NCBI RefSeq assembly: GCF_005281615.1
Contig: NZ_SZZM01000001.1
Span: 1,167,001 to 1,231,000, forward strand
Direction of reading: 5' to 3'
DNA from: Rhodoligotrophos defluvii
GTDB lineage: Bacteria > Pseudomonadota > Alphaproteobacteria > Rhizobiales > Im1
Length of the DNA: 64,000 nt
The translations under genes were made by a program, and so were the position numbers. The notes beneath the pieces were generated by a model, which saw only the letters and a list, made by a program, of their open reading frames with translations, did not search any database and was not told the DNA's origin. This document shows positions 1-64,000 of the stretch, piece by piece (position 1 is the first letter of the stretch; each line of letters begins with the position of its first letter).

Positions 1-619
1 CGGCCTTGGCCAGCGCCTGCTTGCGGTCATAGGCGCCGTTTGCATCGACGAATAGCTCCGCCTCCGGCCCGATCGCCTCGCGCGCCGCCCGCACGCGGGC
101 GACGTCATCGGCAGGCGTGCTCCCCACCTTCATCTTCACGCGGGTAATGCCCTGCTCGACCCACGCGCCGAACTGGCCCTGCAGATGCTCGATCGAGTAG
201 GTCGTGAAGCCGCCGCTGCCATAGACCGGGATCGCCTCGCGCACCTGGCCGAGAAGGCTGACCAGGGGAACGGCCAAAAGCCTTGCCTTCAGGTCCCAGA
301 GAGCGATGTCGACCGCCGAGATCGCCTGGAAGGCGAGCCCGGCCCGCCCGAGATTGCGCACGGCCGCGCTCATCGCCTCGAAGCAGCCCGTCACGCCCAT
401 GGCATCGCGCCCGACCGCCATTTCCGCGAGCTTCGACCGGATCAACGCGCCGGCCGACTCATGGCTATAGGTATATCCCAGGCCTTGCTCGCCGCCGCCA
501 TGGGCGCGCACCAGCACCATGGTCGTGGCATCCCAGCGCAGCGTACCGTCGGCCTCGGGACCCTCGGTCGGAATGCGGTACGCCGCGACGTCGATGGTCT
601 CGATCTTCGCGCGTTTCAT
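1..619 (-). CDS. Mandelate racemase/muconate lactonizing enzyme family protein (3' part outside window)
   Basis: Enolase-superfamily enzyme that abstracts a proton alpha to a carboxylate; the substrate cannot be told from this part. 206 residues are visible, starting at ATG 619 with GGAG upstream (GGCGGAGCAAGAC before ATG). The capping domain covers about residues 1-130. The barrel starts with the KxK catalytic motif (K162-M-K164, in RVKMKVG), typical of the MLE/MR subgroup, and D192 in VDANGAY is the first metal ligand. The remaining metal ligands and catalytic dyad lie beyond base 1. The gene runs the same way as the TPP-dependent enzyme upstream (stop at 803), with a palindromic repeat in between, so cotranscription is possible but unproven. 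Confidence 0.85.
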   Translation of the reverse strand, partial: MKRAKIETIDVAAYRIPTEGPEADGTLRWDATTMVLVRAHGGGEQGLGYTYSHESAGALIRSKLAEMAVGRDAMGVTGCFEAMSAAVRNLGRAGLAFQAISAVDIALWDLKARLLAVPLVSLLGQVREAIPVYGSGGFTTYSIEHLQGQFGAWVEQGITRVKMKVGSTPADDVARVRAAREAIGPEAELFVDANGAYDRKQALAKA

Positions 620-702
620 GTCTTGCTCCGCCAGCCACGGGCAGCGCGGTCACCGCCGTTCAATGCGGCTGATCGTTGACGTCCTGAATCTCGCCGGACC
701 CT

Positions 703-806
703 GGAGCTGTTCCGCTTTTCTTCGAATCGCGGAACCGCTCCAAGTTCTTGCTTGGTCGCATTTTCTTCACGCGAAGCGGCATCCACTTCGCTCGAAAATG
801 CTCTAA
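703..806 (-). repeat. Dispersed two-hairpin palindromic repeat, copy 1
   Basis: The reverse complement of this stretch is about 85-90 percent identical by eye to the element at 57724-57826. It contains two hairpins. The distal one has arms GGAGCTGTTCCGC (703-715) and GCGGAACCGCTCC (729-741). The proximal one has GCATTTTC and GAAAATGC arms. It abuts the 3' end of the TPP-enzyme gene, whose stop codon (803-805) lies inside the element. I recall similar elements from Hyphomicrobiales intergenic DNA; this cannot be checked here. It may act as a transcript end or mRNA stabiliser. Confidence 0.75.
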
Positions 807-2593
807 TGTCTGGTCGGCAACACGCCCTGCATGGCTTGCTTGACCGACTGCCAGACGATGCCGATCGCCTCCGGGTCGCCCTTCACCAGGGCCTGGGCGT
901 ATTTCTTCGCCTGCTCATAGCTGATATGCGGCGGCAGCGGCGGCACCTTCGGGTCGGTGAGCATGTCGAGCACGCATGGCCTGTCCGCCCTTAGCGCCTC
1001 ATCCCACGCGGGACCGACCGCTTCGGGCGTTTCCACCCGGATGCCCCTGAGCCCCAGCGTTTCTGCATAACGCGCGTAGTCGAAGGCCTGCACATCCTGG
1101 GAAGCGGGAAATTTCGGGTCGCCCGCAAGCACCCGCTGCTCCCAGGTGACCTGGTTGAGATCGCCGTTGTTCAAGACGAGGATGACCAGCCGAGGATCGC
1201 TCCACCGCTGCCAATATTTGGCGACGTCAATCAGGCAGTTGTTGCCGAGCATCTGCATGGCGCCGTCGCCCACGAGGCCGATGGCGACGCGCTCGGGATA
1301 GGCGAATTTCGCCGCCAGGGCGTAAGGCACGCCCGGGCACATGGTCGCGAGCCCGCCGGACAGCGACGCCTTCATTCCGGATCTGAGCTTGAGGTCGCGT
1401 GCGAACCAGTTCGCCACGCTGCCTGAATCGGCGCTGATGATGCAGTTCTCCGGCAGCCGCGGCGAGAGCTCCCACAACACCCGTTGCGGGTTGATGGGAT
1501 CGGCGGCAACCATGGCCCGCTCCTCGGTCACTGCCCACCAGTCGCGGACATTCTTCTCGGTCTCCTGCCGCCAGGAGCGGTCCGCCTTCCGCTTTAAATG
1601 GGGGATCAGCGCCTGCAGGGTCGCCGCGCTGTCGCCGACGAGATTGACCTCCATGGGATAGCGGATGGAGAGCATGCGGCCGTCGATATCGATCTGCACG
1701 CCGCGCGCCTGGCCCTCGGGCGGGAGGAATTCGGAATAGGGAAAGCTGGAGCCGACGACGAGCAGCGTGTCGCAGTCCATCATCAGGTCATAGCTGGGCC
1801 GGGTGCCGAGGAGGCCGATCGAGCCGGTGACGAAGGGCAGATCGTCCGGGAGCGCTGCTCTGCCAAGCAGCGCCTTCGCAACGCCCGCACCGAGCAGGTC
1901 GGCGACCTCCATCACCTCGGCGCTCGCATGAAGCGCGCCGGCCCCCACCAGCATGGCCACGCGCTCGCCGCCGTTGAGCACCTCGACCGCGCGCTTCAGT
2001 TCCGGCTCGCCCGGCACGTGCGCCGGCTGGGGATAGCCGATCCCGGAAAACAGGGCACCGTGCTGGCGTGGGGGAGAAGGCACCGCCTCCATCTCCTGCA
2101 CGTCGTTCGGCACGATGATGCAGGTGACGGTGCGCTCGGCCAGCGCGATGCGCATGGCCCGATCGATCAGATGCCGCATCTGCGCCGGCTCGGTGCACAT
2201 GTGGACATACTCGTTCGCCACATCCTTGAACAGCGAGATGAGGTCGACTTCCTGCTGGTAATTGCCGCCGAGGGACATCCGCTTCTGCTGCCCGACGACG
2301 GCGACCACGGGCGTGTGGTCGAGCTTCGCGTCGTAGAGACCATTGAGCAGGTGGATGGCGCCCGGCCCGGAGGTCGCCAGGCAAACGCCGGCCTCGCCGG
2401 TCCACTTGGCGTGTGCGCAGGCTGCGAAGGCGGCGATTTCCTCATGCGCGGTTTGGACGAATTCGATCTTGCCTTCCGCGCGGCCCAACGCGCCGAGTAT
2501 GCCGTTGATCCCATCGCCGGGATAGCCGTAGATGCGCTTCACGCCCCATTCGCTGAAGCGGTCGAGCATGAAATCGCCAACCGTCTGAGCCAT
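803..2593 (-). CDS. Thiamine-pyrophosphate-requiring enzyme (pyruvate oxidase/acetolactate synthase-like)
   Basis: 596-residue decarboxylase or oxidase of the POX/ALS family, probably acting on pyruvate or a related 2-oxo acid. It has the three-domain layout: PYR domain with the activating glutamate in AHEEIAAF (E51), a central domain of about residues 190-335, and a PP domain with the TPP/Mg motif GDG (442-444) ... NN (475-476). The start at 2593 is chosen because GAGGAGG lies 6 nt upstream; an in-frame ATG at 2677 would add 28 residues unlike the family. Closest in appearance to PoxB-type pyruvate dehydrogenase (quinone), but there is no obvious C-terminal membrane helix, so the electron acceptor is unclear. 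Confidence 0.85.
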   Translation of the reverse strand: MAQTVGDFMLDRFSEWGVKRIYGYPGDGINGILGALGRAEGKIEFVQTAHEEIAAFAACAHAKWTGEAGVCLATSGPGAIHLLNGLYDAKLDHTPVVAVVGQQKRMSLGGNYQQEVDLISLFKDVANEYVHMCTEPAQMRHLIDRAMRIALAERTVTCIIVPNDVQEMEAVPSPPRQHGALFSGIGYPQPAHVPGEPELKRAVEVLNGGERVAMLVGAGALHASAEVMEVADLLGAGVAKALLGRAALPDDLPFVTGSIGLLGTRPSYDLMMDCDTLLVVGSSFPYSEFLPPEGQARGVQIDIDGRMLSIRYPMEVNLVGDSAATLQALIPHLKRKADRSWRQETEKNVRDWWAVTEERAMVAADPINPQRVLWELSPRLPENCIISADSGSVANWFARDLKLRSGMKASLSGGLATMCPGVPYALAAKFAYPERVAIGLVGDGAMQMLGNNCLIDVAKYWQRWSDPRLVILVLNNGDLNQVTWEQRVLAGDPKFPASQDVQAFDYARYAETLGLRGIRVETPEAVGPAWDEALRADRPCVLDMLTDPKVPPLPPHISYEQAKKYAQALVKGDPEAIGIVWQSVKQAMQGVLPTRH

Positions 2594-2709
2594 GACGTCC
2601 TCCTCGCAGGGTAGCAGCTTGGTTGTGAAGCCAACCGGGCCCGCTGTCCGAGGTTCCAGACACGGTCGATTTGCCATGCTTGCGCCGGCAGTTTGCGCGC
2701 GCCCGCAGT

Positions 2710-3153
2710 TCAGTGCTCCGGCCGGATGAGCACCAGGCCGCTCTCGGGGTCGTATCTCTTTTCGAGATGCGCGGGGTTCTCCGTGAGGATCACCTCGAGC
2801 GTCGGCCGCACGTGCGCTTCCGCCAGATGGCCGGCGAGCGCCGTTCCGTCACGCCTGCCGAGCACGGTGTGGATATGGATGGCCCGGCTGCCGTCGGGCG
2901 CGACCGCCACGTCGCCGTTGAGCGAGGCGACCTCGACCTGCTCTCCTACCGGATTGGGGATGTAGTCCTTCTTGTCCCAGTCGAAGAAGGTGATCACCGC
3001 GTCGCTGAACGCCCCGATCGCGGAGAACTGCGCGGCTGTCAGCCGCTCGCGATCGGCGAATTCCTGCAGCGCGGCCATGACCTCGTCTCCGGTCTCCAGA
3101 ACGAGGGCATAGGTCCTCTGCCCATCATTCTCTGCCAAAATCCTGCTCTGCAT
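2710..3153 (-). CDS. PPC (DUF296) domain protein
   Basis: 147-residue single-domain protein of the PPC/DUF296 family, the fold found in plant AT-hook proteins and in free-standing bacterial proteins with a possible metal site. The family pattern IHIHTVLGRRDG followed by GHLAEAHV (about residues 93-115) carries the conserved histidine cluster. Its function in bacteria is not established; DNA binding was proposed from the plant relatives. It lies about 115 nt upstream of the TPP enzyme on the same strand and may share its transcript. Its start faces the plus-strand GH15 gene across 179 nt. Confidence 0.8.
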   Translation of the reverse strand: MQSRILAENDGQRTYALVLETGDEVMAALQEFADRERLTAAQFSAIGAFSDAVITFFDWDKKDYIPNPVGEQVEVASLNGDVAVAPDGSRAIHIHTVLGRRDGTALAGHLAEAHVRPTLEVILTENPAHLEKRYDPESGLVLIRPEH

Positions 3154-3332
3154 CTTGCCACCTCAACCAGTGTTCACCTCGGAAATGAACGCCCACGTCT
3201 GTCAAACAGCATGCGTGGCGGTTGGTTTCAGCAAGACGTCGAATGTCATGGCGCGGCCGTCGCGCAAAGCCATGGCGAGTGGAACTCCCTTTGCGAGGTC
3301 CGAATTCCCACTCGAAGCCGTAGGGAACTTGA

Positions 3333-5312
3333 ATGGGACTGCGCATAGAAGATTACGCGCTCATCGGCGATTGCCGGACCGCGGCCCTGGTCGGCAATGA
3401 CGGATCGATCGACTGGCTGTGCCTGCCAGGCTTCGACTCGCCCGCTTGCTTCGCGGCCCTGCTCGGGGAGCCCGGAAACGGGCACTGGAAGATTGCGCCC
3501 AGCCAACCACCGAAACGCGTTAGCCGTCGATACCGACCGGAAAGCCTGGTGCTGGAGACGCTGTTCGAGACCGAAGATGGCGTCTGCAGGCTCACCGACT
3601 TCATGCCGATGACGAACGCTGCGCCGTCGCTTGTACGCATCGTGACGGGGCTCGAGGGCCGCGTCGATCTCAGGATGGATCTCGTCATCCGCTTTGACTA
3701 CGGCCGGCTGATACCCTGGGTCAGCCGGGCCGATCACGAGCTCGTCGCCATCGCCGGCCCCGATCTGCTCGTGCTGCGCACGCCCGCCCGGCATCGTGGC
3801 GAGGATCTGAAGACCGTCGTCGATTTTGCGGTTGGTCCGGGCGACGAGGTTCCGTTTGTCCTCAGCCACGGTCCGTCCCACCACGAGATGCCGGGCCCAA
3901 TCGATCCGCAAGCCGCGCTGGAGCATACGGAGACCAGTTGGCGCGACTGGGCTGCCCGATGCAACTACGAGGGCCGCTGGCGCGAGGCTGTCGTGCGGTC
4001 ACTGATCACGCTCAAGGCGCTGACATTCAGTGCGACGGGCGGCTTTATAGCCGCGCCGACCACCTCGCTCCCTGAGATGCCCGGCGGCTCACGAAACTGG
4101 GACTACCGTTTTTGCTGGCTCCGGGACGCCACGTTCGGACTGCTGTCGCTCATGCAGGCAGGCTACCGCCAGGAGGCGGTGGCCTGGCGCGATTGGCTGG
4201 TGCGGGCCGTGGCTGGGCATCCCTCCCAAATCCAGCCGCTCTACAGCATCACCGGTGCCCACCGAATGGATGAGTGGCAAGTGCCCTGGCTGCCCGGCTA
4301 CCGCGGAGCAACACCGGTGCGCGTCGGCAACGCCGCGTTTGCGCAGATCCAACTCGACACCTTCGGCGAGGTGCTGGACGCGCTCCATCACGCCCGCCGC
4401 TACGATCTCGCCCCGAGCCGGGAGAGCTGGTCTTTGCAGAAGGCCTTGCTCAGCTATCTCGAAACCCTGCGTGATGAGCCGGATCACGGCATTTGGGAAG
4501 TGCGCGGCCGCAAGCAGCATTTCACCCATTCGAAAGTCATGATGTGGGTGGCCTTCGATCGGGCAGTCTCAGCCGTCGAGGACTTCGATCTTGATGGTCC
4601 GGCCGACCGTTGGCGCAATCTGCGCGACAGCCTGCACGCGGAGATCTGTGAAAAGGCATTCAACCGGGATCTCGGCGCCTTCGTTCAGGCCTACGGGTCG
4701 AGCAATCTCGATGCAGCAACGCTCCTCATCCCGCTCGTCGGCTTCTTGCCGGCCAGCGACCCCCGCATGGTCGCCACCGTGGAGGCCATCGGCAAGCGGC
4801 TCGTGCGCGATGGCTTCGTCCATCGCTACGACACGCGCGAGGCGGAGGATGGCCTGCCGCCCGGCGAGGGCGTCTTCCTGGCGTGCACCTTCTGGTATAT
4901 CGACAATCTCGTCCTGCAGGGCAGATATGATGAGGGCAGCCGCATGTTCGAGAAGCTGCTCGGCATCCGCAATGATGTCGGCCTCCTTTCCGAGCAGTAT
5001 GATGTCGACGAGAGAACGCTCCTCGGCAACTTCCCCCAAGCGCTGTCGCATCTCGCCCTTATCGACACCGCCTACAACCTGCATGCGGCGCAGGGGCCCG
5101 CACGGGAACGGGCCAAGCACCGGCGGGGAATGATCCTGCAAGCGGCCGAGGCCGACCCTCGGGAAGGTAGGAGGTATCGTTTACAACGAGAACTATATAG
5201 TTTACATCGTCAACTAAATTGTGGCTGGCGCAATCGAGTGGACGACATTGTTGCTGGTCAGCCATTATCCCGCATGGACATGATGCCGCACGAGGTACCG
5301 AATGAACGCTGA
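3333..5312 (+). CDS. Glycoside hydrolase family 15 protein (glucoamylase/trehalase-like)
   Basis: Inverting alpha-glucosidase of family GH15, probably acting on trehalose or maltodextrins in the cytoplasm (no signal peptide). The N-terminal domain opens with IEDYALIGDCRTAALV. The (alpha/alpha)6 barrel has the signature NWDYRFCWLRDA from residue 255, candidate general acid E512 (PPGEGVF) and base E554 (LSEQYDV). Recognisable similarity ends near residue 612. The last ~45 codons run through the operator region of the next gene and overlap the marR start by 11 nt, so this tail looks like intergenic DNA that never acquired a stop. Codons there are more AT-rich than in the body of the gene. Confidence 0.9.
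   Translation: MGLRIEDYALIGDCRTAALVGNDGSIDWLCLPGFDSPACFAALLGEPGNGHWKIAPSQPPKRVSRRYRPESLVLETLFETEDGVCRLTDFMPMTNAAPSLVRIVTGLEGRVDLRMDLVIRFDYGRLIPWVSRADHELVAIAGPDLLVLRTPARHRGEDLKTVVDFAVGPGDEVPFVLSHGPSHHEMPGPIDPQAALEHTETSWRDWAARCNYEGRWREAVVRSLITLKALTFSATGGFIAAPTTSLPEMPGGSRNWDYRFCWLRDATFGLLSLMQAGYRQEAVAWRDWLVRAVAGHPSQIQPLYSITGAHRMDEWQVPWLPGYRGATPVRVGNAAFAQIQLDTFGEVLDALHHARRYDLAPSRESWSLQKALLSYLETLRDEPDHGIWEVRGRKQHFTHSKVMMWVAFDRAVSAVEDFDLDGPADRWRNLRDSLHAEICEKAFNRDLGAFVQAYGSSNLDAATLLIPLVGFLPASDPRMVATVEAIGKRLVRDGFVHRYDTREAEDGLPPGEGVFLACTFWYIDNLVLQGRYDEGSRMFEKLLGIRNDVGLLSEQYDVDERTLLGNFPQALSHLALIDTAYNLHAAQGPARERAKHRRGMILQAAEADPREGRRYRLQRELYSLHRQLNCGWRNRVDDIVAGQPLSRMDMMPHEVPNER
5179..5217. promoter_or_regulatory. 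Putative MarR operator, upstream copy
   Basis: The order is GTTTAC, 6 nt, AACTATATAGTTTAC (5191-5205), 3 nt, GTCAAC (5209-5214). The core AACTATATAGTT is a perfect 12-bp palindrome and contains a -10-like TATAGT. The same arrangement with identical spacing recurs at 5900-5935, upstream of the next operon. It is 90-110 nt before the marR start, so autoregulation is likely. It lies inside the 3' end of the GH15 reading frame. GTCAACTAA at 5209-5217 is also found next to the second MarR gene (32390). Confidence 0.7.
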
Positions 5313-5847
5313 ATCGGAGGCGAAAACACTGAACGGGCAAGCCGCGGACCAGCGCCTCCGCGATGTGCGCGACCTGTTCTCGTTCCAGCTTCAGCGGCTT
5401 GCCGCGCTTTCCAGCCGCATCGCCGTTTTGTCCATCGGACCACGCTACCGGCTCACCGTGTTGGAATGGCGCGCGCTCGCGGTGCTCGATTATCTTGGCC
5501 AGGCGCCATTGCAGAAGCTCGCGACCCACAGCGGCCTGCTCAAGAGCCAGATGAGCCGAACCGTATCAGGGCTCATTCAGCGGGGGCTCATCAGCCGGTC
5601 GGAAAACCCAGAGGACGGCCGTAGCATCCTGTTGCGGCTCACCGGCGCGGGCAAGGACGTGGTGACGCGAATCCTTGCGGATTCCGAAATGCGCAACGAG
5701 AACATGCTTGCGGATCTCTCGCCGGAAGAGCGGGCGCAGTTGCAAGCCGCACTGAAGGTCGTGTTCGCGACCAGCCTTGCCTATTACGATCGCCTTCGTT
5801 CCGAGGTCTCTTCCGCGGACGCGGCAGCTTTCGGCTTCGAGCCGTAA
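5302..5847 (+). CDS. MarR family transcriptional regulator
   Basis: 181-residue winged-helix regulator. The HTH is at about residues 58-95 (LQKLATHSGLLKSQMSRTVS) and the wing has the MarR pattern NPEDGRSILLRLT. The start ATG 5302 has GAGG 6 nt upstream. It is placed between two matching operators (5179-5217 and 5897-5935), one ahead of itself and one ahead of the ten-gene operon that begins at 5955. The simplest reading is an autoregulated local repressor of that operon, released by an amine, acid or acyl-CoA intermediate. The ligand is unknown. Confidence 0.9.
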   Translation: MNAESEAKTLNGQAADQRLRDVRDLFSFQLQRLAALSSRIAVLSIGPRYRLTVLEWRALAVLDYLGQAPLQKLATHSGLLKSQMSRTVSGLIQRGLISRSENPEDGRSILLRLTGAGKDVVTRILADSEMRNENMLADLSPEERAQLQAALKVVFATSLAYYDRLRSEVSSADAAAFGFEP

Positions 5848-5896
5848 CCCTCTCCCTCCGAAAGCTCCTCTTCCTCGCTACCAATCGAGCGTCCAC

Positions 5897-5935
5897 TTAG
5901 TTGACAATATGAACTATATAGTTTACGTTGTGAAC
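5897..5935. promoter_or_regulatory. Putative MarR operator, downstream copy (before aldehyde dehydrogenase operon)
   Basis: The order is GTTGAC (5900-5905), 6 nt, AACTATATAGTTTAC (5912-5926), 3 nt, GTGAAC (5930-5935), matching the site at 5179 in order and spacing. The 16 bases GAACTATATAGTTTAC are identical in the two sites. TATAGT at 5917-5922 could be the -10 of the operon starting at 5955, so binding would block transcription. TTAGTTGAC (5897-5905) is the inverse of the GTCAACTAA word seen at 5209 and 32390. Confidence 0.72.
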
Positions 5936-5954
5936 AAAATGGGAGTGGGCGGCG

Positions 5955-7391
5955 TTGACGGAACAGGCGCAGATATTCATCGACGGCGCATGGACGGGCG
6001 GTGAGGCGGGCCGCTGTGGCGACGTCATCGATCCGGCCAGCGGTCAGGCCTTCGCCACCGTGGCCCATGCATCCCTGGCCGATCTCGACCGTGCCCTTAG
6101 GGCTGCGGCGCGGTCCTTCGCCGAATGGCGCACGGTTTCCTCCTACGAGCGCTCGAAGCTTCTCCGCCGCGCTGCCGACCTCTTGCGCCAGCGCACGGAA
6201 GCGATCGCCGCGCTCGTCACGCGCGAGCAAGGAAAGCCGCTCAGCGAAGCGCGGCTTGAGGTGGCGGGCTCGGCCTGGTACGCAGAGGAGGGACGCCGTG
6301 CCTATGGCCGGCTCATCCCAGCGCGTGCGCCGGGCATCCGCCAACTGGTGGTCAAGGAGCCGATCGGCCCGGTCGCGGGGTTCTCGCCCTGGAACTTCCC
6401 GGTCAGCCAGGCGGTGCGCAAGATCGCCGGCGCGCTTGCGGCGGGCTGCAGCATCATCATCAAATGCCCGGAGGAAACACCCTTCAGCTGCATCGAGCTG
6501 GTGCGCTGTTTTGCTGATGCGGGCGTTCCGGCCGGGGTGGTCAACCTCGTGTTCGGCGAGCCGGCGGAGATCTCCCAATATCTCATCCCCGCGCCACAGA
6601 TCCGCAAGGTGTCCTTCACCGGCTCGATTCCCGTCGGCAAACGCTTGGGGATGCTGGCGGCGCAGCATGTCAAGCGCTGCACCCTGGAGCTCGGCGGGCA
6701 TGCGCCTTTCATCGTCTGCGCCGATGCCGATCCGGAAGAGGCCGTAAAGCTCGGCATTGCGCTCAAGTTCCGCAATGCCGGCCAGGTTTGCGCCGCACCG
6801 TCACGCTTCTATGTGCATGAGCGGCACTATCGTCGCTTCACCGATGCCTTCGTTGCCGGGGCCGAGCAGCTCAAGGTGGGGCCGGGCACGGAGCCGGGCG
6901 TGAACATGGGCCCGCTGGCGAACGCCCGCCGGCTCGAAGCCATGGCAGGTTTCGTGGCCGATGCGGAGGCGCGCGGCGCCAAGGTGCTCACCGGCGGCCG
7001 GCGCATTGGCAATCAGGGCAATTTCTTCGCCGCCACCGTGCTGACGGACGTGCCGGAGGACGCGCGTCTGATGGTAGAGGAACCCTTCGGGCCACTTGCG
7101 CCGATCGCGCGGTTCTCTGACCTCGACGATGTGATCGCCCGCGCCAACAGCCTGCCTTACGGGCTCGCCGCCTTCGCCTTCACCCGCTCGGAGCGCAATG
7201 CCACCTATCTCGGCGACAGGCTCGAGTCCGGCATGGTGTCGATCAACCACTTCGGCATTGCCGCGCCCGAGACGCCCTTCGGCGGCGTCAAGGAGAGCGG
7301 CTATGGCAGCGAAGGTGGGTCCGAAGGGCTCGAAGCATTTCTACAGACCAAGTTTATCAGCCAAGTCGGCCTGAGAGAGGCGGCAGCCTAG
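5955..7391 (+). CDS. NAD(P)-dependent aldehyde dehydrogenase (succinate-semialdehyde dehydrogenase-like)
   Basis: 478-residue ALDH that oxidises an aldehyde to the acid. The Rossmann part includes FSPWNFPVSQ, the general base is E245 (LELGGHAPF) and the catalytic thiol is C279 (GQVCAAPSRF). The start is assigned to TTG 5955 because GGGAG lies 9 nt upstream; the nearby ATG at 5939 is out of frame. It is the first gene of a plus-strand operon with a polyamine-type importer and a class III aminotransferase, which suggests that it takes the omega-aldehyde made by the aminotransferase to a (di)carboxylic acid. The exact substrate is inferred from context. Confidence 0.88.
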   Translation: MTEQAQIFIDGAWTGGEAGRCGDVIDPASGQAFATVAHASLADLDRALRAAARSFAEWRTVSSYERSKLLRRAADLLRQRTEAIAALVTREQGKPLSEARLEVAGSAWYAEEGRRAYGRLIPARAPGIRQLVVKEPIGPVAGFSPWNFPVSQAVRKIAGALAAGCSIIIKCPEETPFSCIELVRCFADAGVPAGVVNLVFGEPAEISQYLIPAPQIRKVSFTGSIPVGKRLGMLAAQHVKRCTLELGGHAPFIVCADADPEEAVKLGIALKFRNAGQVCAAPSRFYVHERHYRRFTDAFVAGAEQLKVGPGTEPGVNMGPLANARRLEAMAGFVADAEARGAKVLTGGRRIGNQGNFFAATVLTDVPEDARLMVEEPFGPLAPIARFSDLDDVIARANSLPYGLAAFAFTRSERNATYLGDRLESGMVSINHFGIAAPETPFGGVKESGYGSEGGSEGLEAFLQTKFISQVGLREAAA

Positions 7392-7447
7392 CCGCCGAAG
7401 AGTTCGGTCGCATGCTGGCAATGCCGGCAACCAAGGGAGGGAAAGAC

Positions 7448-8494
7448 ATGAAGGAGCGTAATTACCTGAGGAGGGGTTTGCTCGCCGCCATGGCGCTTGC
7501 CGCCATGGCCAGCATGGCGGCTGCCCAGGAGACCACGATCACGCTGGCCGGATTCGGCGGCAATCTCCAGGCGGATCTGAGCAAGACCCTGTTCGTCCCG
7601 GCCGCGGAGAAGGCCGGGATAAAACTGCGCGAGGAATCCCACGATGGCCTCGCCGGCGTTCGGGTGCAGGTTCAGTCGGGATCACCGGGCTGGGATGTCG
7701 CGCATCTCGGCGCGGAAGACTGCGCCATCGGCGCGAAGGAAGGCTTGTTCGAGCCCATCGACTACGCGGTCGTGGACGCGAAGGGGATTTCCGAGAATGC
7801 TCGCGGCGAGGATTGGGTGGGGACCAACACCTATTCCGTCGTGCTTGCCTGGCGCACCGACAAATACGGCGACAACCCGCCCAAGAACTGGAAGGACTTC
7901 TGGAACGTCGAGGCCTTCCCCGGCCGTCGCGCCCTCAGCGTCTATCCGCAGGAGATGATGGAGATCGCGTTGATTGCGGATGGCGTGCCCTTGGACAAGG
8001 TCTATCCGCTGGACGTCGAGCGCTCGCTCGCCGCGCTCGAACGGATGAAGCCGAATATCGGTGTCTGGTGGACCTCCGGCGCGCAATCCGCGCAGCTGAT
8101 CAAGGACGGCGAGGTCGACATGCTGGCCATCTGGGGAAGCCGCGTGGCCGGCGTTATCGCCGATGGCGCGCCCGTGAAGTTCACCTACCAGGACGGCATC
8201 CTCGGCTTCGGCTGCGTGGCCATTCTGAAGGGCTCCGAGAACGTCGAGGCAGCGCAGAAGTTCATCGCCGGGGTCGTGTCGCCGGAAATCCAGGCGCGTA
8301 TCCCTACTATGATGAGCTATTATGGCCCGACCAACAGCCGCGCCTTCGAGGTCGAGAAATTCCCGCCCGAGGTGCTCGCGCAATCGAACGCCTCGCCCGA
8401 AAACGCGGCCAAGCAGCTGGTGCTGCAGCCCGCCTGGTGGGCGGACAACAACCAGGACGTGAGCGAGGAATACAAGAACCTGATCATTCAGTAA
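7448..8494 (+). CDS. ABC transporter substrate-binding protein, spermidine/putrescine type
   Basis: 348-residue periplasmic binding protein of the PotD/PotF-like group. A signal peptide is clear (MKERNYLRRGLLAAMALAAM, then an Ala-rich stretch ending near AAAQ at residues 22-26). The mature protein begins ETTITLAGFGGNLQ, typical of this family. The start at 7448 is preceded by GGGAGG with 6 nt spacing; the in-frame ATG at 7412 would bury the signal peptide. It is followed by the ATPase and two permeases in the usual order. Ligand specificity is not readable from sequence alone; polyamine or another small cationic amine fits the neighbours. Confidence 0.88.
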   Translation: MKERNYLRRGLLAAMALAAMASMAAAQETTITLAGFGGNLQADLSKTLFVPAAEKAGIKLREESHDGLAGVRVQVQSGSPGWDVAHLGAEDCAIGAKEGLFEPIDYAVVDAKGISENARGEDWVGTNTYSVVLAWRTDKYGDNPPKNWKDFWNVEAFPGRRALSVYPQEMMEIALIADGVPLDKVYPLDVERSLAALERMKPNIGVWWTSGAQSAQLIKDGEVDMLAIWGSRVAGVIADGAPVKFTYQDGILGFGCVAILKGSENVEAAQKFIAGVVSPEIQARIPTMMSYYGPTNSRAFEVEKFPPEVLAQSNASPENAAKQLVLQPAWWADNNQDVSEEYKNLIIQ

Positions 8495-8509
8495 TCGCGT
8501 GCGAGGTGG

Positions 8510-9580
8510 ATGGCAGCCATGCCGGGCAAGGTTTCAATCCGCAAGGTCAGCAAGACCTATGGCGCGTTCACGGCGCTGGATGACATCTCCCTCGACATCG
8601 CGGCGGGGGAGTTCCTGACGCTGCTCGGGCCATCGGGGTCGGGTAAGACCACCTTGCTCAATGTGCTCGCCGGTTTCGTGCGGCCTGACCGCGGGAGTGT
8701 GATGGTCGATGGCGTGGAGTTCCTGGCTTTGCCGCCGAACAAGCGCAATGTCGGCATGGTGTTCCAGAACTACGCGCTGTTCCCGCATATGGATGTGCAG
8801 GAAAATGTCGGCTATCCGCTGCGCCTGCGTGGCGTGAGGGGCGCTGCGCAGGCGGCGCGGGTGCAGGCAGCGCTCGACATGGTGCAGATGGGGCATCTCG
8901 CCTCCCGCGGGATCAACGCGCTCTCAGGTGGCCAGCGTCAGCGGGTGGCGCTGGCCCGGGCCATCGTGTTCGAGCCCTCGATTCTCCTGATGGACGAGCC
9001 GTTGTCGGCCCTGGACAAGAAGCTGCGCGAGCATATGCAGCTCGAGCTGAAGCGTCTGCACCAGCGGCTCGGCACCACAACGGTCTATGTCACGCACGAC
9101 CAGCGCGAGGCGTTGACCCTGTCGGACCGGATCGCGGTGATCAATGACGGCAGGGTGGTCCAGCTGGGCACGCCGGACGACGTCTACAACCGGCCCGTCA
9201 ACAAATTCGTCGCCGACTTCATCGGCGATACCCATTTCGTCCCCGTTGATATCAGCCCGTCGGGTCCTGCCCTGCAGGGCCGAAGCCTGGACATGCGGGA
9301 ACCCTGGACCGGGGGCGAGAAGCCGTGGCTGGTCGTCCGGCCGGAACGGCTGAGCTGGCGAGAGACCGAGGGCAGGCCGTCCAACCGCATCGACGCAACA
9401 GCAACCGGCGTCATCTATCAGGGAGACAGTTACCTCGTGTCGCTGCGGCTGCCCGAGGGCATCGAGATCGACCTGCGCCGTTCGCCCGAGCTTGCCGGCG
9501 AACGACTGCCCGAGCCGGGAGAGGACATCTCCCTCTGGCTCGATCGCGAGCACACCATCCTGGTGGCGGACCGGCCATGA
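8510..9580 (+). CDS. ABC transporter ATP-binding protein (PotA-like)
   Basis: 356-residue ATPase energising the amine importer. Walker A is GPSGSGKTT (residues 40-48), the Q-loop region is VFQNYALFP, the signature LSGGQRQRVALARA starts at 138, and Walker B is ILLMDEP with D162/E163, followed by VTHDQREALTLSDR. The C-terminal TOBE-like domain (about 280-350, VVRPERLSWRE) is typical of PotA/MalK-type subunits and often senses regulatory signals. Its stop overlaps the first permease start (ATGA at 9577), consistent with translational coupling. Confidence 0.92.
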   Translation: MAAMPGKVSIRKVSKTYGAFTALDDISLDIAAGEFLTLLGPSGSGKTTLLNVLAGFVRPDRGSVMVDGVEFLALPPNKRNVGMVFQNYALFPHMDVQENVGYPLRLRGVRGAAQAARVQAALDMVQMGHLASRGINALSGGQRQRVALARAIVFEPSILLMDEPLSALDKKLREHMQLELKRLHQRLGTTTVYVTHDQREALTLSDRIAVINDGRVVQLGTPDDVYNRPVNKFVADFIGDTHFVPVDISPSGPALQGRSLDMREPWTGGEKPWLVVRPERLSWRETEGRPSNRIDATATGVIYQGDSYLVSLRLPEGIEIDLRRSPELAGERLPEPGEDISLWLDREHTILVADRP

Positions 9581-10488
9581 CGATGCCGCTTCTCATGGAA
9601 GGCACGGCCACCACCACCCGCACGCTCAATGAACCGCTGCTCAAGCGCCAGGAACTCCGCGAGCGGGCCGCGCTTTGGTCGCTCTCGCTTCCCGGCGCGG
9701 CGCTGATCTTCATCGTGCTCGTTCTGCCGATAGGCTGGCTGTTCTGGCTCTCCTTCTTCGATGCGGCCGGCGAGCCGTCACTGGTGAATTACCAGCGTAT
9801 GCTGCGCTCGGTTTATGTGAAGACTTTCATCACCACCTTCGAGGTGGCGGGTCTCGTGACCGTGCTCTGTGTGCTGCTCGGCTATCCCGTCGCCTATCTC
9901 CTGTCGCAGGTTTCGCGCCGCACGGCCACCATTCTCCTTGTGTTCGTCATGCTGCCGTTCTGGACGTCGGTGCTCGTGCGGACCTATGCCTGGCTCGTGC
10001 TCCTGCAGCGCACGGGGCTCATCAACAGCTGGCTCGTCGGCAGCGGACTGATCGATGAGCCAGTCCCCCTTGTCCACAATTTCTTCGGCACCGTCGTCGG
10101 CATGGTGCACATCATGCTGCCCTTCCTGGTGCTGCCGCTCTATGCTTCGATGCGCGCGATCGACCCGGTGCTCGTGCGCGCCGCCGCCAATTGCGGCGCC
10201 TCGCCCGCGCAGGCTTTCCGCCAGGTCTTCCTGCCGCTGTCGCTGCCGGGCCTTGCTGCGGGTGTCGGCCTCGTCTTCGTGCTCTGCCTCGGCTTCTTCG
10301 TCACGCCGGCGCTGCTCGGCGGCGGGCGCGTGCCCATGTGGGCCATGCGGATTGCCGACAACATCGCCGTCTATGGCAATTGGGGCGCAGCGAGCGCTCT
10401 CGGGGTGGCGCTGCTTGTGGTCACCGGGCTGATCCTTCTCGCGCTGCGCCGGCTGTTCAAGGTCGACGCCATGGGCGGAGGCCACTGA
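9577..10488 (+). CDS. ABC transporter permease, PotB-type
   Basis: 303-residue inner-membrane permease with about six transmembrane helices; the first is near residues 27-50 (LPGAALIFIVLVLPIGWLFW). The cytoplasmic EAA-like loop reads ANCGASPAQAFRQVFLPLSL. The start at 9577 is set by the 4-nt ATGA overlap with the ATPase gene; the longer open frame upstream is out-of-frame shadow of that gene. It forms a heterodimeric channel with the next gene, whose start overlaps its stop at 10488. Confidence 0.9.
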   Translation: MTMPLLMEGTATTTRTLNEPLLKRQELRERAALWSLSLPGAALIFIVLVLPIGWLFWLSFFDAAGEPSLVNYQRMLRSVYVKTFITTFEVAGLVTVLCVLLGYPVAYLLSQVSRRTATILLVFVMLPFWTSVLVRTYAWLVLLQRTGLINSWLVGSGLIDEPVPLVHNFFGTVVGMVHIMLPFLVLPLYASMRAIDPVLVRAAANCGASPAQAFRQVFLPLSLPGLAAGVGLVFVLCLGFFVTPALLGGGRVPMWAMRIADNIAVYGNWGAASALGVALLVVTGLILLALRRLFKVDAMGGGH

Positions 10489-11306
10489 TGCTGAACCAGC
10501 CCGCCACCGCCACCCAAATTACCCATCTGCAGCGCCTCTGGCTCTATGGGCTGGTGGGTGCCGTGCTCCTGTTCCTGATCGTGCCGTGCCTGATCGTCGT
10601 GCCGATGTCCTTCTCCGGCAGCCAATATCTGGAGTTCCCGCCGCGCAGCTGGAGCCTGCGCTGGTATGAGGCCTATCTCGCCTCGCCGGAATGGCGTGCG
10701 GCGACCTCCGTCTCCATTCGCGTGGCGTTGATCACCACCGCGCTCGCCACAGCATTGGGCACCCTCGCGGCCTACGGGCTCGTGCGGGTGCGCAGCGCGC
10801 TGGTGACCGCCGGGCGCGCGGTTTTCATGCTGCCCATGCTGGTGCCGTTGATCCTCGTGGCGATCGGCTGCTTCTTCGTCTATGCCCGTCTTGGGCTGAA
10901 CAGCACCATCACCGGCCTCGTGCTCGCCCATACGGTGCTGGCGCTGCCCTTCGTCGTCATTGCCGTGTCGAGCGGGCTCGCGAGCTACGACATGAATCAG
11001 GAGCGCGTCGCCCAGAGCCTCGGCGCCTCGCGGCCATGGGCGTTCCTCACCGTCACCCTGCCGCAGATAAAGCTGTCGGTGGTCTCCGGTGCGCTGTTCG
11101 CCTTCGTCACCTCCTTCGACGAGGTCGTCGTGGCGCTGTTCGTTTCCAGCGGGGAGACCGCGACGCTCACCCGGCTGATGTTCGCCAACATCCGCGACCA
11201 GATCGACCCGACGGTTGCGGCGATCTCGTCCCTGCTCATCGGGCTGTCGATCCTGCTCCTGCTGGGATCGCAGCTTCTGCAGCGCGCCGGAGACAGCAGG
11301 CAATGA
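10488..11306 (+). CDS. ABC transporter permease, PotC-type
   Basis: 272-residue permease with about six helices and the EAA-type loop AQSLGASRPWAFLTVTLPQI, the conserved contact with the ATPase. The PotC-like stretch ISSLLIGLSILLLLGSQLL forms the last helix. The start shares one base with the stop of the PotB-type gene (TGATG), and its own stop overlaps the next start at 11303, so all four transporter genes and the downstream enzymes appear translationally coupled. Confidence 0.9.
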   Translation: MLNQPATATQITHLQRLWLYGLVGAVLLFLIVPCLIVVPMSFSGSQYLEFPPRSWSLRWYEAYLASPEWRAATSVSIRVALITTALATALGTLAAYGLVRVRSALVTAGRAVFMLPMLVPLILVAIGCFFVYARLGLNSTITGLVLAHTVLALPFVVIAVSSGLASYDMNQERVAQSLGASRPWAFLTVTLPQIKLSVVSGALFAFVTSFDEVVVALFVSSGETATLTRLMFANIRDQIDPTVAAISSLLIGLSILLLLGSQLLQRAGDSRQ

Positions 11307-12247
11307 GGCCGGAGGTCACCATTTGCGAGTGCTTCGCGCGCGACGGCCTCCAGCACGAGCCGGAGTTCGTGGCGACCACGGACAAGATCGCTCTGATCGA
11401 CGCCTTCACGACCACGGGCTTTCCGCGCATCGAGGCCACGAGCTACAGCCATCCCGAGCGGGTGCCCGCCTTTCGCGACGCGAGCGACGTGCTCGCCGGC
11501 ATCTCGCGCAGGCCGGGTGTCTGGTATAAGGCCACATGTCCGAACCGCAATGCGGTCGAGCGTGCGCTCGCCGACCTCGCGGCCGGCCGAGGCGCCAACG
11601 AGATCAGCCTGCTCGCCTCGGCCACGGAAGCGCATACCGAGCACAATCTGCGCACGAGCCGCGCGGGCCAGTGGCAGCGCATCGAAGAAATGGCGCGAAT
11701 AGCCGGCGGTCGCTTCCGGCTGGTCGGTGTCATCTCCGTGGCGCTCGGCTGCCCGTTCGAGGGCGCCGTCGACCCCCACAGGGTGGCCGAGGACGCACGC
11801 CGCTTTGCCGCCCTGGGCGCTCGACTCGTCACCATCGGCGACACGACCGGCCTTGCCACGCCATCCAGCGTCCGGCGGCTGTTCCGCATCCTGCGCGAGC
11901 AGGCGCCCGAGGTGAGCCCGATCGCACATTTCCACGATACGCGCGGCGCTGCCCTCGCCAATTGCCTTGCCGCGTTCGAGGAAGGCTGCCGCCATTTCGA
12001 CTCGTCGTTCGGGGGCGTGGGCGGCCATCCCGCTGCGATCCGCTACGGCGAAGGCCACACGGGCAACGTGGCGACCGAGGATCTCGTCAACCTGCTCGAG
12101 GCGGAGGGGATTACCACCGGTCTCGACCTTGACCGAGTGATGGCGGCCTCGCGCCTTTGCGAGCAGGTGCTCAAGCGCGAGCTCGACAGCAAGGTGGCGC
12201 GCGCCGGCTTCGGCGGGCTTTCGCGCGGGAAAATGCAACATGCCTGA
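11303..12247 (+). CDS. Hydroxymethylglutaryl-CoA lyase-like protein lacking the signature cysteine
   Basis: 314-residue DRE-TIM metallolyase-like barrel of the HMG-CoA lyase family, expected to cleave a 3-hydroxyacyl-CoA by retro-aldol chemistry. Seen: R13-D14 (ARDGLQ), metal histidines H209 and H211 with D212 (HFHDT), and the NVATEDLV segment with N255. The family signature GLGGCP is replaced by GGVGGHP (237-243), so the mobile-loop catalytic cysteine (Cys266 in the human enzyme) is a histidine here. It may therefore act on a different substrate or by a modified mechanism. The gene overlaps the permease by 4 nt and the next crotonase by 8 nt. Confidence 0.85.
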   Translation: MRPEVTICECFARDGLQHEPEFVATTDKIALIDAFTTTGFPRIEATSYSHPERVPAFRDASDVLAGISRRPGVWYKATCPNRNAVERALADLAAGRGANEISLLASATEAHTEHNLRTSRAGQWQRIEEMARIAGGRFRLVGVISVALGCPFEGAVDPHRVAEDARRFAALGARLVTIGDTTGLATPSSVRRLFRILREQAPEVSPIAHFHDTRGAALANCLAAFEEGCRHFDSSFGGVGGHPAAIRYGEGHTGNVATEDLVNLLEAEGITTGLDLDRVMAASRLCEQVLKRELDSKVARAGFGGLSRGKMQHA

Positions 12248-12989
12248 AGGAATAGCGGTGAAACCACTGATCGTGGAGGATCGGGGGCCTGTGCGCATCC
12301 TGCGCATGAACCGCCCCGACAAGCTCAATGCGCTGAATACGGAGCTCACCCAGGCCCTGCTCGACGGGCTGCTGGAGGCGGATTCGACCGAGGGCGTGCG
12401 GGCCATCGTGCTGGCCGGCGAAGGGCGCGCCTTCTGCGCCGGCGCGGATCTCTCGGAGTTCAAGGAGCTCACGCCGGAGCGGCAGCACCTCGTCGTGACG
12501 CGCGCTGACCTCACCTGCCGACTGCAGTCGCAGCTGCAGCGTTCATCGAAACCCATCGTCTCGGCGGTGCAGGGGGCGGCGCTTGGCGGTGGGGCCGGGC
12601 TTGCCATTGGTTGCGACATGATGGTGGCGGCGAGCGATCTCAAGTTCGGCTATCCCGAACTCAGGCACGGTATCGTGCCGGCGCTGGTGATGACCGGCCT
12701 GCAGCGCCAGCTCGGCCGCAAGGCGGCCTTCGAGATGATCAGCCTCGGCCGGTTGATCGGCGCGGAAGAGGCGAAGACGCTGGGCCTCGTCAACCGGATC
12801 GCCGCGCCTTCCGACATTCTTGATGTCGCGCTGGAGATCGCCGAGGCTTGGGCCGCGGCCAACCCGCGAGCCATGGCGGCGGCCAAGGGCCTGTTCTATC
12901 GCGTGGCGGACCTTCCTTTCGATGCGGCCATGGCCGCCGGCCGCGACGTCAACGCGCTGATGCGCGGCTTTCGCGAGGCCGCCGGATGA
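12240..12989 (+). CDS. Enoyl-CoA hydratase/isomerase family protein
   Basis: 249-residue crotonase-fold protein acting on a CoA thioester. Oxyanion-hole segments are FCAGADLSEF (about 64-73) and AALGGGAGLA (about 110-119). Of the two catalytic glutamates of classical hydratases, the second is kept (FGYPELRHG) but the first, normally in GGGCEL, is glycine here (GGGAGL). Isomerase, hydrolase or lyase activity is therefore as likely as hydration. It starts 8 nt inside the HMG-CoA-lyase-like gene and its stop overlaps the CoA-transferase start. Confidence 0.88.
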   Translation: MPEGIAVKPLIVEDRGPVRILRMNRPDKLNALNTELTQALLDGLLEADSTEGVRAIVLAGEGRAFCAGADLSEFKELTPERQHLVVTRADLTCRLQSQLQRSSKPIVSAVQGAALGGGAGLAIGCDMMVAASDLKFGYPELRHGIVPALVMTGLQRQLGRKAAFEMISLGRLIGAEEAKTLGLVNRIAAPSDILDVALEIAEAWAAANPRAMAAAKGLFYRVADLPFDAAMAAGRDVNALMRGFREAAG

Positions 12990-14173
12990 AGCCGCTGCAA
13001 GGCCTCAATATCCTTGATTTCACGCGCGTGCTCGCGGGGCCCATGGCCACGCAGATCCTGGCGGAGCTGGGCGCGGACGTGATCAAGATCGAGCGGCCGG
13101 GCACGGGCGACGAGACCCGCAGTTTCGAACCCAGGGTCGAGAGCGGCGACAGCGGCTATTTCTTCGCCTTCAACCGCGGCAAGAAATCGGTGACGCTGAA
13201 TCTCAAGTCCCCGCGCGGGCAGGAGATTGCCCGGGCGCTTGCACGCGGCGCCGACGTGGTGGTTGAGAATTTCCTGCCCGGCGAGATGGACCGCTTCGGG
13301 CTGGGCTATGAGCAGCTCGCAGCGGAGAACCCGGGCCTGGTCTATGTCTCCACCACCGGCTTCGGCCAAACCGGCCCCTATAGCGACCGCAATGGCTACG
13401 ACACCGTCTTCCAGGCGCTCTCCGGCGTGATGGCGCTGACCGGCCATGCAGATGGCCCGCCGGCAAAGGTCGGGGTTCCCTTCGCCGACTTGACCTCCGG
13501 CCTGTGGGTCGCGATCGCGATCCTCGCCGGCGTGCTCGGCCGCCAGGCATCGGGCAAGGGCACGCGGGTTGACCTTTCCATGCTCGATGTGCAGGTCAGC
13601 ATGCTGACCATCGCCGCTGCCCGTTATTTCATTCTCGGCGAGGACCCGCAGCGCAGCGGCACCGAGCATCCCGGCCGCGTGCCATCGGCCGCCTTTCCCT
13701 GCGCCGATGGCAAGTGGTTGCATATCAGCGGCAGCGACCAGCACTGGCGCGCCATCTGCCGGGTGCTGGAGCTCGACGACCTCGCCGCCGATCCGGAGCT
13801 TGCGCACAATACTGGCCGCGTGGCTGCCCGTTCCCGGGTGATGGCGGCCATGGGCGAGGCGATCGCGCGACATCCTCGCGATGCGCTCGCCGAGACCTTG
13901 CGCGCGGCCGGCGTACCGGCGGGCGAGGTCAATACGGTGGTGGAGACACTGAACGACCCACACGTGCAAGCGCGCGGGCTTGTCGATGCTTTCGATCATC
14001 CCCGAGCCGGGCGGGTGAGGGCGCTGCGCACGCCCGTCCGCTTCACCAGCTTTGACGATCCCGAAACCGCCGCGCCGCCGCTTCTCGGGGCCGATACCGA
14101 TGCGATTCTGGGGCACCGGCTCGGGCTTTCAGATGCGGAGCTTTCGGCCTTGCGCGCAGAAGGAGTGATATGA
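12986..14173 (+). CDS. CaiB/BaiF family (class III) CoA-transferase
   Basis: 395-residue CoA-transferase moving CoA between an acyl-CoA and a free acid. The N-terminus has the family opening LDFTRVLAGPMATQILAELGADVIKIE (residues 10-36). The catalytic aspartate is D168 in VPFADLTSG, at the position equivalent to Asp169 of formyl-CoA transferase. In this operon it would activate the acid formed by the aldehyde dehydrogenase, avoiding ATP use. The start at 12986 overlaps the crotonase stop (ATGA) and the stop overlaps the next crotonase start. Confidence 0.9.
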   Translation: MKPLQGLNILDFTRVLAGPMATQILAELGADVIKIERPGTGDETRSFEPRVESGDSGYFFAFNRGKKSVTLNLKSPRGQEIARALARGADVVVENFLPGEMDRFGLGYEQLAAENPGLVYVSTTGFGQTGPYSDRNGYDTVFQALSGVMALTGHADGPPAKVGVPFADLTSGLWVAIAILAGVLGRQASGKGTRVDLSMLDVQVSMLTIAAARYFILGEDPQRSGTEHPGRVPSAAFPCADGKWLHISGSDQHWRAICRVLELDDLAADPELAHNTGRVAARSRVMAAMGEAIARHPRDALAETLRAAGVPAGEVNTVVETLNDPHVQARGLVDAFDHPRAGRVRALRTPVRFTSFDDPETAAPPLLGADTDAILGHRLGLSDAELSALRAEGVI

Positions 14174-14952
14174 CCATGACCGACGAAGCGCCGGTCCTGC
14201 TGGAGCGCGACGGCACCATTGTCCGCGTGGTGCTGAACAGGCCCGAGGCGCGCAACGCCCTCAACCTGCCTATGTGCTTGGCGCTGCGCGAGGCCTTCGA
14301 GCGCATCGATGGGGATCTTGAGATCCGTGCGGTGCTGGTGGAGGGGAAAGGCGACGTGTTCTGCGCTGGCGCGGATATGAAGGAGCGCAAGGATCGCGAT
14401 GCGATTTGGATCCGCCAACGGCGCATTGCTGCCTTTCAGGCTTACGCGGCCATCGAGCGCTGTACACGGCCGGTGATCGCGCTCGTTCAGGGCCCGACCG
14501 TGGGCTCCGGTGGCGAGATCGCCATGAGCTGCGATTTCGTGGTCGCGGCCAGCAATGCGAGCTTCCGCTTTCCCGAGGCACATTGGGGGACGGTGGGCGC
14601 CACCCAGCGCCTGCAGCGCGTCATCGGCCGCTCGCGTGCGAAGGAGCTGCTGTTCACCGCCCGCCAAATGCCGGTGGAGGAAGCGGTCACGCTTGGTTTG
14701 GTGGCACGCATTGTGGAGCCGGAAGTCCTGGCCGAGACGGGGCTCGCCCTGGTGCGCCGGATTGCGGAGGCGCCACCGCTTGCCATGGTACTGACCAAGC
14801 AGGCGGTGGAACTCGGTGCTTGCGCCGATCTCGATGCGGGCATCAGGATCGAGCTCGCCGCCATTGAACGCCTGCTCGCCGATGGCGGGTGGAAGGCGAG
14901 CATCGATAATTTCGTCCGCACCGTCGGGGGCAAGGGCGACGCGACGGACTGA
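14170..14952 (+). CDS. Enoyl-CoA hydratase
   Basis: 260-residue crotonase with the canonical active site: oxyanion segments FCAGADMKER and GPTVGSGGEIAM, and both catalytic glutamates present (GSGGEIAM and FPEAHWGTVG). A true hydratase adding water to a 2-enoyl-CoA is the simplest call. It begins at 14170, overlapping the CoA-transferase stop; MTMTDE gives an alternative start 6 nt later. It is the second crotonase of the operon; unlike the one at 12240 it keeps both glutamates, so the two likely do different steps. Confidence 0.9.
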   Translation: MTMTDEAPVLLERDGTIVRVVLNRPEARNALNLPMCLALREAFERIDGDLEIRAVLVEGKGDVFCAGADMKERKDRDAIWIRQRRIAAFQAYAAIERCTRPVIALVQGPTVGSGGEIAMSCDFVVAASNASFRFPEAHWGTVGATQRLQRVIGRSRAKELLFTARQMPVEEAVTLGLVARIVEPEVLAETGLALVRRIAEAPPLAMVLTKQAVELGACADLDAGIRIELAAIERLLADGGWKASIDNFVRTVGGKGDATD

Positions 14953-15001
14953 TCCGGAGACACGCGGTATTGCCGGCCACCCGCCAGGACAGGAGAACCA
15001 C

Positions 15002-16381
15002 ATGAACCTCATCGCCAATTCGCCTTCGGCGCGCGACATCGCCTATCAGGTGCACCCGCAGACCAATATCCGCCTGCACGAGGCGGGCGGCCCGCTCATC
15101 ATTGCGCGCGGCGAGGGCGTGTACGTCTTCGACAACGATGGCAAGCGCTATCTCGACGCCATGGCCGGCCTCTGGTGCGTGTCGCTCGGCTATTCCGACA
15201 CTGCCGTGAAGGAGGCGGTGAAGGCGCAGATCGACGAGCTGCCCTATTTCCATCTGTTCGCCCACCGCTCCAACAATCCGGCCATCGATCTCGCCCAGCG
15301 TCTCATCGAGAAGGCGCCCGGCATGTCGAAGGTGATTTTTCAGAGCTCCGGCTCGGAGGCCAACGACACGGCGGTCAAGCTCATCTGGTACTATTGGAAC
15401 GCGCGCGGCAGGCCGGCGAAGAAAAAGATCATCGCTCGTAAGCGCGCCTATCACGGCACCGGCATCGCGTCGGGAAGCCTGACCCACCTTCCCAATATTC
15501 ATCGCGAGTTCGATTTGCCGATCGATCGCTTCCTGCATACGACGTGCCCGCATTTCTATCGCGAGGGCAGACCGGGCGAGAGCGAGGCGGCGTTTGTGGA
15601 GCGCTTGGCTGGGGAGCTCGAAGAGCTGATCCTGGCGGAGGACCCGAACACGGTGGGCGGCTTCTTCGCCGAACCGGTCATGGGCACGGGCGGCGTGGTG
15701 GTGCCGCCCGAGGGCTATTTCGAGGCGATCGGCAAGGTGCTGAAGAAATACGATATCCTCGCCGTGTCGGATGAGGTGATCTGCGGGTTCGGCCGTACGG
15801 GCAGCTATTGGGGCGCCGACGCCCTCGGCTTCACGCCGGATATCCTGACCTGTGCCAAGTCGCTCTCCTCCGCCTATCTACCGATTTCCGCGGTGTTGGT
15901 GTCCGAGTCGATCTTCGAGGCCATGCGCGGGCAATCGGACAAGGTGGGGGTGTTCGGCCATGGCTATACCTATGGCGGCCACCCGGTTTGCGCCGCGGCG
16001 GCTGTTGCGGCGATGGATCGCTACGACGCGCTGCAGACCACGCGAAACGCGCGCGAGACAGGGGCCTACCTGCAGGAGCGCCTGCAGGCGCTGGCGGCGC
16101 ATCCGCTGGTGGGCGAGGTGCGCGGCATCGGCCTGATGGCGGGCGTCGAGTTCGTGCGCGACAAGGACACGAAGGCGCCCTTCGATCCGGCGCTGGCGGT
16201 GGGCGCTGCCTGCTCGAAATTCGCGCTCGATCGCGGCCTCATCACGCGCAACCTCGGCGACACCATGTCGTTCTCACCGCCGCTCATCATCACGCGCGCG
16301 GAGGTCGACGAGATCGTCTCCACCTTTGCGACCGCCTTGGACGAGACGCTTGCCTGGGCCAGGGAGAAGGGCCTGAAATAG
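15002..16381 (+). CDS. Class III aminotransferase (omega-amine/putrescine:pyruvate type)
   Basis: 459-residue PLP enzyme moving a terminal amino group from an amine or omega-amino acid to a 2-oxo acid, usually pyruvate. Seen: SSGSEANDTAVKL (PLP phosphate), AYHGTGIASGSL, the cofactor aspartate in VSDEVICGFGRTG, and the Schiff-base lysine K286 in TCAKSLSSAYLP. The start at 15002 follows CAGGAGAACCAC; the longer open frame from 14816 overlaps the crotonase in another frame. As last gene of the operon it probably feeds aldehyde to the dehydrogenase encoded first. Substrate (putrescine, cadaverine, beta-alanine or similar) is not settled by sequence. Confidence 0.9.
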   Translation: MNLIANSPSARDIAYQVHPQTNIRLHEAGGPLIIARGEGVYVFDNDGKRYLDAMAGLWCVSLGYSDTAVKEAVKAQIDELPYFHLFAHRSNNPAIDLAQRLIEKAPGMSKVIFQSSGSEANDTAVKLIWYYWNARGRPAKKKIIARKRAYHGTGIASGSLTHLPNIHREFDLPIDRFLHTTCPHFYREGRPGESEAAFVERLAGELEELILAEDPNTVGGFFAEPVMGTGGVVVPPEGYFEAIGKVLKKYDILAVSDEVICGFGRTGSYWGADALGFTPDILTCAKSLSSAYLPISAVLVSESIFEAMRGQSDKVGVFGHGYTYGGHPVCAAAAVAAMDRYDALQTTRNARETGAYLQERLQALAAHPLVGEVRGIGLMAGVEFVRDKDTKAPFDPALAVGAACSKFALDRGLITRNLGDTMSFSPPLIITRAEVDEIVSTFATALDETLAWAREKGLK

Positions 16382-16397
16382 CTCATGCCCCTCCTCT

Positions 16398-17429
16398 TCA
16401 GGCACCGGAGGTCGCGCGAAAGCCTTCCATGAAGCGGATGAGGTTGAGCCCGAGGATGGGCGAGGGATAGCCGCCCTCCTGGATGATCACCGTCGGCCGG
16501 CCGATGGCGCCCAGCATTTCGCCCATGCGGGCAAAGCCATCGCTCGTCACGCGCATGCAGGCGAAGGGATCGGCCTCCGAGGCGTCGAGCCCGAGCGGGA
16601 GGATAACCATATCAGGGGAAAAGTCGCGGGTTGCCGCAATCCCTTCTTCGACGGCGGCGAGGTAGGCCTCGTCGCCCGAGAGCGGGGCAACCGGCAGGTT
16701 GAGGTTGAATCCCTCGCCAAGCTCCGCGCCGCGCTCGTCCGCGTAGCCCGCATAGAACGGAAACGTTGTCGACGGATCGGCGTGCACCGAGATGGTCTGC
16801 ACGTCCGGTCGGCCATAGAAGATCGCCTGAGTGCCGTTGCCGTGGTGAACGTCCACGTCGAGGATGGTGACGCGCTCGACCGAGCGTCTGGCGCGTGCTG
16901 CGGCGATCGCCCCATTGTTGAGAAAACAGTACCCGCAGGCCATGTCGGGATAGGCGTGATGCCCCGGCGGCCGGCAGAGCGCGTAGGCCGCCGGCGCGCC
17001 GTCGAGCACGCGGCGAGTGGCCTCGAGGGCGCTTGCGGCGCTGGCCAGCACGGCCGGCCACGTATCCTCCACCAGCACGCTGGCCGCGTCGTTGATGTAG
17101 TAGCCGGCGCGTCCGAGCAGATCCTCCGGCAGCCGGCGCATATAGGGGCTGATATGCAGGCTGGGCCGCAGCTCGACACTGTCGGGAAACCGCTCCTTCC
17201 AAGCCGCAAACCCCGTCTCCAGAAAATGCAAATAGCCGCGGTCGTGAATTTCTTGGATCACGTCCATCGCCGCCGGTCCGGGCTCGACAATGGCCGAGGT
17301 GCACTGCTTCGCTGCCTCGAGCAGGGCCGAAAGCCGCTCGGGTGTCTCCACGGCGTCAATCAGCCTCCCGCCGGAAAGCCGGGTGCGCACGCGATGCCCG
17401 AGCTCGTGTTCATGAAAAACGGTGATCAT
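16398..17429 (-). CDS. Histone-deacetylase-family amidohydrolase (acetylpolyamine amidohydrolase-like)
   Basis: 343-residue zinc amidohydrolase that removes acetyl groups from N-acetylated amines. Catalytic histidines H157-H158 (RPPGHHAYP), zinc ligands D193 and H195 (DVDVHHGNG) and D282 (GLDASEADP), and Y321 in EGGYP. Length and spacing match the acetylpolyamine amidohydrolases of the family (Mycoplana ramosa enzyme 341 residues, ligands offset by about two). It converges on the amine-uptake operon with 16 nt between the ends, which supports an acetylated polyamine as one operon substrate. It is separately transcribed, so this link is an inference. Confidence 0.88.
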   Translation of the reverse strand: MITVFHEHELGHRVRTRLSGGRLIDAVETPERLSALLEAAKQCTSAIVEPGPAAMDVIQEIHDRGYLHFLETGFAAWKERFPDSVELRPSLHISPYMRRLPEDLLGRAGYYINDAASVLVEDTWPAVLASAASALEATRRVLDGAPAAYALCRPPGHHAYPDMACGYCFLNNGAIAAARARRSVERVTILDVDVHHGNGTQAIFYGRPDVQTISVHADPSTTFPFYAGYADERGAELGEGFNLNLPVAPLSGDEAYLAAVEEGIAATRDFSPDMVILPLGLDASEADPFACMRVTSDGFARMGEMLGAIGRPTVIIQEGGYPSPILGLNLIRFMEGFRATSGA

Positions 17430-17553
17430 TTATCCTCCGCATCCGGCTCACGGCAGGGCCGCCGCGCTCGCGTCGCGCAGCCCTTTCTCGCTTCGTTGAC
17501 ACGAGGCCGCACGGGCCGTTTGATGCAGGTGGCCACAGATCCAGGGAGAGCGA

Positions 17554-17883
17554 ATGTCCGAGCAGAACACCGTGCTCGTCAGCGGCTATGCCCAAGCGCC
17601 GAGGGGCACGGGCATGGCGGAGACCATGACATGGATCGGTGTCGTGCTGGAGGTCGACTGCACCACCCACGCCATCGTCGCCGCGGATGCGACCTTCATC
17701 ACGGATCTGGCGCGTGACTTCCTGCGCCGCACCATCATTGGCTACAAGCTGACGGACGGCCTGGAAGGACTGCTCAAGCTGGTGGACAGGAAAATGCATA
17801 CGCCCTCAAAACACGCGCTTCAGGTTGCGCTGCAGGCCGCCTTCCAGCGCTATGTGGAATTCCGACAATCGGGCAAGGGCTGA
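17554..17883 (+). CDS. DUF3870 domain protein
   Basis: 109-residue protein with the DUF3870 pattern: VLVSGYAQAPRGT, IGVVLEVDCTTHAIVAADAT, and a C-terminal helix starting SKHALQVALQAAFQRY. Function is unknown; homologues often lie next to amino-acid or carboxylate catabolic genes. The start ATG 17554 follows GGGAGAGCGA. Its last 26 codons overlap, on the opposite strand, the end of the 2-nitropropane-dioxygenase-like gene by 78 nt, an unusually long tail-to-tail overlap. Confidence 0.75.
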   Translation: MSEQNTVLVSGYAQAPRGTGMAETMTWIGVVLEVDCTTHAIVAADATFITDLARDFLRRTIIGYKLTDGLEGLLKLVDRKMHTPSKHALQVALQAAFQRYVEFRQSGKG

Positions 17884-18801
17884 GCGGCACTCGTCGACGA
17901 GCCGCTCCGTCAGCGCTGCTGCGCCGGGCAGATCCCCGATGAGACCGGCGCTCTGACCGGCCTCCAGCTTGCCATTGTCGACGTCGCCTTCAAGCGCGGC
18001 GAGCTTGAGTGAGCTTTGTGCAAAAATGCCTCGCCGCACCTCGATATCGGCGCCGGCCGCCTCGCTCTCCAGGTAACGCGCTGAAAAGCGGTTGGCGATC
18101 ATCCGGATCGGCGACAGGCCCTTGCCGACCAGGGCCGTGTCCGCGATGCCCGCCGCGAGCACCGCCTGCTTATAGGCATCGTGCACGCCCGCCTCCCGCG
18201 TGGCGAGATAGCGCGTGCCCAGCTGGGCTGCGTCCGCGCCCAGCGCCAGCATCGCGGCGATGCCGGCCCCGTCGGCAATCCCGCCGCCGGCAATCAGGAT
18301 CGCCTCGGGCGCAGCCTTCGCGACCGCCCGCACCAGCACAAGCGTCGAGACCTGATCCGGCGGCGGATGTCCGCCGGCCTCGCCACCCACCACCACGATG
18401 GCATCGACACCGGCCTCCAGCGCCTTCAATGCATGGCGCTCGGAGGCGACCACGTGGATGCACTTCACCCCTGCCGCCTTGAAGCGCTCCACATACTGCT
18501 TCGGCCCACCCTGCGAGGCGATCAGGATCGGTGCTTTCTCTTCGAGCACGATGTCGAGAACCTCGCCAGCCCGCGGCCGATAGAGCGGGACGTTGACGGC
18601 GAAGGGGCGGTGGGTCGCCTGTTTCAAAGCGCGCAGAGCGGCACGGAAATCCTCGACGAACATCGGTCCGGCCGCGAGCACGCCGAGGCCGCCGGCATTC
18701 GACACCGCCGCCGGCAAGGCGACGTTGGACGAGGCCCAGCTCATGCCGGCCTGGACGATCGGATAGGCAACCCCGAACGCCTCGGTGAAGCGCGTTCTCA
18801 T
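17806..18801 (-). CDS. Nitronate monooxygenase/2-nitropropane dioxygenase-like flavoprotein
   Basis: 331-residue FMN-dependent TIM-barrel protein of the NMO/FabK family. Features: QAGMSWASSNVALPAAVSNAGGLGVLA at the N-terminus, VVVGGEAGGHPPP with the family histidine, and the FMN-phosphate loop AGGGIADG followed by GADAAQLGTRYLATREA. The start at 18801 is supported by GGAGGTGACATC directly upstream. It overlaps the acyl-CoA ligase stop by 4 nt, so ligase and flavoprotein are one unit; such pairs may reduce an enoyl-CoA, but nitronate oxidation is equally possible. Confidence 0.82.
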   Translation of the reverse strand: MRTRFTEAFGVAYPIVQAGMSWASSNVALPAAVSNAGGLGVLAAGPMFVEDFRAALRALKQATHRPFAVNVPLYRPRAGEVLDIVLEEKAPILIASQGGPKQYVERFKAAGVKCIHVVASERHALKALEAGVDAIVVVGGEAGGHPPPDQVSTLVLVRAVAKAAPEAILIAGGGIADGAGIAAMLALGADAAQLGTRYLATREAGVHDAYKQAVLAAGIADTALVGKGLSPIRMIANRFSARYLESEAAGADIEVRRGIFAQSSLKLAALEGDVDNGKLEAGQSAGLIGDLPGAAALTERLVDECRSALARLSEFHIALEGGLQRNLKRVF

Positions 18802-20447
18802 GATGTCACCTCCGGGCGGGCGAGGCCGAAGTGCTTCAGCGCATGCTCGATGAGCAGGCGCTTGGGAACCTTTGCACTTGCCGTCAGGCCGATCGCATCG
18901 AAGCTCTCGATCACCGCGATGTGCCTGGGCATCTTGAAGCCGGCGAGCCGTGCGCGCGCCCATTCCGTCAGTTCCTCGGCGGTCAGGACCTCGCCCTCGC
19001 GCGGTACCACATAGGCGCCCGGCACCTCGATCAACCGCGGATCCGGCAAGGCAAAGACCTGCGCCTGCCGCACCTTGGGATGGCCGTTGAGCACGTCTTC
19101 GACCTCAGCCGGCGCCACATTCTCCCCGCCCACGCGGATGAGCTCCTTCAGCCGGCCCACGAAGGCAAAGCGCCCATCGGCGCGCATCACGCCGATATCG
19201 CCCGTCTTCAGGAAGCCGTCGGGCGTGATGGTGGCGCGAGTCGCCTCGGCATTGTTGTAGTAGCCCTTCATCACGCACCAGCCGCGCACCCGGATCTCCC
19301 CGCGCTCGCCTGCAGGAAGCGCCTCATCGGTTGCGGGATCGCAGATGCGCACCTCAAGCCCCGGATGCGGCCGCATCCAGCCGGCGATGCGATCGTCCAG
19401 CGGATCGCGGTGGTCCGAAGCCAGAATGTTGGGCGAGGCTTCCGACAAGCCATAGGCCGTGATCGTTTCGGTCGCGCCAAACGCCTCCACGATGCGCTTC
19501 ATGATGGTGGGACTGACGGCCGCCCAGCCGCCCCGCAGGGTATAGCCGCGCGGCCGGAACTCCGGGCTGTTCAGCATCATCAGATACATGGTGTCGTTTC
19601 CGGAGGTGAGCGTGCAGCGCTCCCCGGTGATAAGCTTCAGCGCATCTTCGCCGGTGAAGCGCTTCATCGTGACCAGCGTGGTCATGTGAACACTCGCCAG
19701 CACCACGGCGAGCGTTGAGCCTGCCACGTGGAAGAAGGGGCGCGCGCTCAAATAGCGGTCCTGCGGCCGCACGCCCATGCGCAGGCCGACGAAATACGCA
19801 TCCGTCACCATGTTGCGATGGGTGAGCAGCACGGCCTTCGGAAAGGATGTGGAGCCCGAGGTGAACTGGATAAGGGCGGCGTCATCCGGTGCGGGCGGCG
19901 CCGGAAGCTGGTAGCCGCGGCCATGCTCGAGAAAGGCCGTGAAGGTCTCGCAAGCGGCGGGGGCGGCGCCGATGACGACCACTTTCGCCAGTGCCGGCAG
20001 CTCAGGCGAGGGAAGAGCACGGTCCACACCCGGACAGATCTGCCGGAGCACCTTAAGAAAATCGATCTTGAGCAAGCTTTCGACGGTGATCAGCAGGCGT
20101 GCATCGGACAGCTTCAGCTGGACCGCGATCTCGGCGGGCGACAGCCGGGTGTTGATCGGCACGCAGACGGCACCGATCCTGACGATGCCGTAGAAGACGG
20201 CCACCCATTCGACCTCGTTGCCGGCGCAAAGCGCCACGTGGTCGCCCGCCCTGATGCCGGCCCCCACGAGCGCCCGCGCGACGCGAAGGCTTTCGTCCTG
20301 TAGCGCCGCATAGGTGATGCGGTTCTTCCCCTCGACCACCGCTTCGCGCGCCGGCTCCCGTTGCGCCGCCCTGTCCAGGGCGGCTGGGATGGTCGCGGGA
20401 ATATCGGGAAACCGGTCGCTGACCGATAGGTCCGAGCTGTGCTCCAT
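18798..20447 (-). CDS. AMP-dependent acyl-CoA synthetase/ligase
   Basis: 549-residue ANL-superfamily ligase making an acyl-CoA from a free acid, ATP and CoA. Motifs: FTSGSTSFPKAVLLTHRN (phosphate loop), AYGLSEASP, FLKTGDIGVM, GRLKELIRVGGENVAPAEVE (hinge) and the C-terminal lysine in ASAKVPKR. The ATG at 20447 is preferred, with GGAGAGG 12 nt upstream. The in-frame ATG at 20489 lies inside a terminator-like hairpin, so it is unlikely. The hairpin ends 23 nt before the start, suggesting control by premature termination. Substrate unknown. Confidence 0.87.
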   Translation of the reverse strand: MEHSSDLSVSDRFPDIPATIPAALDRAAQREPAREAVVEGKNRITYAALQDESLRVARALVGAGIRAGDHVALCAGNEVEWVAVFYGIVRIGAVCVPINTRLSPAEIAVQLKLSDARLLITVESLLKIDFLKVLRQICPGVDRALPSPELPALAKVVVIGAAPAACETFTAFLEHGRGYQLPAPPAPDDAALIQFTSGSTSFPKAVLLTHRNMVTDAYFVGLRMGVRPQDRYLSARPFFHVAGSTLAVVLASVHMTTLVTMKRFTGEDALKLITGERCTLTSGNDTMYLMMLNSPEFRPRGYTLRGGWAAVSPTIMKRIVEAFGATETITAYGLSEASPNILASDHRDPLDDRIAGWMRPHPGLEVRICDPATDEALPAGERGEIRVRGWCVMKGYYNNAEATRATITPDGFLKTGDIGVMRADGRFAFVGRLKELIRVGGENVAPAEVEDVLNGHPKVRQAQVFALPDPRLIEVPGAYVVPREGEVLTAEELTEWARARLAGFKMPRHIAVIESFDAIGLTASAKVPKRLLIEHALKHFGLARPEVTS

Positions 20448-20470
20448 GGTCACTTGGCGCCTCTCCAAAT

Positions 20471-20518
20471 AAAAAACCGGCGGTGCCATGGCGCTTTCGC
20501 CAAAGCATCCGCCGGTTT
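20471..20518 (-). terminator. Intrinsic-terminator-like hairpin just upstream of the acyl-CoA ligase start (possible attenuator)
   Basis: Read on the minus strand, a 10-bp perfect stem (AAACCGGCGG at 20509-20518 pairs with CCGCCGGTTT at 20474-20483) encloses a second small stem GGCG/CGCC (20490-20493 with 20498-20501). The RNA continues UUUUUUAUUUGGAG. This is a canonical GC stem plus U tract. It is only 23 nt from the ligase ATG, leaving no room for a promoter after it. It either ends the lysR transcript or is the decision hairpin of a regulated leader. Confidence 0.7.
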
Positions 20519-20652
20519 GAATTCCTTCACATGCGCCGTAGGCACTCGCGCCGCGGCTTTCTCAGTACGGCGCCGGAAACTCTCCTAGCTCCGGCTTGAA
20601 TGCCGTCCGGCCGTGGCCTTGTCAAGACCGGCCCGCCCAGCTGTGCCGTCGA

Positions 20653-21540
20653 CTACGCCATTTCGGTCATCTTCTGGATGATCCAATCGCGGAATGCCCG
20701 GCCCGCCGCCAGCTCTCGCGCGTTTTTCGGCCAAACCAGATAATAGGCATAACGGGCCGGAATCTCGGTCGCAAATAGACGCTCGAGCCGGCCGGCACGC
20801 AGATCATCGCGTACGAGAAGGCTACGGACGAGCGCCACGCCCTGCCCCTCGGTCGCAGCCGTGATCATATCGCTCAGGTTGTCGAAGCGTGGACCGCGGT
20901 CCACGACACGGCGGCGGGCGCCGGCAGCGGTGAGCCAAGCCGGCCAATACTCGTGCCTGGCATCGGCATCGCGTAACAGAGGCAGACCGAAGATCTCGTC
21001 GACGCTCTCGAGAGGCTGCGACACGAGATCGGGCCGGCAGACCGGAAAGACATTCTCGCGAAACAAGAGCTCACAGCTGACGCCGCGCCAGCGGCCGCCG
21101 CCGTAGAGAATGCCGAGATCGGCGCCGCAGGTCTCAACATCGGAGGGCTCGAATGCCGGATAGATCGAAACGTCTATGTCGGGATAAAGCGCGTGGAACA
21201 AGGGCAGTCGCGACACGAGCCAGCGGGCGCTGAGCGAAGGGACCACCGCGACGGCCAGCTCACGCGGCCGCGCATCGCCGTGCATGCGATCGGCCGCCTC
21301 GCCAATCAGGTCCAGGGCCTGGCGCACCGCCGGAGCAAACAGTTCACCGGCGCTCGTCAAAGCAAGACGCCGAGGCAGCCGCCTGAAGAGCGGCCTGCCC
21401 AACGCGCTCTCCAGCAGCTGAATCTGCTGGCTCACCGCCGACTGTGTGATGTTGAGCTCGCGAGCTGCCGCCGTGAAGCTTCCGAGGCGCGTCGCAGCTT
21501 CGAACGCTCTCAGCGTCTGCAACGGTGGGAGGCGCGACAT
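20653..21540 (-). CDS. LysR family transcriptional regulator (GcvA-like)
   Basis: 295-residue regulator. The HTH is at residues 8-67 (LQTLRAFEAATRLGSFTAAARELNITQSAVSQQIQLLE), and the effector domain has the GcvA-subgroup features VVPSLSARWLVSRLPLF and DLGILYGGGRW. It is divergent from the sarcosine-oxidase-like gene at 21681, with a candidate operator between them (21556-21586). The divergent operon is its most likely target, with an amino acid or methylated amine as effector by inference. Confidence 0.9.
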   Translation of the reverse strand: MSRLPPLQTLRAFEAATRLGSFTAAARELNITQSAVSQQIQLLESALGRPLFRRLPRRLALTSAGELFAPAVRQALDLIGEAADRMHGDARPRELAVAVVPSLSARWLVSRLPLFHALYPDIDVSIYPAFEPSDVETCGADLGILYGGGRWRGVSCELLFRENVFPVCRPDLVSQPLESVDEIFGLPLLRDADARHEYWPAWLTAAGARRRVVDRGPRFDNLSDMITAATEGQGVALVRSLLVRDDLRAGRLERLFATEIPARYAYYLVWPKNARELAAGRAFRDWIIQKMTEMA

Positions 21541-21555
21541 CCTGCCAATCCATAA

Positions 21556-21586
21556 GCAATCCTAATGCAGCTTGATTAGGAATTGC
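21556..21586. promoter_or_regulatory. Inverted repeat between lysR and the amine oxidase gene (putative LysR site)
   Basis: GCAAT-CCTAAT (21556-21566) and ATTAGG-A-ATTGC (21575-21586) form an 11-bp inverted repeat with one bulged A and an 8-nt spacer. The size and spacing suit a LysR recognition site. It is 15 nt from the lysR start and 95 nt from the oxidase start, the usual position for an autoregulatory and activating site. Confidence 0.5.
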
Positions 21587-21680
21587 CGTTTGTCAAGGCA
21601 AAGAAGTTCCGTTGCTATGGCAACGAGCCGGCCGTAACACCCACTGCAACAGGCCGAGTTCCGCCGAAAGAGGCCTTGGA

Positions 21681-22841
21681 ATGAGCTCCCTTACGCGCTT
21701 CGATGTTGCGGTGATCGGCGGCGGTGTCATGGGCTGTGCGGCAGCTCGCGCGCTCGCCCTGCGAAAGCAGCGCGTCGTGCTCTTCGAGAAGGCCCATCTC
21801 GGTCATACAGGTGGCAGCTCGCACGGCCGCTCGCGCATCATTCGCCTCGCCTATGCCCATACCGCTTATATCGCGCTCAGCCGCGCAGCCTATCCTGCCT
21901 GGGAGCGGCTGAGCGAGGAGGCGGGCGAGCCGCTCATGCGCATCACGGGCGGGCTCGATCTGGCCTTCGCCCCGGTGGAGTCGTGGCACGAGACGGCGAG
22001 AGCCATGACCGCCGCCGGCGTTCCTTACGAGGTCCTCGACCGAGACGAGATCGCGCGCCGCTTCCCGCAGTTCCGCCTGCCCGAGGGCACGAGAGCCCTC
22101 CTGCAGCCAGATGCCGGCGTGCTCCATGCGGACCGCTGCCTGCACGCGCTCGCCGCGGCTGCACGGCGCGCGGGCGTGAATCTCCGGGAGCACGAGGAGG
22201 TCCTGTCTATCAAGCCGCTTGCAAACGGCGTCGAGCTGCAGACACCGCAAGCGGCTTACGGTGCCGATCGTCTGGTGATCGCCGCAGGCGCCGCGACGGA
22301 CAAGCTGCTGCAACCGCTCGGTTGCACATTGCCGATCAGCGCCTCCAAGGAACAGGTCGTCTTCTTCCGTCCGCACGACCCGGCACTTCACGGTCCCGAT
22401 CGCTTGCCGGTGTTCATCTTCCATTTGGGCGGCCGGCGCCTCGCCTCCGGTTTCCCGCTCCTCCGCGAGGACGGCCTCAAGCTGATGATCGAAAACAAGC
22501 GTCCGGCCCTCGACGGCGACAACGCGATCGATCGAGCGCTTCTCGAACGGCTGAAAGCCGAGGTCCGGCGTATCCTGCCAGGCCTCGACGCCCAAGCCGC
22601 CCGCGCGGAAACCTGCCGCTACACCCTCACGCCGGACGAGGACTTCATCCTCGATCGCCATCCTGCCTATCCGCATGTCGTGATCGCCTCGCCCTGCTCG
22701 GGTCACGGTTTCAAGTTCGCCCCGCTGTTTGGCGAGGTGCTGGCGGACCTCGCCATGGACGGAACGCCTTCGATCGACCTCGATCTCTTCCGCATCGATC
22801 GGCCGGCGCTCCGCCCGTCGGCTCGGAGCGCAACGGCATGA
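21681..22841 (+). CDS. FAD-dependent oxidoreductase, monomeric sarcosine oxidase/N-methyl amino acid oxidase type
   Basis: 386-residue flavoenzyme oxidising a secondary amine, probably an N-methyl amino acid, to aldehyde plus primary amine with O2. The dinucleotide motif DVAVIGGGVMGCAAARALA is followed by FEKAHLGHTGGSSHGRSR. C312 in ETCRYTLTPDEDF is placed like the cysteine that covalently holds FAD in monomeric sarcosine oxidase (Cys315), and SGHGFKFAPLFGEVLADL is the family C-terminal segment. The start at 21681 follows AAAGAGG by 7 nt. It heads a plus-strand operon with an amino-acid ABC binding protein and permease. Confidence 0.88.
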   Translation: MSSLTRFDVAVIGGGVMGCAAARALALRKQRVVLFEKAHLGHTGGSSHGRSRIIRLAYAHTAYIALSRAAYPAWERLSEEAGEPLMRITGGLDLAFAPVESWHETARAMTAAGVPYEVLDRDEIARRFPQFRLPEGTRALLQPDAGVLHADRCLHALAAAARRAGVNLREHEEVLSIKPLANGVELQTPQAAYGADRLVIAAGAATDKLLQPLGCTLPISASKEQVVFFRPHDPALHGPDRLPVFIFHLGGRRLASGFPLLREDGLKLMIENKRPALDGDNAIDRALLERLKAEVRRILPGLDAQAARAETCRYTLTPDEDFILDRHPAYPHVVIASPCSGHGFKFAPLFGEVLADLAMDGTPSIDLDLFRIDRPALRPSARSATA

Positions 22842-22957
22842 GTCTGCACGAGCCCATCACCGACCCGCACGGCACGACCGCTACCGCCATCGTGGGATCT
22901 GCGGGACTGGAGGCGATCCAGACGAGCCTTACAAGAGAAAGAAGGGGAGAACCATGA
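22838..22957 (+). CDS. Small ORF (39 aa) coupled by ATGA overlaps at both ends
   Basis: This open frame starts at an ATG overlapping the oxidoreductase stop (22838-22841). Its own stop overlaps the start of the binding-protein gene (22954-22957). GGAG lies 9 nt before its ATG. The 39-residue product has no recognised domain, signal peptide or membrane segment (it begins MSLHEPITDPHGTT). Its most probable role is to couple translation of the two flanking genes; a real small protein is possible. The double overlap is what raises it above chance. Confidence 0.4.
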   Translation: MSLHEPITDPHGTTATAIVGSAGLEAIQTSLTRERRGEP

Positions 22958-23718
22958 AATCGCGATTTCTCATTGCGGTCAGCCTCATCCTGGCGATTGC
23001 CGCGCCAACTGCAGCGCGCGACCTTGAAGCAGTGAAAGCATCCGGTACGATCAAGATAGCGACCGAGGGCGCCACCCCGCCGTTCAACTTCTTCAAAGGC
23101 AAGGAGCTCACCGGGTTTGACGTCGAGCTCGGCAATGCCATCGCCGAGAAGCTTGGGGTCACGCCGGAATGGGTGACCCTCTCCTTCGATGCCCTTCTCG
23201 TCGGGCTCGGACAGGACCGCTACGATCTCGTCGTCGCAGGGCACGGCATTACGCCGGAGCGGCAGAAAGCCGTCGACTTCAGCATCCCCTATGTCTGCAG
23301 CGGCGCTGCCATTGTCGCCAAGCCGGGCGGTGCCCAGACGGCCGCCGACCTCCGCGGCAAGGTCGTTGGGGTGCAGGTCGGCACCACCTATCTCGCGGCC
23401 GTGCGGGAGGTGCCTGGCGTGAAGGAGGTGAGGACGTTCCCGAAGGATACCGATGCCCTCCAGAACTTGCTCGCCGGTCGCACCGAGGTGTGGATCTCCG
23501 ACAAGCTCACTGCCCTCGATGCCGCCTCCAAGAACCCCGAGGCGAAGCTCGCGATCGGCGATCTCCTTTATGAGGAACGCTACGGCATGGCGTTCAAGAA
23601 GGGAAATGACAGCCTGCGCAACGCGGTCAACGACGCACTCGAGCAGGTTTTCGCGGATGGCACCTACGCCAGGATCTCCGAGGGCTATTTCAAACGTGAC
23701 ATCCGCTGCCCCGATTGA
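22954..23718 (+). CDS. Amino-acid ABC transporter substrate-binding protein
   Basis: 254-residue periplasmic binding protein (SBP_bac_3 type) with a signal peptide (MKSRFLIAVSLILAIAAPTA). The ligand-contact segments TEGATPPFNFF and ELTGFDVELGNAIAEKLG are typical of polar amino acid binders, followed by VAGHGITPERQKAVDFSIPY. The ATG 22954 has AAGGGGAG upstream. A longer open frame from 22729 is not used because it would displace the signal peptide. It serves the permease encoded 30 nt downstream. No ATPase is encoded in this cluster. Confidence 0.9.
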   Translation: MKSRFLIAVSLILAIAAPTAARDLEAVKASGTIKIATEGATPPFNFFKGKELTGFDVELGNAIAEKLGVTPEWVTLSFDALLVGLGQDRYDLVVAGHGITPERQKAVDFSIPYVCSGAAIVAKPGGAQTAADLRGKVVGVQVGTTYLAAVREVPGVKEVRTFPKDTDALQNLLAGRTEVWISDKLTALDAASKNPEAKLAIGDLLYEERYGMAFKKGNDSLRNAVNDALEQVFADGTYARISEGYFKRDIRCPD

Positions 23719-23748
23719 CGATCGGCGATGGGCGGATCAGGAGGGCGC

Positions 23749-24549
23749 ATGTCATCACCACCAGCGTCTCTTCCCGCACGGGCGAAGCCTTCGGTCGGCG
23801 CGAGGCTCCACGATGAAACATGGACAATGGTCGGCGCACTAGCCGGCCTCCTCGCCGTTCTCTGGGGCTTGCCCTTTCCGCTCGCTCTGATGCCCGAACC
23901 GATCGGACCGGCGGCCGTGCAGTTCGGCGAGGGCGCGCGCATGACCGTTCTCCTCACGCTCACTTCTGGCGGCGTCGGGCTTTTGGTCGGCATTGCGGTC
24001 GCGCTCGCTCGGCTTGCACGGCAGCCATGGCTGCAGCACGCGGCGGGCTTATACGTCTGGATCATGCGCGGGACGCCGCTCCTCGTTCAGATCCTGTTCG
24101 TCTATTTCACCCTGCCGGCGCTGCTGCCGGGTTTGGAACTCTCCGGCTTCTGGTCGGCAGTGCTGGCGCTCTCCGCGAATGTCGGCGCCTACAATTCCGA
24201 GGTCATCCGCGCCGGCATTCTCGCGATCCCACGCGGCCAGCGCGAGGCCGCCCAGGCGCTTGGGCTCGGTCCTATACAAGTGCTTCTGCTCGTCGTCTTA
24301 CCGCAAGCGGTGCGCCTTTCGCTGCCGCCCCTGGTCAACAACATCGTGGCGCTGCTCAAGGATTCGAGCCTTGCCTACGTCATCGGCGTCGTCGAACTCT
24401 CGCTCGTCGGCAACCGTGTGCAGGCGGAGAGCTTCCGCCCGGTCCCGGTCTTCATCACGGTCGCTGGCGTCTATCTCGCGCTCACCACGTTCCTGACCGC
24501 CTTCAGTCATGCGCTGGAACAGCGGCTGGCGCGGAGCGCCGCACGATGA
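23749..24549 (+). CDS. Amino-acid ABC transporter permease
   Basis: 266-residue permease of the HisM/GlnP family. An extended N-terminus precedes about five or six helices (MVGALAGLLAVLWGLPFPLA, then MTVLLTLTSGGVGLLVGIAV). The EAA loop is intact: EAAQALGLGPIQVLLLVVLPQ. The start at 23749 is preferred over 23728 since AGGAGGG is 4-5 nt upstream. A single permease implies a homodimer. The ATPase must come from elsewhere in the genome. Its stop overlaps a short ORF start (24546). Confidence 0.88.
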   Translation: MSSPPASLPARAKPSVGARLHDETWTMVGALAGLLAVLWGLPFPLALMPEPIGPAAVQFGEGARMTVLLTLTSGGVGLLVGIAVALARLARQPWLQHAAGLYVWIMRGTPLLVQILFVYFTLPALLPGLELSGFWSAVLALSANVGAYNSEVIRAGILAIPRGQREAAQALGLGPIQVLLLVVLPQAVRLSLPPLVNNIVALLKDSSLAYVIGVVELSLVGNRVQAESFRPVPVFITVAGVYLALTTFLTAFSHALEQRLARSAAR

Positions 24550-24647
24550 CCGTTCGGCATGCCGGTCCGGCCGATGCGGACGCCGGCATGATCGAACTGC
24601 AATGCGGCTCGCAGCATAATTCAGGTCCTCATAACGTCGGGTGTTAG
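24546..24647 (+). CDS. Small ORF (33 aa), possibly a remnant
   Basis: It begins at an ATG overlapping the permease stop (ATGA) and ends 4 nt before the next gene. The first residues MTVRHAGPADADAG resemble the start of GNAT acetyltransferases (pattern IRPATPADA), but the frame stops soon after. It could be the stump of a deleted acetyltransferase gene or only a spacer. No domain can be assigned. Confidence 0.25.
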   Translation: MTVRHAGPADADAGMIELQCGSQHNSGPHNVGC

Positions 24648-24651
24648 GGAA

Positions 24652-24993
24652 ATGACAGATACGCACGTGATCCTTCGCAAATGGTCCGGCCGGATCAGGA
24701 CCGCCGACGAGCAGGCTTATGTGGCCTATGTGCTCGGCACAGGTGGCGATGACTACGGAAGCACGCCGGGCAGTCTCGGCTATCAGATCCTGCTCCGAGA
24801 TCTCGGCGACGGGACAACTGAGGTGACGACGCTGAGCTGGTGGCAATCCATGGATGCGGTCCGCGCCTTTGCTGGCCCGCGGCCCGAGCTGGCGCGCTAT
24901 TATCCCGATGACGACCGCTTTCTGCTCGAGCGTCCGGAGCTCGTCGAGCACCACCGCGTGATGGCCTCGCATGGCAAGATCGGTCTGGCCTGA
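24652..24993 (+). CDS. Small ABM-like (antibiotic biosynthesis monooxygenase fold) protein
   Basis: 113-residue protein with a dimeric alpha/beta-barrel pattern: an N-terminal strand WSGRIRTADE, a central strand GYQILLRDLGDGTTEVTTLSWW and the helix SMDAVRAFAG, as in ABM/EthD-like proteins. Such domains act as small oxygenases, isomerases or heme binders, so no reaction is assigned. It is the last gene of the operon beginning with the FAD amine oxidase, with TTAGGGAA before its ATG. It converges on the Liv operon end at 25006. Confidence 0.65.
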   Translation: MTDTHVILRKWSGRIRTADEQAYVAYVLGTGGDDYGSTPGSLGYQILLRDLGDGTTEVTTLSWWQSMDAVRAFAGPRPELARYYPDDDRFLLERPELVEHHRVMASHGKIGLA

Positions 24994-25005
24994 GCCGCAG
25001 CTAGG

Positions 25006-25701
25006 CTAAACACTGAGCAGGCGGGCGGCAGTGGCTTCGTTGTCGGCCAGGGCGACCGCATCGCCTGTCCAAGCGACCCGCCCGCTGTCCAAGATGACGA
25101 AACGGTCGGCGAGCTGTTTGGGCACTCTGAAATTCTGCTCCACCAGAATGACGCCGAGGCCGCTTGCGAGGATGTCCCGCATCGCGCCCACCAAGGACTG
25201 CACCATGTTCGGGGCGAGGCCTTCCGTCGGCTCGTCCAGGAGCAGAATGCGCGGGTTGCACATCAAGGCGCGGCCGATGGCGAGCATCTGCTGCTCGCCC
25301 CCGGAGAGTGCCTGGCCCAAGGCCTTCCGCCGCTCCGCCAGTCGTGGAAAGACGCTGTAGACCCGGTCGGCCGTCCACAAGCCCGAGCGGTGGGCCACTT
25401 GGGCGATCGCCAGGTTCTCCTCCACCGTGAGCGTCGGAAAGACTTGCCGATCCTCCGGCACATAGGCGATGCCGGCTCGGCTGAGTGCCTCGGGGCTCGG
25501 CTTGTCGAGGCGCGCCCCATCGAGGACGAGCCCGCCTGAGCGGCAGCGGAGCTGGCCGGCAAGTGTCCGCAACGTGGTGCTCTTGCCCGCGCCGTTGCGG
25601 CCGGCGAGCGCCAGGGCTTCGCCGGGTTTGACCGAGAGCGAGATGTCATGCAGCGCCTGCGCGGCGCCGTAAAAGACCGAAGCCCGTTCCAGAGACAGCA
25701 T
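25006..25701 (-). CDS. livF: Branched-chain-amino-acid-type ABC transporter ATPase LivF
   Basis: 231-residue ATPase of the LivF group. Walker A GRNGAGKST, signature LSGGEQQMLAIGRAL, Walker B RILLLDEPTEGLAP and the switch segment LVEQNF. It is the last gene of the minus-strand importer operon. The start is ATG 25701; a TTG at 25707 overlapping the livG stop would add two residues. In operons carrying a CoA ligase and thiolase, Liv-type systems commonly import aromatic or branched carboxylates rather than amino acids. Confidence 0.92.
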   Translation of the reverse strand: MLSLERASVFYGAAQALHDISLSVKPGEALALAGRNGAGKSTTLRTLAGQLRCRSGGLVLDGARLDKPSPEALSRAGIAYVPEDRQVFPTLTVEENLAIAQVAHRSGLWTADRVYSVFPRLAERRKALGQALSGGEQQMLAIGRALMCNPRILLLDEPTEGLAPNMVQSLVGAMRDILASGLGVILVEQNFRVPKQLADRFVILDSGRVAWTGDAVALADNEATAARLLSV

Positions 25702-25703
25702 GG

Positions 25704-26447
25704 TCAACGCCCCAGATAAGCATCGCGTACGCGCGGATCGTTGCGCACGGCCTCGGGCCTGCCCTTGGCCAGCACTGTGCCGCCCACCAGCACCACGATC
25801 TCGTCCGCCATGGCCATGACCACGTCCATATTGTGCTCGACCAGCACGGTCGTGCGGTTGGCGGCAAGCGCTCTGATGAGGCTTGCGAATTTCGGCAGCT
25901 CATCCTGCCCGACCCCCGCCAGCGGCTCATCCAGCAGCAGAACCTGCGGGTCGCCGGCAAGCGCAAGAGCAAGCTCCAGCGCCCGTTGCTGACCATGAGA
26001 CAGCGACGCGGCGACGTCATCCCCATGCTGCGCCAGGCCGAACCGGGTAAGGCGCTCGCGCGCGTCCTCGGCGAGCGCCGTGAACGAGCCCACCGTGCGC
26101 CAGGGCATCGACATGCGCATGTGGCGATGCTGCAGCGCCAGGCGCAGGTTCTCGAACACGGTCATCTGCGGGAAGACGTTCACGATCTGGAACGAGCGTG
26201 AAAGGCCGGCACGCGCCCGCCGGTAAGGCGGCAAGGCCGAAATATCCTGACCGTTCAGGACAACGGAGCCGCCGACCGCCTTCTGCAACCCGGCGAGAAC
26301 GTTGAGCAGGGTCGTCTTGCCGGCGCCGTTCGGGCCGATAAGAGCCGTGATCCGGCCGGGTGCAAAGGCCAGGCTCACGTCCGACAAGGCCTGGAAGCTG
26401 CCGAAGCGCACAGCGATGTCGCGACATGAGAGACTGGCGGCCGTCAT
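25704..26447 (-). CDS. livG: Branched-chain-amino-acid-type ABC transporter ATPase LivG
   Basis: 247-residue ATPase paired with LivF. Walker A GPNGAGKTT, a signature with a variant form LSHGQQRALELALAL, Walker B QVLLLDEPLAGVG, and LVEHNMDVVMAMADE. The start ATG 26447 overlaps the livM stop by 4 nt. The open frame extending to 26954 is a shadow of livM in another frame and is ignored. It energises import of the ligand bound by the protein encoded at 31142-32314. Confidence 0.92.
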   Translation of the reverse strand: MTAASLSCRDIAVRFGSFQALSDVSLAFAPGRITALIGPNGAGKTTLLNVLAGLQKAVGGSVVLNGQDISALPPYRRARAGLSRSFQIVNVFPQMTVFENLRLALQHRHMRMSMPWRTVGSFTALAEDARERLTRFGLAQHGDDVAASLSHGQQRALELALALAGDPQVLLLDEPLAGVGQDELPKFASLIRALAANRTTVLVEHNMDVVMAMADEIVVLVGGTVLAKGRPEAVRNDPRVRDAYLGR

Positions 26448-27436
26448 GGCGTCTGCTTCCGCTCGATCGCAAGCGCCGGGCCGGACGCCGGCCGCGTGAA
26501 CACCTTCGGCACGTGCCGCGAGATCAGCCCGCAGATTCCGCCCGGCATGTAGAGGGTCACGAGAATGAAGATGAGACCCAGCAGGCCGTACCAATGGTCC
26601 GTATAGGCGCTGATCCCCTCCTTCAGGCCCTCGAACACCGCCACGCCGACCACGGGTCCGAGGAAGGTGCCGCGGCCGCCGAGCACCGTCATGATCAGCA
26701 CGTCGCCCGAGGCGGTCCAGCGGGTCATGTCCGGGCCCACGAACATGACGAGACACCCGAGCAAGGCGCCGGCAAGCCCGGAATAGGCACCCGAGATGGC
26801 GAAGGCGCCGAGCTTGTAGCGGCGCGTATCGTAGCCGAGCTGGCCGGCCCGCGTTTCGTTCTGCCGGATCGCCGAAAGCACCTGCCCGAACGGTGACGCA
26901 CGCAGCAGCGCGTTCAGCATCATCAGCGCGAGAAACACTGCGGCCACGAAACACGCGAAATTGCCGTCATCATAGAAGTCGATGCCGAGCAACTCGGGCC
27001 GAGGCACCCCGGCTAGGCCGTCGGTGCCGCCGGTCCAGGCCTTCAGCTTCACCTCGGCCAGGATATGGATGAGCTGGGCGAGGGCCAGGGTGGTGAGCGC
27101 GAAGTAGATGCCCGACTGGCGCAGGGTGACCGCCGCGAAGCTCAGCCCCACCGCTGCCCCCACCAAGCTGGCGGCGGCCAGGGCGGGCAGAGGGCTCACC
27201 TCATAGGTGAGCGTCAGGATGGCGTAAGCATAGGCGCCGGTTCCGAAGAAGGCGGCATGGCCGAAGGAGATGATCCCGGCCACGCCGAACACGAGGTCGA
27301 ACCCCACGGCGAAGATGGCCCAGACTAGCACCAGGGCGATGATGTACTGCACCCCGTCGCCTGCGGTGAGGGCGAGCCCCGCCGCGCCTCCGGCAAGGAG
27401 GGCCGACAGGAGGAGGTGCCGAACGAACGGGCTCAT
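26444..27436 (-). CDS. livM: Branched-chain-amino-acid-type ABC transporter permease LivM
   Basis: 330-residue permease with about nine or ten helices. It carries the LivM features VFGVAGIISFGHAAFFGTGAY, AIRQNETRAGQLGYDTRRYKL (cytoplasmic loop contacting the ATPase) and a C-terminal GLLGLIFILVTLYMPGGI. The start at 27436 overlaps the livH stop (ATGA). It forms the membrane channel with LivH. Confidence 0.92.
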   Translation of the reverse strand: MSPFVRHLLLSALLAGGAAGLALTAGDGVQYIIALVLVWAIFAVGFDLVFGVAGIISFGHAAFFGTGAYAYAILTLTYEVSPLPALAAASLVGAAVGLSFAAVTLRQSGIYFALTTLALAQLIHILAEVKLKAWTGGTDGLAGVPRPELLGIDFYDDGNFACFVAAVFLALMMLNALLRASPFGQVLSAIRQNETRAGQLGYDTRRYKLGAFAISGAYSGLAGALLGCLVMFVGPDMTRWTASGDVLIMTVLGGRGTFLGPVVGVAVFEGLKEGISAYTDHWYGLLGLIFILVTLYMPGGICGLISRHVPKVFTRPASGPALAIERKQTP

Positions 27437-28296
27437 GCCTTGCGCCCCGGGGCGAGGCTGAACAGCCCTTGCGGGCGGATCAGCAGGACGAGGACAAGCA
27501 CCAGATAGGTCGCAACGTCGATCCAGGCGGGAATGAAGGTCTGCCCGAAGGCTTGCACCAGGCCCAGCAGGGCCGCGGCGGCGACCGCTCCACGGATATT
27601 GCCCAAGCCGCCGAGGATGACGACGATGAAGCAATCGATGATGATGGTGAAGCCCATGCCCACCTGCACGGGCAACAGCGGTGCGGCGATGGCGCCGCCT
27701 AGCGCAGCGAGCCCCGCGCCGAGCGCGAAGACCAGGGTGCGCACCTTGTCGACGCCGATGCCGAGCGAGCGCACCATCATCGGATAGGACATGGCGGCCC
27801 TCAGCACCATGCCAAGCCTCGTTTTCTCGATCAGCCAGAACAGACCAAGGCCCACGACGAGACCCGCCCCCAGCAGGAACAGGCGATAGACCGCCACGTC
27901 GTCGCCCATGATCGGCACCGCGCCGGATAGCGAGGCCGGCAGAGGCACGTCCCGATAGCCGAAGCCCCAGATCAGGCGCACGGCCTCCTCGATCACCAGG
28001 ATGGCGCCGAAGGTCATGAGCAGCTGCTCGACATGATCGCGGTCGTAGAGCGGCCGGAGCAGCAGCCACTCGATCGCACCGCCGAGGATCGCCACGACGA
28101 GCGGCGCCAGCACCAGCGCGATCCAGAAGCTGCCGGTGCGGGTTGCCACCTCATAGGCGATGAAGGCCCCGAGCATGTAGAGCGCGCCATGGGCGAAGTT
28201 GATGACGCCCAGCATGCCGAAAATCAGGGTGAGCCCTGCCGCCAGCAGGAACAGCAGAGTGGCGATGCTCAGGCCTATGAGGGCGGTGGCGAGCAT
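27433..28296 (-). CDS. livH: Branched-chain-amino-acid-type ABC transporter permease LivH
   Basis: 287-residue permease with about eight helices, starting MLATALIGLSIATLLFLLAA and containing the LivH segment GMLGVINFAHGALYMLGAF. The ATPase-contact loop reads AMSYPMMVRSLGIGVDKVR. It follows the thiolase gene by 15 nt on the same strand, so the catabolic enzymes and importer are one transcript. Confidence 0.92.
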   Translation of the reverse strand: MLATALIGLSIATLLFLLAAGLTLIFGMLGVINFAHGALYMLGAFIAYEVATRTGSFWIALVLAPLVVAILGGAIEWLLLRPLYDRDHVEQLLMTFGAILVIEEAVRLIWGFGYRDVPLPASLSGAVPIMGDDVAVYRLFLLGAGLVVGLGLFWLIEKTRLGMVLRAAMSYPMMVRSLGIGVDKVRTLVFALGAGLAALGGAIAAPLLPVQVGMGFTIIIDCFIVVILGGLGNIRGAVAAAALLGLVQAFGQTFIPAWIDVATYLVLVLVLLIRPQGLFSLAPGRKA

Positions 28297-28311
28297 GGTT
28301 CCGGTGGCCCC

Positions 28312-29568
28312 TCAGCGCGTGCGCTCGTAGATGACGACGGCAGCGACCGCCTCCTCCATGCCGATGATGCCACCACCGTTTTCTTGGAGCGCGATGGCCG
28401 CCCCGTCCACCTGGCGGGCACCGGCCTCGCCGCGGAGCTGCGTGACCAGCTCGTAGCACATGGAGAGGCCGGTCGCGCCGATCGGATGCCCCTTGGAGAC
28501 GAGCCCGCCCGATGTGTTGATAGGCAATTCGCCGCCGATCTTGGTGGCACCGCTGCCGACAAAGGCACCCCCTTCGCCGATCTCGCAGAAGCGCATCATC
28601 TCGGACTGGTAGACCTCGCAGAACGACGTCGCGTCATGAACCTCCGCCACATCGATATCGCGCGGACCGATGCCGGCCTGGGCATAGGCCCGGTCTGCCG
28701 CGGCGCGGGTGAGGCTCGGCTCGTCGAGGCGGCGATATTTGCCGCCGGAGAGGGCGAGCGCCGACAGCTTGATGGCGCGGTCACGCACCCGTTGCGGCAT
28801 GGATTTCAGATATTCCGCGGAGCACAGAAGGGCCGCCGCCGCCCCATCGCCCATGGGCGCGCACATGGAACGGGTCAGCGGCGCGCTGACCGGACGGTCG
28901 GCCAGAACCTGCTCCGGCGTCATCTCGAACCGGTACTGCGCCTTGGGATTGAGCGCGCCGTTGCAGTGGTTCTTGGCGGCACCCACCGCGATCTGCTCGG
29001 CGGTCGTGCCATAGGCCTTCATGTGATAGTTGGCCTGCATGGCATAGGTGTCCATGGCGATAGTGCGGTCGGGCCCGGGCGCGAAGGGAACACCCACTTG
29101 GCTTCCCACGCGGCGATACTCCTCCTCCCATTCCTGCGGGTCCAGGAGGTCCATCCCGCCCGAAAAATGGGCAAAGATCCGCCGGGGATCTTCGGCATCG
29201 TAGAGCTTCTCGGCACCGAGCGCGAGAGTGAGTTGCGCATCGCCCGCCCGGATCTCCTTGGCGGCACCGGCTAGAGCGAGGCTTCCCGTGGCGCACCCGC
29301 CCTCCACATTGACGATGGGCGCACGATCCGGAAATAGGCCTTCGCGCACCAGGGGGATGAAAGACACGTTCCCCCGCGTTAACGCCTGGCCCCAGTAATG
29401 CATCAGGCAGTTGCCGAACCAGGCCCCGTCGATGTCGCGTCCGTCCTCGAGCTGCGCATCCGCCAATGCGCCGAGATAGGCCTCGCGCGCCAGCTCCTTG
29501 AAACCCTTTTCCGGCTGCTTCTTGAATTCGGTCGTATAGACGCCGAGCACGTAGACGTCGTTTGCCAT
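28312..29568 (-). CDS. Thiolase family protein (SCP2/acetyl-CoA acetyltransferase-like)
   Basis: 418-residue thiolase-fold enzyme expected to cleave a 3-oxoacyl-CoA with CoA. The nucleophile is C92 (VEGGCATGS). The C-terminal half has EVHDATSFCE and SKGHPIGATG, the pattern of sterol-carrier-protein-type thiolases rather than of FadA/PhaA. These often work with a small DUF35 OB-fold partner, but none is encoded in this operon. It lies between the CoA ligase (15 nt upstream) and livH (15 nt downstream). Confidence 0.87.
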   Translation of the reverse strand: MANDVYVLGVYTTEFKKQPEKGFKELAREAYLGALADAQLEDGRDIDGAWFGNCLMHYWGQALTRGNVSFIPLVREGLFPDRAPIVNVEGGCATGSLALAGAAKEIRAGDAQLTLALGAEKLYDAEDPRRIFAHFSGGMDLLDPQEWEEEYRRVGSQVGVPFAPGPDRTIAMDTYAMQANYHMKAYGTTAEQIAVGAAKNHCNGALNPKAQYRFEMTPEQVLADRPVSAPLTRSMCAPMGDGAAAALLCSAEYLKSMPQRVRDRAIKLSALALSGGKYRRLDEPSLTRAAADRAYAQAGIGPRDIDVAEVHDATSFCEVYQSEMMRFCEIGEGGAFVGSGATKIGGELPINTSGGLVSKGHPIGATGLSMCYELVTQLRGEAGARQVDGAAIALQENGGGIIGMEEAVAAVVIYERTR

Positions 29569-29583
29569 GGGCTGTTTCCCCTG

Positions 29584-31131
29584 CTAGACCGCGCGCTCGC
29601 GGCCGCTCCAGAACGTGTCGCGGATTTCGCGCTTCAGCACCTTGCCATTGCCGCTACGCGGCAGCTCGTCCCAGATGTCGACGGACTTGGGCGCATGCAC
29701 GCCGCCAAGCTCGCGCTTCACCAGCGTGATCAGCTCCTGCGGATCGACCTGGGCCTGCGGCTTGAGCTCGATCACCGCCTTGATGGCCTCGCCCCATTTC
29801 GCATCGGGCACACCGATGACGGCGCAATCGCGCACGGCCGGGTGGGACAGCAGCACCTGCTCGACCTCCGCCGAGAAGACATTGAAGCCGCCGGTGACGA
29901 TCATGTCCTTCTTGCGGTCGACGATATAGATGAAGCCCTGCTCGTCGCGATAGCCCACGTCGCCGGTGTGATGCCATCCATGGGCGGATGCTGCGGCGGT
30001 CGCTTCCGGATTGCCGAAATAGCCGGGGAAGACCAGGGTGCCCTTGGCCACGATCTCGCCGCGCTGGCCGGGTGGCAGAATATTGCCGTCCTCATCCATG
30101 ATCTCCACCCGGACATTGAGCGTGGGCCTGCCGCAGCTCGCATAGAGCCGCGGATCGGCTTCGGCCGCGAGAAGATCCTCGGTCGAGAGGAAGGTCAGGA
30201 ACATCGGCGCCTCGGCCTGGCCGAAGGACTGGCACATGACCGGCCCGAAAACCTCCATGGCCTCGCGGAACTTCTCCGGCGCGACCGGGGCCGCCGCCAC
30301 GACGAAATATTTCAGCGAGGAATAGTCGTAGCTGCGCACTTCGGGATGCGCGAGCATCATGTAAAGCACCGTCGGCGGCAAATAGAGGTGGGTGATCCTG
30401 TGCCGCTCGATCGCCTGCATGATCGCCAGCGGATCGGCGCGGGGCAGCACCACATTGGTGGCGCCGCCCGGCATCATCATGAGCGCCAGCCCGCCCGCCG
30501 CATGGGTCATCGGCCCGGCCACCAGGTGAATCGGTGGCTTGGCCGAGGGAAGGCAATGCCAATAGGCGCTGATCAAGGCTTCCCAGGTGCGATGGGTCCA
30601 GGGCGCGCCCTTCGACAGGCCGGTGGTGCCGCCGGTGGGAAATATGGTGGCGATCCGGTCCGGATCGTCCGGCACTTCGGGCAGGGTGCCGTCACCCCGC
30701 CCGAGGAAATCGCCGAGGGACACCGCTGAGCCGCCACCGTCGCCGTCGATGCAGACCAGCAGCCGCAGCGACGGCGTGGCCGCCTGCAATTCCGCCGCCT
30801 CGCGGGCCAAGCTGCCATGGAAGAACAGCACTTCGCAGCCGGTCATGCCGAGGAAATGGGCATTCACCGCGACCGTGTTGCGCGCGTTGCACGGGATCCA
30901 GACCCCGCCCGCGTAGAAAATCCCGATGATGCAGGCGAAGGCCCGCGGGTCGTTGGGACTGAACACCGCCATCCGGGCGCCGTCGGAAAAGCCCGAGGCG
31001 TGGAGCGCCGATGCGAGCCCTCGCGCCATTTGGTCGACCTCGCCATAGGTGAGGGTGACGTAGTCGTCGAGGAACGCGGGCCGGTCGGCGCCGCGGGCAA
31101 GGCCCTTCTGAAAATAGTCGATCAGGCGCAT
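29584..31131 (-). CDS. AMP-dependent acyl-CoA synthetase/ligase
   Basis: 515-residue ANL-family ligase activating an imported acid to its CoA ester. Motifs: IFPTGGTTGLSKGAPWTH (phosphate loop), QSFGQAEAP in place of the usual YGxTE, HTGDVGYRDEQGFIYIVDRKKD and the lysine in RSGNGKVLKREIR. The gene begins 10 nt after the binding-protein stop, placing import, activation and thiolysis in one operon. The free-acid substrate is unknown. Confidence 0.9.
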   Translation of the reverse strand: MRLIDYFQKGLARGADRPAFLDDYVTLTYGEVDQMARGLASALHASGFSDGARMAVFSPNDPRAFACIIGIFYAGGVWIPCNARNTVAVNAHFLGMTGCEVLFFHGSLAREAAELQAATPSLRLLVCIDGDGGGSAVSLGDFLGRGDGTLPEVPDDPDRIATIFPTGGTTGLSKGAPWTHRTWEALISAYWHCLPSAKPPIHLVAGPMTHAAGGLALMMMPGGATNVVLPRADPLAIMQAIERHRITHLYLPPTVLYMMLAHPEVRSYDYSSLKYFVVAAAPVAPEKFREAMEVFGPVMCQSFGQAEAPMFLTFLSTEDLLAAEADPRLYASCGRPTLNVRVEIMDEDGNILPPGQRGEIVAKGTLVFPGYFGNPEATAAASAHGWHHTGDVGYRDEQGFIYIVDRKKDMIVTGGFNVFSAEVEQVLLSHPAVRDCAVIGVPDAKWGEAIKAVIELKPQAQVDPQELITLVKRELGGVHAPKSVDIWDELPRSGNGKVLKREIRDTFWSGRERAV

Positions 31132-31141
31132 GGGGTATCGC

Positions 31142-32314
31142 TTACTCGCAGGCGTCGAACAGCGCGCTGGGCTCGAAGGTATAGGTCACCTCCATGGTGA
31201 CCGGCGGCAGGGGATCGCTTCCCTTGACGGCTTTGCCGAACAGCCCGACCTGCTCGGCCTGGTTGTCGCAGGGCCGCATGCGCTTCGTGCCTTCCACGGA
31301 CTCCGCGTAGGTGCTGTTGCGGAAAGCCTCGAGCCAGGCCTCCTTGTCCCAGCGTCCGGTCTCGTCGACCACGTTCAGGAACCACGACATGCCGTCGAAG
31401 GCCTCGCCGGCGAACTGGTTGGGTAGCTCGCCATACTTGGCCTTGAAGGCGGCGACGAACTTCTCGTTGGCCGGATTGTCGTGCGAGAAATGATAGCGCA
31501 AGGTGGAGTTGACGCCGTAGCTCTGCTCGCCCACCGCCTTGCCCATGAGCTCATCCATCACCATGGTGCCGAAGACGGTCTTCTTGTCCTTGAGCCCGAT
31601 CTGGCCCGACTGCTTCAGGAAGGTGATGGCATCGCTGCCGGTCATGATCATGGCGACGCCGTCCGCGTCCGACTTGGCGACCTTGTCGGCGATGAGCGAG
31701 TAGTCCTTGTTGCCCAGCGCCGGAAAGTCCTCACCGGCAATGGTGACGCCCTTGGCTTTGAGCTTGGCCTTGAGGCTCTCCCACATCTCACGGCCGACCG
31801 CATAGTCCGCGACCACGCCATAGACGCGCTTCACGCCATCCTTGGCGGCGAACTCGGCCATCATCCGGTTTTCCATATCGACCGGATTCGACGTCCTGAA
31901 CGTATAGGGATTCTTGTCCTTCCCGGTGATCTCGTCACTGGCCGAGATCGTCACGAGCAGGGGAACCTTGCGGCGCTCGGCGAGCTTCATCATCGCGATG
32001 GTGGCGCCGGAGCTCACCTCGCCGAATAGGAGGTCGGCGCCGTCGGCGATCAGCCGCGTCGCCTTCTGAACGGCAACCTGCGGCTTGGTTTCGCTGTCCT
32101 CCCATTCGAACACGATGGGAGCGCCGAGAACCTTGCCGCCACGCATTTCGGCAGCGAGCTCGGCACCTTTGCGCATGGCCTCGCCGATCACCCCATAGGG
32201 GCCGCTGAGCGCCACCACGCCGCCGACTTTGAATTCCTCCTCGGCTGCTGCCGCATTGCAAAACATGGCCAGAGCGGCCGAGGCAAGCAAGACATGGCGA
32301 ATGCCGGAATGCAT
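31142..32314 (-). CDS. Branched-chain-type ABC transporter substrate-binding protein
   Basis: 390-residue periplasmic protein of the LivJ-like (Peripla_BP_6) family. Signal peptide MHSGIRHVLLASAALAMFCN, mature part starting near AEEEFKVGGVVALSGPYGVIG. Typical segments are LFGEVSSGATIAMMKLAERR and MIMTGSDAITFLKQSGQIGL. It is the first gene of the minus-strand operon and faces the second MarR gene across an intergenic region containing a candidate operator. AGGGAGGAGG lies upstream of its ATG. Confidence 0.9.
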   Translation of the reverse strand: MHSGIRHVLLASAALAMFCNAAAAEEEFKVGGVVALSGPYGVIGEAMRKGAELAAEMRGGKVLGAPIVFEWEDSETKPQVAVQKATRLIADGADLLFGEVSSGATIAMMKLAERRKVPLLVTISASDEITGKDKNPYTFRTSNPVDMENRMMAEFAAKDGVKRVYGVVADYAVGREMWESLKAKLKAKGVTIAGEDFPALGNKDYSLIADKVAKSDADGVAMIMTGSDAITFLKQSGQIGLKDKKTVFGTMVMDELMGKAVGEQSYGVNSTLRYHFSHDNPANEKFVAAFKAKYGELPNQFAGEAFDGMSWFLNVVDETGRWDKEAWLEAFRNSTYAESVEGTKRMRPCDNQAEQVGLFGKAVKGSDPLPPVTMEVTYTFEPSALFDACE

Positions 32315-32389
32315 ATGAGACCTCCTCCCTTTCGATTCGCACCCCCTTCTCCCGAGGGGTGGCGAACCGTACTGCCGGCCGCCATATAT

Positions 32390-32402
32390 GTCAACTAAGT
32401 TG
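32390..32402. promoter_or_regulatory. Putative MarR operator between the Liv operon and the second marR gene
   Basis: GTCAACTAAGTTG contains the perfect 11-bp palindrome CAACTAAGTTG (32392-32402). It is 76 nt from the Liv binding-protein start and 103 nt from the MarR start. The word GTCAACTAA also lies in both putative operators of the first MarR gene (5209-5217 forward, 5897-5905 inverted), at about the same distance from the regulator start. Confidence 0.55.
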
Positions 32403-32504
32403 CGTTATCATGTTTTGCGTACTATCAGCCAACCGGCCACAATCCGGTTTCTCAGCAGCGGCCTAGGGATTATTAAGCATTCGGACCAACACCGAGGAAA
32501 ATGC

Positions 32505-33074
32505 ATGTCAGTCCAGGAACAGCCGCGCCGCCGCCAAACCCGCAAGGCGAAAGAGCCTGCCGACGGGCACGACGCCGCGCCGTCGCGCCGCGATCTGCAG
32601 CGCGGCCTGGAGCTGCACTTCTTCGCTCACTTGAACCTGGCGGAAGACGCGAACCGGCAGCTTGCAGCCCTGGACATGGGGCGGACCCACCACCGGATCC
32701 TGTATTTCACCGTGCAGACCCCCGGCATCACGGTCGGTGAGCTGACGTCGCTGTTGCGTGTCACCCATCAGGCCATTCAGCGTCCCATGGGCGACCTCGT
32801 TCGCGGGGGCTACATCCAGCAGCAGATGTCGAGCGTCGACCGGCGGCAGCGCCAGCTGTTCTCGACGCCCAAGGGCTTGGCCTTGTTCGAGCAGCTCTCG
32901 CAGCGGCAGTTCGAGCGGCTCGCACGGGCCTATGAAAAGGCTGGAAGCGAGGCGGTGATGGGATTCTGGGCGGTGCTGTCGGCTATGGTCGAGCCGGCCG
33001 ATCACGAATGGATCAGGCGCGGGGAACAGGCACGCGCCGCGCCTGCCGCCGGCCATGCAAAAAAAGCCAAGTGA
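32505..33074 (+). CDS. MarR family transcriptional regulator
   Basis: 189-residue winged-helix protein. A basic, probably disordered N-terminus of about 28 residues (RRRQTRKAKEP) precedes the MarR core: HHRILYFTVQTPGITVGELTSLLRVTHQAIQRPMGDLV (HTH) and the wing SVDRRQRQLFSTPKG. The ATG 32505 is chosen, with GAGGAAA upstream; the in-frame ATG at 32388 lies inside the putative operator. It is divergent from the Liv/CoA-ligase/thiolase operon, which it most likely represses until an acid or its CoA ester is present. Confidence 0.88.
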   Translation: MSVQEQPRRRQTRKAKEPADGHDAAPSRRDLQRGLELHFFAHLNLAEDANRQLAALDMGRTHHRILYFTVQTPGITVGELTSLLRVTHQAIQRPMGDLVRGGYIQQQMSSVDRRQRQLFSTPKGLALFEQLSQRQFERLARAYEKAGSEAVMGFWAVLSAMVEPADHEWIRRGEQARAAPAAGHAKKAK

Positions 33075-33096
33075 CGATCGCGCTTAAAGGCGCCGA

Positions 33097-33606
33097 TCAG
33101 TGCTTGGCCGTGACCGATTCATCCGCCTCCAGGTCGAAGAACTTGCCGGTCAGCTCGCCGAAGCGGCTTTCCAGCCATCCGGCCATGGCAAGCTCCTCCT
33201 GGAGGATCTCCTCGCAGACGCGCGCCGTCTCCGCATCGCCTAGCCGGCGAGCCGCCGCGACCAGAATCTTGTAGCTGGCGATCTCCATCTGCTCGAAGGT
33301 GTAGCTCGCCAGAACGCCCTTGATGATCTCGTCGCTGGTAAAGATCCCGCTGAGCCCCTGCCCCAGGCCCATCAGCTTCGTACCCGTGTCCTTCAGGGTC
33401 GAGGCATCGCTGCCGTGGCGCCGCAGGCATTCCCGCACGCGCTCCGACTGGCGCTGCGTCTCGGTGACATGCTGTTCGATGCGTGCCTTCAACTCGGGAT
33501 AGTTTTCGATGCGGCGCGCAAAGCTGCTGAGCATCTTTATCGCCTGCTCTTCGGCCGCATGGACATCCCGAAGCCAGGAAAGAAGGTGATCCCTCGGGTC
33601 AGTCAT
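33097..33606 (-). CDS. DUF892 (YciE/YciF-like) ferritin-fold protein
   Basis: 169-residue four-helix protein of the DUF892 family, related to ferritin-like stress proteins. Characteristic: LLSWLRDVHAAEEQAIKMLSSFA at the N-terminus, HVTETQRQSERVRECLRRHG, and YTFEQMEIASYKILVAAARRLGD. ATG 33606 is preceded by AAGGAG; the longer open frame to 33870 lacks similarity. It is divergent from the manganese catalase gene over 226 nt, and both fit a general-stress or oxidative-stress setting. Confidence 0.87.
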   Translation of the reverse strand: MTDPRDHLLSWLRDVHAAEEQAIKMLSSFARRIENYPELKARIEQHVTETQRQSERVRECLRRHGSDASTLKDTGTKLMGLGQGLSGIFTSDEIIKGVLASYTFEQMEIASYKILVAAARRLGDAETARVCEEILQEELAMAGWLESRFGELTGKFFDLEADESVTAKH

Positions 33607-33832
33607 TGGTCGAACTCCTTGCCTCGATTGTGCGGATGCTTGAGCGCGCTGAGCGATTGCATCTCGATGAATTGGCTGCGCACGGGCAATAGCGGACAGG
33701 AAAAATGGTTCCGGTGTGGGGGGAGGCAAAATTCCCCTTCGCGCGCAGACCCGGACTGGAACCACTGCAGCCGAGGCCGGTTGGCCGGTGACAGCGGCCC
33801 CGAGCGTCGCGGTTTCCCACAAGGAGAGCCCC

Positions 33833-34711
33833 ATGTTCTTTCGAACGAACCAGTTCCAGTATACGGCCAAACCTGATCGGCCCGACCCCGTCTATGCCAA
33901 GAAGCTCCAGGAGGTCCTTGGAGGCCAGTGGGGCGAAATCAGCGTCATGATGACCTATCTCTTTCAGGGCTGGAATTGCCGCGCGCCGGCGAAATACCGC
34001 GACATGATCCTCGACATCGGTACCGAGGAGATCGCCCATGTCGAGATGCTCGCCACCATGATCGCCCGGCTTCTGGAGACCTCGCCCGTCGAGGCCAGGG
34101 AAGAGGCCGCCAAGAACTCCGCGGTGGGCGCGGTGCTCGGCGGGTCTCGCCTCGAGGATGTGCTCGTCTCCGGAATGAACCCGCAGCACGCGATCGTCTC
34201 CGGTCTTGGCGCCACGCCGACCGACAGCGTCGGCTATCCTTGGAACGCGCGCTATACGATCGCCTCCGGGAACCTGCTCGCCGATTTCCGCTTCAACGTG
34301 ACAGCAGAATCGCAGGGAAGGCTCCAGGTGTGCCGCCTCTATGAACTGACCGAAGATCCGGGCGTGCGCGATATGCTTTCCTTCCTGATCGCCCGTGACA
34401 CGATGCACCAGAACCAGTGGCTGGCGGCCATCGCCGAGCTCGAGGCGGACGGCTTGGACGAGACACCCGTCCCCGTCAGTTTCCCGCAAGGGCGCGAGAA
34501 GTCCGAGGTCGCATATCAGTTCTGGAACTGCTCCGGCGGTAGGGAGAGCGAGCAAGGCCGCTGGGCCAAGGGGCCGTCGCCCGACGGCAAAGGCGAGTTC
34601 GAATATTTGGCCGATCCCCGGCCCCTGGGCGAGACAGTCGAGGAGCTCTCGCCCGGCGATCCGCTTCTTCACGGAACGCCGAAAAAGCCCATGTCGCCGG
34701 CTGCGTCGTAG
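33833..34711 (+). CDS. Manganese catalase
   Basis: 292-residue non-heme catalase with a dimanganese site, splitting H2O2. Metal ligands visible: E35 (WGEISVMM), E66 and H69 (TEEIAHVEM), E159 (TAESQGRL) and H192 (DTMHQNQW). The first three have the same numbers as in the Lactobacillus plantarum enzyme. The C-terminal part (about 230-292) is the usual extended tail. ATG 33833 follows AAGGAGAG by 6 nt. A strong hairpin follows at 34736. Confidence 0.93.
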   Translation: MFFRTNQFQYTAKPDRPDPVYAKKLQEVLGGQWGEISVMMTYLFQGWNCRAPAKYRDMILDIGTEEIAHVEMLATMIARLLETSPVEAREEAAKNSAVGAVLGGSRLEDVLVSGMNPQHAIVSGLGATPTDSVGYPWNARYTIASGNLLADFRFNVTAESQGRLQVCRLYELTEDPGVRDMLSFLIARDTMHQNQWLAAIAELEADGLDETPVPVSFPQGREKSEVAYQFWNCSGGRESEQGRWAKGPSPDGKGEFEYLADPRPLGETVEELSPGDPLLHGTPKKPMSPAAS

Positions 34712-34735
34712 GATAGGTCCTCCCGTACACCGATC

Positions 34736-34765
34736 TGCCGGTGCGGGAAGATCCCCGCACCGGCA
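34736..34765 (+). terminator. Hairpin downstream of manganese catalase
   Basis: A 12-bp perfect stem, TGCCGGTGCGGG (34736-34747) with CCCGCACCGGCA (34754-34765), and a 6-nt loop, 24 nt after the catalase stop and 73 nt after-end of the convergent PRC-barrel gene. There is no good U tract, so it may be a weak or bidirectional terminator or an mRNA 3' stabiliser. Confidence 0.6.
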
Positions 34766-34838
34766 TTCCTCGTGGCGAGAGGTTGGCACCTGCCAGCCTC
34801 CCGCTCTGCTGTGTTGTTATGGGATCAGCGGAGCCTCG

Positions 34839-36308
34839 CTACTGCCAGACCCGCAGGCGTGCCTGCTCGTTCTCGCTGACCTGCCGGTAGCGGCCGGACT
34901 GATTGCGGAAATCGGTCTGGCTCTCGATGTCCTCTTGGGTCACACCGCGGATGACCAGCCGATCGCCGCGAACCCAGAAGCGCTCGACCGGGAGGGCAGC
35001 CTGGTCCTCGCCGATGCCGAGGAAGCCACCGCTTGAAACCACCAGCATTTGCCGGCCGGTCCGTGGGTTTCTGACCACATCTTGCACCTCGCCGAGCTCC
35101 TCGCCCCGCACATTCTGGATCTCCATACCCTCGAGCTCAGCCACACGCACTGGGCGCATGCTGGCTTGTTGCTCCTGAGCGGCCGTCTGATCCTGGTTCA
35201 TTCGGTTCTGGTTGGCGCCCTCCGCGGTGGTCTGCTGTTGCGGCTGCTGTCCCGTGGCTTGGTTCTGCTGCCCCGTGGCTTGGTTCCGCTGCCTTGCCTG
35301 GTCGCCCGTTGCTTGCTCGAACCGGACATTCGGTTGACCCTGAGGTTGATTGATCACGACACGCGGCTCGGCTCGTTCGTACCTCACCTGCGGCTGACCC
35401 TGCCTCTGCACTTGTACGTTGGGCTGGCCTTGGCTTTGAGAAACATTGACCTCCGCCTGGTCGCGCTCGACCTGGACCTGGGGCTGCTGCTGCGGCTCCT
35501 CGATACGGACGCGCGGCTGTGGCTGGTTGACCTCGACCTGCGGCTGGGCCATGGCGACATTCACGTCTGGCCGCGGCATCCGCACCACGATCTCAGGCTG
35601 GGGAATATCCACGGTCACCGTCGGCTGAGGCTGGCGCACGAGAATCTCGGGCTGCGCTTGTGTGACTGTGACATCGGGCTGTGCCTGGCGCACATTGACT
35701 TGAGGCGCAGCCTGCTGCATGCGCACCGTGGGCGCATCCTGCTGCACCACGATCTGCGCCGCGTCTGACTGTGCGGTCGTATTGCCCGGGGCAGCGGTCG
35801 CCACCTGGATCTCCTGGTCCTGATTGGCCTCCCTCAGGCCCTGTTGGCGCTCGCCATAGGCGGGAAGCTGTCCCAACCGATCCTCCTGCACGTTCCGCAG
35901 GTACAGTCGATCGTCCTGGAACGCGAGTTGCCGGATCGACAGTAAGCGCTCCTCCTGCTGACCTTGCGCTTGCTGCTGGCCTTGCGCCTGCTGCTGGCCT
36001 GCGGCTTGAGTCCGGTCCATGCTCTGAAGGATCAGCACCACGAACGGCTCGTCGTTTTGGTCGAACACCACCGCATCGATGCGCCCCACCACTTGTCCGC
36101 GCGAGTCATGGACGCTTTGCCCCTCGAGCTCAGAGACCCGCAGCGTTTGAGCTTGCGAGGCAGCGGCATTTCTGGCCGTTCTGCCCTGCTGATCCGCCCG
36201 CTGCTGATTGGCTTGGCGGGCTTGTGTGTCGCCGGACTGTGTCTGGGCCATTGCCCCTGCCGGCAAGAGAGCTGTTGATACAAGTAGGGCTGCTAGCAGA
36301 GCTTTCAT
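34839..36308 (-). CDS. Secreted PRC-barrel protein with a 9-residue Gln/Pro/Val repeat
   Basis: 489 residues. Signal peptide MKALLAALLVSTALLPAGAMA; a first PRC-barrel-like domain at about 56-100 (LRVSELEGQSVHDSRGQVVG) continuing after a QQAQG-rich insert; a central repeat of about 13 units with consensus QPxVxVxQx at about 190-330; a Gln/Asn-rich linker; and a second PRC-barrel at about 390-460 (VRVAELEGMEIQNVRGEELG). PRC barrels bind partner proteins or peptides. The alternating V/x pattern suggests extended beta strands. Located beside stress genes and probably periplasmic or envelope-associated; its role is unknown. Confidence 0.85.
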   Translation of the reverse strand: MKALLAALLVSTALLPAGAMAQTQSGDTQARQANQQRADQQGRTARNAAASQAQTLRVSELEGQSVHDSRGQVVGRIDAVVFDQNDEPFVVLILQSMDRTQAAGQQQAQGQQQAQGQQEERLLSIRQLAFQDDRLYLRNVQEDRLGQLPAYGERQQGLREANQDQEIQVATAAPGNTTAQSDAAQIVVQQDAPTVRMQQAAPQVNVRQAQPDVTVTQAQPEILVRQPQPTVTVDIPQPEIVVRMPRPDVNVAMAQPQVEVNQPQPRVRIEEPQQQPQVQVERDQAEVNVSQSQGQPNVQVQRQGQPQVRYERAEPRVVINQPQGQPNVRFEQATGDQARQRNQATGQQNQATGQQPQQQTTAEGANQNRMNQDQTAAQEQQASMRPVRVAELEGMEIQNVRGEELGEVQDVVRNPRTGRQMLVVSSGGFLGIGEDQAALPVERFWVRGDRLVIRGVTQEDIESQTDFRNQSGRYRQVSENEQARLRVWQ

Positions 36309-36519
36309 CTGCGTTCTCCTATGACGTTATTGGTGAATGTTGAGGCCTGAAGCATCTGAACAGGCCATACGAAGATGTACCCGATCGCATCGATCGAGCT
36401 ATTCTTCCTTGGACATTCGGAGTCTCAACCGAATGACAAGGGGTCAACGATGAGTCGCCAGGGGTGTTCCCGAAAAAGCCGCAATGTGTGCCGAGCAGCT
36501 TCCGTTCCGGCTGGCGCTC

Positions 36520-37044
36520 TTATTGCCCGGGTTTGTGGACGGACTGGAATGCGTTGCCGGCCGCGCCACTTCCGGTGTTGATGGCTGTAAAGGTGCCGTC
36601 GGTTTCGAGCACAACCGCATCGGCCTTCGAAAGATCATCCAGTCCGTGCTCGCGCAACGCGGCCAGAACCTCCTCCCGCGTGACCCGCTGCTTGACGAGC
36701 ACGTCGGGCAGAACCTCGCCGCGAAGGACCAGCAGTGTCGGCTGGGACTTGACGATGCCCTGGAACCACGGCCAGCGGACGGAGGCGAAGGTGACCGCAT
36801 ATTGCAGCGAACATAGCAGAAAGAACGCGAGCAGCCCTTCGGACAGGGCAATGCTGCTGTCGAGCAGGACGGTTGCGAGCGTTGAGCCCAAGGCAACCGT
36901 CACCACCAGGTCGAAGGCGTTCATTTTCGACAATGTGCGCTTGCCCGTTACGCGCAACAGGAATACGAGACCGATATAGGCGGCAGTACCGACGATGAGA
37001 ATCCGGATGTGGTCAACCCAGTCATCCAGGAACATCTGCGTCAA
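36520..37044 (-). CDS. DUF421 (YetF-like) membrane protein
   Basis: 174-residue protein. Two or three N-terminal helices (ILIVGTAAYIGLVFLLRVTG; LVVTVALGSTLATVLLD; LLAFFLLCSLQYAVTFA) are followed by a cytoplasmic DUF421 domain (LLVLRGEVLPDVLVKQRVTREEVLAALREHG; KADAVVLETDG). The family is widespread with poorly known function; in Bacillus members link to spore properties, not relevant here. Its start overlaps the stop of the small secreted protein gene by 4 nt, so the two are one unit. Confidence 0.85.
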   Translation of the reverse strand: MTQMFLDDWVDHIRILIVGTAAYIGLVFLLRVTGKRTLSKMNAFDLVVTVALGSTLATVLLDSSIALSEGLLAFFLLCSLQYAVTFASVRWPWFQGIVKSQPTLLVLRGEVLPDVLVKQRVTREEVLAALREHGLDDLSKADAVVLETDGTFTAINTGSGAAGNAFQSVHKPGQ

Positions 37045-37346
37045 CCTCGGTTGAGCTCATCGCAGCGGACCCACCACTTCTCAGGCAAGGCGGCATCGCG
37101 CAAACGCTGCAAGATGCCGGGATCGCCGCCGGAGAAATCCAGCACACAGAGCCGGCCCGCATCGACCTCGACAGGCGTTATGGCAAGCGGCCGGCACCCT
37201 TCGGGCTTCAGCTGCCCGTCGCTTCGAATGACCTGCTCCAAAGCCTGCTGCGTTTCGCACGCCGTGATCTGCTCCTGCGCGAGGCTGCCGGAGGCAGGCA
37301 GGAGCATCAAGCCGGCCAAAATTCCGATTGTGCGCATTTGAACCAT
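37041..37346 (-). CDS. Small secreted hypothetical protein
   Basis: 101 residues with a signal peptide (MRTIGILAGLMLLPASGSLAQ) and four cysteines in the mature part (ACETQ, EGCRPL, LCVLD, RCDEL), which could form two disulfides in the periplasm. No family is recognised. It is upstream of and overlapping the DUF421 gene (ATGA at 37041-37044), so the two may function together. Confidence 0.6.
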   Translation of the reverse strand: MVQMRTIGILAGLMLLPASGSLAQEQITACETQQALEQVIRSDGQLKPEGCRPLAITPVEVDAGRLCVLDFSGGDPGILQRLRDAALPEKWWVRCDELNRG

Positions 37347-37679
37347 TTGCGGACTCCCGATAAGCTTCCATCGGCCTTGCGATTAGGCGCGGCGACCCGA
37401 GCTCCGGTCGCCCTACGCCTGCTGGGCTTGCCGCCGACGCAAGCGTTCGCATGTCGACTCTCGTCGTCTACAGGTGCAGACTGAAAAGCGGGCCGCTTCG
37501 CGTCTTGAGCGGATCCGCTGGCTGCCCGCAGCCCAGATTTTGATCGCCGCCAGCAGCTACCAAATGAAAGTCGTTCCTGGGAAGACGTTCCCCGAAAGTG
37601 GCAAGATTTTCATCGAGGCAGCACGTCGAGCAGCGGCCGGGAGCCACCGGCAAGGTCTGGCTATCAGGTAATATCGTGC
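37347..37679. other. Intergenic region with a hairpin
   Basis: 333 nt without a convincing gene. It holds an inverted repeat GGCGACC (37391-37397)/GGTCGCC (37406-37412) with an 8-nt spacer, about 45 nt upstream of the small secreted protein gene. This may terminate readthrough from the aldehyde dehydrogenase operon. Open frames here lack ribosome sites and family features. Confidence 0.4.
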
Positions 37680-39113
37680 TCAGGCAAAGGTGTATGAGGT
37701 CTTTATGGAAGTATAGAACTCAGAAGCGTAGCGGCCCTGTTCGCGCGGTCCGTAGCTCGAACCTTTGCGGCCGCCAAATGGCACATGGAAATCAATGCCC
37801 GCGGTCGGCAGGTTCACCATCACGAGACCCGCTTCCGCATTGCGCTTGAAATGAGTGGCATGTTTCAAGCTGGTTGTGCAGATGCCGGACGACAAGCCGA
37901 AGGGCGTGTCGTTTGCGATCGCCAGCGCCTCGTCATAGTCCTTGACCCGGATGACCGAAGCGACCGGCCCGAATATTTCCTCGCGGCTTATGCGCATGCC
38001 GTTCGTGGCGTCAATGAAGAGCGCAGGCTGCAGATAGAAGCCGCGCGTTGCACGATTCAGCCGCTGTCCGCCGAATGCCAACCTGGCGCCTTCATCGCGG
38101 CCGATGGCAATGTATTGCTCGTCCTGCTCGAGCTGGGCTTGGTCAACGACAGGGCCAATGTGCGTCCCGACCTTCAAGGCATCGTCGACGACGAGACCCT
38201 TCATTCTCTCGGCCATCGCGGCCACGAACCGGTCGTGAATGGCTTCGGTGACCACAAGCCGCGAGGACGCCGTACAGCGCTGGCCCGTGGAGTAGAACGC
38301 TCCATTGACCGCACACTCCACCGCCACCGTCAGATCGGCGTCATCTAGCACCACGAGCGGATTCTTCCCGCTCATTTCGAGTTGGAACTTCCGATTGTGT
38401 TCGATCGATGCAGTAGCAACGCGCTTCCCGGTTGCGGCTGAACCGGTGAAGGTGATGGCGGAGACGTCGGGGCTGTCTAGCATGGTCTGACCCACCACGG
38501 ATCCCTTGCCCATGACGAGATTGAGTACGCCCCTGGGCAGACCTGAGCGATGAAGGATGTCGACGAGCGCCCAAGCAGAGGCGGGGGTGAGGTCAGCCGG
38601 CTTGAACACGACCGTGTTGCCATAGCAGAGCGCGGGGGCGATCTTCCACGCGGGGATGGCGATCGGAAAGTTCCAGGGCGTGATGATGCCGACCACACCG
38701 ACGCCCTCCCGCGTGATCTCGATGCTGACATTCGGCCGGGTGCTGGGTATCGCCTCTCCTGCCAGCCGAAGCGCCTCGCCGGCAAAGAAATCGAAGATCT
38801 GTCCTGCGCGCGTCACCTCGCCGATCGCTTCGGCCCGCGTTTTGCCTTCCTCGCGCGCCAGCAGCCTGCCCAACTCGTCCTTGCGCGCGAATATTTCATC
38901 GGCGCTCTTGCGCAGCACGGCGTGCCGCTCCAGTAGCCCCGACCGCGACCATGCGGGAAATGCCGCCTTCGCGGCTGAAATTGCGGCTTCCACGTCGGCC
39001 TTCGTCGCCCGGGCGTAGCAGCCGACGACATCGTCGAGGTTCGACGGATTGATGTTTAAAGCGGGCTCGCCCTCCACCCATTCGCCATCGATCAAGTTGC
39101 GATGCAGATCCAT
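37680..39113 (-). CDS. NAD(P)-dependent aldehyde dehydrogenase
   Basis: 477-residue ALDH. TPWNFPIAIPAWKIAPAL (cofactor), general base E246 in LEMSGKNP (the family usually has LELGGK), catalytic C280 in GQRCTASSR, and PFGGRKGSSYGPREQG near the C-terminus. This group includes 2-oxoglutarate-semialdehyde dehydrogenases of sugar and hydroxyproline degradation, but the substrate is not fixed. It is the last gene of a minus-strand set with the quinone oxidoreductase (71 nt upstream) and the RraA-like protein. Confidence 0.88.
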   Translation of the reverse strand: MDLHRNLIDGEWVEGEPALNINPSNLDDVVGCYARATKADVEAAISAAKAAFPAWSRSGLLERHAVLRKSADEIFARKDELGRLLAREEGKTRAEAIGEVTRAGQIFDFFAGEALRLAGEAIPSTRPNVSIEITREGVGVVGIITPWNFPIAIPAWKIAPALCYGNTVVFKPADLTPASAWALVDILHRSGLPRGVLNLVMGKGSVVGQTMLDSPDVSAITFTGSAATGKRVATASIEHNRKFQLEMSGKNPLVVLDDADLTVAVECAVNGAFYSTGQRCTASSRLVVTEAIHDRFVAAMAERMKGLVVDDALKVGTHIGPVVDQAQLEQDEQYIAIGRDEGARLAFGGQRLNRATRGFYLQPALFIDATNGMRISREEIFGPVASVIRVKDYDEALAIANDTPFGLSSGICTTSLKHATHFKRNAEAGLVMVNLPTAGIDFHVPFGGRKGSSYGPREQGRYASEFYTSIKTSYTFA

Positions 39114-39184
39114 GTCCGCTCCCTATAAACCTCGAACCGAAGTTTTACGGCCGTGCCGCGCCTTGCAGCGGCCGGCAATCGGCC

Positions 39185-40159
39185 TCAGGGCAGCAGAACC
39201 GTCGACCCTGTCGTCTTGCTCGACTCCAGATCGCGGTGCGCTCGAGCCGCGTCTTTCAGAGGGTAGGTCTGCCGGACATCGACTTTGACCTTTCCGCTGG
39301 CGACCATGGCGAACACATCCCTGGCCGCCGCTTCCAGATCTTCGCGCCTGGCCACATAGGTCGCCAGAATCGGGCGTGTGACATAAAGCGAACCCTTGGC
39401 AGCAAGCTGGCTGATGGCGAAGGGCGGAACGGCGCCGGACGTATTGCCGAAGCTGACCATAAGCCCGCGCGGCCGCAGGCAGTCGAGCGAACTCTCCCAG
39501 GTCGCCTTGCCCACCGAGTCATAGACGACCGGGACCCCGGCGCCGCCGGTGAGTTCGCGCACGCGCTCTGTAACGTTCTCCTTTTTGTAGATGATCGTGT
39601 GAGTGCAGCCGTGCGCTTTTGCGATCGCGGCCTTTTCCTCGCTGCTCACGGTGCCGATGACCGTCACGCCGAGTGCATTCAGCCACTGGCAGGCAATGAG
39701 GCCAACCCCGCCCGCGGCGGCTTGCAGCAGCACCGTCTCCCCCGCCTGTACCTTGTAAGTCTGGTGGATCAGGAACTGCACCGTCATGCCTTTCAGCAGC
39801 ATCGCCGCAGCCTGCTGATCAGCGACATGGTCCGGCAGCTTCACCAGCGGAGCGGCGGGCATGACCCGTTCCTCGGCATAGGCGCCAGCCGGTCCGGTCG
39901 CATAAGCAACACGGTCCCCCACCTCCACGTGAGTGACGCCGGGACCCACGGCCTGAACAATGCCGGCAGCCTCCAAGCCAATGCCTCCCGGCAGCGGAAC
40001 GGGATAGAGGCCCGTGCGCTGGTAGACGTCGATATAGTTGAGCCCAACGGCCGTCTGGCGCACGCGAACCTCGCCTTGACCCGGCTCGCCGAGCTCTACC
40101 TCTTCCCACCCCAGGACCTCGGGGCCGCCCGTCTCATGAATGCGGATTGCTTTGCTCAT
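39185..40159 (-). CDS. Zinc-independent NADPH:quinone oxidoreductase (QOR, MDR family)
   Basis: 324-residue medium-chain reductase. The N-terminal GroES-like domain has GLNYIDVYQRTGLYPVPLPG and lacks zinc-binding cysteines; the Rossmann motif is LLQAAAGGVGLIACQWLNALG. The C-terminal segment HRDLESSKTTGSTVLL is typical of QOR. It reduces quinones or enals with NADPH. It lies between the RraA-like and aldehyde dehydrogenase genes on the same strand. Confidence 0.9.
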   Translation of the reverse strand: MSKAIRIHETGGPEVLGWEEVELGEPGQGEVRVRQTAVGLNYIDVYQRTGLYPVPLPGGIGLEAAGIVQAVGPGVTHVEVGDRVAYATGPAGAYAEERVMPAAPLVKLPDHVADQQAAAMLLKGMTVQFLIHQTYKVQAGETVLLQAAAGGVGLIACQWLNALGVTVIGTVSSEEKAAIAKAHGCTHTIIYKKENVTERVRELTGGAGVPVVYDSVGKATWESSLDCLRPRGLMVSFGNTSGAVPPFAISQLAAKGSLYVTRPILATYVARREDLEAAARDVFAMVASGKVKVDVRQTYPLKDAARAHRDLESSKTTGSTVLLP

Positions 40160-40217
40160 AATGCTTCAATGCTTCCTTGAATTGCGAACAAGCGCGGAGG
40201 GCGTGGTGTGGCGAAGC

Positions 40218-40928
40218 TCAGACCTCGCCCGCCGCTTCGATATCTTTCAGGTGTTGACGGAAGCCGTAGCCCGGCTCTCGCTGTTGCCTTGCCAGATATT
40301 CCCTGAAGCGGGTCTGATCGCGATAGCTCCGGCCTTCCCGCATAGCCTTCAATTGGCGCGCCTCGGTGTCTCGATAGGCCACGGCAGCAGCGATGATCTC
40401 CTCCAGCCGATCTTCGGCCAGGAACAGAACACCGTTTGCATCGGCAACCACGATGTCGGAGCGGGTGACGTGCTGCTGCCCTATCACCGCGCGGGTGAAC
40501 GCGTCGGGCGGGCGCACATGAAGCCGCTGCGGGCCGGTGGGAAGCGAGCCCATGCTGAAGACCGGAAACCCGATCTCCCTCAACTCCTTGCTGTCGCGGT
40601 GAAGGCCCCAGATCACGAAGCCTGCGACACCTGCAGCCTTGGCCTCGAGCAGTACGATATCGCCGATACAGGCCTCATCCAGGCGGCCGCCATTGTCGAT
40701 GACGATGACGTCCCCGGGTTCGGCCCGCTCGAGCGCTTCGAAGAAGATGTCGATGCTGCCCACATGCCGCACCGGCAGCGCCCGGCCGCGACACTCCATT
40801 TCGGGGTTAAGGGCCGTGATGGCCGGCGGCGCAAACCGGATGGGATTCCCGGTGCGTAAGCAGCCGTCGGCCAGATGCGGCCCCGTGAGCGTCTTCAATG
40901 TCTCGAGCAGCGATTTGTCCAAGATCAT
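40218..40928 (-). CDS. RraA/HMG-aldolase-like protein
   Basis: 236-residue member of the RraA-like family, which includes 4-hydroxy-4-methyl-2-oxoglutarate aldolase/oxaloacetate decarboxylase. The pyruvate/metal site pattern is present: [20 protein letters not shown] followed by GLHRDSKEL (R-D pair). With the downstream aldehyde dehydrogenase and oxidoreductase it suggests 2-oxo-acid metabolism. The start is uncertain: GGGAGG is only 1 nt before ATG 40928, so the TTG 7 codon-bases later may be used. Confidence 0.8.
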
Positions 40929-41277
40929 ACCTCCCTGAGCCCGCATGCGGGAACCAGATGGGATAGGGGAAGCCGCGCAATGCCAGCTGCCGCACTCCTC
41001 CTGCATCCGGCGCGCTCGTTTGATCGAGGAAACCTATCAACCCCACTCAATTCTGAGAAACGAATAGTCTTGAAGTACGAATTTCGATAAACGGAACGAT
41101 CGTCCATCACCAAGTCGATATGGGCGTCGGAGGATGCCGATGACCCCGACATATTCGCTAAATCGAACGGTTACTTCTCAATTATTCATTTTACGCGGGT
41201 GAAGCCGCAGAAGTAGATTGTAAACAAGGCCGCGCCTTGTGCACCCAACAGCAGAAACTCCCCTTCCAGAGACAAAC
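40929..41277. other. Divergent intergenic region, AT-rich
   Basis: 349 nt between the RraA-like gene and the DMT transporter unit. About 41040-41230 is clearly richer in A/T than its surroundings and probably holds promoters for both directions. Short palindromes such as ACGATCGT and CGAATTTCG occur, but no operator could be assigned. Confidence 0.4.
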
Positions 41278-41397
41278 ATGAACATCCAAATCCTAGCCAC
41301 CGCGGGTATCGGTGGTCGCACGCCCTTGCTGCCAGGTGAGCGCAACGTCGATGCTGTCCGCATCCTTCGGGTGCTGCGCACCGGGGCCGCGTCATGA
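41278..41397 (+). CDS. Small ORF (39 aa) overlapping the DMT transporter start
   Basis: ATG 41278 opens a 39-codon frame (beginning MNIQILATAGIGGRTP) whose stop overlaps the transporter start by ATGA (41394-41397). No strong ribosome site is visible. It may be a leader peptide or translational coupler, or chance. No domain is recognised. Confidence 0.3.
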   Translation: MNIQILATAGIGGRTPLLPGERNVDAVRILRVLRTGAAS

Positions 41398-42326
41398 AAG
41401 CCGGATCCGTCGCCCATTCCACATCGAGGGCTCAGAGCACGTGGCTACTGGGCGTGCTATGCGGCCTCGCTGTCGCCCTCATCTGGTCGGGTTGGTCCGT
41501 CGCTACGCGCTTTGCGATGAAGACCCATCTCGCGCCGGCCGACGTGACCTTTCTTCGGTTCGGGGTCTCTGCGCTCTTTCTGTGGCCTGTTCTGGTACAT
41601 CACGGGTTGGGGTTGAAGCGGATTGGCGTCGGGAAGACACTCGTCATGCTGATCGGCGCCGGGGTGCCGTTCATGATGACTGCATCGATCGGCATGCGCT
41701 TTGCGCCGGCATCCCATGTCGCAACACTGATGATTGGCTCGATGCCCATCTTCGTCGCTCTTCTGTCCGCCCTTCTGTACAACGAGCGGTTCAGTCAGCT
41801 GCAAGTCTGGGGCCTGGTTGCTGTTATTGGCGGCGCGGCCTGCATGGGCGGCCACGCGTTGATCGCAGATCGGGGCGAGGGCGCGTGGCGAGGTGACCTC
41901 CTCTTTGTTTGCGGAGGGCTGCTCTTCGCGAGCTACACCGTGGCGCAGCGGCGTTCCGGCATCAGCCCGTGGCACGCAACGGCATTGGTGAATGTCGCTT
42001 CCGCGCTGATCTTCTCTCCGGTCTATTTCCTATTTCTGCATCCCAAGATCTTCGGAGCACCGCTCCAAGACGTTTTGTTCCAGGTGATCGCACAGGGCAT
42101 TTGCGTCGCTATTCTCGCCATGTTCTTCTACGCGGAGGCGGTGCGCAGGCTCGGTGCCTCGCGTGCGGCTATCTTCGGGGCCTTGGTTCCCGCCCTTGCC
42201 GTCCTGCTCGGCATGCCCTTTCTCGGCGAGTTCCCCAGCATGGTCACCTTGGCCGGAATCGCACTCGTTATTGCCGGGGTCCTTCTCGTGGTGACCGGCG
42301 CCAGCCGCAAGCCGGAGCAGCCGTGA
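41394..42326 (+). CDS. DMT superfamily (EamA) transporter
   Basis: 310-residue inner-membrane protein with two EamA repeats and about ten helices (first: LLGVLCGLAVALIWSGWSVA; last: MVTLAGIALVIAGVLLVV). Members are mostly metabolite exporters. The start at 41394 overlaps a short upstream ORF. It converges on the LysR gene, with 46 nt between stops. The substrate is unknown. Confidence 0.88.
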   Translation: MKAGSVAHSTSRAQSTWLLGVLCGLAVALIWSGWSVATRFAMKTHLAPADVTFLRFGVSALFLWPVLVHHGLGLKRIGVGKTLVMLIGAGVPFMMTASIGMRFAPASHVATLMIGSMPIFVALLSALLYNERFSQLQVWGLVAVIGGAACMGGHALIADRGEGAWRGDLLFVCGGLLFASYTVAQRRSGISPWHATALVNVASALIFSPVYFLFLHPKIFGAPLQDVLFQVIAQGICVAILAMFFYAEAVRRLGASRAAIFGALVPALAVLLGMPFLGEFPSMVTLAGIALVIAGVLLVVTGASRKPEQP

Positions 42327-42372
42327 AGGAGCAACTGGATTCCGAGCTGGCTTGGGCTGTTCGAGCCGTCTC

Positions 42373-43320
42373 TCAGGACGTTGCTTCGCCGGGCGCGGCA
42401 CTATCAACGTGGCAGCACTGCCTGCAAGCAAGGAGCCAGTCGAGAACGGTGCGTGCCTTTGCGCTAAGCGGCTTTTGGCTCGGCCACACCGCGAAATAGC
42501 GGTTCACGGCGACACCGTCGGTTCCGAAGGGGGCCACCAAGTCGCCCCGTTGCAGGAACTCGTCGATCATCGGCGTGCGTCCCATGATCAGCCCGGCACC
42601 GGTCAGTCCGGCATGCAAGACGAGATCGAAGGATTCGAGAGCGACAATGGGGCCTCCACTCGGTTCGGGCCAGCCCCGGCGCCTGCACCAGGCTTGCCAT
42701 TCGTCAGCATGTGTGCCGTTGAGAACGATCGGCCCCCGGCCCTTGAAGCTTGCCCACCCCACTTCGCGCCAGGACTTCGCAACATGGGGCGCGGCGACGG
42801 GGAAGCAGCGCTCATCCACGATCGGAACTGCTTCGAGGCCCGGCCAGTGGCCGCTTCCATACCGAAGGCCCAGATCTATGCGCTCGCGGAGAAGATCGCA
42901 CAGCCGTCCTGTCGGAAGCAGTTGAAGCTCGATATCCGGATGGCGACGGAAGAACTCGGCATAGCGCGGGACGAGCCAATAGGTGGCGAGGGGGCGTGAC
43001 AGGGTGACGGTAACCTTCGTGCTCGGCTCGCGGCCGACATCTTCGAGCGCGTGTTCCAGCAGCCGCAAGGCCTCCGCTACCTTGCGATGGAAGCGCTGTC
43101 CCGCCGCCGTCAGCACCGCGCCCCCGCTGGTGCGATCGATCAGGCGAACGTTCAACCGTTCCTCGAGCCGCCGCAACTGGTGGCTTACGGCCGAGTCGGT
43201 GACACCCAGCACGTCGGCGGCACGATTGAGCCTGCCTCGCTCAGCAATCGCTATGAAGGCGCGAAGTTCGTCCAGCGGCGGCAAATGAACGGTCATGGCA
43301 AGGACCTGAAGCTTCGTCAT
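42373..43320 (-). CDS. LysR family transcriptional regulator (GcvA-like)
   Basis: 315-residue regulator. HTH region LDELRAFIAIAERGRLNRAADVLGVTDSAVSHQLRRLEERL and effector domain VTLSRPLATYWLVPRYAEFFRR with LGLRYGSGHWPGLE, as in GcvA-like members. The start may be ATG 43320 or the internal ATG 43296 (MTVHLPP), which fits family length better. It is divergent from the alpha/beta hydrolase across 63 nt and is probably its regulator. Confidence 0.88.
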   Translation of the reverse strand: MTKLQVLAMTVHLPPLDELRAFIAIAERGRLNRAADVLGVTDSAVSHQLRRLEERLNVRLIDRTSGGAVLTAAGQRFHRKVAEALRLLEHALEDVGREPSTKVTVTLSRPLATYWLVPRYAEFFRRHPDIELQLLPTGRLCDLLRERIDLGLRYGSGHWPGLEAVPIVDERCFPVAAPHVAKSWREVGWASFKGRGPIVLNGTHADEWQAWCRRRGWPEPSGGPIVALESFDLVLHAGLTGAGLIMGRTPMIDEFLQRGDLVAPFGTDGVAVNRYFAVWPSQKPLSAKARTVLDWLLACRQCCHVDSAAPGEATS

Positions 43321-43383
43321 GTCTGGTTGATCAAACTTCGCTTCCCTCTTCGCTGATTTGCAACGAAATAGTGCAGCTCGGAC

Positions 43384-44247
43384 ATGCAGTTTAGGTCAGA
43401 AGAGATGACGAAGCATCACCTCGATGGCCGGTTTCGATCGTCGGCCGGCGAAATTGCCTACGGTTCGACCGGCGAAGGGCCCGACGTCGTGCTCGTGCAC
43501 GGCACGCCGACAAGTTCGCTGATATGGCGCGGGATCATCGACCGGCTGAGCGCGAATTACCGGATGCACTGGCTGGATCTGCCGGGCTATGGCGCATCTG
43601 AAAAGTTTGACGGACAGGACGTGCGCCTGCGCACGTTCGCAAAGGTTCTGCGTGAATTTGTCGAGCATCTCGAGCTGCGCCGGCCGCACTTGGTCGGACA
43701 TGACTTCGGTGCGGCCACCGTGTTCGGAGCATATTTGGTAGAAGGTGTTGCCGCGCGAAGCATATCAGTCGCGAATGGCGTGGTGCTGAACCCGTGGGGC
43801 ACTCCTTTCTCGTTGCACGTCAAGGAATACGAGGAGGTCTTCGCAGGCGTGCCGGGTCATATTCATCGCGCACTCCTGGCGGCACACCTTTCCACGGCAG
43901 TTGCCCGGCCGCTGCCACCCGATCTTGAAGACGCGCTCATTGCGCCCTGGACCGGGGAAGCCGGTCAACGAGCCTATTACCGTCAAGTCGCTCAATATGA
44001 TCACGGCTATACGGCCCGACTGGAGGAAGTCTATCCCGACGTCGGCGTGCCCACGCTCATCTTGTGGGGTGAGCTGGATCGGTGGGTCAACATCGAGGTC
44101 GGCCATCGCCTCCATGCTCTGATCAAGGCGAGCCACATGGAAACCTTGCCCGATGCCGGGCACTTTTCGATGCTGGATTGCCCTGGCCTCTTCGCCCGAA
44201 CGCTTGCTGCTTGGCTGACCAAGCAGCCTTGGGAAGTCGCAACCTGA
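43384..44247 (+). CDS. Alpha/beta hydrolase with aspartate nucleophile (haloalkane dehalogenase/epoxide hydrolase-like)
   Basis: 287-residue hydrolase. Oxyanion-hole HGTPTSS (39-45), nucleophile elbow VGHDFGAAT with D107 instead of serine, an acid in GELDRWVN and the base histidine in DAGHFSML. Aspartate nucleophiles mark the haloalkane dehalogenase, fluoroacetate dehalogenase and epoxide hydrolase branches, so ester hydrolysis is unlikely. The start is 43384 or ATG 43405. Its divergent LysR neighbour probably senses the substrate. Confidence 0.85.
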   Translation: MQFRSEEMTKHHLDGRFRSSAGEIAYGSTGEGPDVVLVHGTPTSSLIWRGIIDRLSANYRMHWLDLPGYGASEKFDGQDVRLRTFAKVLREFVEHLELRRPHLVGHDFGAATVFGAYLVEGVAARSISVANGVVLNPWGTPFSLHVKEYEEVFAGVPGHIHRALLAAHLSTAVARPLPPDLEDALIAPWTGEAGQRAYYRQVAQYDHGYTARLEEVYPDVGVPTLILWGELDRWVNIEVGHRLHALIKASHMETLPDAGHFSMLDCPGLFARTLAAWLTKQPWEVAT

Positions 44248-44490
44248 AGGCCTGGATCATCCGGACTGCCGCAGCCCAAAGAGAAGTAACCCATCTTGAA
44301 AAATATGTCAGGCTTGAACTGCAAGACGACGACTCTATCGTCGCCGAACGTGACATTAGTCCGACAGGTCGTGGCAATAGTCAGAAACAATGTACGGCAA
44401 TACTTGGCGGTTAATCGCGGGTACGTCGCGCAGACGCAATCTTGCACTCGTCAGTGACCCCAAGTTCTGCTCTCAAGCTGTTTAGACAGC

Positions 44491-45540
44491 CTAAACGGCG
44501 ATCGTTTCCCACAGCCGCTCAGCCCCGCTCGCAACGAGACGGTCGCCAAGCTGGTCTGCCCAATATGCCTCGCTTCCGAATTCCTCTCGCCATGACCAGA
44601 GGCGGCGGGTGAACAGCTGAAGCCCATATTCATGGGTCAGTCCAATAGCGCCGTGAATTTGATGACATCGCTGCGCAACGATTCTCGCCGCCTGCCCCGT
44701 CCGGATCTTCGCAGCCGCCGCTATATCGATTATCTCGGCATCTCCTGCCTGCACGGCCAGCGCGACCAGGGCGCCGACGGCACAAATCTCTCCAGCGACC
44801 TCGGCGAGGTAATTCTGGATGCTCTGGAATTGAGCAAGCGGCCGGCCAAACTGGCTCCGGGTGCCGGCATATCGTCGCGCAAGGTCCATGGCGCCTTCCA
44901 TGGCGCCCAGCATCTGAAAACAGCGCCCGAGAGCCGCTCTGGCCTTGATGCTCGTGGCGGTCACCGGCGGAGGTAGAGCTGCCACCGCGGCGGCATCGAC
45001 CGCCAGGGCATCCAGGATAATGTCGTCTCGCGGCTCTCCAGCGAGATTTAGGCCCGCTTCCAGACGGAGCCTCTCGGTCGGGATACGGACGATCCATGTG
45101 TCCTGGCCGAGAATGGCCAGTGCCACGATTTCATCAGCATAGCGGGCAAAGGGAACTCTCTTGATCTTTCCGTCCAGCACCCATCCGTCCCGCTCGCGCC
45201 GGATCGACATCTCGCCAGTCTCCGGAAGAGCCGCAGTGCGCAAGCGGGAGGAGCGTGACTGTAAGCCGGCCTGGCTCAACAGCCATCCCCCTATGAAGTC
45301 ATGTTCGAGACAAGGCACGACTACAGCTGAACGCCCTAGCTCTCTGAGAACATTCGTTAGGAGCGACGGTCCGCCCTCGTATTCCGCCGCTATCGAGGTC
45401 ATGCCAAGGTCGCTCATCTTGCCCCAGACATTCTCGTCCCAGAATCCTGGCGGACGGTTTACTGCCGCCCCGAGGCTGACCTCGCTCATAAGAAGCCTGC
45501 GCAGCGTCTCCTCTGCCAGGGTGTCACCGCAATCACTCAT
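44491..45540 (-). CDS. Acyl-CoA dehydrogenase family protein, short subunit
   Basis: 349-residue acyl-CoA dehydrogenase-like protein. The C-terminal helical domain is clear (RRYAGTRSQFGRPLAQFQSIQ; HQIHGAIGLTHEYGLQLFTRR), while the N-terminal and middle domains are short and divergent. It lacks the usual YxGT-E segment. It overlaps the stop of the preceding acyl-CoA dehydrogenase gene by 4 nt. Such adjacent unequal pairs form alpha2beta2 dehydrogenases in steroid side-chain degradation, where one subunit lacks part of the active site. Last gene of the seven-gene IclR-controlled operon. Confidence 0.85.
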   Translation of the reverse strand: MSDCGDTLAEETLRRLLMSEVSLGAAVNRPPGFWDENVWGKMSDLGMTSIAAEYEGGPSLLTNVLRELGRSAVVVPCLEHDFIGGWLLSQAGLQSRSSRLRTAALPETGEMSIRRERDGWVLDGKIKRVPFARYADEIVALAILGQDTWIVRIPTERLRLEAGLNLAGEPRDDIILDALAVDAAAVAALPPPVTATSIKARAALGRCFQMLGAMEGAMDLARRYAGTRSQFGRPLAQFQSIQNYLAEVAGEICAVGALVALAVQAGDAEIIDIAAAAKIRTGQAARIVAQRCHQIHGAIGLTHEYGLQLFTRRLWSWREEFGSEAYWADQLGDRLVASGAERLWETIAV

Positions 45541-46706
45541 CGCAGACCAAGTCCCTTCGCCACGATGCCTCTGAGAATTTCATTCGTGCCGCCACGCACG
45601 GTGTAAGCAGGCGAGTGCATGAGAGCGACGGCCAGGTGGCGCTGCAGCGGATCGCTTGCATCCAAACTCGGTTCACAAGCGAAGATGTGGCGAGCCGTCT
45701 CGGCGATCTCTTGCTCGAACCGTGTGCCGATATCCTTCACCACGGCAGCGGCAATGATGGGGCTGTCGCCGGCGTCGAGACTTTGCGCGACCGCCAGCGA
45801 CATGGCGCGGAGAGCATATAATTGTGCAGCCAGACTTGCCACAGCACGACCGGCGCAGCGATCGCCGGTCTCCGCCGCGCGGCGCAACATCTCGACCAGC
45901 ACGGGATAGGTGCTGAGGAAGCGCTCCGGTCCGCTCCGCTCCAGCGCCAGATCCGATGTCACGACCTTCCATCCCTCGCCAACTTGCCCAAGGACCATCT
46001 CCTCGGGAACATCCACGCCTTCGAGCACCACCTCGTTGAAATGGTGCTCTCCCGTCATCAGCAGGACGGGCCGTGCTTTCACCTTTGGGTGGGGCAGCTC
46101 GACGACCATCACGCTCAGCCCCGCATGACGGTCTTCCGTGCGCGGCGATGTTCTGCACAGCACGACGAGGAGATCGGCGTGATGGGCATGGCTGGTCCAG
46201 ATCTTGGTGCCGGTGAGACGCCAGCCTTCCCGGGTTCTTTCCGCGCGCGTCCGGACCGATGCAAGGTCTGAACCCACGTCCGGCTCGCTGTAGCCTATGG
46301 CGACGACACAATCACCGCGGGCGATGCGAGGCAGGACTCTGCGCTTGATCGGCTCGGAACCGAAACTCAAAATGCTGTTTGCCGCTTGCCGGTCAGCGAT
46401 CCAATGGGCTGCGACAGGGGCCCCGGCCGCCAGCAGTTCTTCGATAACGACGAACCGCTCGACTTGGCTGCGGCCATGGCCCCCGTAGTGCGTGGGGATC
46501 GTCATGCCGACCCAGCCACGCTCGGCGAGAGTCCGGCTGAACCCGCGGTCAAAACCTCTCAACCAAGCGTCCACCGTCGGTTCGAAGCTCCTGGACTTGA
46601 GCTCTTCCTCGAGAAACCGGCGGACTGCCTGCCGAAGCTCGAGCGCGCTGCTGCACAGGGGCCGGGGTCGAAGATCAAGCTCAAACTGGAGGGTAGAAGC
46701 ATTCAT
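45537..46706 (-). CDS. Acyl-CoA dehydrogenase
   Basis: 389-residue flavoenzyme introducing a 2,3 double bond into an acyl-CoA. The middle-domain FAD loop is GYSEPDVGSDLASVRTRAE and the next strand GTKIWTSHAHHADLLV. The C-terminus ends YTVRGGTNEILRGIVAKGLGL. ATG 46706 is taken as start; the open frame upstream to 46802 overlaps the CoA-transferase end. Paired with the next gene, probably as a heteromeric enzyme. Confidence 0.9.
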   Translation of the reverse strand: MNASTLQFELDLRPRPLCSSALELRQAVRRFLEEELKSRSFEPTVDAWLRGFDRGFSRTLAERGWVGMTIPTHYGGHGRSQVERFVVIEELLAAGAPVAAHWIADRQAANSILSFGSEPIKRRVLPRIARGDCVVAIGYSEPDVGSDLASVRTRAERTREGWRLTGTKIWTSHAHHADLLVVLCRTSPRTEDRHAGLSVMVVELPHPKVKARPVLLMTGEHHFNEVVLEGVDVPEEMVLGQVGEGWKVVTSDLALERSGPERFLSTYPVLVEMLRRAAETGDRCAGRAVASLAAQLYALRAMSLAVAQSLDAGDSPIIAAAVVKDIGTRFEQEIAETARHIFACEPSLDASDPLQRHLAVALMHSPAYTVRGGTNEILRGIVAKGLGLR

Positions 46707-46734
46707 CGATGACTGTCCTGCTGCGCCTCTCGGG

Positions 46735-47955
46735 CTAACCCAGTGCCAAATTGCTGATTTCGACGTCAGCTCGCGCCACGCCCGACTTCTGCAACCCCGC
46801 AATCTCGGCGGCGCTGAACCCCGCCTCTTCGAGCACCTCGACCGTGTGTTGGCCCAGCCGCGGCGCCAAAGTTCTCATCTCGGGCTTTGTTTCGGAGAAC
46901 CTTGTCGATGACCCCACCATCCGGATCGTACCCTCGCTCTCGTGCTCCCAGATTTCGAAGAAGCCGGTCGCCTTCAGGTGAGGATCACTCACGAGATCTT
47001 CCGGCTGCGCGACAGCCGCGGAAGGTATGTCTGCCTCGCCAAGGAGAGCCAGCCATTCACTGCTGGTCCGTGTCAACAAGGCTTGGGCCAAGATCTCGTA
47101 TAGAACGTCGATGTTCTCGGTTCTGGCAGCCATATCACCGAACCGCGAGTCTTCCGCCAATTCGGCCTGGCCGATGATCTTGAAAAATTTCGCCCACTGC
47201 CGGTCATTGTAAGGCAGCACCGCTATGTAACCGTCAGCTGTCTGATACGGCCTTCTGTTTGGAGAGAGTATGCGCGAATAGCGGGGCGGCCCCAAAGGCG
47301 GCTCGAATGCGGCGCCTGTCATGTGTTCGGCGAGCGCAAATCCCACCATCGTCTCGAACATCGGCACGTCGATCTTCTGACCGCGGCCACTCGTCTGACG
47401 CTCGAACAGCGCAGCCAGAATGGCGTTGGCTGCAAAGAGAGCCGTCACCTTGTCGGCGATAGCTGTTGCGCAATAGGCGGGTCTTCCGGACGAATGCTGC
47501 TGATACGCCGCAAGACCCGACGCGGCTTGGATGATGTCGTCGAATGCAGGGCGGCCCGAATAGGGACCCCCCTCTCCGAAGCCCAACCCGCCGCAATAGA
47601 TGAGTTTCGGATTGATGGCACTCGCCCATTCATAGCTTATGCCCAATCTTTGCATCGCCGCCGGTCGCATGTTGTAGACCATCACATCCACCGTCGAGAC
47701 GATCCGCTGCAGGACGGAAAGCGCCTGTGGCTTCGTCAGATCGAGGACGCAGCTCCTCTTGTTGCGGCTGAGATTGAGGAAGGTTCCGCCCATCCCACGC
47801 GACCGCGACGGCCCCAGAAATCGAGTGCTGTCTCCCTCGGGGGGTTCGACCTTGATGATATCAGCGCCGAGATCTCCCAAGAGTTGCGTGCAGTAGGGCC
47901 CAAGAAAAACCGTTGTCAGGTCGAGTATACGGATACCAGCTAATGGACCAGACAT
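46735..47955 (-). CDS. CaiB/BaiF family (class III) CoA-transferase
   Basis: 406-residue CoA-transferase. It opens GIRILDLTTVFLGPYCTQLLGDLGADIIKVE (residues 7-37), and the catalytic aspartate is D168 in ATAIADKVT, the same residue number as in the other CaiB protein of this window. It would activate the acid intermediate for the two acyl-CoA dehydrogenases that follow. ATG 47955 matches the family start. MaoC gene stop is 40 nt upstream. Confidence 0.9.
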   Translation of the reverse strand: MSGPLAGIRILDLTTVFLGPYCTQLLGDLGADIIKVEPPEGDSTRFLGPSRSRGMGGTFLNLSRNKRSCVLDLTKPQALSVLQRIVSTVDVMVYNMRPAAMQRLGISYEWASAINPKLIYCGGLGFGEGGPYSGRPAFDDIIQAASGLAAYQQHSSGRPAYCATAIADKVTALFAANAILAALFERQTSGRGQKIDVPMFETMVGFALAEHMTGAAFEPPLGPPRYSRILSPNRRPYQTADGYIAVLPYNDRQWAKFFKIIGQAELAEDSRFGDMAARTENIDVLYEILAQALLTRTSSEWLALLGEADIPSAAVAQPEDLVSDPHLKATGFFEIWEHESEGTIRMVGSSTRFSETKPEMRTLAPRLGQHTVEVLEEAGFSAAEIAGLQKSGVARADVEISNLALG

Positions 47956-47995
47956 GGAAATTGCTCCATCGAGTAGCGGTCGAGGCGACTGCGGC

Positions 47996-48520
47996 CTATT
48001 CCGCGACCGCTCCAGGTTTGCGTGTGCGCACCATCCGGACCGGTGCATAGATGAGGACGGTCTCGCCTCGTTGATTGACGACCTTGTTCAGCGTTTTCAC
48101 GATGCCACGGTCCGGCTTGCTGGTGAGCCGGGCTTCCAGCACCTCGCATTCGACATGGATCGTGTCTCCCGCAAAGGTGGGGCGGCAAACCTTCAGGTCC
48201 ATTTCCAGGAATGCCAGGCCCGTCCTTTGTAGAGTGGCGGTGATGACCAGCCCTTCCGCGATGGAATAGACAAGAGCGCCAGGAACGAGGCGCCCGGTAA
48301 TGATGGAGTGATTCTCGATATAATCGAGACTTGTGAAGAGCTCTTCCAGGATGCCAGCCAGGCAGATGAAGTTTGCAAGCTCGGTCTCGGTGATGCTGCG
48401 GCCGACCGTGCGGAAACGCCTACCGACTGCATGGTCTTCGAAATACAATCCCAAACCGACAATTTCGGTCGGAAAACCGGGTTCCCCTGGTGAGCCATTT
48501 CCGATTTCAGCCTCCATCAT
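47996..48520 (-). CDS. MaoC-like hot-dog protein lacking the hydratase dyad
   Basis: 174-residue hot-dog fold protein of the MaoC dehydratase family: ITETELANFICLAG, GRLVPGALVYSIAEGLV and the later strands FAGDTIHVECEVLEARLT. The hydratase-2 motif (GDxNPxHxD) is replaced by AGILEELFTSLD, so the catalytic Asp/His pair is missing. It may be a partner subunit, a thioesterase-like hot-dog enzyme or a binding protein. It lies between the aminotransferase and CoA-transferase in the operon. Confidence 0.78.
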   Translation of the reverse strand: MMEAEIGNGSPGEPGFPTEIVGLGLYFEDHAVGRRFRTVGRSITETELANFICLAGILEELFTSLDYIENHSIITGRLVPGALVYSIAEGLVITATLQRTGLAFLEMDLKVCRPTFAGDTIHVECEVLEARLTSKPDRGIVKTLNKVVNQRGETVLIYAPVRMVRTRKPGAVAE

Positions 48521-48559
48521 CGCTCCTTAGGTCTCTTGACCGCAATTCCGCATGGAATG

Positions 48560-49474
48560 TTAAGCTCCGACGCGGGTCACCCAATGACTGAAGCGGTCGA
48601 GCTTTCCATGAACGGCACGCTCGTAAGCTTCCCAGAGGGCCAGGGAGATGGGCCCTGGCGCCCCGCCTGGCAGCGAAATTTGGTCCACCGATTTGATCGG
48701 CGTCACTTCGTAAGCCGAACCGCAAAGGAAAGCCTCGTGGCAGGTCAGGAGTTCTGTGCGATCGATCGCGCGCTCCTCCACCGGACAGCCGACCACTTCT
48801 CGGGCAAGCTGAATAAGGCTGTCGCGGGTCACACTTTCCAGAATGCTCTGTGTACCAGCCGGCGTTACCAATTTGCCGTGGCGCACCGCGAATAGACAGG
48901 CCGCAGCCGCCTCGCTCACCGCGCCATCTTCGGTGAGCAGAATGGCCTCGTCATAGCCGTGTCGTCTCGCCTCGAGCAGGGCGAGACGGCCATTGGCATA
49001 ATTCGCGCTGTTCTTGACGCGTGGCGGCAGATTGTTGTCGCCGATCCTGCGCCACGAACTTATGCAGGTCGTCACGGCACGCAAATGTGGTGGCTTGCTC
49101 TTGGCCGGCAAAACCGCGCACGAGAGCAGGACCGGTCCTGCGGCATCAACAAATCCGTTTTGCGAGACGATGTAAGCGGCCAGGCGGATGTGCACGTCCG
49201 TGTTGGCGGCATTCGCCAATACGGTCTCCATGACGACATCACGGAGCTCCGCGACGGTTGGCAGCTCGCCATATCCCATGATGGTCATGGACTGGATCAT
49301 TCTTGCGAGGTGCTCATCCAAGCGAAAGAGGCAGATCTCGCCGCCATCGTCTCCATAACCCCGAATGCCCTCGAACACGCCGATTCCGTATTTCACGGAC
49401 GGCGAAAGCACACTGATCGTCGCTTCGTTGGCTGGGCGCAATTTGCCCCCAAAGTGGACGAGCGCATCGGACAT
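48560..49474 (-). CDS. Class IV aminotransferase (branched-chain aminotransferase-like)
   Basis: 304-residue PLP enzyme of fold type IV. Typical opening VKYGIGVFEGIRGY, Schiff-base lysine K154 in PRVKNSANYANG, and RRHGYDEAILLTEDGAVSEAAAA with the cofactor-contacting glutamate. In this catabolic operon it may deaminate an amino acid released by the hydantoinase-like pair rather than make Val/Leu/Ile. Its start is 24 nt after the hyuB stop. Confidence 0.88.
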   Translation of the reverse strand: MSDALVHFGGKLRPANEATISVLSPSVKYGIGVFEGIRGYGDDGGEICLFRLDEHLARMIQSMTIMGYGELPTVAELRDVVMETVLANAANTDVHIRLAAYIVSQNGFVDAAGPVLLSCAVLPAKSKPPHLRAVTTCISSWRRIGDNNLPPRVKNSANYANGRLALLEARRHGYDEAILLTEDGAVSEAAAACLFAVRHGKLVTPAGTQSILESVTRDSLIQLAREVVGCPVEERAIDRTELLTCHEAFLCGSAYEVTPIKSVDQISLPGGAPGPISLALWEAYERAVHGKLDRFSHWVTRVGA

Positions 49475-49498
49475 GTGTCTCTCCTGTGAACCAAGACG

Positions 49499-51142
49499 TC
49501 AGGAAAAGGCGTGCGCGTAATACTGCCTTGCGATCGCGTCCGACAGCAGCCCGTCTTCCAAATCGCGCATCACAGCCTCTTTGGAACGGCGGCTGGAATC
49601 GCCATATCCGCCACCGCCCGGGGTGTGCAGCACCAATCGGTCTCCCGCTGGAATTTCCTGCTGTCCTTTGCCGCGGAGCTTGACGCCAGACGCGAGGAAA
49701 ACCCGTCCAGGGGCGCCGTCTGTGCCACCGCGCCGCCCTCGTGACGGATTCTCAATTCGGTCGAACATGGCCTGAACGATCATTGGCCTCCCGTTCAGCT
49801 CGCCTATTTCGAGAACCTGACCATGGCCACCTCGGAACGCACCGAGCCCGCCGCTATCGGCAAGCAATTCCTTGCGCCAGACCACGACCGGAACGATCAA
49901 CTCCAATGCTTCGATGGGGATCGTCTTCAGCCCCGTCGGAAAGACGGTCGCATCGAGGCCGTCCTTCTCGCCACGAGCTCCCATCCCACCGCTGAAAAAG
50001 CAGACCTGCTCCCAAAGGCGATGTTTCCCGCCGTGGTCGTGCGCGCCGCGGAGACTGGGCATCCACATCATGCCGGAATCGGCGAGGGTTACGCCCGGCA
50101 AGGCCTGGTCCAAGCACCCGATGATCGCATCGGGCAATGCCAAGCCAACGATTTGACGTGCCGAAACCGGGGCGGGGTGCAGAGGATTGAGGATGGACCC
50201 TTCTGGCGCCTTGACGGAGAAGGCACGAAGCGATCCGTGGTTGTTTGGCACATTGGGCGCGACGACGCATTTGATGCCATAGCAGGTATAGGCAGCGGCA
50301 TAGGCAAGCACGACGTTGATACCATAACTGCTTTGGGCCGAGGTTCCCTCGTAATCGACGACGATCTGCCCTTCGCCCACTGTGACCGCCAGGACAATTT
50401 CCACGGGAGCGTCATAGCCGTCGACCATCACGCGGCTGTCGTACCGGCCTGCGGGCACTTTTCCGATCGCGTCCACGGTGGCGGCATGAGACGTCTCGAT
50501 GATGTAGTCCGCTATCTCCCGCAAGTCGGGTTGGTCGAACTCTTCGAGCGTTAGCGCCAAGCGGCGCGCGCCATCCTCGCCGGCCGCTAGCACTGCCAAG
50601 ATGTCACCCTCGACCTGGAGCGGCTCGCGCGTGTTCGCCCTGATGATCTGCATCAGGTCTTCATTCAGCTTGCCTTGCCGAACTAGCTGCATGTGTGGAA
50701 TGTAAATTCCTTCCTCGAATACTTCCCGGCCATCGGGTCCAAAGCCGCGCCCGCCCACATCGGCCAGATGAATGGTGGCGGCAAACAGTCCGACCACGCG
50801 ATCCTTGTGGAAGGCCGGCGTGACAACCGTGATGTCGTGAAGATGGCCAGAGCCCTGCCAGGGATCGTTGGTGACGAAGGCGTCGCCCGGCTTCATGGAA
50901 TCCACCGGAAAATGTGGGAAGAAGTGCGCCACCGCGTTCGCCATCGAATTCACGTGGCCTGGCGTTCCCGAAACGCCCTGGGCGAGCATCCGTCCATCGA
51001 TGTCGAAGATACCGGTCGCGATATCGCTGGATTCGCGTACGGCGGCGCTAAAGGCGGCACGGATGACGATCTGCGCCTGCTCCTCGCAGATGGAGATCAG
51101 GCGGTTCCAGATGATCTGCCAATCTATCATCCGTCTATGCAT
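49499..51142 (-). CDS. hyuB: Hydantoinase B/5-oxoprolinase/acetone carboxylase alpha-like subunit
   Basis: 547-residue HyuB-family subunit. Metal-site region VTNDPWQGSGHLHDITVV (about residues 92-109), MPSLRGAHDHGGKH, and the C-terminal glycine motif HTPGGGGYGDSS. It works with HyuA in ATP-dependent opening of cyclic imides or lactams, or in ATP-dependent carboxylation; the family includes both. Its start overlaps the hyuA stop by 8 nt, so the two are coupled. Context (aminotransferase, molybdenum hydroxylase) favours an N-heterocycle or lactam, by inference only. Confidence 0.88.
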   Translation of the reverse strand: MHRRMIDWQIIWNRLISICEEQAQIVIRAAFSAAVRESSDIATGIFDIDGRMLAQGVSGTPGHVNSMANAVAHFFPHFPVDSMKPGDAFVTNDPWQGSGHLHDITVVTPAFHKDRVVGLFAATIHLADVGGRGFGPDGREVFEEGIYIPHMQLVRQGKLNEDLMQIIRANTREPLQVEGDILAVLAAGEDGARRLALTLEEFDQPDLREIADYIIETSHAATVDAIGKVPAGRYDSRVMVDGYDAPVEIVLAVTVGEGQIVVDYEGTSAQSSYGINVVLAYAAAYTCYGIKCVVAPNVPNNHGSLRAFSVKAPEGSILNPLHPAPVSARQIVGLALPDAIIGCLDQALPGVTLADSGMMWMPSLRGAHDHGGKHRLWEQVCFFSGGMGARGEKDGLDATVFPTGLKTIPIEALELIVPVVVWRKELLADSGGLGAFRGGHGQVLEIGELNGRPMIVQAMFDRIENPSRGRRGGTDGAPGRVFLASGVKLRGKGQQEIPAGDRLVLHTPGGGGYGDSSRRSKEAVMRDLEDGLLSDAIARQYYAHAFS

Positions 51143-53282
51143 CGATCAGGTCCTCTTTTTTCTCCAGCTCGGAGGATGGCGCGAGTTCCTCGCAAAGGAT
51201 CGCGCCGGTCGACAGTACGGATGCCCGCATATTGGGCGGGATCAGTGTGGATGTTTCCTGCTCTTCGATGATGGCTGGGCCCTGAACGATTGCTCCGGGC
51301 TTGAGCTCACTGCGGTCATAGAGCTGGCAGGTCTGCATCTGGAACTGGGTGGGATCGAATATTTCCCGCGTGCCCATATCGGTCGGTATATATTCGGGTG
51401 CTTTACTCGCTACGGAACGTCTTGCCGGTGGTGGCTCCGATATACGGACGGACCAGGTCATGAACTCAGGCTCGGCGCCAGGAACGGTGCGGCCATATAC
51501 CTGCCGATACCGCTCCTCGAACATCTCGAGCATCGGGCCGCGGTCTGCCTCACTGAGCCCTTTCGCGGGCACTGGCACGGTGATTTCGTATCCCTGACCG
51601 CGATAGCGCATCGTAACGGCGCGCGCCTCCACAAGATCCGGTGTCCTGGCGGCGGGGCACACGATGGCGATGGCTGCTTCGGCCATCCTGTCCAGAAATG
51701 CCGAGACTTCTTCCAAATCGGCCGCGGCCAGCAGCTCCGGCTTCGTCCGCGCGATCTCATAGGAGACCGGCGCCCACAGAAAACCCACGGCGGAGCCGAC
51801 GCCAGCGGCAGTGGGGATCAAGAAACTCCGGACCCCAAGCTTGCGTGCGATAGCGGCGACATGGAGGGGAGCGGCACCGCCGAAGGCGACGAGCGTGCGA
51901 TGATTGAGCGTCTTACCGCTTTCGGCCGCATGTATGCGCGTGGCTGCCGCCATGTTTTCGTCGACCACATTGACGATGGCAGCGGCACTTTCCGCTGCGT
52001 TCAATCCCAGCCCCTTGCCGATGGTCTGCTCAACAGCGGCGGATGCGGCCGCATTTTCGAGCGGAAACTTTCCGCCGTCGAAGCCTGCGGGGGAGATACG
52101 CCCCAAGACCAGATCGGCATCGGTCACAGTGGGCGCCGCGCCGCCCCTCGCATAGCAGACCGGCCCCGGCTCAGACCCGGCGCTCTCCGGTCCAACGTTT
52201 ACTCTTTGCAGGTTGTCAAGCCGAGCGATCGATCCTCCTCCCGCGCCGATCTCGACCATCTCAATGACGGGAATGCGCAGAGGCATGCCGCTGCCTTTCT
52301 TGAAGCGGTATACACGCGCCACCTCGAAAAGCCGGGAGGTCTGCGGTTGTCCGTCGTCGATTAGGCAGATCTTGGCTGTCGTGCCGCCCATATCGAAGGA
52401 AACGATGTCGTTGAGTCCGTTTTGCAGAGCCAGTTCCGAAGCGAACACGGCTCCACCTGCGGGGCCGGATTCCACCAATCGCACCGGGAACTTGATCGCA
52501 GTGTCGATCGTGGTCAGGCCGCCGCCCGACAGCATGAGAAGCAGTGGCGACCGCACCCCCCTGTTATGAAGGCGGCTCTCAAGCCTCTGCAGGTAACTTG
52601 CCATTTTGGGCTGCACATAGGCATTCGCGCAGGCCGTCGAGAAGCGTTCGAACTCGCGCATCTCCGGAGCAACTTCGCTCGATAGGGAAATGAAGAGGCG
52701 AGGCAGCTTTTTGGACAGATACTCGCCGACCAGCTCCTCATGCTGAGGCTCTATGTAGCTGTGAAGGAAGCACACGGCGACTGCATCTATTTGCGCCTGC
52801 TCGATCTTGGCCGCAGCGTCCTCGACATCCTCCATATTGAGCGGCATTAACTCGCGCCCGGTGGCACTCATCCTTTCGCGCACCGGAAACCGGAAGCTTC
52901 GCGGCACGAGCGGAACCGGCATTTCGATATGGAGGTCGTAGAGATCAAAGCGCTGCTCGAAGCCAATCTGAACGACGTCCCGCACGCCCGCTGTCGTTAA
53001 CATGGCCGTCTTGGCACCCTTGCGCTCGATGAGCGCGTTGGTAGCCAGGGTCGTGCCGTGGATGACGAGGTCCAACCGGTCGGCAGAAATTCCGGCCTGT
53101 GAGAGCACGCGGTCCATGACCTGTATGACCCCATCGTCCGGCGCGGCGTGCGTGGTCAAGACCTTGGCCGTCCACAGTCGGCCGTCCGCCTCCAGCGCCG
53201 CATCCGTGAAGGTGCCTCCCACGTCGATTCCGAGGCGAATTCTTTCGAGAGCTGTCGTCACCCCTATCTCCCTGTCGCTCAT
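51135..53282 (-). CDS. hyuA: Hydantoinase A/5-oxoprolinase/acetone carboxylase beta-like subunit
   Basis: 715-residue ATPase subunit of the actin/ASKHA-fold HyuA family. Phosphate-1 loop GIDVGGTFTDAAL (about 18-30), phosphate-2 loop FDMGGTTAKICLI, and the adenosine-related GAGGGSIARLD; the C-terminal domain ends in a variable tail. It phosphorylates the substrate carbonyl for HyuB. The start ATG 53282 is set by family length; the frame upstream to 53447 crosses an operator. It is the first gene of the seven-gene operon that carries an IclR-type palindrome 41 nt before its ATG. Confidence 0.88.
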   Translation of the reverse strand: MSDREIGVTTALERIRLGIDVGGTFTDAALEADGRLWTAKVLTTHAAPDDGVIQVMDRVLSQAGISADRLDLVIHGTTLATNALIERKGAKTAMLTTAGVRDVVQIGFEQRFDLYDLHIEMPVPLVPRSFRFPVRERMSATGRELMPLNMEDVEDAAAKIEQAQIDAVAVCFLHSYIEPQHEELVGEYLSKKLPRLFISLSSEVAPEMREFERFSTACANAYVQPKMASYLQRLESRLHNRGVRSPLLLMLSGGGLTTIDTAIKFPVRLVESGPAGGAVFASELALQNGLNDIVSFDMGGTTAKICLIDDGQPQTSRLFEVARVYRFKKGSGMPLRIPVIEMVEIGAGGGSIARLDNLQRVNVGPESAGSEPGPVCYARGGAAPTVTDADLVLGRISPAGFDGGKFPLENAAASAAVEQTIGKGLGLNAAESAAAIVNVVDENMAAATRIHAAESGKTLNHRTLVAFGGAAPLHVAAIARKLGVRSFLIPTAAGVGSAVGFLWAPVSYEIARTKPELLAAADLEEVSAFLDRMAEAAIAIVCPAARTPDLVEARAVTMRYRGQGYEITVPVPAKGLSEADRGPMLEMFEERYRQVYGRTVPGAEPEFMTWSVRISEPPPARRSVASKAPEYIPTDMGTREIFDPTQFQMQTCQLYDRSELKPGAIVQGPAIIEEQETSTLIPPNMRASVLSTGAILCEELAPSSELEKKEDLIDA

Positions 53283-53312
53283 CGCATACCCACCGTAGAT
53301 CACGTCCACTAT

Positions 53313-53338
53313 ATGCATAAAATGAATTTTACAATTCA
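53313..53338. promoter_or_regulatory. Putative IclR operator before hyuA
   Basis: TGAATT (53323-53328), TTAC, AATTCA (53333-53338): a perfect 6-bp inverted repeat with 4-nt spacer, same geometry as the IclR-gene site. The adjoining ATGCATAAAATGA (53313-53325) is found base for base at 55337-55349. Distance to the hyuA start is about 40 nt. Confidence 0.62.
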
Positions 53339-53470
53339 AAATCGGTAATCGATCCGATGTCAAGGACGAATGACGGAAAGGCGCGGCGCATTCTCCGCTA
53401 TTGCAAGGGGGGTTGAGGGGGGAGACGGACTCGGTGGGCGCGAGCATGGTTGGCGACGACGTAAGTACAA

Positions 53471-53519
53471 ACCCCGTCGGGCCAACGAGGCTGCGAAGCC
53501 ATGGGCCGGCTGACGGGGT
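53471..53519 (-). terminator. Structured hairpin after the reductase gene
   Basis: Outer stem ACCCCGTC (53471-53478)/GACGGGGT (53512-53519) with inner stem GGCT/AGCC (about 53490-53501). On the minus strand it is 12 nt past the reductase stop and is followed by TTTGTACTT. A transcript end between the cupin-reductase unit and hyuA is plausible. Confidence 0.5.
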
Positions 53520-53530
53520 AGATCTCTGAG

Positions 53531-54487
53531 CTATAGGTCCAGGATGAGCTCTTCTCCCGTGCAGCCCGAGCAGCAGATCATGATCGTGTCGCCTTGCTGG
53601 CGCTCTGCTGCCGAGAGAACTGAATCTCTATGGTCGGGTTGGCCGCCGATCACCCGTGTCTCGCATGAGCCGCAAATGCCTTCTTCACAGGAATAGGTAA
53701 CCTCTATTCCCGCATCCCGAAGCACCTGAAGAATGGTCGCGCCGGCTGGGATATGGAAAGACCGCCCGCTTCGCGCCAACACGACCCGATAGCCGCCACC
53801 AGTTGCCGGCCTCTGGTGTGGTGTGAAGCGTTCGAGATGGACCTGCTCGGAAGGCCAGGAGGCAGTAAGGCTTTCGAACCGCTCAAGCATCGGGGCTGGA
53901 CCACAGCAATAGACATGAACAAGCTCGTCCGGCGGGGCAAGTATCGCTGAAAGATCCAGCACCGCGCCGCCCGCCTCCTCGTCAACATGGAGGTTCACCG
54001 GGCCGAGAGCGCGCGCTTCATCGAGGAAGATGGCGGAGGGCCGGTTTCTGCAGGAATAGTGGAACTCCCACGACCTGCCGGTCCGGGCCAGGCATTGCAG
54101 CATGCTCCAAATCGGGGTCACGCCGATGCCGCCCGCAATCAGGATCGAGTGTGCCGCGTCCTCGACAAGAGGAAAGGTGTTGCGTGGCCCACGGAGCCGA
54201 AGCTCCGTGCCGGCCGTAAGATGATCGTGGATGAAAGCCGACCCACCGCGGCTCCTGGGATCGCGCTTTACGGCGATGCTGTAGTATTCGGGCGAAGTTG
54301 CCGGACAGATGAGAGAATATTGCCGAATTACTCCGTTCGGCAATTCAAGATCGATATGCGCCCCCGGCTCGGCGTCGGGAAAAGGTAGGCCGTCCAGCCT
54401 GCGAAAGACACAATGCTTGATATCTTGGCCAAGTTGCTGCGCCTCGACCGTGACGGTATCGAAGGCAAGTTCGGCCCGCGTTTCCAT
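53531..54487 (-). CDS. Phthalate-dioxygenase-reductase/VanB-type oxidoreductase (FMN, NAD(P), 2Fe-2S)
   Basis: 318-residue electron-transfer protein moving electrons from NAD(P)H to an oxygenase. The flavin motif is RQYSLICP, the NAD region GGIGVTPIWSMLQ and CCGPAPMLERFE, and the C-terminal plant-type 2Fe-2S domain has SCEEGICGSCET with a fourth Cys in MICCSG. No Rieske oxygenase partner is encoded in the window. It follows the cupin gene by 39 nt in a two-gene unit under the IclR operator. Confidence 0.9.
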   Translation of the reverse strand: METRAELAFDTVTVEAQQLGQDIKHCVFRRLDGLPFPDAEPGAHIDLELPNGVIRQYSLICPATSPEYYSIAVKRDPRSRGGSAFIHDHLTAGTELRLRGPRNTFPLVEDAAHSILIAGGIGVTPIWSMLQCLARTGRSWEFHYSCRNRPSAIFLDEARALGPVNLHVDEEAGGAVLDLSAILAPPDELVHVYCCGPAPMLERFESLTASWPSEQVHLERFTPHQRPATGGGYRVVLARSGRSFHIPAGATILQVLRDAGIEVTYSCEEGICGSCETRVIGGQPDHRDSVLSAAERQQGDTIMICCSGCTGEELILDL

Positions 54488-54526
54488 TGAGCCTCACGAG
54501 TGGTTGGCGGCTCTAACCGACGCCAG

Positions 54527-55294
54527 CTAATGTTCCGGTGCCCGGGCGACCTGGCGCATCGGGAACTGCATAAAAATGACCCTGGCGCCACCTTCCCCGC
54601 CCACGAGCTCCAGTGGGGGCTCGCGCTCGGAAACAAAAGTACAGCTCATCGGTCCCGCAGCATGACCTCCAATCAGGACATCGCCCGAGAGGACAATCCA
54701 ATATTGACCGCCCCCCGCCTTCGGATCAGGCCCTGCCATCCGCTCGCCACATTCGACATCGCACATCCAGGCCGCAAGCCCGTCTGGTTCCTCCGGAAGC
54801 AATATAGCACGACCGCCTTCCGGTGCTTCTTGCGGCGCGTGATGGTTGCTTACTCTTCCCCGCCGCTTGCCATTCCCGAGCGCCTTCAGCTCCGATCGCG
54901 CTTCGGGCATCCACTTGGCGCCGGGATCAAGCCCGTTGCGCAGCGTGAGATATTCCAGGGTTTCCGCACCCGATGTGATAGGACCATAGGGCGTGAACGC
55001 ATCGGCAAAATGGAGCGTCGCTTCCTTCAGAGGCGTTCTGCCGAAGAGACCTCCACCCCTGAGAAACAACTGAAACTGGTCGGCCTGGTGAAAGTGGGGC
55101 CGAATTACGGAATTGGGTTCCTGCTCGACAAGATAGGCGACCGGATGCGGAGCATCGTCTCCTTCACCTTCCGCCGCGCTTTCTGAGCTTGGCGGTTTGC
55201 CGATGTACATACTGAGCCAGACCCGAGTGCCGTTGATCAATGTCCGCAGTTGTCGCCGGCCTTCTGCTTCTTGCAGGCTTACAACAATGCTCAT
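54527..55294 (-). CDS. Bicupin-like protein
   Basis: 255-residue protein with two cupin-like halves. First: RPHFHQADQFQLFLRGGGLFG with histidines that could bind metal. Second: GGQYWIVLSGDVLIGGHAAGP. Function is unknown; it may be a metal-dependent dioxygenase or isomerase of the pathway, or a sensor. ATG 55294 follows GGAGAA; the frame upstream to 55330 enters the operator. It is divergent from iclR and upstream of the reductase. Confidence 0.7.
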   Translation of the reverse strand: MSIVVSLQEAEGRRQLRTLINGTRVWLSMYIGKPPSSESAAEGEGDDAPHPVAYLVEQEPNSVIRPHFHQADQFQLFLRGGGLFGRTPLKEATLHFADAFTPYGPITSGAETLEYLTLRNGLDPGAKWMPEARSELKALGNGKRRGRVSNHHAPQEAPEGGRAILLPEEPDGLAAWMCDVECGERMAGPDPKAGGGQYWIVLSGDVLIGGHAAGPMSCTFVSEREPPLELVGGEGGARVIFMQFPMRQVARAPEH

Positions 55295-55321
55295 CCGGGT
55301 TCTCCGCGGCATCAAATGCGC

Positions 55322-55345
55322 TTTATGCATTTTTTAATGCATAAA
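55322..55345. promoter_or_regulatory. Putative IclR operator between cupin gene and iclR
   Basis: A perfect palindrome: TTTATGCATT (55322-55331), spacer TTTT, AATGCATAAA (55336-55345). It includes the shared TGCATT-N4-AATGCA core. It is 28 nt before the cupin start and 224 nt from iclR. This is the best of four sites with the same geometry at 53323, 55327, 56431 and 62169. Confidence 0.72.
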
Positions 55346-55568
55346 ATGATCTCTGTCAATCCGCCATCCGTGACAGCGCCGGTCGAGAATGGAGCCGGTG
55401 ATGTCATGAAGCGCTTCCAATGAACCACGCGGCCAAGGCGTCGTATCGCGCTTTGCACTCGCTCTCCTTTTTAAGTAAAAGCGCTTGCTGCGCTCACGAG
55501 CCGGCAAGGCTGAGCTGATCGGCGGACGCGGGTCCCTGAAGGGATATGGAGGGGGAGCAAGTAGCAGG

Positions 55569-56372
55569 ATGGCGAGACGAAAAGCGACGCGGCGCACGCC
55601 CGACGTATCGGCGCCGCTTGAGCGGGCCAGCAAGGTGCTCGCACTTGTCGCGAAGGCACCCGAAGGCTTGCGCGCTGTAGAAATTGCAGAACGGGTGGAA
55701 TTGGCTCAACCCACCGCCTATCGGCTCGTGCAGCGGCTCGAGAAAATCGGTTATTTGCAGTGTGACGAAAAAACGCTCACCTACACCATCGGTCCAGCTC
55801 TGCGCCAGTTGGCCCGGACCATCGAGACGAGCCAGCCGCTGAAGCTGGTCATAGACTTGGCTATCCAGAACCTGGCAGATGATACGGGCATGACAGCCTA
55901 TATTGCCACGCGCATCGGCACGAGGCTGACGCTCGTGTTGGCGCGTCCGCCGAAATCGGCAGCCGGCCCGTCGATCATTCCCGGCTATCATTTTCCTGCA
56001 CACGCAACGGCCGCTGGCCGCGCGCTTTTGGCCTTTCAGCCGGCCGCTGCCATCGACACCTTCCTGAAAGAAGCGACGTTCGAGCGCATTACGCCCGCGA
56101 CGATCACGTCACCCAAGAAGCTCTTGGTCGAGCTGGAAAAGGTTCGGCAGCAGGGATTTGCAATCATGCGGGGCGAGCTCGGCAACGGGATGTGGGCTAT
56201 GGCGGTTCCCGTGCCGGCCGAGCGAGCGCCTGTCTTTGCCGTCGGCGTTGTGACCTTCGAATCCCAAGTCGAAAATAGCAGCAAGAGCATTCAGAAGTTA
56301 GCTGAGGCCATCCGAAGGCTCGCAACGGATCTCAGCCATGTGCTCGCCGATCATCCGCCGCCGTCTAACTGA
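55569..56372 (+). CDS. IclR family transcriptional regulator
   Basis: 267-residue regulator. A basic N-terminus (MARRKATRRTP) precedes the winged HTH (about 18-80: LRAVEIAERVELAQPTAYRLVQRLEKIGYL) and the IclR effector domain (ATAAGRALLAF; RQQGFAIMRGELGNGMWAMAVPV; VGVVTF). ATG 55569 follows a GGAGGGGGAG stretch; the upstream open frame has no family residues. It is central to a cluster with four matching palindromes, so it is the probable master regulator of import and degradation genes from 44.5 to 63.9 kb. Confidence 0.92.
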   Translation: MARRKATRRTPDVSAPLERASKVLALVAKAPEGLRAVEIAERVELAQPTAYRLVQRLEKIGYLQCDEKTLTYTIGPALRQLARTIETSQPLKLVIDLAIQNLADDTGMTAYIATRIGTRLTLVLARPPKSAAGPSIIPGYHFPAHATAAGRALLAFQPAAAIDTFLKEATFERITPATITSPKKLLVELEKVRQQGFAIMRGELGNGMWAMAVPVPAERAPVFAVGVVTFESQVENSSKSIQKLAEAIRRLATDLSHVLADHPPPSN

Positions 56373-56424
56373 CATCTTTGGCCCCATTCTGTGACGGGCG
56401 TGTTGATCGCGCCCGGCAAATATC

Positions 56425-56452
56425 ATTTTTTGCATTACTGAATGCTTTTTTG
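56425..56452. promoter_or_regulatory. Putative IclR operator before dctP
   Basis: TGCATT (56431-56436), ACTG, AATGCT (56441-56446): five of six arm positions pair, 4-nt spacer, flanked by T runs on both sides. It lies 120 nt before dctP and 59 nt after the iclR stop. Confidence 0.6.
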
Positions 56453-56565
56453 TAATATCAATGATGGCAGCGGAGCGAACTTCCGGGGAGGCACGGTGGT
56501 CGCATCCTAGCTGCGTGATGCTCCACGAAGCACAGCCGTGGAGAGAACTGGGAGGGTATTCGACC

Positions 56566-57696
56566 ATGAAGTGGCACTCGAAGGCATTGCTTGCCGGCGT
56601 TATGAGCTTGGCCATGACGCAGATCGCCAGCGCAGTTGAGTTCAACATGAGCATCTGGTTTCCGGATGTGCATCCTCTCGCCCGGTATGGGTATATCGAA
56701 TGGGCCGAGGCGATGAAGAAGGCGCCAAATGGCGAGCTGTCCCCGGTCGTCTTCACGGGCAGCTCGCTGCTTGCGCCAAAAGCGCACCTCTCCGGCTTGA
56801 GGGATGGAATTACACAAGTCTCGTTTCATGCCGGCAGCTATACGCCTGCCGAAACGCCGGAGGACAATGTCGTCGCTGGTCTGGGCCTCAGCATGTCGGA
56901 ATACTTCGAAACGGCCTTTGCGGTGACCGACTTCTATATCAATGATCCGGAAATGCAGGCCATGTTCGACCGAAATGGCGTGGTCTTCGGCTCCGCCTAT
57001 GCAACACCGCCTTATCGGCTCATTTGCACCTCCGCCGTCGAGACGCCGGAAGACATTCGCGGCAAGTCCATCCGCGTGCCGACGGCCGTGCTCGCGGCAT
57101 GGGCGTCCAGCGTCGGCGCAGTGCCGGTTGCCATTCCCTCGTCGGAAACATATACGGGCCTCGAGAAGGGGCAGCTCGACTGCACGGCGGCTTCGACCAA
57201 CGACCTGAAGACGGCTTCGCTGTGGGACGTGGCGAAGCATGTGACGATGGTCAATCTCGGCAGCATCTCCACCGGATGGCTTCACGGATTCAATAAGGAT
57301 TTCTGGAAGGGCTTAACCAAGGAACAACGGGAGATCATCTTCGATACCATGGCTGACGCCAATGTGGCCGCCGCTATCGGTTATCTGGAAACGGCCGAAA
57401 GCGCGGAGGCTGCCGCTGCGGCGCACAAGGTCGCGATCCACGAACCGTCACCGGAACTCTCAGCGTCCATCACCAAATATGCACAAACCGTCGCGCGCAA
57501 GGCCGCCATCGAGGATGGCGAGAATAAATTCGGACTGAGCGATTCCGAAGGCCTTATAAAGCGGTTCGAAGCCACAGTGGCCAAATGGAAGAAGTTGCTT
57601 GCCGGGGTTGACCGCCGAGATCGTCAAGCACTCGCCAATTTGCTTAAGAACGAGGTTTATAAGAAGATCGATTTCGAGCGTTATGGAACAGAGTAG
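56566..57696 (+). CDS. dctP: TRAP transporter substrate-binding protein DctP
   Basis: 376-residue periplasmic binding protein of the DctP family, with a signal peptide (MKWHSKALLAGVMSLAMTQI, cleavage near ASA-VEF). Typical parts: IWFPDVHPLARYGYIEWAEAM, FTGSSLLAPKAHLSGLRDGI, and PEDIRGKSIRVP with the arginine that usually binds the substrate carboxylate. ATG 56566 follows GGGAGGG. The membrane subunits are encoded convergently at 57851-59718 rather than in the same unit. Confidence 0.9.
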   Translation: MKWHSKALLAGVMSLAMTQIASAVEFNMSIWFPDVHPLARYGYIEWAEAMKKAPNGELSPVVFTGSSLLAPKAHLSGLRDGITQVSFHAGSYTPAETPEDNVVAGLGLSMSEYFETAFAVTDFYINDPEMQAMFDRNGVVFGSAYATPPYRLICTSAVETPEDIRGKSIRVPTAVLAAWASSVGAVPVAIPSSETYTGLEKGQLDCTAASTNDLKTASLWDVAKHVTMVNLGSISTGWLHGFNKDFWKGLTKEQREIIFDTMADANVAAAIGYLETAESAEAAAAAHKVAIHEPSPELSASITKYAQTVARKAAIEDGENKFGLSDSEGLIKRFEATVAKWKKLLAGVDRRDRQALANLLKNEVYKKIDFERYGTE

Positions 57697-57723
57697 TCTT
57701 GCTCGAAGAACCAAGGGCGCCCC

Positions 57724-57826
57724 CTAGAGCATTTTCGAGCGAAGTGGATGCCGGTTCGCGTGAAGAAAATGCGATCAAACAAGTTAGATCATTTCCGCGA
57801 TTCGGAGAAAGGCGGAAGTGATCTAG
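57724..57826 (+). repeat. Dispersed two-hairpin palindromic repeat, copy 2
   Basis: Matches copy 1 (703-806, inverted). Hairpin A: GCATTTTC (57729-57736)/GAAAATGC (57765-57772). Hairpin B: TAGATCATTTCCGC (57785-57798)/GCGGAAGTGATCTA (57812-57825). Hairpin B arms differ from those of copy 1 in the outer five bases yet still pair (AGATC/GATCT against GGAGC/GCTCC). It lies between the convergent dctP and dctM ends and may terminate both transcripts. Confidence 0.75.
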
Positions 57827-57850
57827 CGGCGCCCTTTCGTTTTGATGATT

Positions 57851-59161
57851 CTATCGCGCCATCAGGCTGGGCAGAAAAAGCGAAATCCAGGGAAAGAGGA
57901 CGATCACGACGAGGGTCACGAGATCGGTTATGATGAACCATGTAACCCCTCGGAAGATCTTGGTGAGTGGCACGAGCTCCCCCAGAGAGGCTTTCATCAC
58001 GTAGACGTTCAATCCAACGGGGGGCGTGACCATTCCGATTTCGAGAAGCTTGACGAGAACAATGCAGAACCAGACGAGATTGAAATCGAGCTCGCGCGCG
58101 ACAGGAAGGATGATCGGCAGCGTTAGCAGCATCAATCCCATCGAGTCGAGAAAGCATCCAAGCACCAGGTAAAGCACCCACACCATCATTATGACGAGCA
58201 GCGGATCCGAGCCGAAGCTCAACAATGTTTGCGCCATCGCCGCGGGCAGTCCGGAGAGCGCCATCAGCCGTGCCAAAAGGATCGTGCCGATCACCACGAT
58301 GAAAATGCTTGCTGTTCCCGACAAGGTTTTGACGATGGCATCGAGGAATAAGGACCAGCGCAGGGCGCCTCGCCACCAGGAAAGCAGGATCGCGAGAAAT
58401 GCACCTACCGCGCCCGCTTCGGTCGGGGTGAAGAAGCCTACGAAAATGCCGGCCAAGACCGCGAGGATCAGCACCGGCAACGGCCAGATGTCTTTGAGCG
58501 CCTCCAGCTTTTCATCGCGCGAGAAGTGTTCTTGAACCTGCGGGGCCAAAGAAGGATCGACCATGACCCGGCCAATGATCATGGCACTGTAAAGTATGGC
58601 CGAAAGCAAGCCTGGCAGAAAGCCAGCCATAAAGAGTTCCGCGATCGAGACTTCCGCGAAGTATCCATAGAGGACCATAAGAATGGATGGGGGAATGAGG
58701 GAGCCGAGCGTTCCCGCGGAAGCGATCACCCCGCTTGCAAGACCTGGATCGTACCGGTATTTCAGCATTTGCGGCGTGGCGATCCTGGCCATGGCGGCTG
58801 ATGTGGCCACGCTTGAACCAGACGCGGCCGAGAAAAGCGCGCATGCGCCAACACTGGCAACAGCCAGGCCGCCAGGCAAGCGGGACAGAAGGATCCGCAT
58901 GGCTCTGAAAAGGCCACGTGTCAAACCGCTTGACGAGGCGATGTAACCCATCAGCAGAAACATGGGGATCGCCGTCAAATTCCAGTCGCCGACGACATTG
59001 AACGGCACCGCTGTCACCATGCCCCACGCAGCGCGCCAGCTGAGGATAGCCGCGATCCCCAGAAACGAAACGACTCCGAGAGCGACGCCGATCTGCACAC
59101 GTAGGGCGATGAGTAGCAGGCTGGCACCCGCTGCGAGCATCCCGATATCGAGCTTATCCAC
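57851..59161 (-). CDS. dctM: TRAP transporter large permease DctM
   Basis: 436-residue integral membrane protein with about 12 helices. Characteristic: LTAIPMFLLMGYIASSSGLT, the conserved ASGSSVATSAAMARI, and PVGLNVYVMKASLGE near the C-terminus. It uses an ion gradient to import the ligand delivered by DctP. It lies 41 nt after dctQ on the minus strand and converges on dctP. Confidence 0.92.
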   Translation of the reverse strand: MDKLDIGMLAAGASLLLIALRVQIGVALGVVSFLGIAAILSWRAAWGMVTAVPFNVVGDWNLTAIPMFLLMGYIASSSGLTRGLFRAMRILLSRLPGGLAVASVGACALFSAASGSSVATSAAMARIATPQMLKYRYDPGLASGVIASAGTLGSLIPPSILMVLYGYFAEVSIAELFMAGFLPGLLSAILYSAMIIGRVMVDPSLAPQVQEHFSRDEKLEALKDIWPLPVLILAVLAGIFVGFFTPTEAGAVGAFLAILLSWWRGALRWSLFLDAIVKTLSGTASIFIVVIGTILLARLMALSGLPAAMAQTLLSFGSDPLLVIMMVWVLYLVLGCFLDSMGLMLLTLPIILPVARELDFNLVWFCIVLVKLLEIGMVTPPVGLNVYVMKASLGELVPLTKIFRGVTWFIITDLVTLVVIVLFPWISLFLPSLMAR

Positions 59162-59202
59162 CGTCGCGTCCCCTGAAGATGCTTCGTCTCAGCTTTGTTT
59201 GT

Positions 59203-59718
59203 TCAATCGACCGGCGGAGGGGTGTCCGGTACTGGCTGGAATGCGGGTTCCAGAACAGCGCGGACAGCATGGGCGAGCATCACCAGGACCAGTGTGAAGA
59301 AGCCGACCGGCAGTAGGAAACGAGCAGGCCAAATCGTCACATAGATTGCCCCCATCATCAATTCGTTGATGCGATAGGAATTGACCGCATCGAGCAAGGT
59401 TTGCCAGCCGAGGACGCCGAAGAAGATTGCCGACAGGATGCAGGCAAAAATATAGACCGCTCGCTGTAGCGGCTTCGGCAGGAGTTGCACGACCAGGTCG
59501 ACGCTGATGTGCTCGTGGCGCAGCTCGACCAGAGCCAGTGGCAAGAAGACCACGGCGACCATGTAGTAGATGGAGACAATCTCCAGGCTGCCCTCGATCC
59601 GTCCGTAGCCCAGATTGATCAACAGGACGTCCGCGACCACTTGCAACATCATGAGGATGAGGCTGATGCCGGCCAAACCCGTCAGTGCCCAGGTTATCCG
59701 CGTTAATATGCGGTACAT
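59203..59718 (-). CDS. dctQ: TRAP transporter small permease DctQ
   Basis: 171-residue protein with four helices (ALTGLAGISLILMMLQVVAD first) and the family segment VELRHEHISVDLVVQLLP. ATG 59718 follows GGGAAAGCGAAG; the frame upstream to 59991 is a shadow of the molybdenum-enzyme gene. It pairs with DctM and is expressed behind the Mo-hydroxylase gene (50 nt gap). Confidence 0.9.
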   Translation of the reverse strand: MYRILTRITWALTGLAGISLILMMLQVVADVLLINLGYGRIEGSLEIVSIYYMVAVVFLPLALVELRHEHISVDLVVQLLPKPLQRAVYIFACILSAIFFGVLGWQTLLDAVNSYRINELMMGAIYVTIWPARFLLPVGFFTLVLVMLAHAVRAVLEPAFQPVPDTPPPVD

Positions 59719-59768
59719 CTTCGCTTTCCCCTTCTGAATTTGGGGGCTTGCACCCTCCCCAACAGCCT

Positions 59769-62111
59769 TTAGCTGACCGACGGCTGGCTCATTTTGGATG
59801 CGGATATCGCTCGCCAGATGCGCTCGGGTGTTGCTGGCATGTCCAAGTGTCGAACACCGAAGCCGGATAAAGCGTCGATGACGGCGTTCAGTATAGCTGG
59901 GCTTCCACCGATTGTTGCAATCTCGCCCACCCCCTTGATGCCCAGTCGATTGTTGGTGGAAGGTATCGCAATCGTATGTGTGCCAATGCAAGGGACGTCC
60001 ACGGCTCGTGGCATGACATACGTCATGTAGCTTGTGCTCAGCAGCTGAGCCGTCTGCCTGTCATAAACGATCTCCTCGAGCAAGGCCTGGCCGAGCGCCT
60101 GTGTGATGCCGCCGTGGATCTGGCCATCGATAAGTGCTTGGTCGATCACCCGGCCAGCATCCTGCACGGCGGCGAGATTCACCACCGACACACAGCCGGT
60201 CTCACGGTCGATTTCGACTTCCGCTGCAACGACGCCACTGGGGCAGGAGGCAATATTATCGCGAAAATCAGCTTCGCCGACCAAAGGGCCGGCACATTCG
60301 GCCGGCAGCATTTCACCATTGGCCATCAATCGAGCCAGCTCGAAGAGTGATACTTCCCGGTCGGTCCCTGCTACGCGAAAGGCGCCCCGCTCATAGGCAA
60401 TGTCCAGTAGGCACGCTTCAAGGACGTTAGCGGCCATCAGCCGCCCTCTTTCCACGAGATCCTCGCTTGCAAGAGTGATGCTGTTTCCCGCGATTATGGT
60501 CGAGGAAGATCCGCCCGTCCCTCCCCCTGCTGGAATTGTCGCCGTGTCGCCCTGGTGGAGGCGGAACTTGTAGGGATCCATACCCAACGCATCCGCCGCT
60601 ATTCGGGCGAACGAAATCTCGTGGCGGTGCCCGTTGGACTGCGTGCCTGTAAATATCAGGATCGAGCCATTCGGATCGACTTCGACTCGTGTCTTCCCAC
60701 GGGCGAAACCGCCGGTAATGTGAACGTAGCAGGCAAGGCCGAAGCCCCGCAGCTGACCACGTGCGCGAGACGCTGCGCGCCTCTCCTCGAACTGCTGGTG
60801 GTTCGAACAGGTAAGCACAAGCCTCATCAACGAAGGAAAATCACCGCTGTCGTAACGTGTGCCAAGCGGCGTGATATAGGGCATGCAGGCGGAAGGGATC
60901 AGGTTGCGCTCACGCAGCGCAATTGGGTCGTGCCCCGTTTCCAAGGCCGCCACGTCAACAAGGCGTTCGAGGAAATAAGCCATTTCCGGCTTGCCAGCTC
61001 CTCGGTAGGCGTCGACCGGAACTGTGTTGGTAAAGACACCTCGCACCCGCATGAACATGGCGGGAATGCGATAAGGGCCCGACGCGACCTTGGCTGCGCC
61101 TTCTGATGGAATGACGGCCGCAAAGTTGGAAAGATACGCCCCGAGATTGGCGTCGCTTTCCATACGGAGCGCCAGAAAATCACCCTGCGCGTCGAGCGCG
61201 AGTTCGCACGTGGCGACTTGATCACGGGCTTGCGTGTCGCTCAGGAACGCTTCCGATCGGCTACCTATCCAACGCACAGAACGCTCGAGCGTGCGCGTGA
61301 CCCATGCGATCACGGCGTGCTCTGGGTAGAGGTAATATTTCAGGCCAAAGCCTCCGCCGACGTCCTGTGTGATGACTCGCAGCTTCTCCGGCGGCAGATT
61401 CAGAACCCTGTTACACAACAAGTCATGAATGAGATGAACGCCTTGGCTTGGGGTGTGGATGGTGACCCGATCGAGCGATGGCTCGTAGAATCCAATAACG
61501 GCCCTCGTTTCCAAAGGACTGGGGCTTACGCGATTGCATGCTGCCTTCAGCTTGACGACATGGGATGCTCTGGCAAAAGCGGCGCTTACGGCGGCCTCGT
61601 CGCCCTTTTCCCATGTAAAGCAAATATTTCCGGGCGCTTCGGGCCAGAGGACGGGGGCGTCGTCTCGAATGGCCGTTTCCGCGTCGACGATCGCCGGCTC
61701 TTCCTCGAAATCAACATATACCGCTGAGGAGCCGTTGCGAGCCGCATCGAGTGAGCTCGCCACCACGATCGCAACGGCCTCCCCGACGTGACGAACTTTG
61801 TCGACGGCGAGAGGCGGGCGCGGCGGTTCGATACACCTGCGTCCGTCGACTGAGACGAGAGGAGCGACGATTGGAATGTTGCCGACCCTGTCACGTTGCA
61901 AGTCGGCGCCAGTAAAGACGCCGACAACGCCGGGCGTGGCGAGGGCTGCCTCCAGTGAGACGGATCGGATCCTCGCGTGCGCAACGGGCGATCTGACAAA
62001 GATGGCGTGCAGCGAGTCCTCGGACTCGAGGTCTTCAGTGAAGCGACTGCCCCCGGTCAGTAGCCGAGCATCGTCCGGCCAAGCACCTTCTTCCGGGTGC
62101 GTCGCAAACAT
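59769..62111 (-). CDS. Molybdopterin-binding large subunit, xanthine dehydrogenase/CO dehydrogenase (CoxL) family
   Basis: 780-residue molybdenum hydroxylase large subunit, hydroxylating a C-H next to nitrogen or in an aromatic ring. N-terminal part LLTGGSRFTEDL...AIFVRSPVAHARI; Mo-cofactor regions QDVGGGFGLKYYLYPEH, GTQSNGHRHEISFARIAAD, GGGTGGSSST; and the catalytic glutamate in IKGVGEIATIGGSPA. No FAD-binding medium or 2Fe-2S small subunit is encoded in the window, though both are normally adjacent. It is the first gene of a unit with dctQ and dctM, under an IclR-type site 57 nt upstream. Confidence 0.9.
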   Translation of the reverse strand: MFATHPEEGAWPDDARLLTGGSRFTEDLESEDSLHAIFVRSPVAHARIRSVSLEAALATPGVVGVFTGADLQRDRVGNIPIVAPLVSVDGRRCIEPPRPPLAVDKVRHVGEAVAIVVASSLDAARNGSSAVYVDFEEEPAIVDAETAIRDDAPVLWPEAPGNICFTWEKGDEAAVSAAFARASHVVKLKAACNRVSPSPLETRAVIGFYEPSLDRVTIHTPSQGVHLIHDLLCNRVLNLPPEKLRVITQDVGGGFGLKYYLYPEHAVIAWVTRTLERSVRWIGSRSEAFLSDTQARDQVATCELALDAQGDFLALRMESDANLGAYLSNFAAVIPSEGAAKVASGPYRIPAMFMRVRGVFTNTVPVDAYRGAGKPEMAYFLERLVDVAALETGHDPIALRERNLIPSACMPYITPLGTRYDSGDFPSLMRLVLTCSNHQQFEERRAASRARGQLRGFGLACYVHITGGFARGKTRVEVDPNGSILIFTGTQSNGHRHEISFARIAADALGMDPYKFRLHQGDTATIPAGGGTGGSSSTIIAGNSITLASEDLVERGRLMAANVLEACLLDIAYERGAFRVAGTDREVSLFELARLMANGEMLPAECAGPLVGEADFRDNIASCPSGVVAAEVEIDRETGCVSVVNLAAVQDAGRVIDQALIDGQIHGGITQALGQALLEEIVYDRQTAQLLSTSYMTYVMPRAVDVPCIGTHTIAIPSTNNRLGIKGVGEIATIGGSPAILNAVIDALSGFGVRHLDMPATPERIWRAISASKMSQPSVS

Positions 62112-62507
62112 TTCACCGACAACCCTCAGGAAACCTCCAACATCCTAGAGAAATTATCATACTGTTTTTGCATTATCAAATCCATTTTTTGCATATCGAT
62201 TGGATTTTGCGCTGCTGGAGGAGGGCCAGAATGCCGCCCTGACCGCGGTTCGGCTTGATGAGAGAAACCCCTATTCGCATGACGTTTGGCCATCTGGAGC
62301 CCGTATGCCAACGCGCCGGAACAGGCCGTAACCCAGTGGTTGGCTTGCGCTGCCCCTCTGCCGTTGCCGCTCTGGTGTGACAAGCATTCCCGAGGCAAAA
62401 GCGAATTCAGATTCGAAAAAAATGTTGACGGCTCCGTCGTTCGGCCTTAGCCCGTGGGCTTGGCGCGCAATGCGCCAGCTATCCAGACTCACGATCAAAG
62501 GTTTTCC
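62112..62507. other. Intergenic region between the Mo-hydroxylase and thioesterase genes
   Basis: 396 nt. The first 90 nt are AT-rich and hold the IclR-type operator and a second TGCAT-containing repeat. From about 62210 to 62500 the base composition returns to normal and I see no gene, although a longer thioesterase reading frame (ATG 62454) enters the last part. Confidence 0.5.
62166..62194. promoter_or_regulatory. Putative IclR operator before the molybdenum hydroxylase gene
   Basis: TGCATT (62169-62174), ATCA, AATCCA (62179-62184): five of six arm positions pair, 4-nt spacer. On the minus strand ATGCAAAAA occurs twice about 20 nt apart (near 62194 and 62173), so two overlapping sites are possible, one of them serving the divergent thioesterase unit. 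Confidence 0.55.
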
Positions 62508-63056
62508 GTGCCGGTCACGCTCAGCTCTGAAAGGCCTCTTGCCGATCCGCGCCTGCCGCAGCACCGGCTGCGGGTGCTGCCGGAGTGGATCGACGGCAAC
62601 AAGCACATGAACGCGTGCTACTATCTGGCGATCATCAAGGATCCCGCCATGGCGGTCCATGATGAGTGGGACTACGGCACCGCTTTCCGCGCGCGCACCA
62701 ACCAATCGAACTTCGTACTAGAGTCGCAGGTGGTGCATCTCCGCGAGCTACTGCTCGACGACCCTATCCTGGTCGCCACGCGCATCACAGATCTCGACGA
62801 CAAGCGCATGCACCTCCTGTTCGAGATCTACAACGACGAGAAGCGCTACCTTGCCGCCCTCGCCCAATATCTGGTGATCCATGTGAACATGGGACCACCA
62901 CCCAAGGTCGCGCCGATCCCTCCTGATCTGCACCAGCGCCTGTCCGCCATCCGCGCCTTGCATGCCCAGGTGCCGCTGCCGCCCGGCGCCGAGCGCTTGC
63001 AGCGCCTGGGGTCTCCTCGCCTCGGCGCGTTCCACCGCAAAGGAGCGGCACGATGA
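62508..63056 (+). CDS. Hot-dog thioesterase (betainyl-CoA thioesterase-like)
   Basis: 182-residue 4HBT-type thioesterase releasing an acid from its CoA ester. Core motif: PEWIDGNKHMNACYYLAIIKD (about 28-48), as in the betainyl-CoA thioesterases of carnitine degradation, then QSNFVLESQVVHLREL and LFEIYNDEKRYLAALAQYLV. GTG 62508 with AAAGG 6 nt upstream is preferred to ATG 62454, whose extra 18 residues look unrelated. Its stop overlaps the crotonase start by 4 nt. Confidence 0.82.
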   Translation: MPVTLSSERPLADPRLPQHRLRVLPEWIDGNKHMNACYYLAIIKDPAMAVHDEWDYGTAFRARTNQSNFVLESQVVHLRELLLDDPILVATRITDLDDKRMHLLFEIYNDEKRYLAALAQYLVIHVNMGPPPKVAPIPPDLHQRLSAIRALHAQVPLPPGAERLQRLGSPRLGAFHRKGAAR

Positions 63057-63850
63057 GCTTGAAGATGATCGCCGTGGAGACGATCGGCCCCGTGCGTCGC
63101 ATCAGCCACAATCGTCCGGAAGCCCGCAATGCGGAAAGCCGGCAGCTACTCCAGGAGCTCGATGAAGCCGTCGCGGAGGCAGTTGTCGATGACGGGGTAA
63201 GGGTGATCATCATCGCCGGCAAGGGCGATCATTTCTCCGCTGGGCACGACCTCAAGGAAGCGCAAAGAGAACGGGCGGATTTCACCGTGGAGCAGCGCTG
63301 GGCCTTCGAGAAGACCTACTACTACGACTACTGCCTGCGGATTTTCAACGCGCCCAAGCCGGTAATTGCTCAGGTGCAGGGGGCCTGCGTGGCCGGTGCC
63401 TTCATGGTCGCCAACATGTGCGATATCGTCATGGCCTCGGAGGACGCGTTCTTTTCCGATCCGGTGGCGCATACACTCGGCGCCGCGGCGGTGGAGGTGC
63501 TGGTGCATCCCTGGGTGCTAGGCCACAGGAAAGCACGGGAGCTGCTCTATACCGGCGGCCGTTTGACCGCGGCGGAGGCCGAAAGGGCGGGCATGGTGAA
63601 CCATGTGGTGCCGCGGGACGAGCTGGAGCAGCGGACCCTGGCGCTGGCCAACCGTATTGCCGAAGCACCACCCTTCACCTTGCGTCTCCTGAAGAAGTCG
63701 CTCAACCGCTCGCTGGAAGCGCAGGGATTTGCCATTGCGCTGGCCGCCCATTTCGACACGCATCAGCTGTCGCACGTCTCCGAAGCGTTCAAGGCCGTGC
63801 GCGGCAAGGGCTTGAGTACTGCAATTCAAAAGCGCGGCAACGATTTATAG
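63053..63850 (+). CDS. Crotonase-family protein lacking both catalytic glutamates
   Basis: 265-residue crotonase-fold protein. The first oxyanion segment (HFSAGHDLKEAQ) and the second (QGACVAGAFMVANMCDIV) are present. The residues where classical hydratases have glutamate are changed: GGGCEL corresponds to AGAFMV, and the PE dipeptide corresponds to DPV (FSDPVAHTLGA). It therefore probably is not a simple hydratase; hydrolase, lyase or isomerase activity is possible. Coupled to the thioesterase gene by an ATGA overlap. Confidence 0.85.
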   Translation: MSLKMIAVETIGPVRRISHNRPEARNAESRQLLQELDEAVAEAVVDDGVRVIIIAGKGDHFSAGHDLKEAQRERADFTVEQRWAFEKTYYYDYCLRIFNAPKPVIAQVQGACVAGAFMVANMCDIVMASEDAFFSDPVAHTLGAAAVEVLVHPWVLGHRKARELLYTGGRLTAAEAERAGMVNHVVPRDELEQRTLALANRIAEAPPFTLRLLKKSLNRSLEAQGFAIALAAHFDTHQLSHVSEAFKAVRGKGLSTAIQKRGNDL

Positions 63851-63887
63851 CGTAAAATGCACAGGCTGAATTGACTGGAACGACTGA

Positions 63888-64000
63888 ATGCCGCGCGCCG
63901 CGACCACCAGAGCTATTGCCCGACCATCAACCGCTGCCAGCCCGCGCACGCAGCCCAAAAAGTCGGAGGTAACGCGAGCCCGCATCCTTGACGCGGCCGC
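63888..64000 (+). CDS. TetR family transcriptional regulator (N-terminal part only)
   Basis: The window ends 37 codons into this gene. The visible N-terminus is a basic, Ser/Pro/Thr-rich tail followed by KKSEVTRARILDAAA, the standard start of the TetR HTH domain. It lies 38 nt after the crotonase stop on the same strand. Beyond this nothing can be said. Confidence 0.65.
   Translation, partial: MPRAATTRAIARPSTAASPRTQPKKSEVTRARILDAA

Follow-up and report, generated by a model that had tools for sequence, protein, structure and literature searches.

Two outward-facing doubled sites as predicted operators of the MarR-family regulator encoded between them

The marR locus and its neighbours

The window (the whole 64,000-nucleotide stretch of Rhodoligotrophos defluvii DNA analysed here) carries a marR gene on the forward strand (5302–5847), bracketed by two near-identical 36-bp sites, which we call site A (upstream of marR) and site B (behind it). 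The 181-residue product scored 49.3 bits against PF01047 (cut-off 24.6), which places it in the MarR family. In the AlphaFold monomer model (mean pLDDT 68.7), the wHTH core is confident, and values below 50 are confined to residues 1–32, 34–41 and 173–181. Structure comparison, performed as a re-ranking of Foldseek matches, gave a MarR fold: 4yif_B was the best among the matches listed (Z 16.2, rmsd 2.6, 125 aligned residues), which included many further MarR structures. The motif KSQMSR was invariant in all 20 sequences of a protein alignment (A1), to which our first scan of relatives contributed 19 of its 25 loci and the window the remaining sequence. It marks the start of a helix modelled at residues 81–93, presumably the recognition helix. 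Family, fold and orthologues together make this protein the presumed binder of both sites. It had been described from the sequence as the first MarR of the window, but no second one was found: PF01047 had a single match there (E up to 0.001), and this gene was also the only match of a profile built from the orthologues (E up to 1).

Behind site B follow ten colinear forward-strand genes (5955–16381). The first encodes an aldehyde dehydrogenase (ALDH; 5955–7391, PF00171, with a TTG start in the list of open reading frames). Next comes a set of ABC transport genes, namely a solute-binding protein (SBP; 7412–8494, a weak PotD match of 35.8 bits that lies below the model cut-off), a PotA-like ATPase with a TOBE domain (8510–9580) and two permeases (9577–10488 and 10485–11306). 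These are followed by genes for a protein of the hydroxymethylglutaryl-CoA lyase family (HMGL; 11306–12247), an enoyl-CoA hydratase (ECH; 12240–12989), a family III CoA-transferase (12983–14173), a second enoyl-CoA hydratase (14170–14952) and, as tenth gene, a class III aminotransferase (15002–16381). Convergent to the end of this operon lies a gene for a protein with a histone-deacetylase domain (16398–17429, PF00850), possibly an acetylpolyamine amidohydrolase.

On the other side of marR, site A lies within the 3' tail (5121–5312) of a forward-strand GH15 (trehalase-like) open reading frame (3333–5312). Alignments with the genes of five relatives and with a second GH15 copy in the genome (C2:612464) stop at residue 583–595 of 659. 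The frame extends about 60 codons beyond this homologous end, across site A and into the start of marR, and the tail alone had no homology in the GH15 genes compared (E 0.1 or worse). We therefore regard the tail as a probable read-through across the junction that bounds an acquired cluster. Among the leftward frames listed to the left of site A in the window, we found antisense frames of GH15 only. A close marR was absent from the two genomes of the same genus and the one of the same family in our sample, which is consistent with horizontal gain.

Two 36-bp sites in the window

Site A occupies positions 5179–5214 (GTTTACAACGAGAACTATATAGTTTACATCGTCAAC) and site B positions 5900–5935 (GTTGACAATATGAACTATATAGTTTACGTTGTGAAC), 721 bp apart. 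The two align with each other when both are oriented outward from marR, that is, A leftward on the minus strand and B rightward on the plus strand. They share 29 of 36 bases, 16 of them in one uninterrupted run, and have AACTATATAGTT in common, a perfect 12-bp palindrome. In these respects the sequence-only reading proved accurate, as it did in placing one site before marR and the other before the ten-gene operon. Within the window, a 36-mer pattern with up to three mismatches matched A and B only (expected 0.00 from 100 dinucleotide shuffles). A slightly tighter pattern at the same tolerance matched A and B again and nothing else in the 5.49-Mb genome; the reversed control gave 0 matches.

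Each site can be written as two 15-bp palindromes of the type GTTKAC-N3-GTSAAC joined by a 6-bp linker. Site A reads GTTTACAACGAGAAC-TATATA-GTTTACATCGTCAAC, with the second, weaker 15-mer at 5179–5193, the linker at 5194–5199 and the outer, strong 15-mer on the right (5200–5214); read on the minus strand, the latter is GTTGACGATGTAAAC and contains TTGAC. Site B reads GTTGACAATATGAAC-TATATA-GTTTACGTTGTGAAC. Here the outer, strong 15-mer comes first (5900–5914, plus strand) and contains TTGACA, a likely -35 element, followed by the linker (5915–5920) and the second 15-mer (5921–5935). Within one site the centres of the two 15-mers are 21 bp apart, corresponding to two turns of B-DNA. Symmetry about the centre of the whole site is imperfect (13 and 14 of 18 pairs in A and B, respectively). 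Allowing one mismatch, GTTNACNNNGTNAAC matched five places in the window, four of which are the units of A and B (expected 0.5).

Across the genome, single 15-mers with up to one mismatch were found at little above background (50 strand-wise matches versus 39 in the control), and on this ground we rejected a wider regulon. The sole other perfect 15-mer match (C1:705543) lies between two convergent frames and looks like background. Since single 15-mers are near background level and the doubled site occurs at two places only, we suggest that the doubling is where the specificity comes from.

Conservation and anatomy of the sites in relatives

Most of our orthologues come from a single search of genome contigs, with the MarR protein as query, that returned 25 loci. 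One of these (L055, Lachnospiraceae, 36% identity over a short distant fragment) was excluded. Eighteen loci (L031–L047 and L054; MarR identity 54–81%) belong to Phyllobacteriaceae, Rhizobiaceae and Brucellaceae, and six (L048–L053) to Rhodobacteraceae-type families and Roseibium. In all 18 loci of the first group we found a doubled site A, each within four mismatches of the pattern, as well as a site B, which is doubled in 11 loci and single in seven (L036–L039, L045–L047). When the 400 bp upstream in each of the 18 loci were dinucleotide-shuffled, none of 1,800 shuffles had a match at this tolerance. Loci of distant MarR paralogues also lacked the motif, since none of 29 had a doubled site (four mismatches) or an exact 15-mer.

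Gene order differs among the 18 loci, yet the sites remain with marR. Four loci (L031–L034) share the colinear order marR-ALDH-SBP-PotA with the window. The sequence-only reading had named loss of the sites under conserved synteny as an observation that would speak against it; all four of these loci have both sites doubled, which is in its favour. In the other 14 loci, the SBP-PotA-permease genes form an operon to the left of site A that is divergent from marR, and HMGL, ECH and CoA-transferase genes lie downstream; L054 has extra sequence between site B and the HMGL gene, including an aminotransferase-like gene (31%). L031–L034 carry, on the minus strand behind site A and divergent from marR, a RidA-family gene followed by a flavin-reductase gene (about 2670–3750). 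No close copy of this RidA protein was found in the genome of the window (best E 5e-5, 30% identity).

We then asked how the sites are built, using all 38 sites of 19 loci (window included), in which the outer 15-mers had been located by a scan without any spacing assumption. Averaged over these sites, the score of the outer-15-mer PWM peaked, besides at the 15-mer itself, at an offset of +21 (z 8.6), where 31 of the 38 sites exceeded 5 bits. The next offsets were +9 and -9 (z 3.9 and 3.5), and there no site exceeded this value. After dereplication to 16 loci (window included), 27 of 32 sites were doubled. The linker is always 6 bp long and has 16 different sequences among these dereplicated doubled sites. 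That is, the spacing is constant, as would be expected of an operator for two MarR dimers, and this comparison supports the earlier suggestion that each site could bind two.

The same data bear on the centre of the site. It had been proposed to be a three-part structure round the 12-bp palindrome, and one could accordingly imagine a single MarR dimer per site that sits on AACTATATAGTT, with the outer arms serving as wing contacts or promoter elements. The 12-mer is indeed perfect and identical in both sites of the window, and the existence of single B sites suggests that one dimer can be enough. However, of the 27 doubled sites left after dereplication only three have the perfect 12-mer, A and B of the window among them, the linker sequence varies as described, and what the single-site loci retain is the outer 15-mer, not the centre. 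We consider a single central dimer unlikely. Because the 12-mer is not conserved, we also rejected it as the core of a three-part site and replaced that description with two 15-bp palindromes and a linker of constant length but variable sequence; as judged from the aligned sites, the 12-bp palindrome is incidental. The seven single B sites among 18 do show that doubling is not essential everywhere.

In later searches, orthologues (E 1e-30 or better) turned up in 4 of the 397 genomes from the order, in 7 of 394 from one family and in 1 of 385 from the class; the order and class counts include the window's own genome, and one genome is counted in both the order and the family set. These searches added nine loci, five with the sites and four (L060, L061, L066, L067) without a doubled site. 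L058 and L062–L065 are near-copies of L034, L036, L041, L046 and L031, so we rejected them as an independent hold-out that could add support.

The doubled site is thus absent from ten more distant orthologues (L048–L053, L060, L061, L066, L067). The last four come from the window's own order, and two of them from the family of a genome with doubled sites. Close to the start of marR, a 15-mer-like site is present in nine of the ten (P 0.02 or less, 200 mononucleotide shuffles), and in L066 the best single-site match there had P 0.08; L050 has a better 15-mer match elsewhere in the locus than near the marR start. In L060, 15-mer-like sites lie on both sides of marR (1399–1419 and 2030–2050), and the downstream gene is a different one (TctC-like by eye). 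Since marR is bracketed in this more distant locus too, bracketing may be older than doubling. In a MarR tree of 26 rows (L039, L042, L045, L055, L058 and L062–L065 left out), a 100/99 branch separates the doubled-site loci from the other rows. Together with the lack of doubled sites in the distant orthologues, this branch points to doubling as probably a single gain in that lineage. The second copy at site B was probably lost or never gained in the loci of Metarhizobium, Shinella, Rhizobium, Ensifer and Brucella pecoris.

Putative promoters and a model of regulation

The outer 15-mer begins with GTTGAC in 38 of 38 sites and the second copy in none of 31. This invariance suggests that TTGAC in the outer 15-mer also serves as a -35 box, with the promoter pointing outward. 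A sigma-70 scan found no forward promoter at A or B and a minus-strand match inside B only, so we keep the promoter assignment as a putative one. The candidate -10 element, 17 bp after TTGAC, matches the consensus poorly. In support of a promoter, only 19 bases separate site B from the start codon of the ALDH gene. A second supporting observation comes from site B of L036, L037, L038, L046 and L047: there the second palindrome is lost, yet CATTTC, CATCTC or CATCAC is kept 17 bp after TTGACA, a segment that is possibly an unusual -10 box. Given the rhizobial-type -10 box consensus, we also tried the linker variant CTATAT as a -10 box, and set it aside as, by eye, no conserved -35 lies 17 bp upstream. 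The doubled sites presumably lie in promoters. The polarity also modifies what had been said of site A. It does lie upstream of marR, but it is not simply the gene's own promoter box, as it points away from marR and in relatives faces a divergent gene.

Taking these findings together, we think it probable that A and B serve the MarR protein encoded between them as doubled operators, with two dimers per site and outward promoters that stay repressed until an inducer appears. One dimer would bind each 15-mer, and the spacing of 21 bp between centres would allow both to sit side by side on one face of the DNA. The outer TTGAC would be the -35 box and the second 15-mer would cover the -10 and start region, such that MarR on both 15-mers would block RNA polymerase and thereby repress. 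An inducer, perhaps a CoA thioester or an amine of the pathway (its substrate or a CoA intermediate), would release MarR. Site B would then control the ten-gene amine/CoA operon, and site A marR itself and, in relatives, a divergent operon too, a leftward partner that is missing in the window. We propose only tentatively that the two-turn spacing is fixed, while the linker drifts, because the dimers touch, and that the outward cooperative pair would give steep, coordinated control that survives a reshuffling of its targets.

A quite different reading would be that another regulator binds the sites, or that they are promoter elements of a sigma factor, with MarR nearby by coincidence. The invariant GTTGAC of the outer arm looks like a -35 box, and the CATTTC-like segment persists where the second palindrome is lost, both of which would fit. 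Against this, the motif follows this MarR clade through changes in gene order and is absent from the paralogue loci, the L060 sites flank marR next to a different downstream gene, and the palindrome resembles one that MexR binds; we find the coincidence improbable. That MarR acts as an activator, or that A and B loop across the gene, seems very improbable: the paired sites do bracket marR and some MarR proteins activate, according to PMC4737184, but in the 18 relatives the A–B distance lies anywhere between 674 and 904 bp, without constant spacing, and the sites overlap the putative core promoter, as is typical of repressors.

The predicted operators of this MarR have precedents among known systems. 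The PII operator of MexR (Pseudomonas aeruginosa mexR-mexAB-oprM) contains GTTGACCTTATCAAC; as described in PMC9892617, PI and PII are GTTGA inverted repeats 5 bp apart, with one dimer per pair, and overlap the promoters of both the regulator and its target operon. The GTTGA left arm and the 5-bp gap recur in all 38 outer 15-mers analysed here, but their right arm is TGAAC in 29, TAAAC in eight and the MexR-type TCAAC in one. Moreover, MexR controls an efflux pump, and the sites described here differ in joining two palindromes at a constant 21-bp spacing. The proteins are remote relatives (1lnw by profile, E 2.1e-9; 1lnw_A versus the MarR model, Z 14.1, rmsd 3.7, 123 aligned residues, 22% identity). 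With a weak profile match only and with amine/CoA catabolic genes as neighbours, the MarR of the window is not an orthologue of MexR.

MepR of Staphylococcus aureus may, according to a passage of the review PMC3617543, bind at mepA as two dimers, with high- and low-affinity sites over the -35 and -10 elements. It is likewise a MarR-family repressor with a proposed two-dimer promoter occupancy, but unlike the window sites its motif is GTTAG and its target an efflux gene. The passage reports for MepR neither a fixed doubling at two turns nor a pair of outward sites that flank the regulator gene, as found for the window. For CouR, which represses a catabolic regulon in Rhodococcus jostii (the cou genes), PMC4737184 describes a 5-bp-spaced repeat over the -35 box, release by a CoA thioester and one box proposed to serve divergent promoters. 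In contrast to the window, CouR has a single box per promoter; its inducer is p-coumaroyl-CoA. A literature search covering titles and abstract openings returned, among the matches listed, no paper evidently on this operator or cluster. As far as these sources go, MexR provides a precedent for the half-site type and MepR one for a promoter occupied by two dimers; the constant doubling at two turns and the outward pair round the regulator gene are the particular features of the present system.

A and B are real and conserved, and very probably operators; the switch they would form is of an ordinary kind, if neatly laid out. For an amine/CoA catabolic cluster that is patchy in rhizobial relatives, the analysis puts forward a regulator and a DNA motif, and predicts targets. 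The loci also form a natural series, running from single sites to doubling at one site and at both, in which the contribution of the second MarR dimer could be measured.
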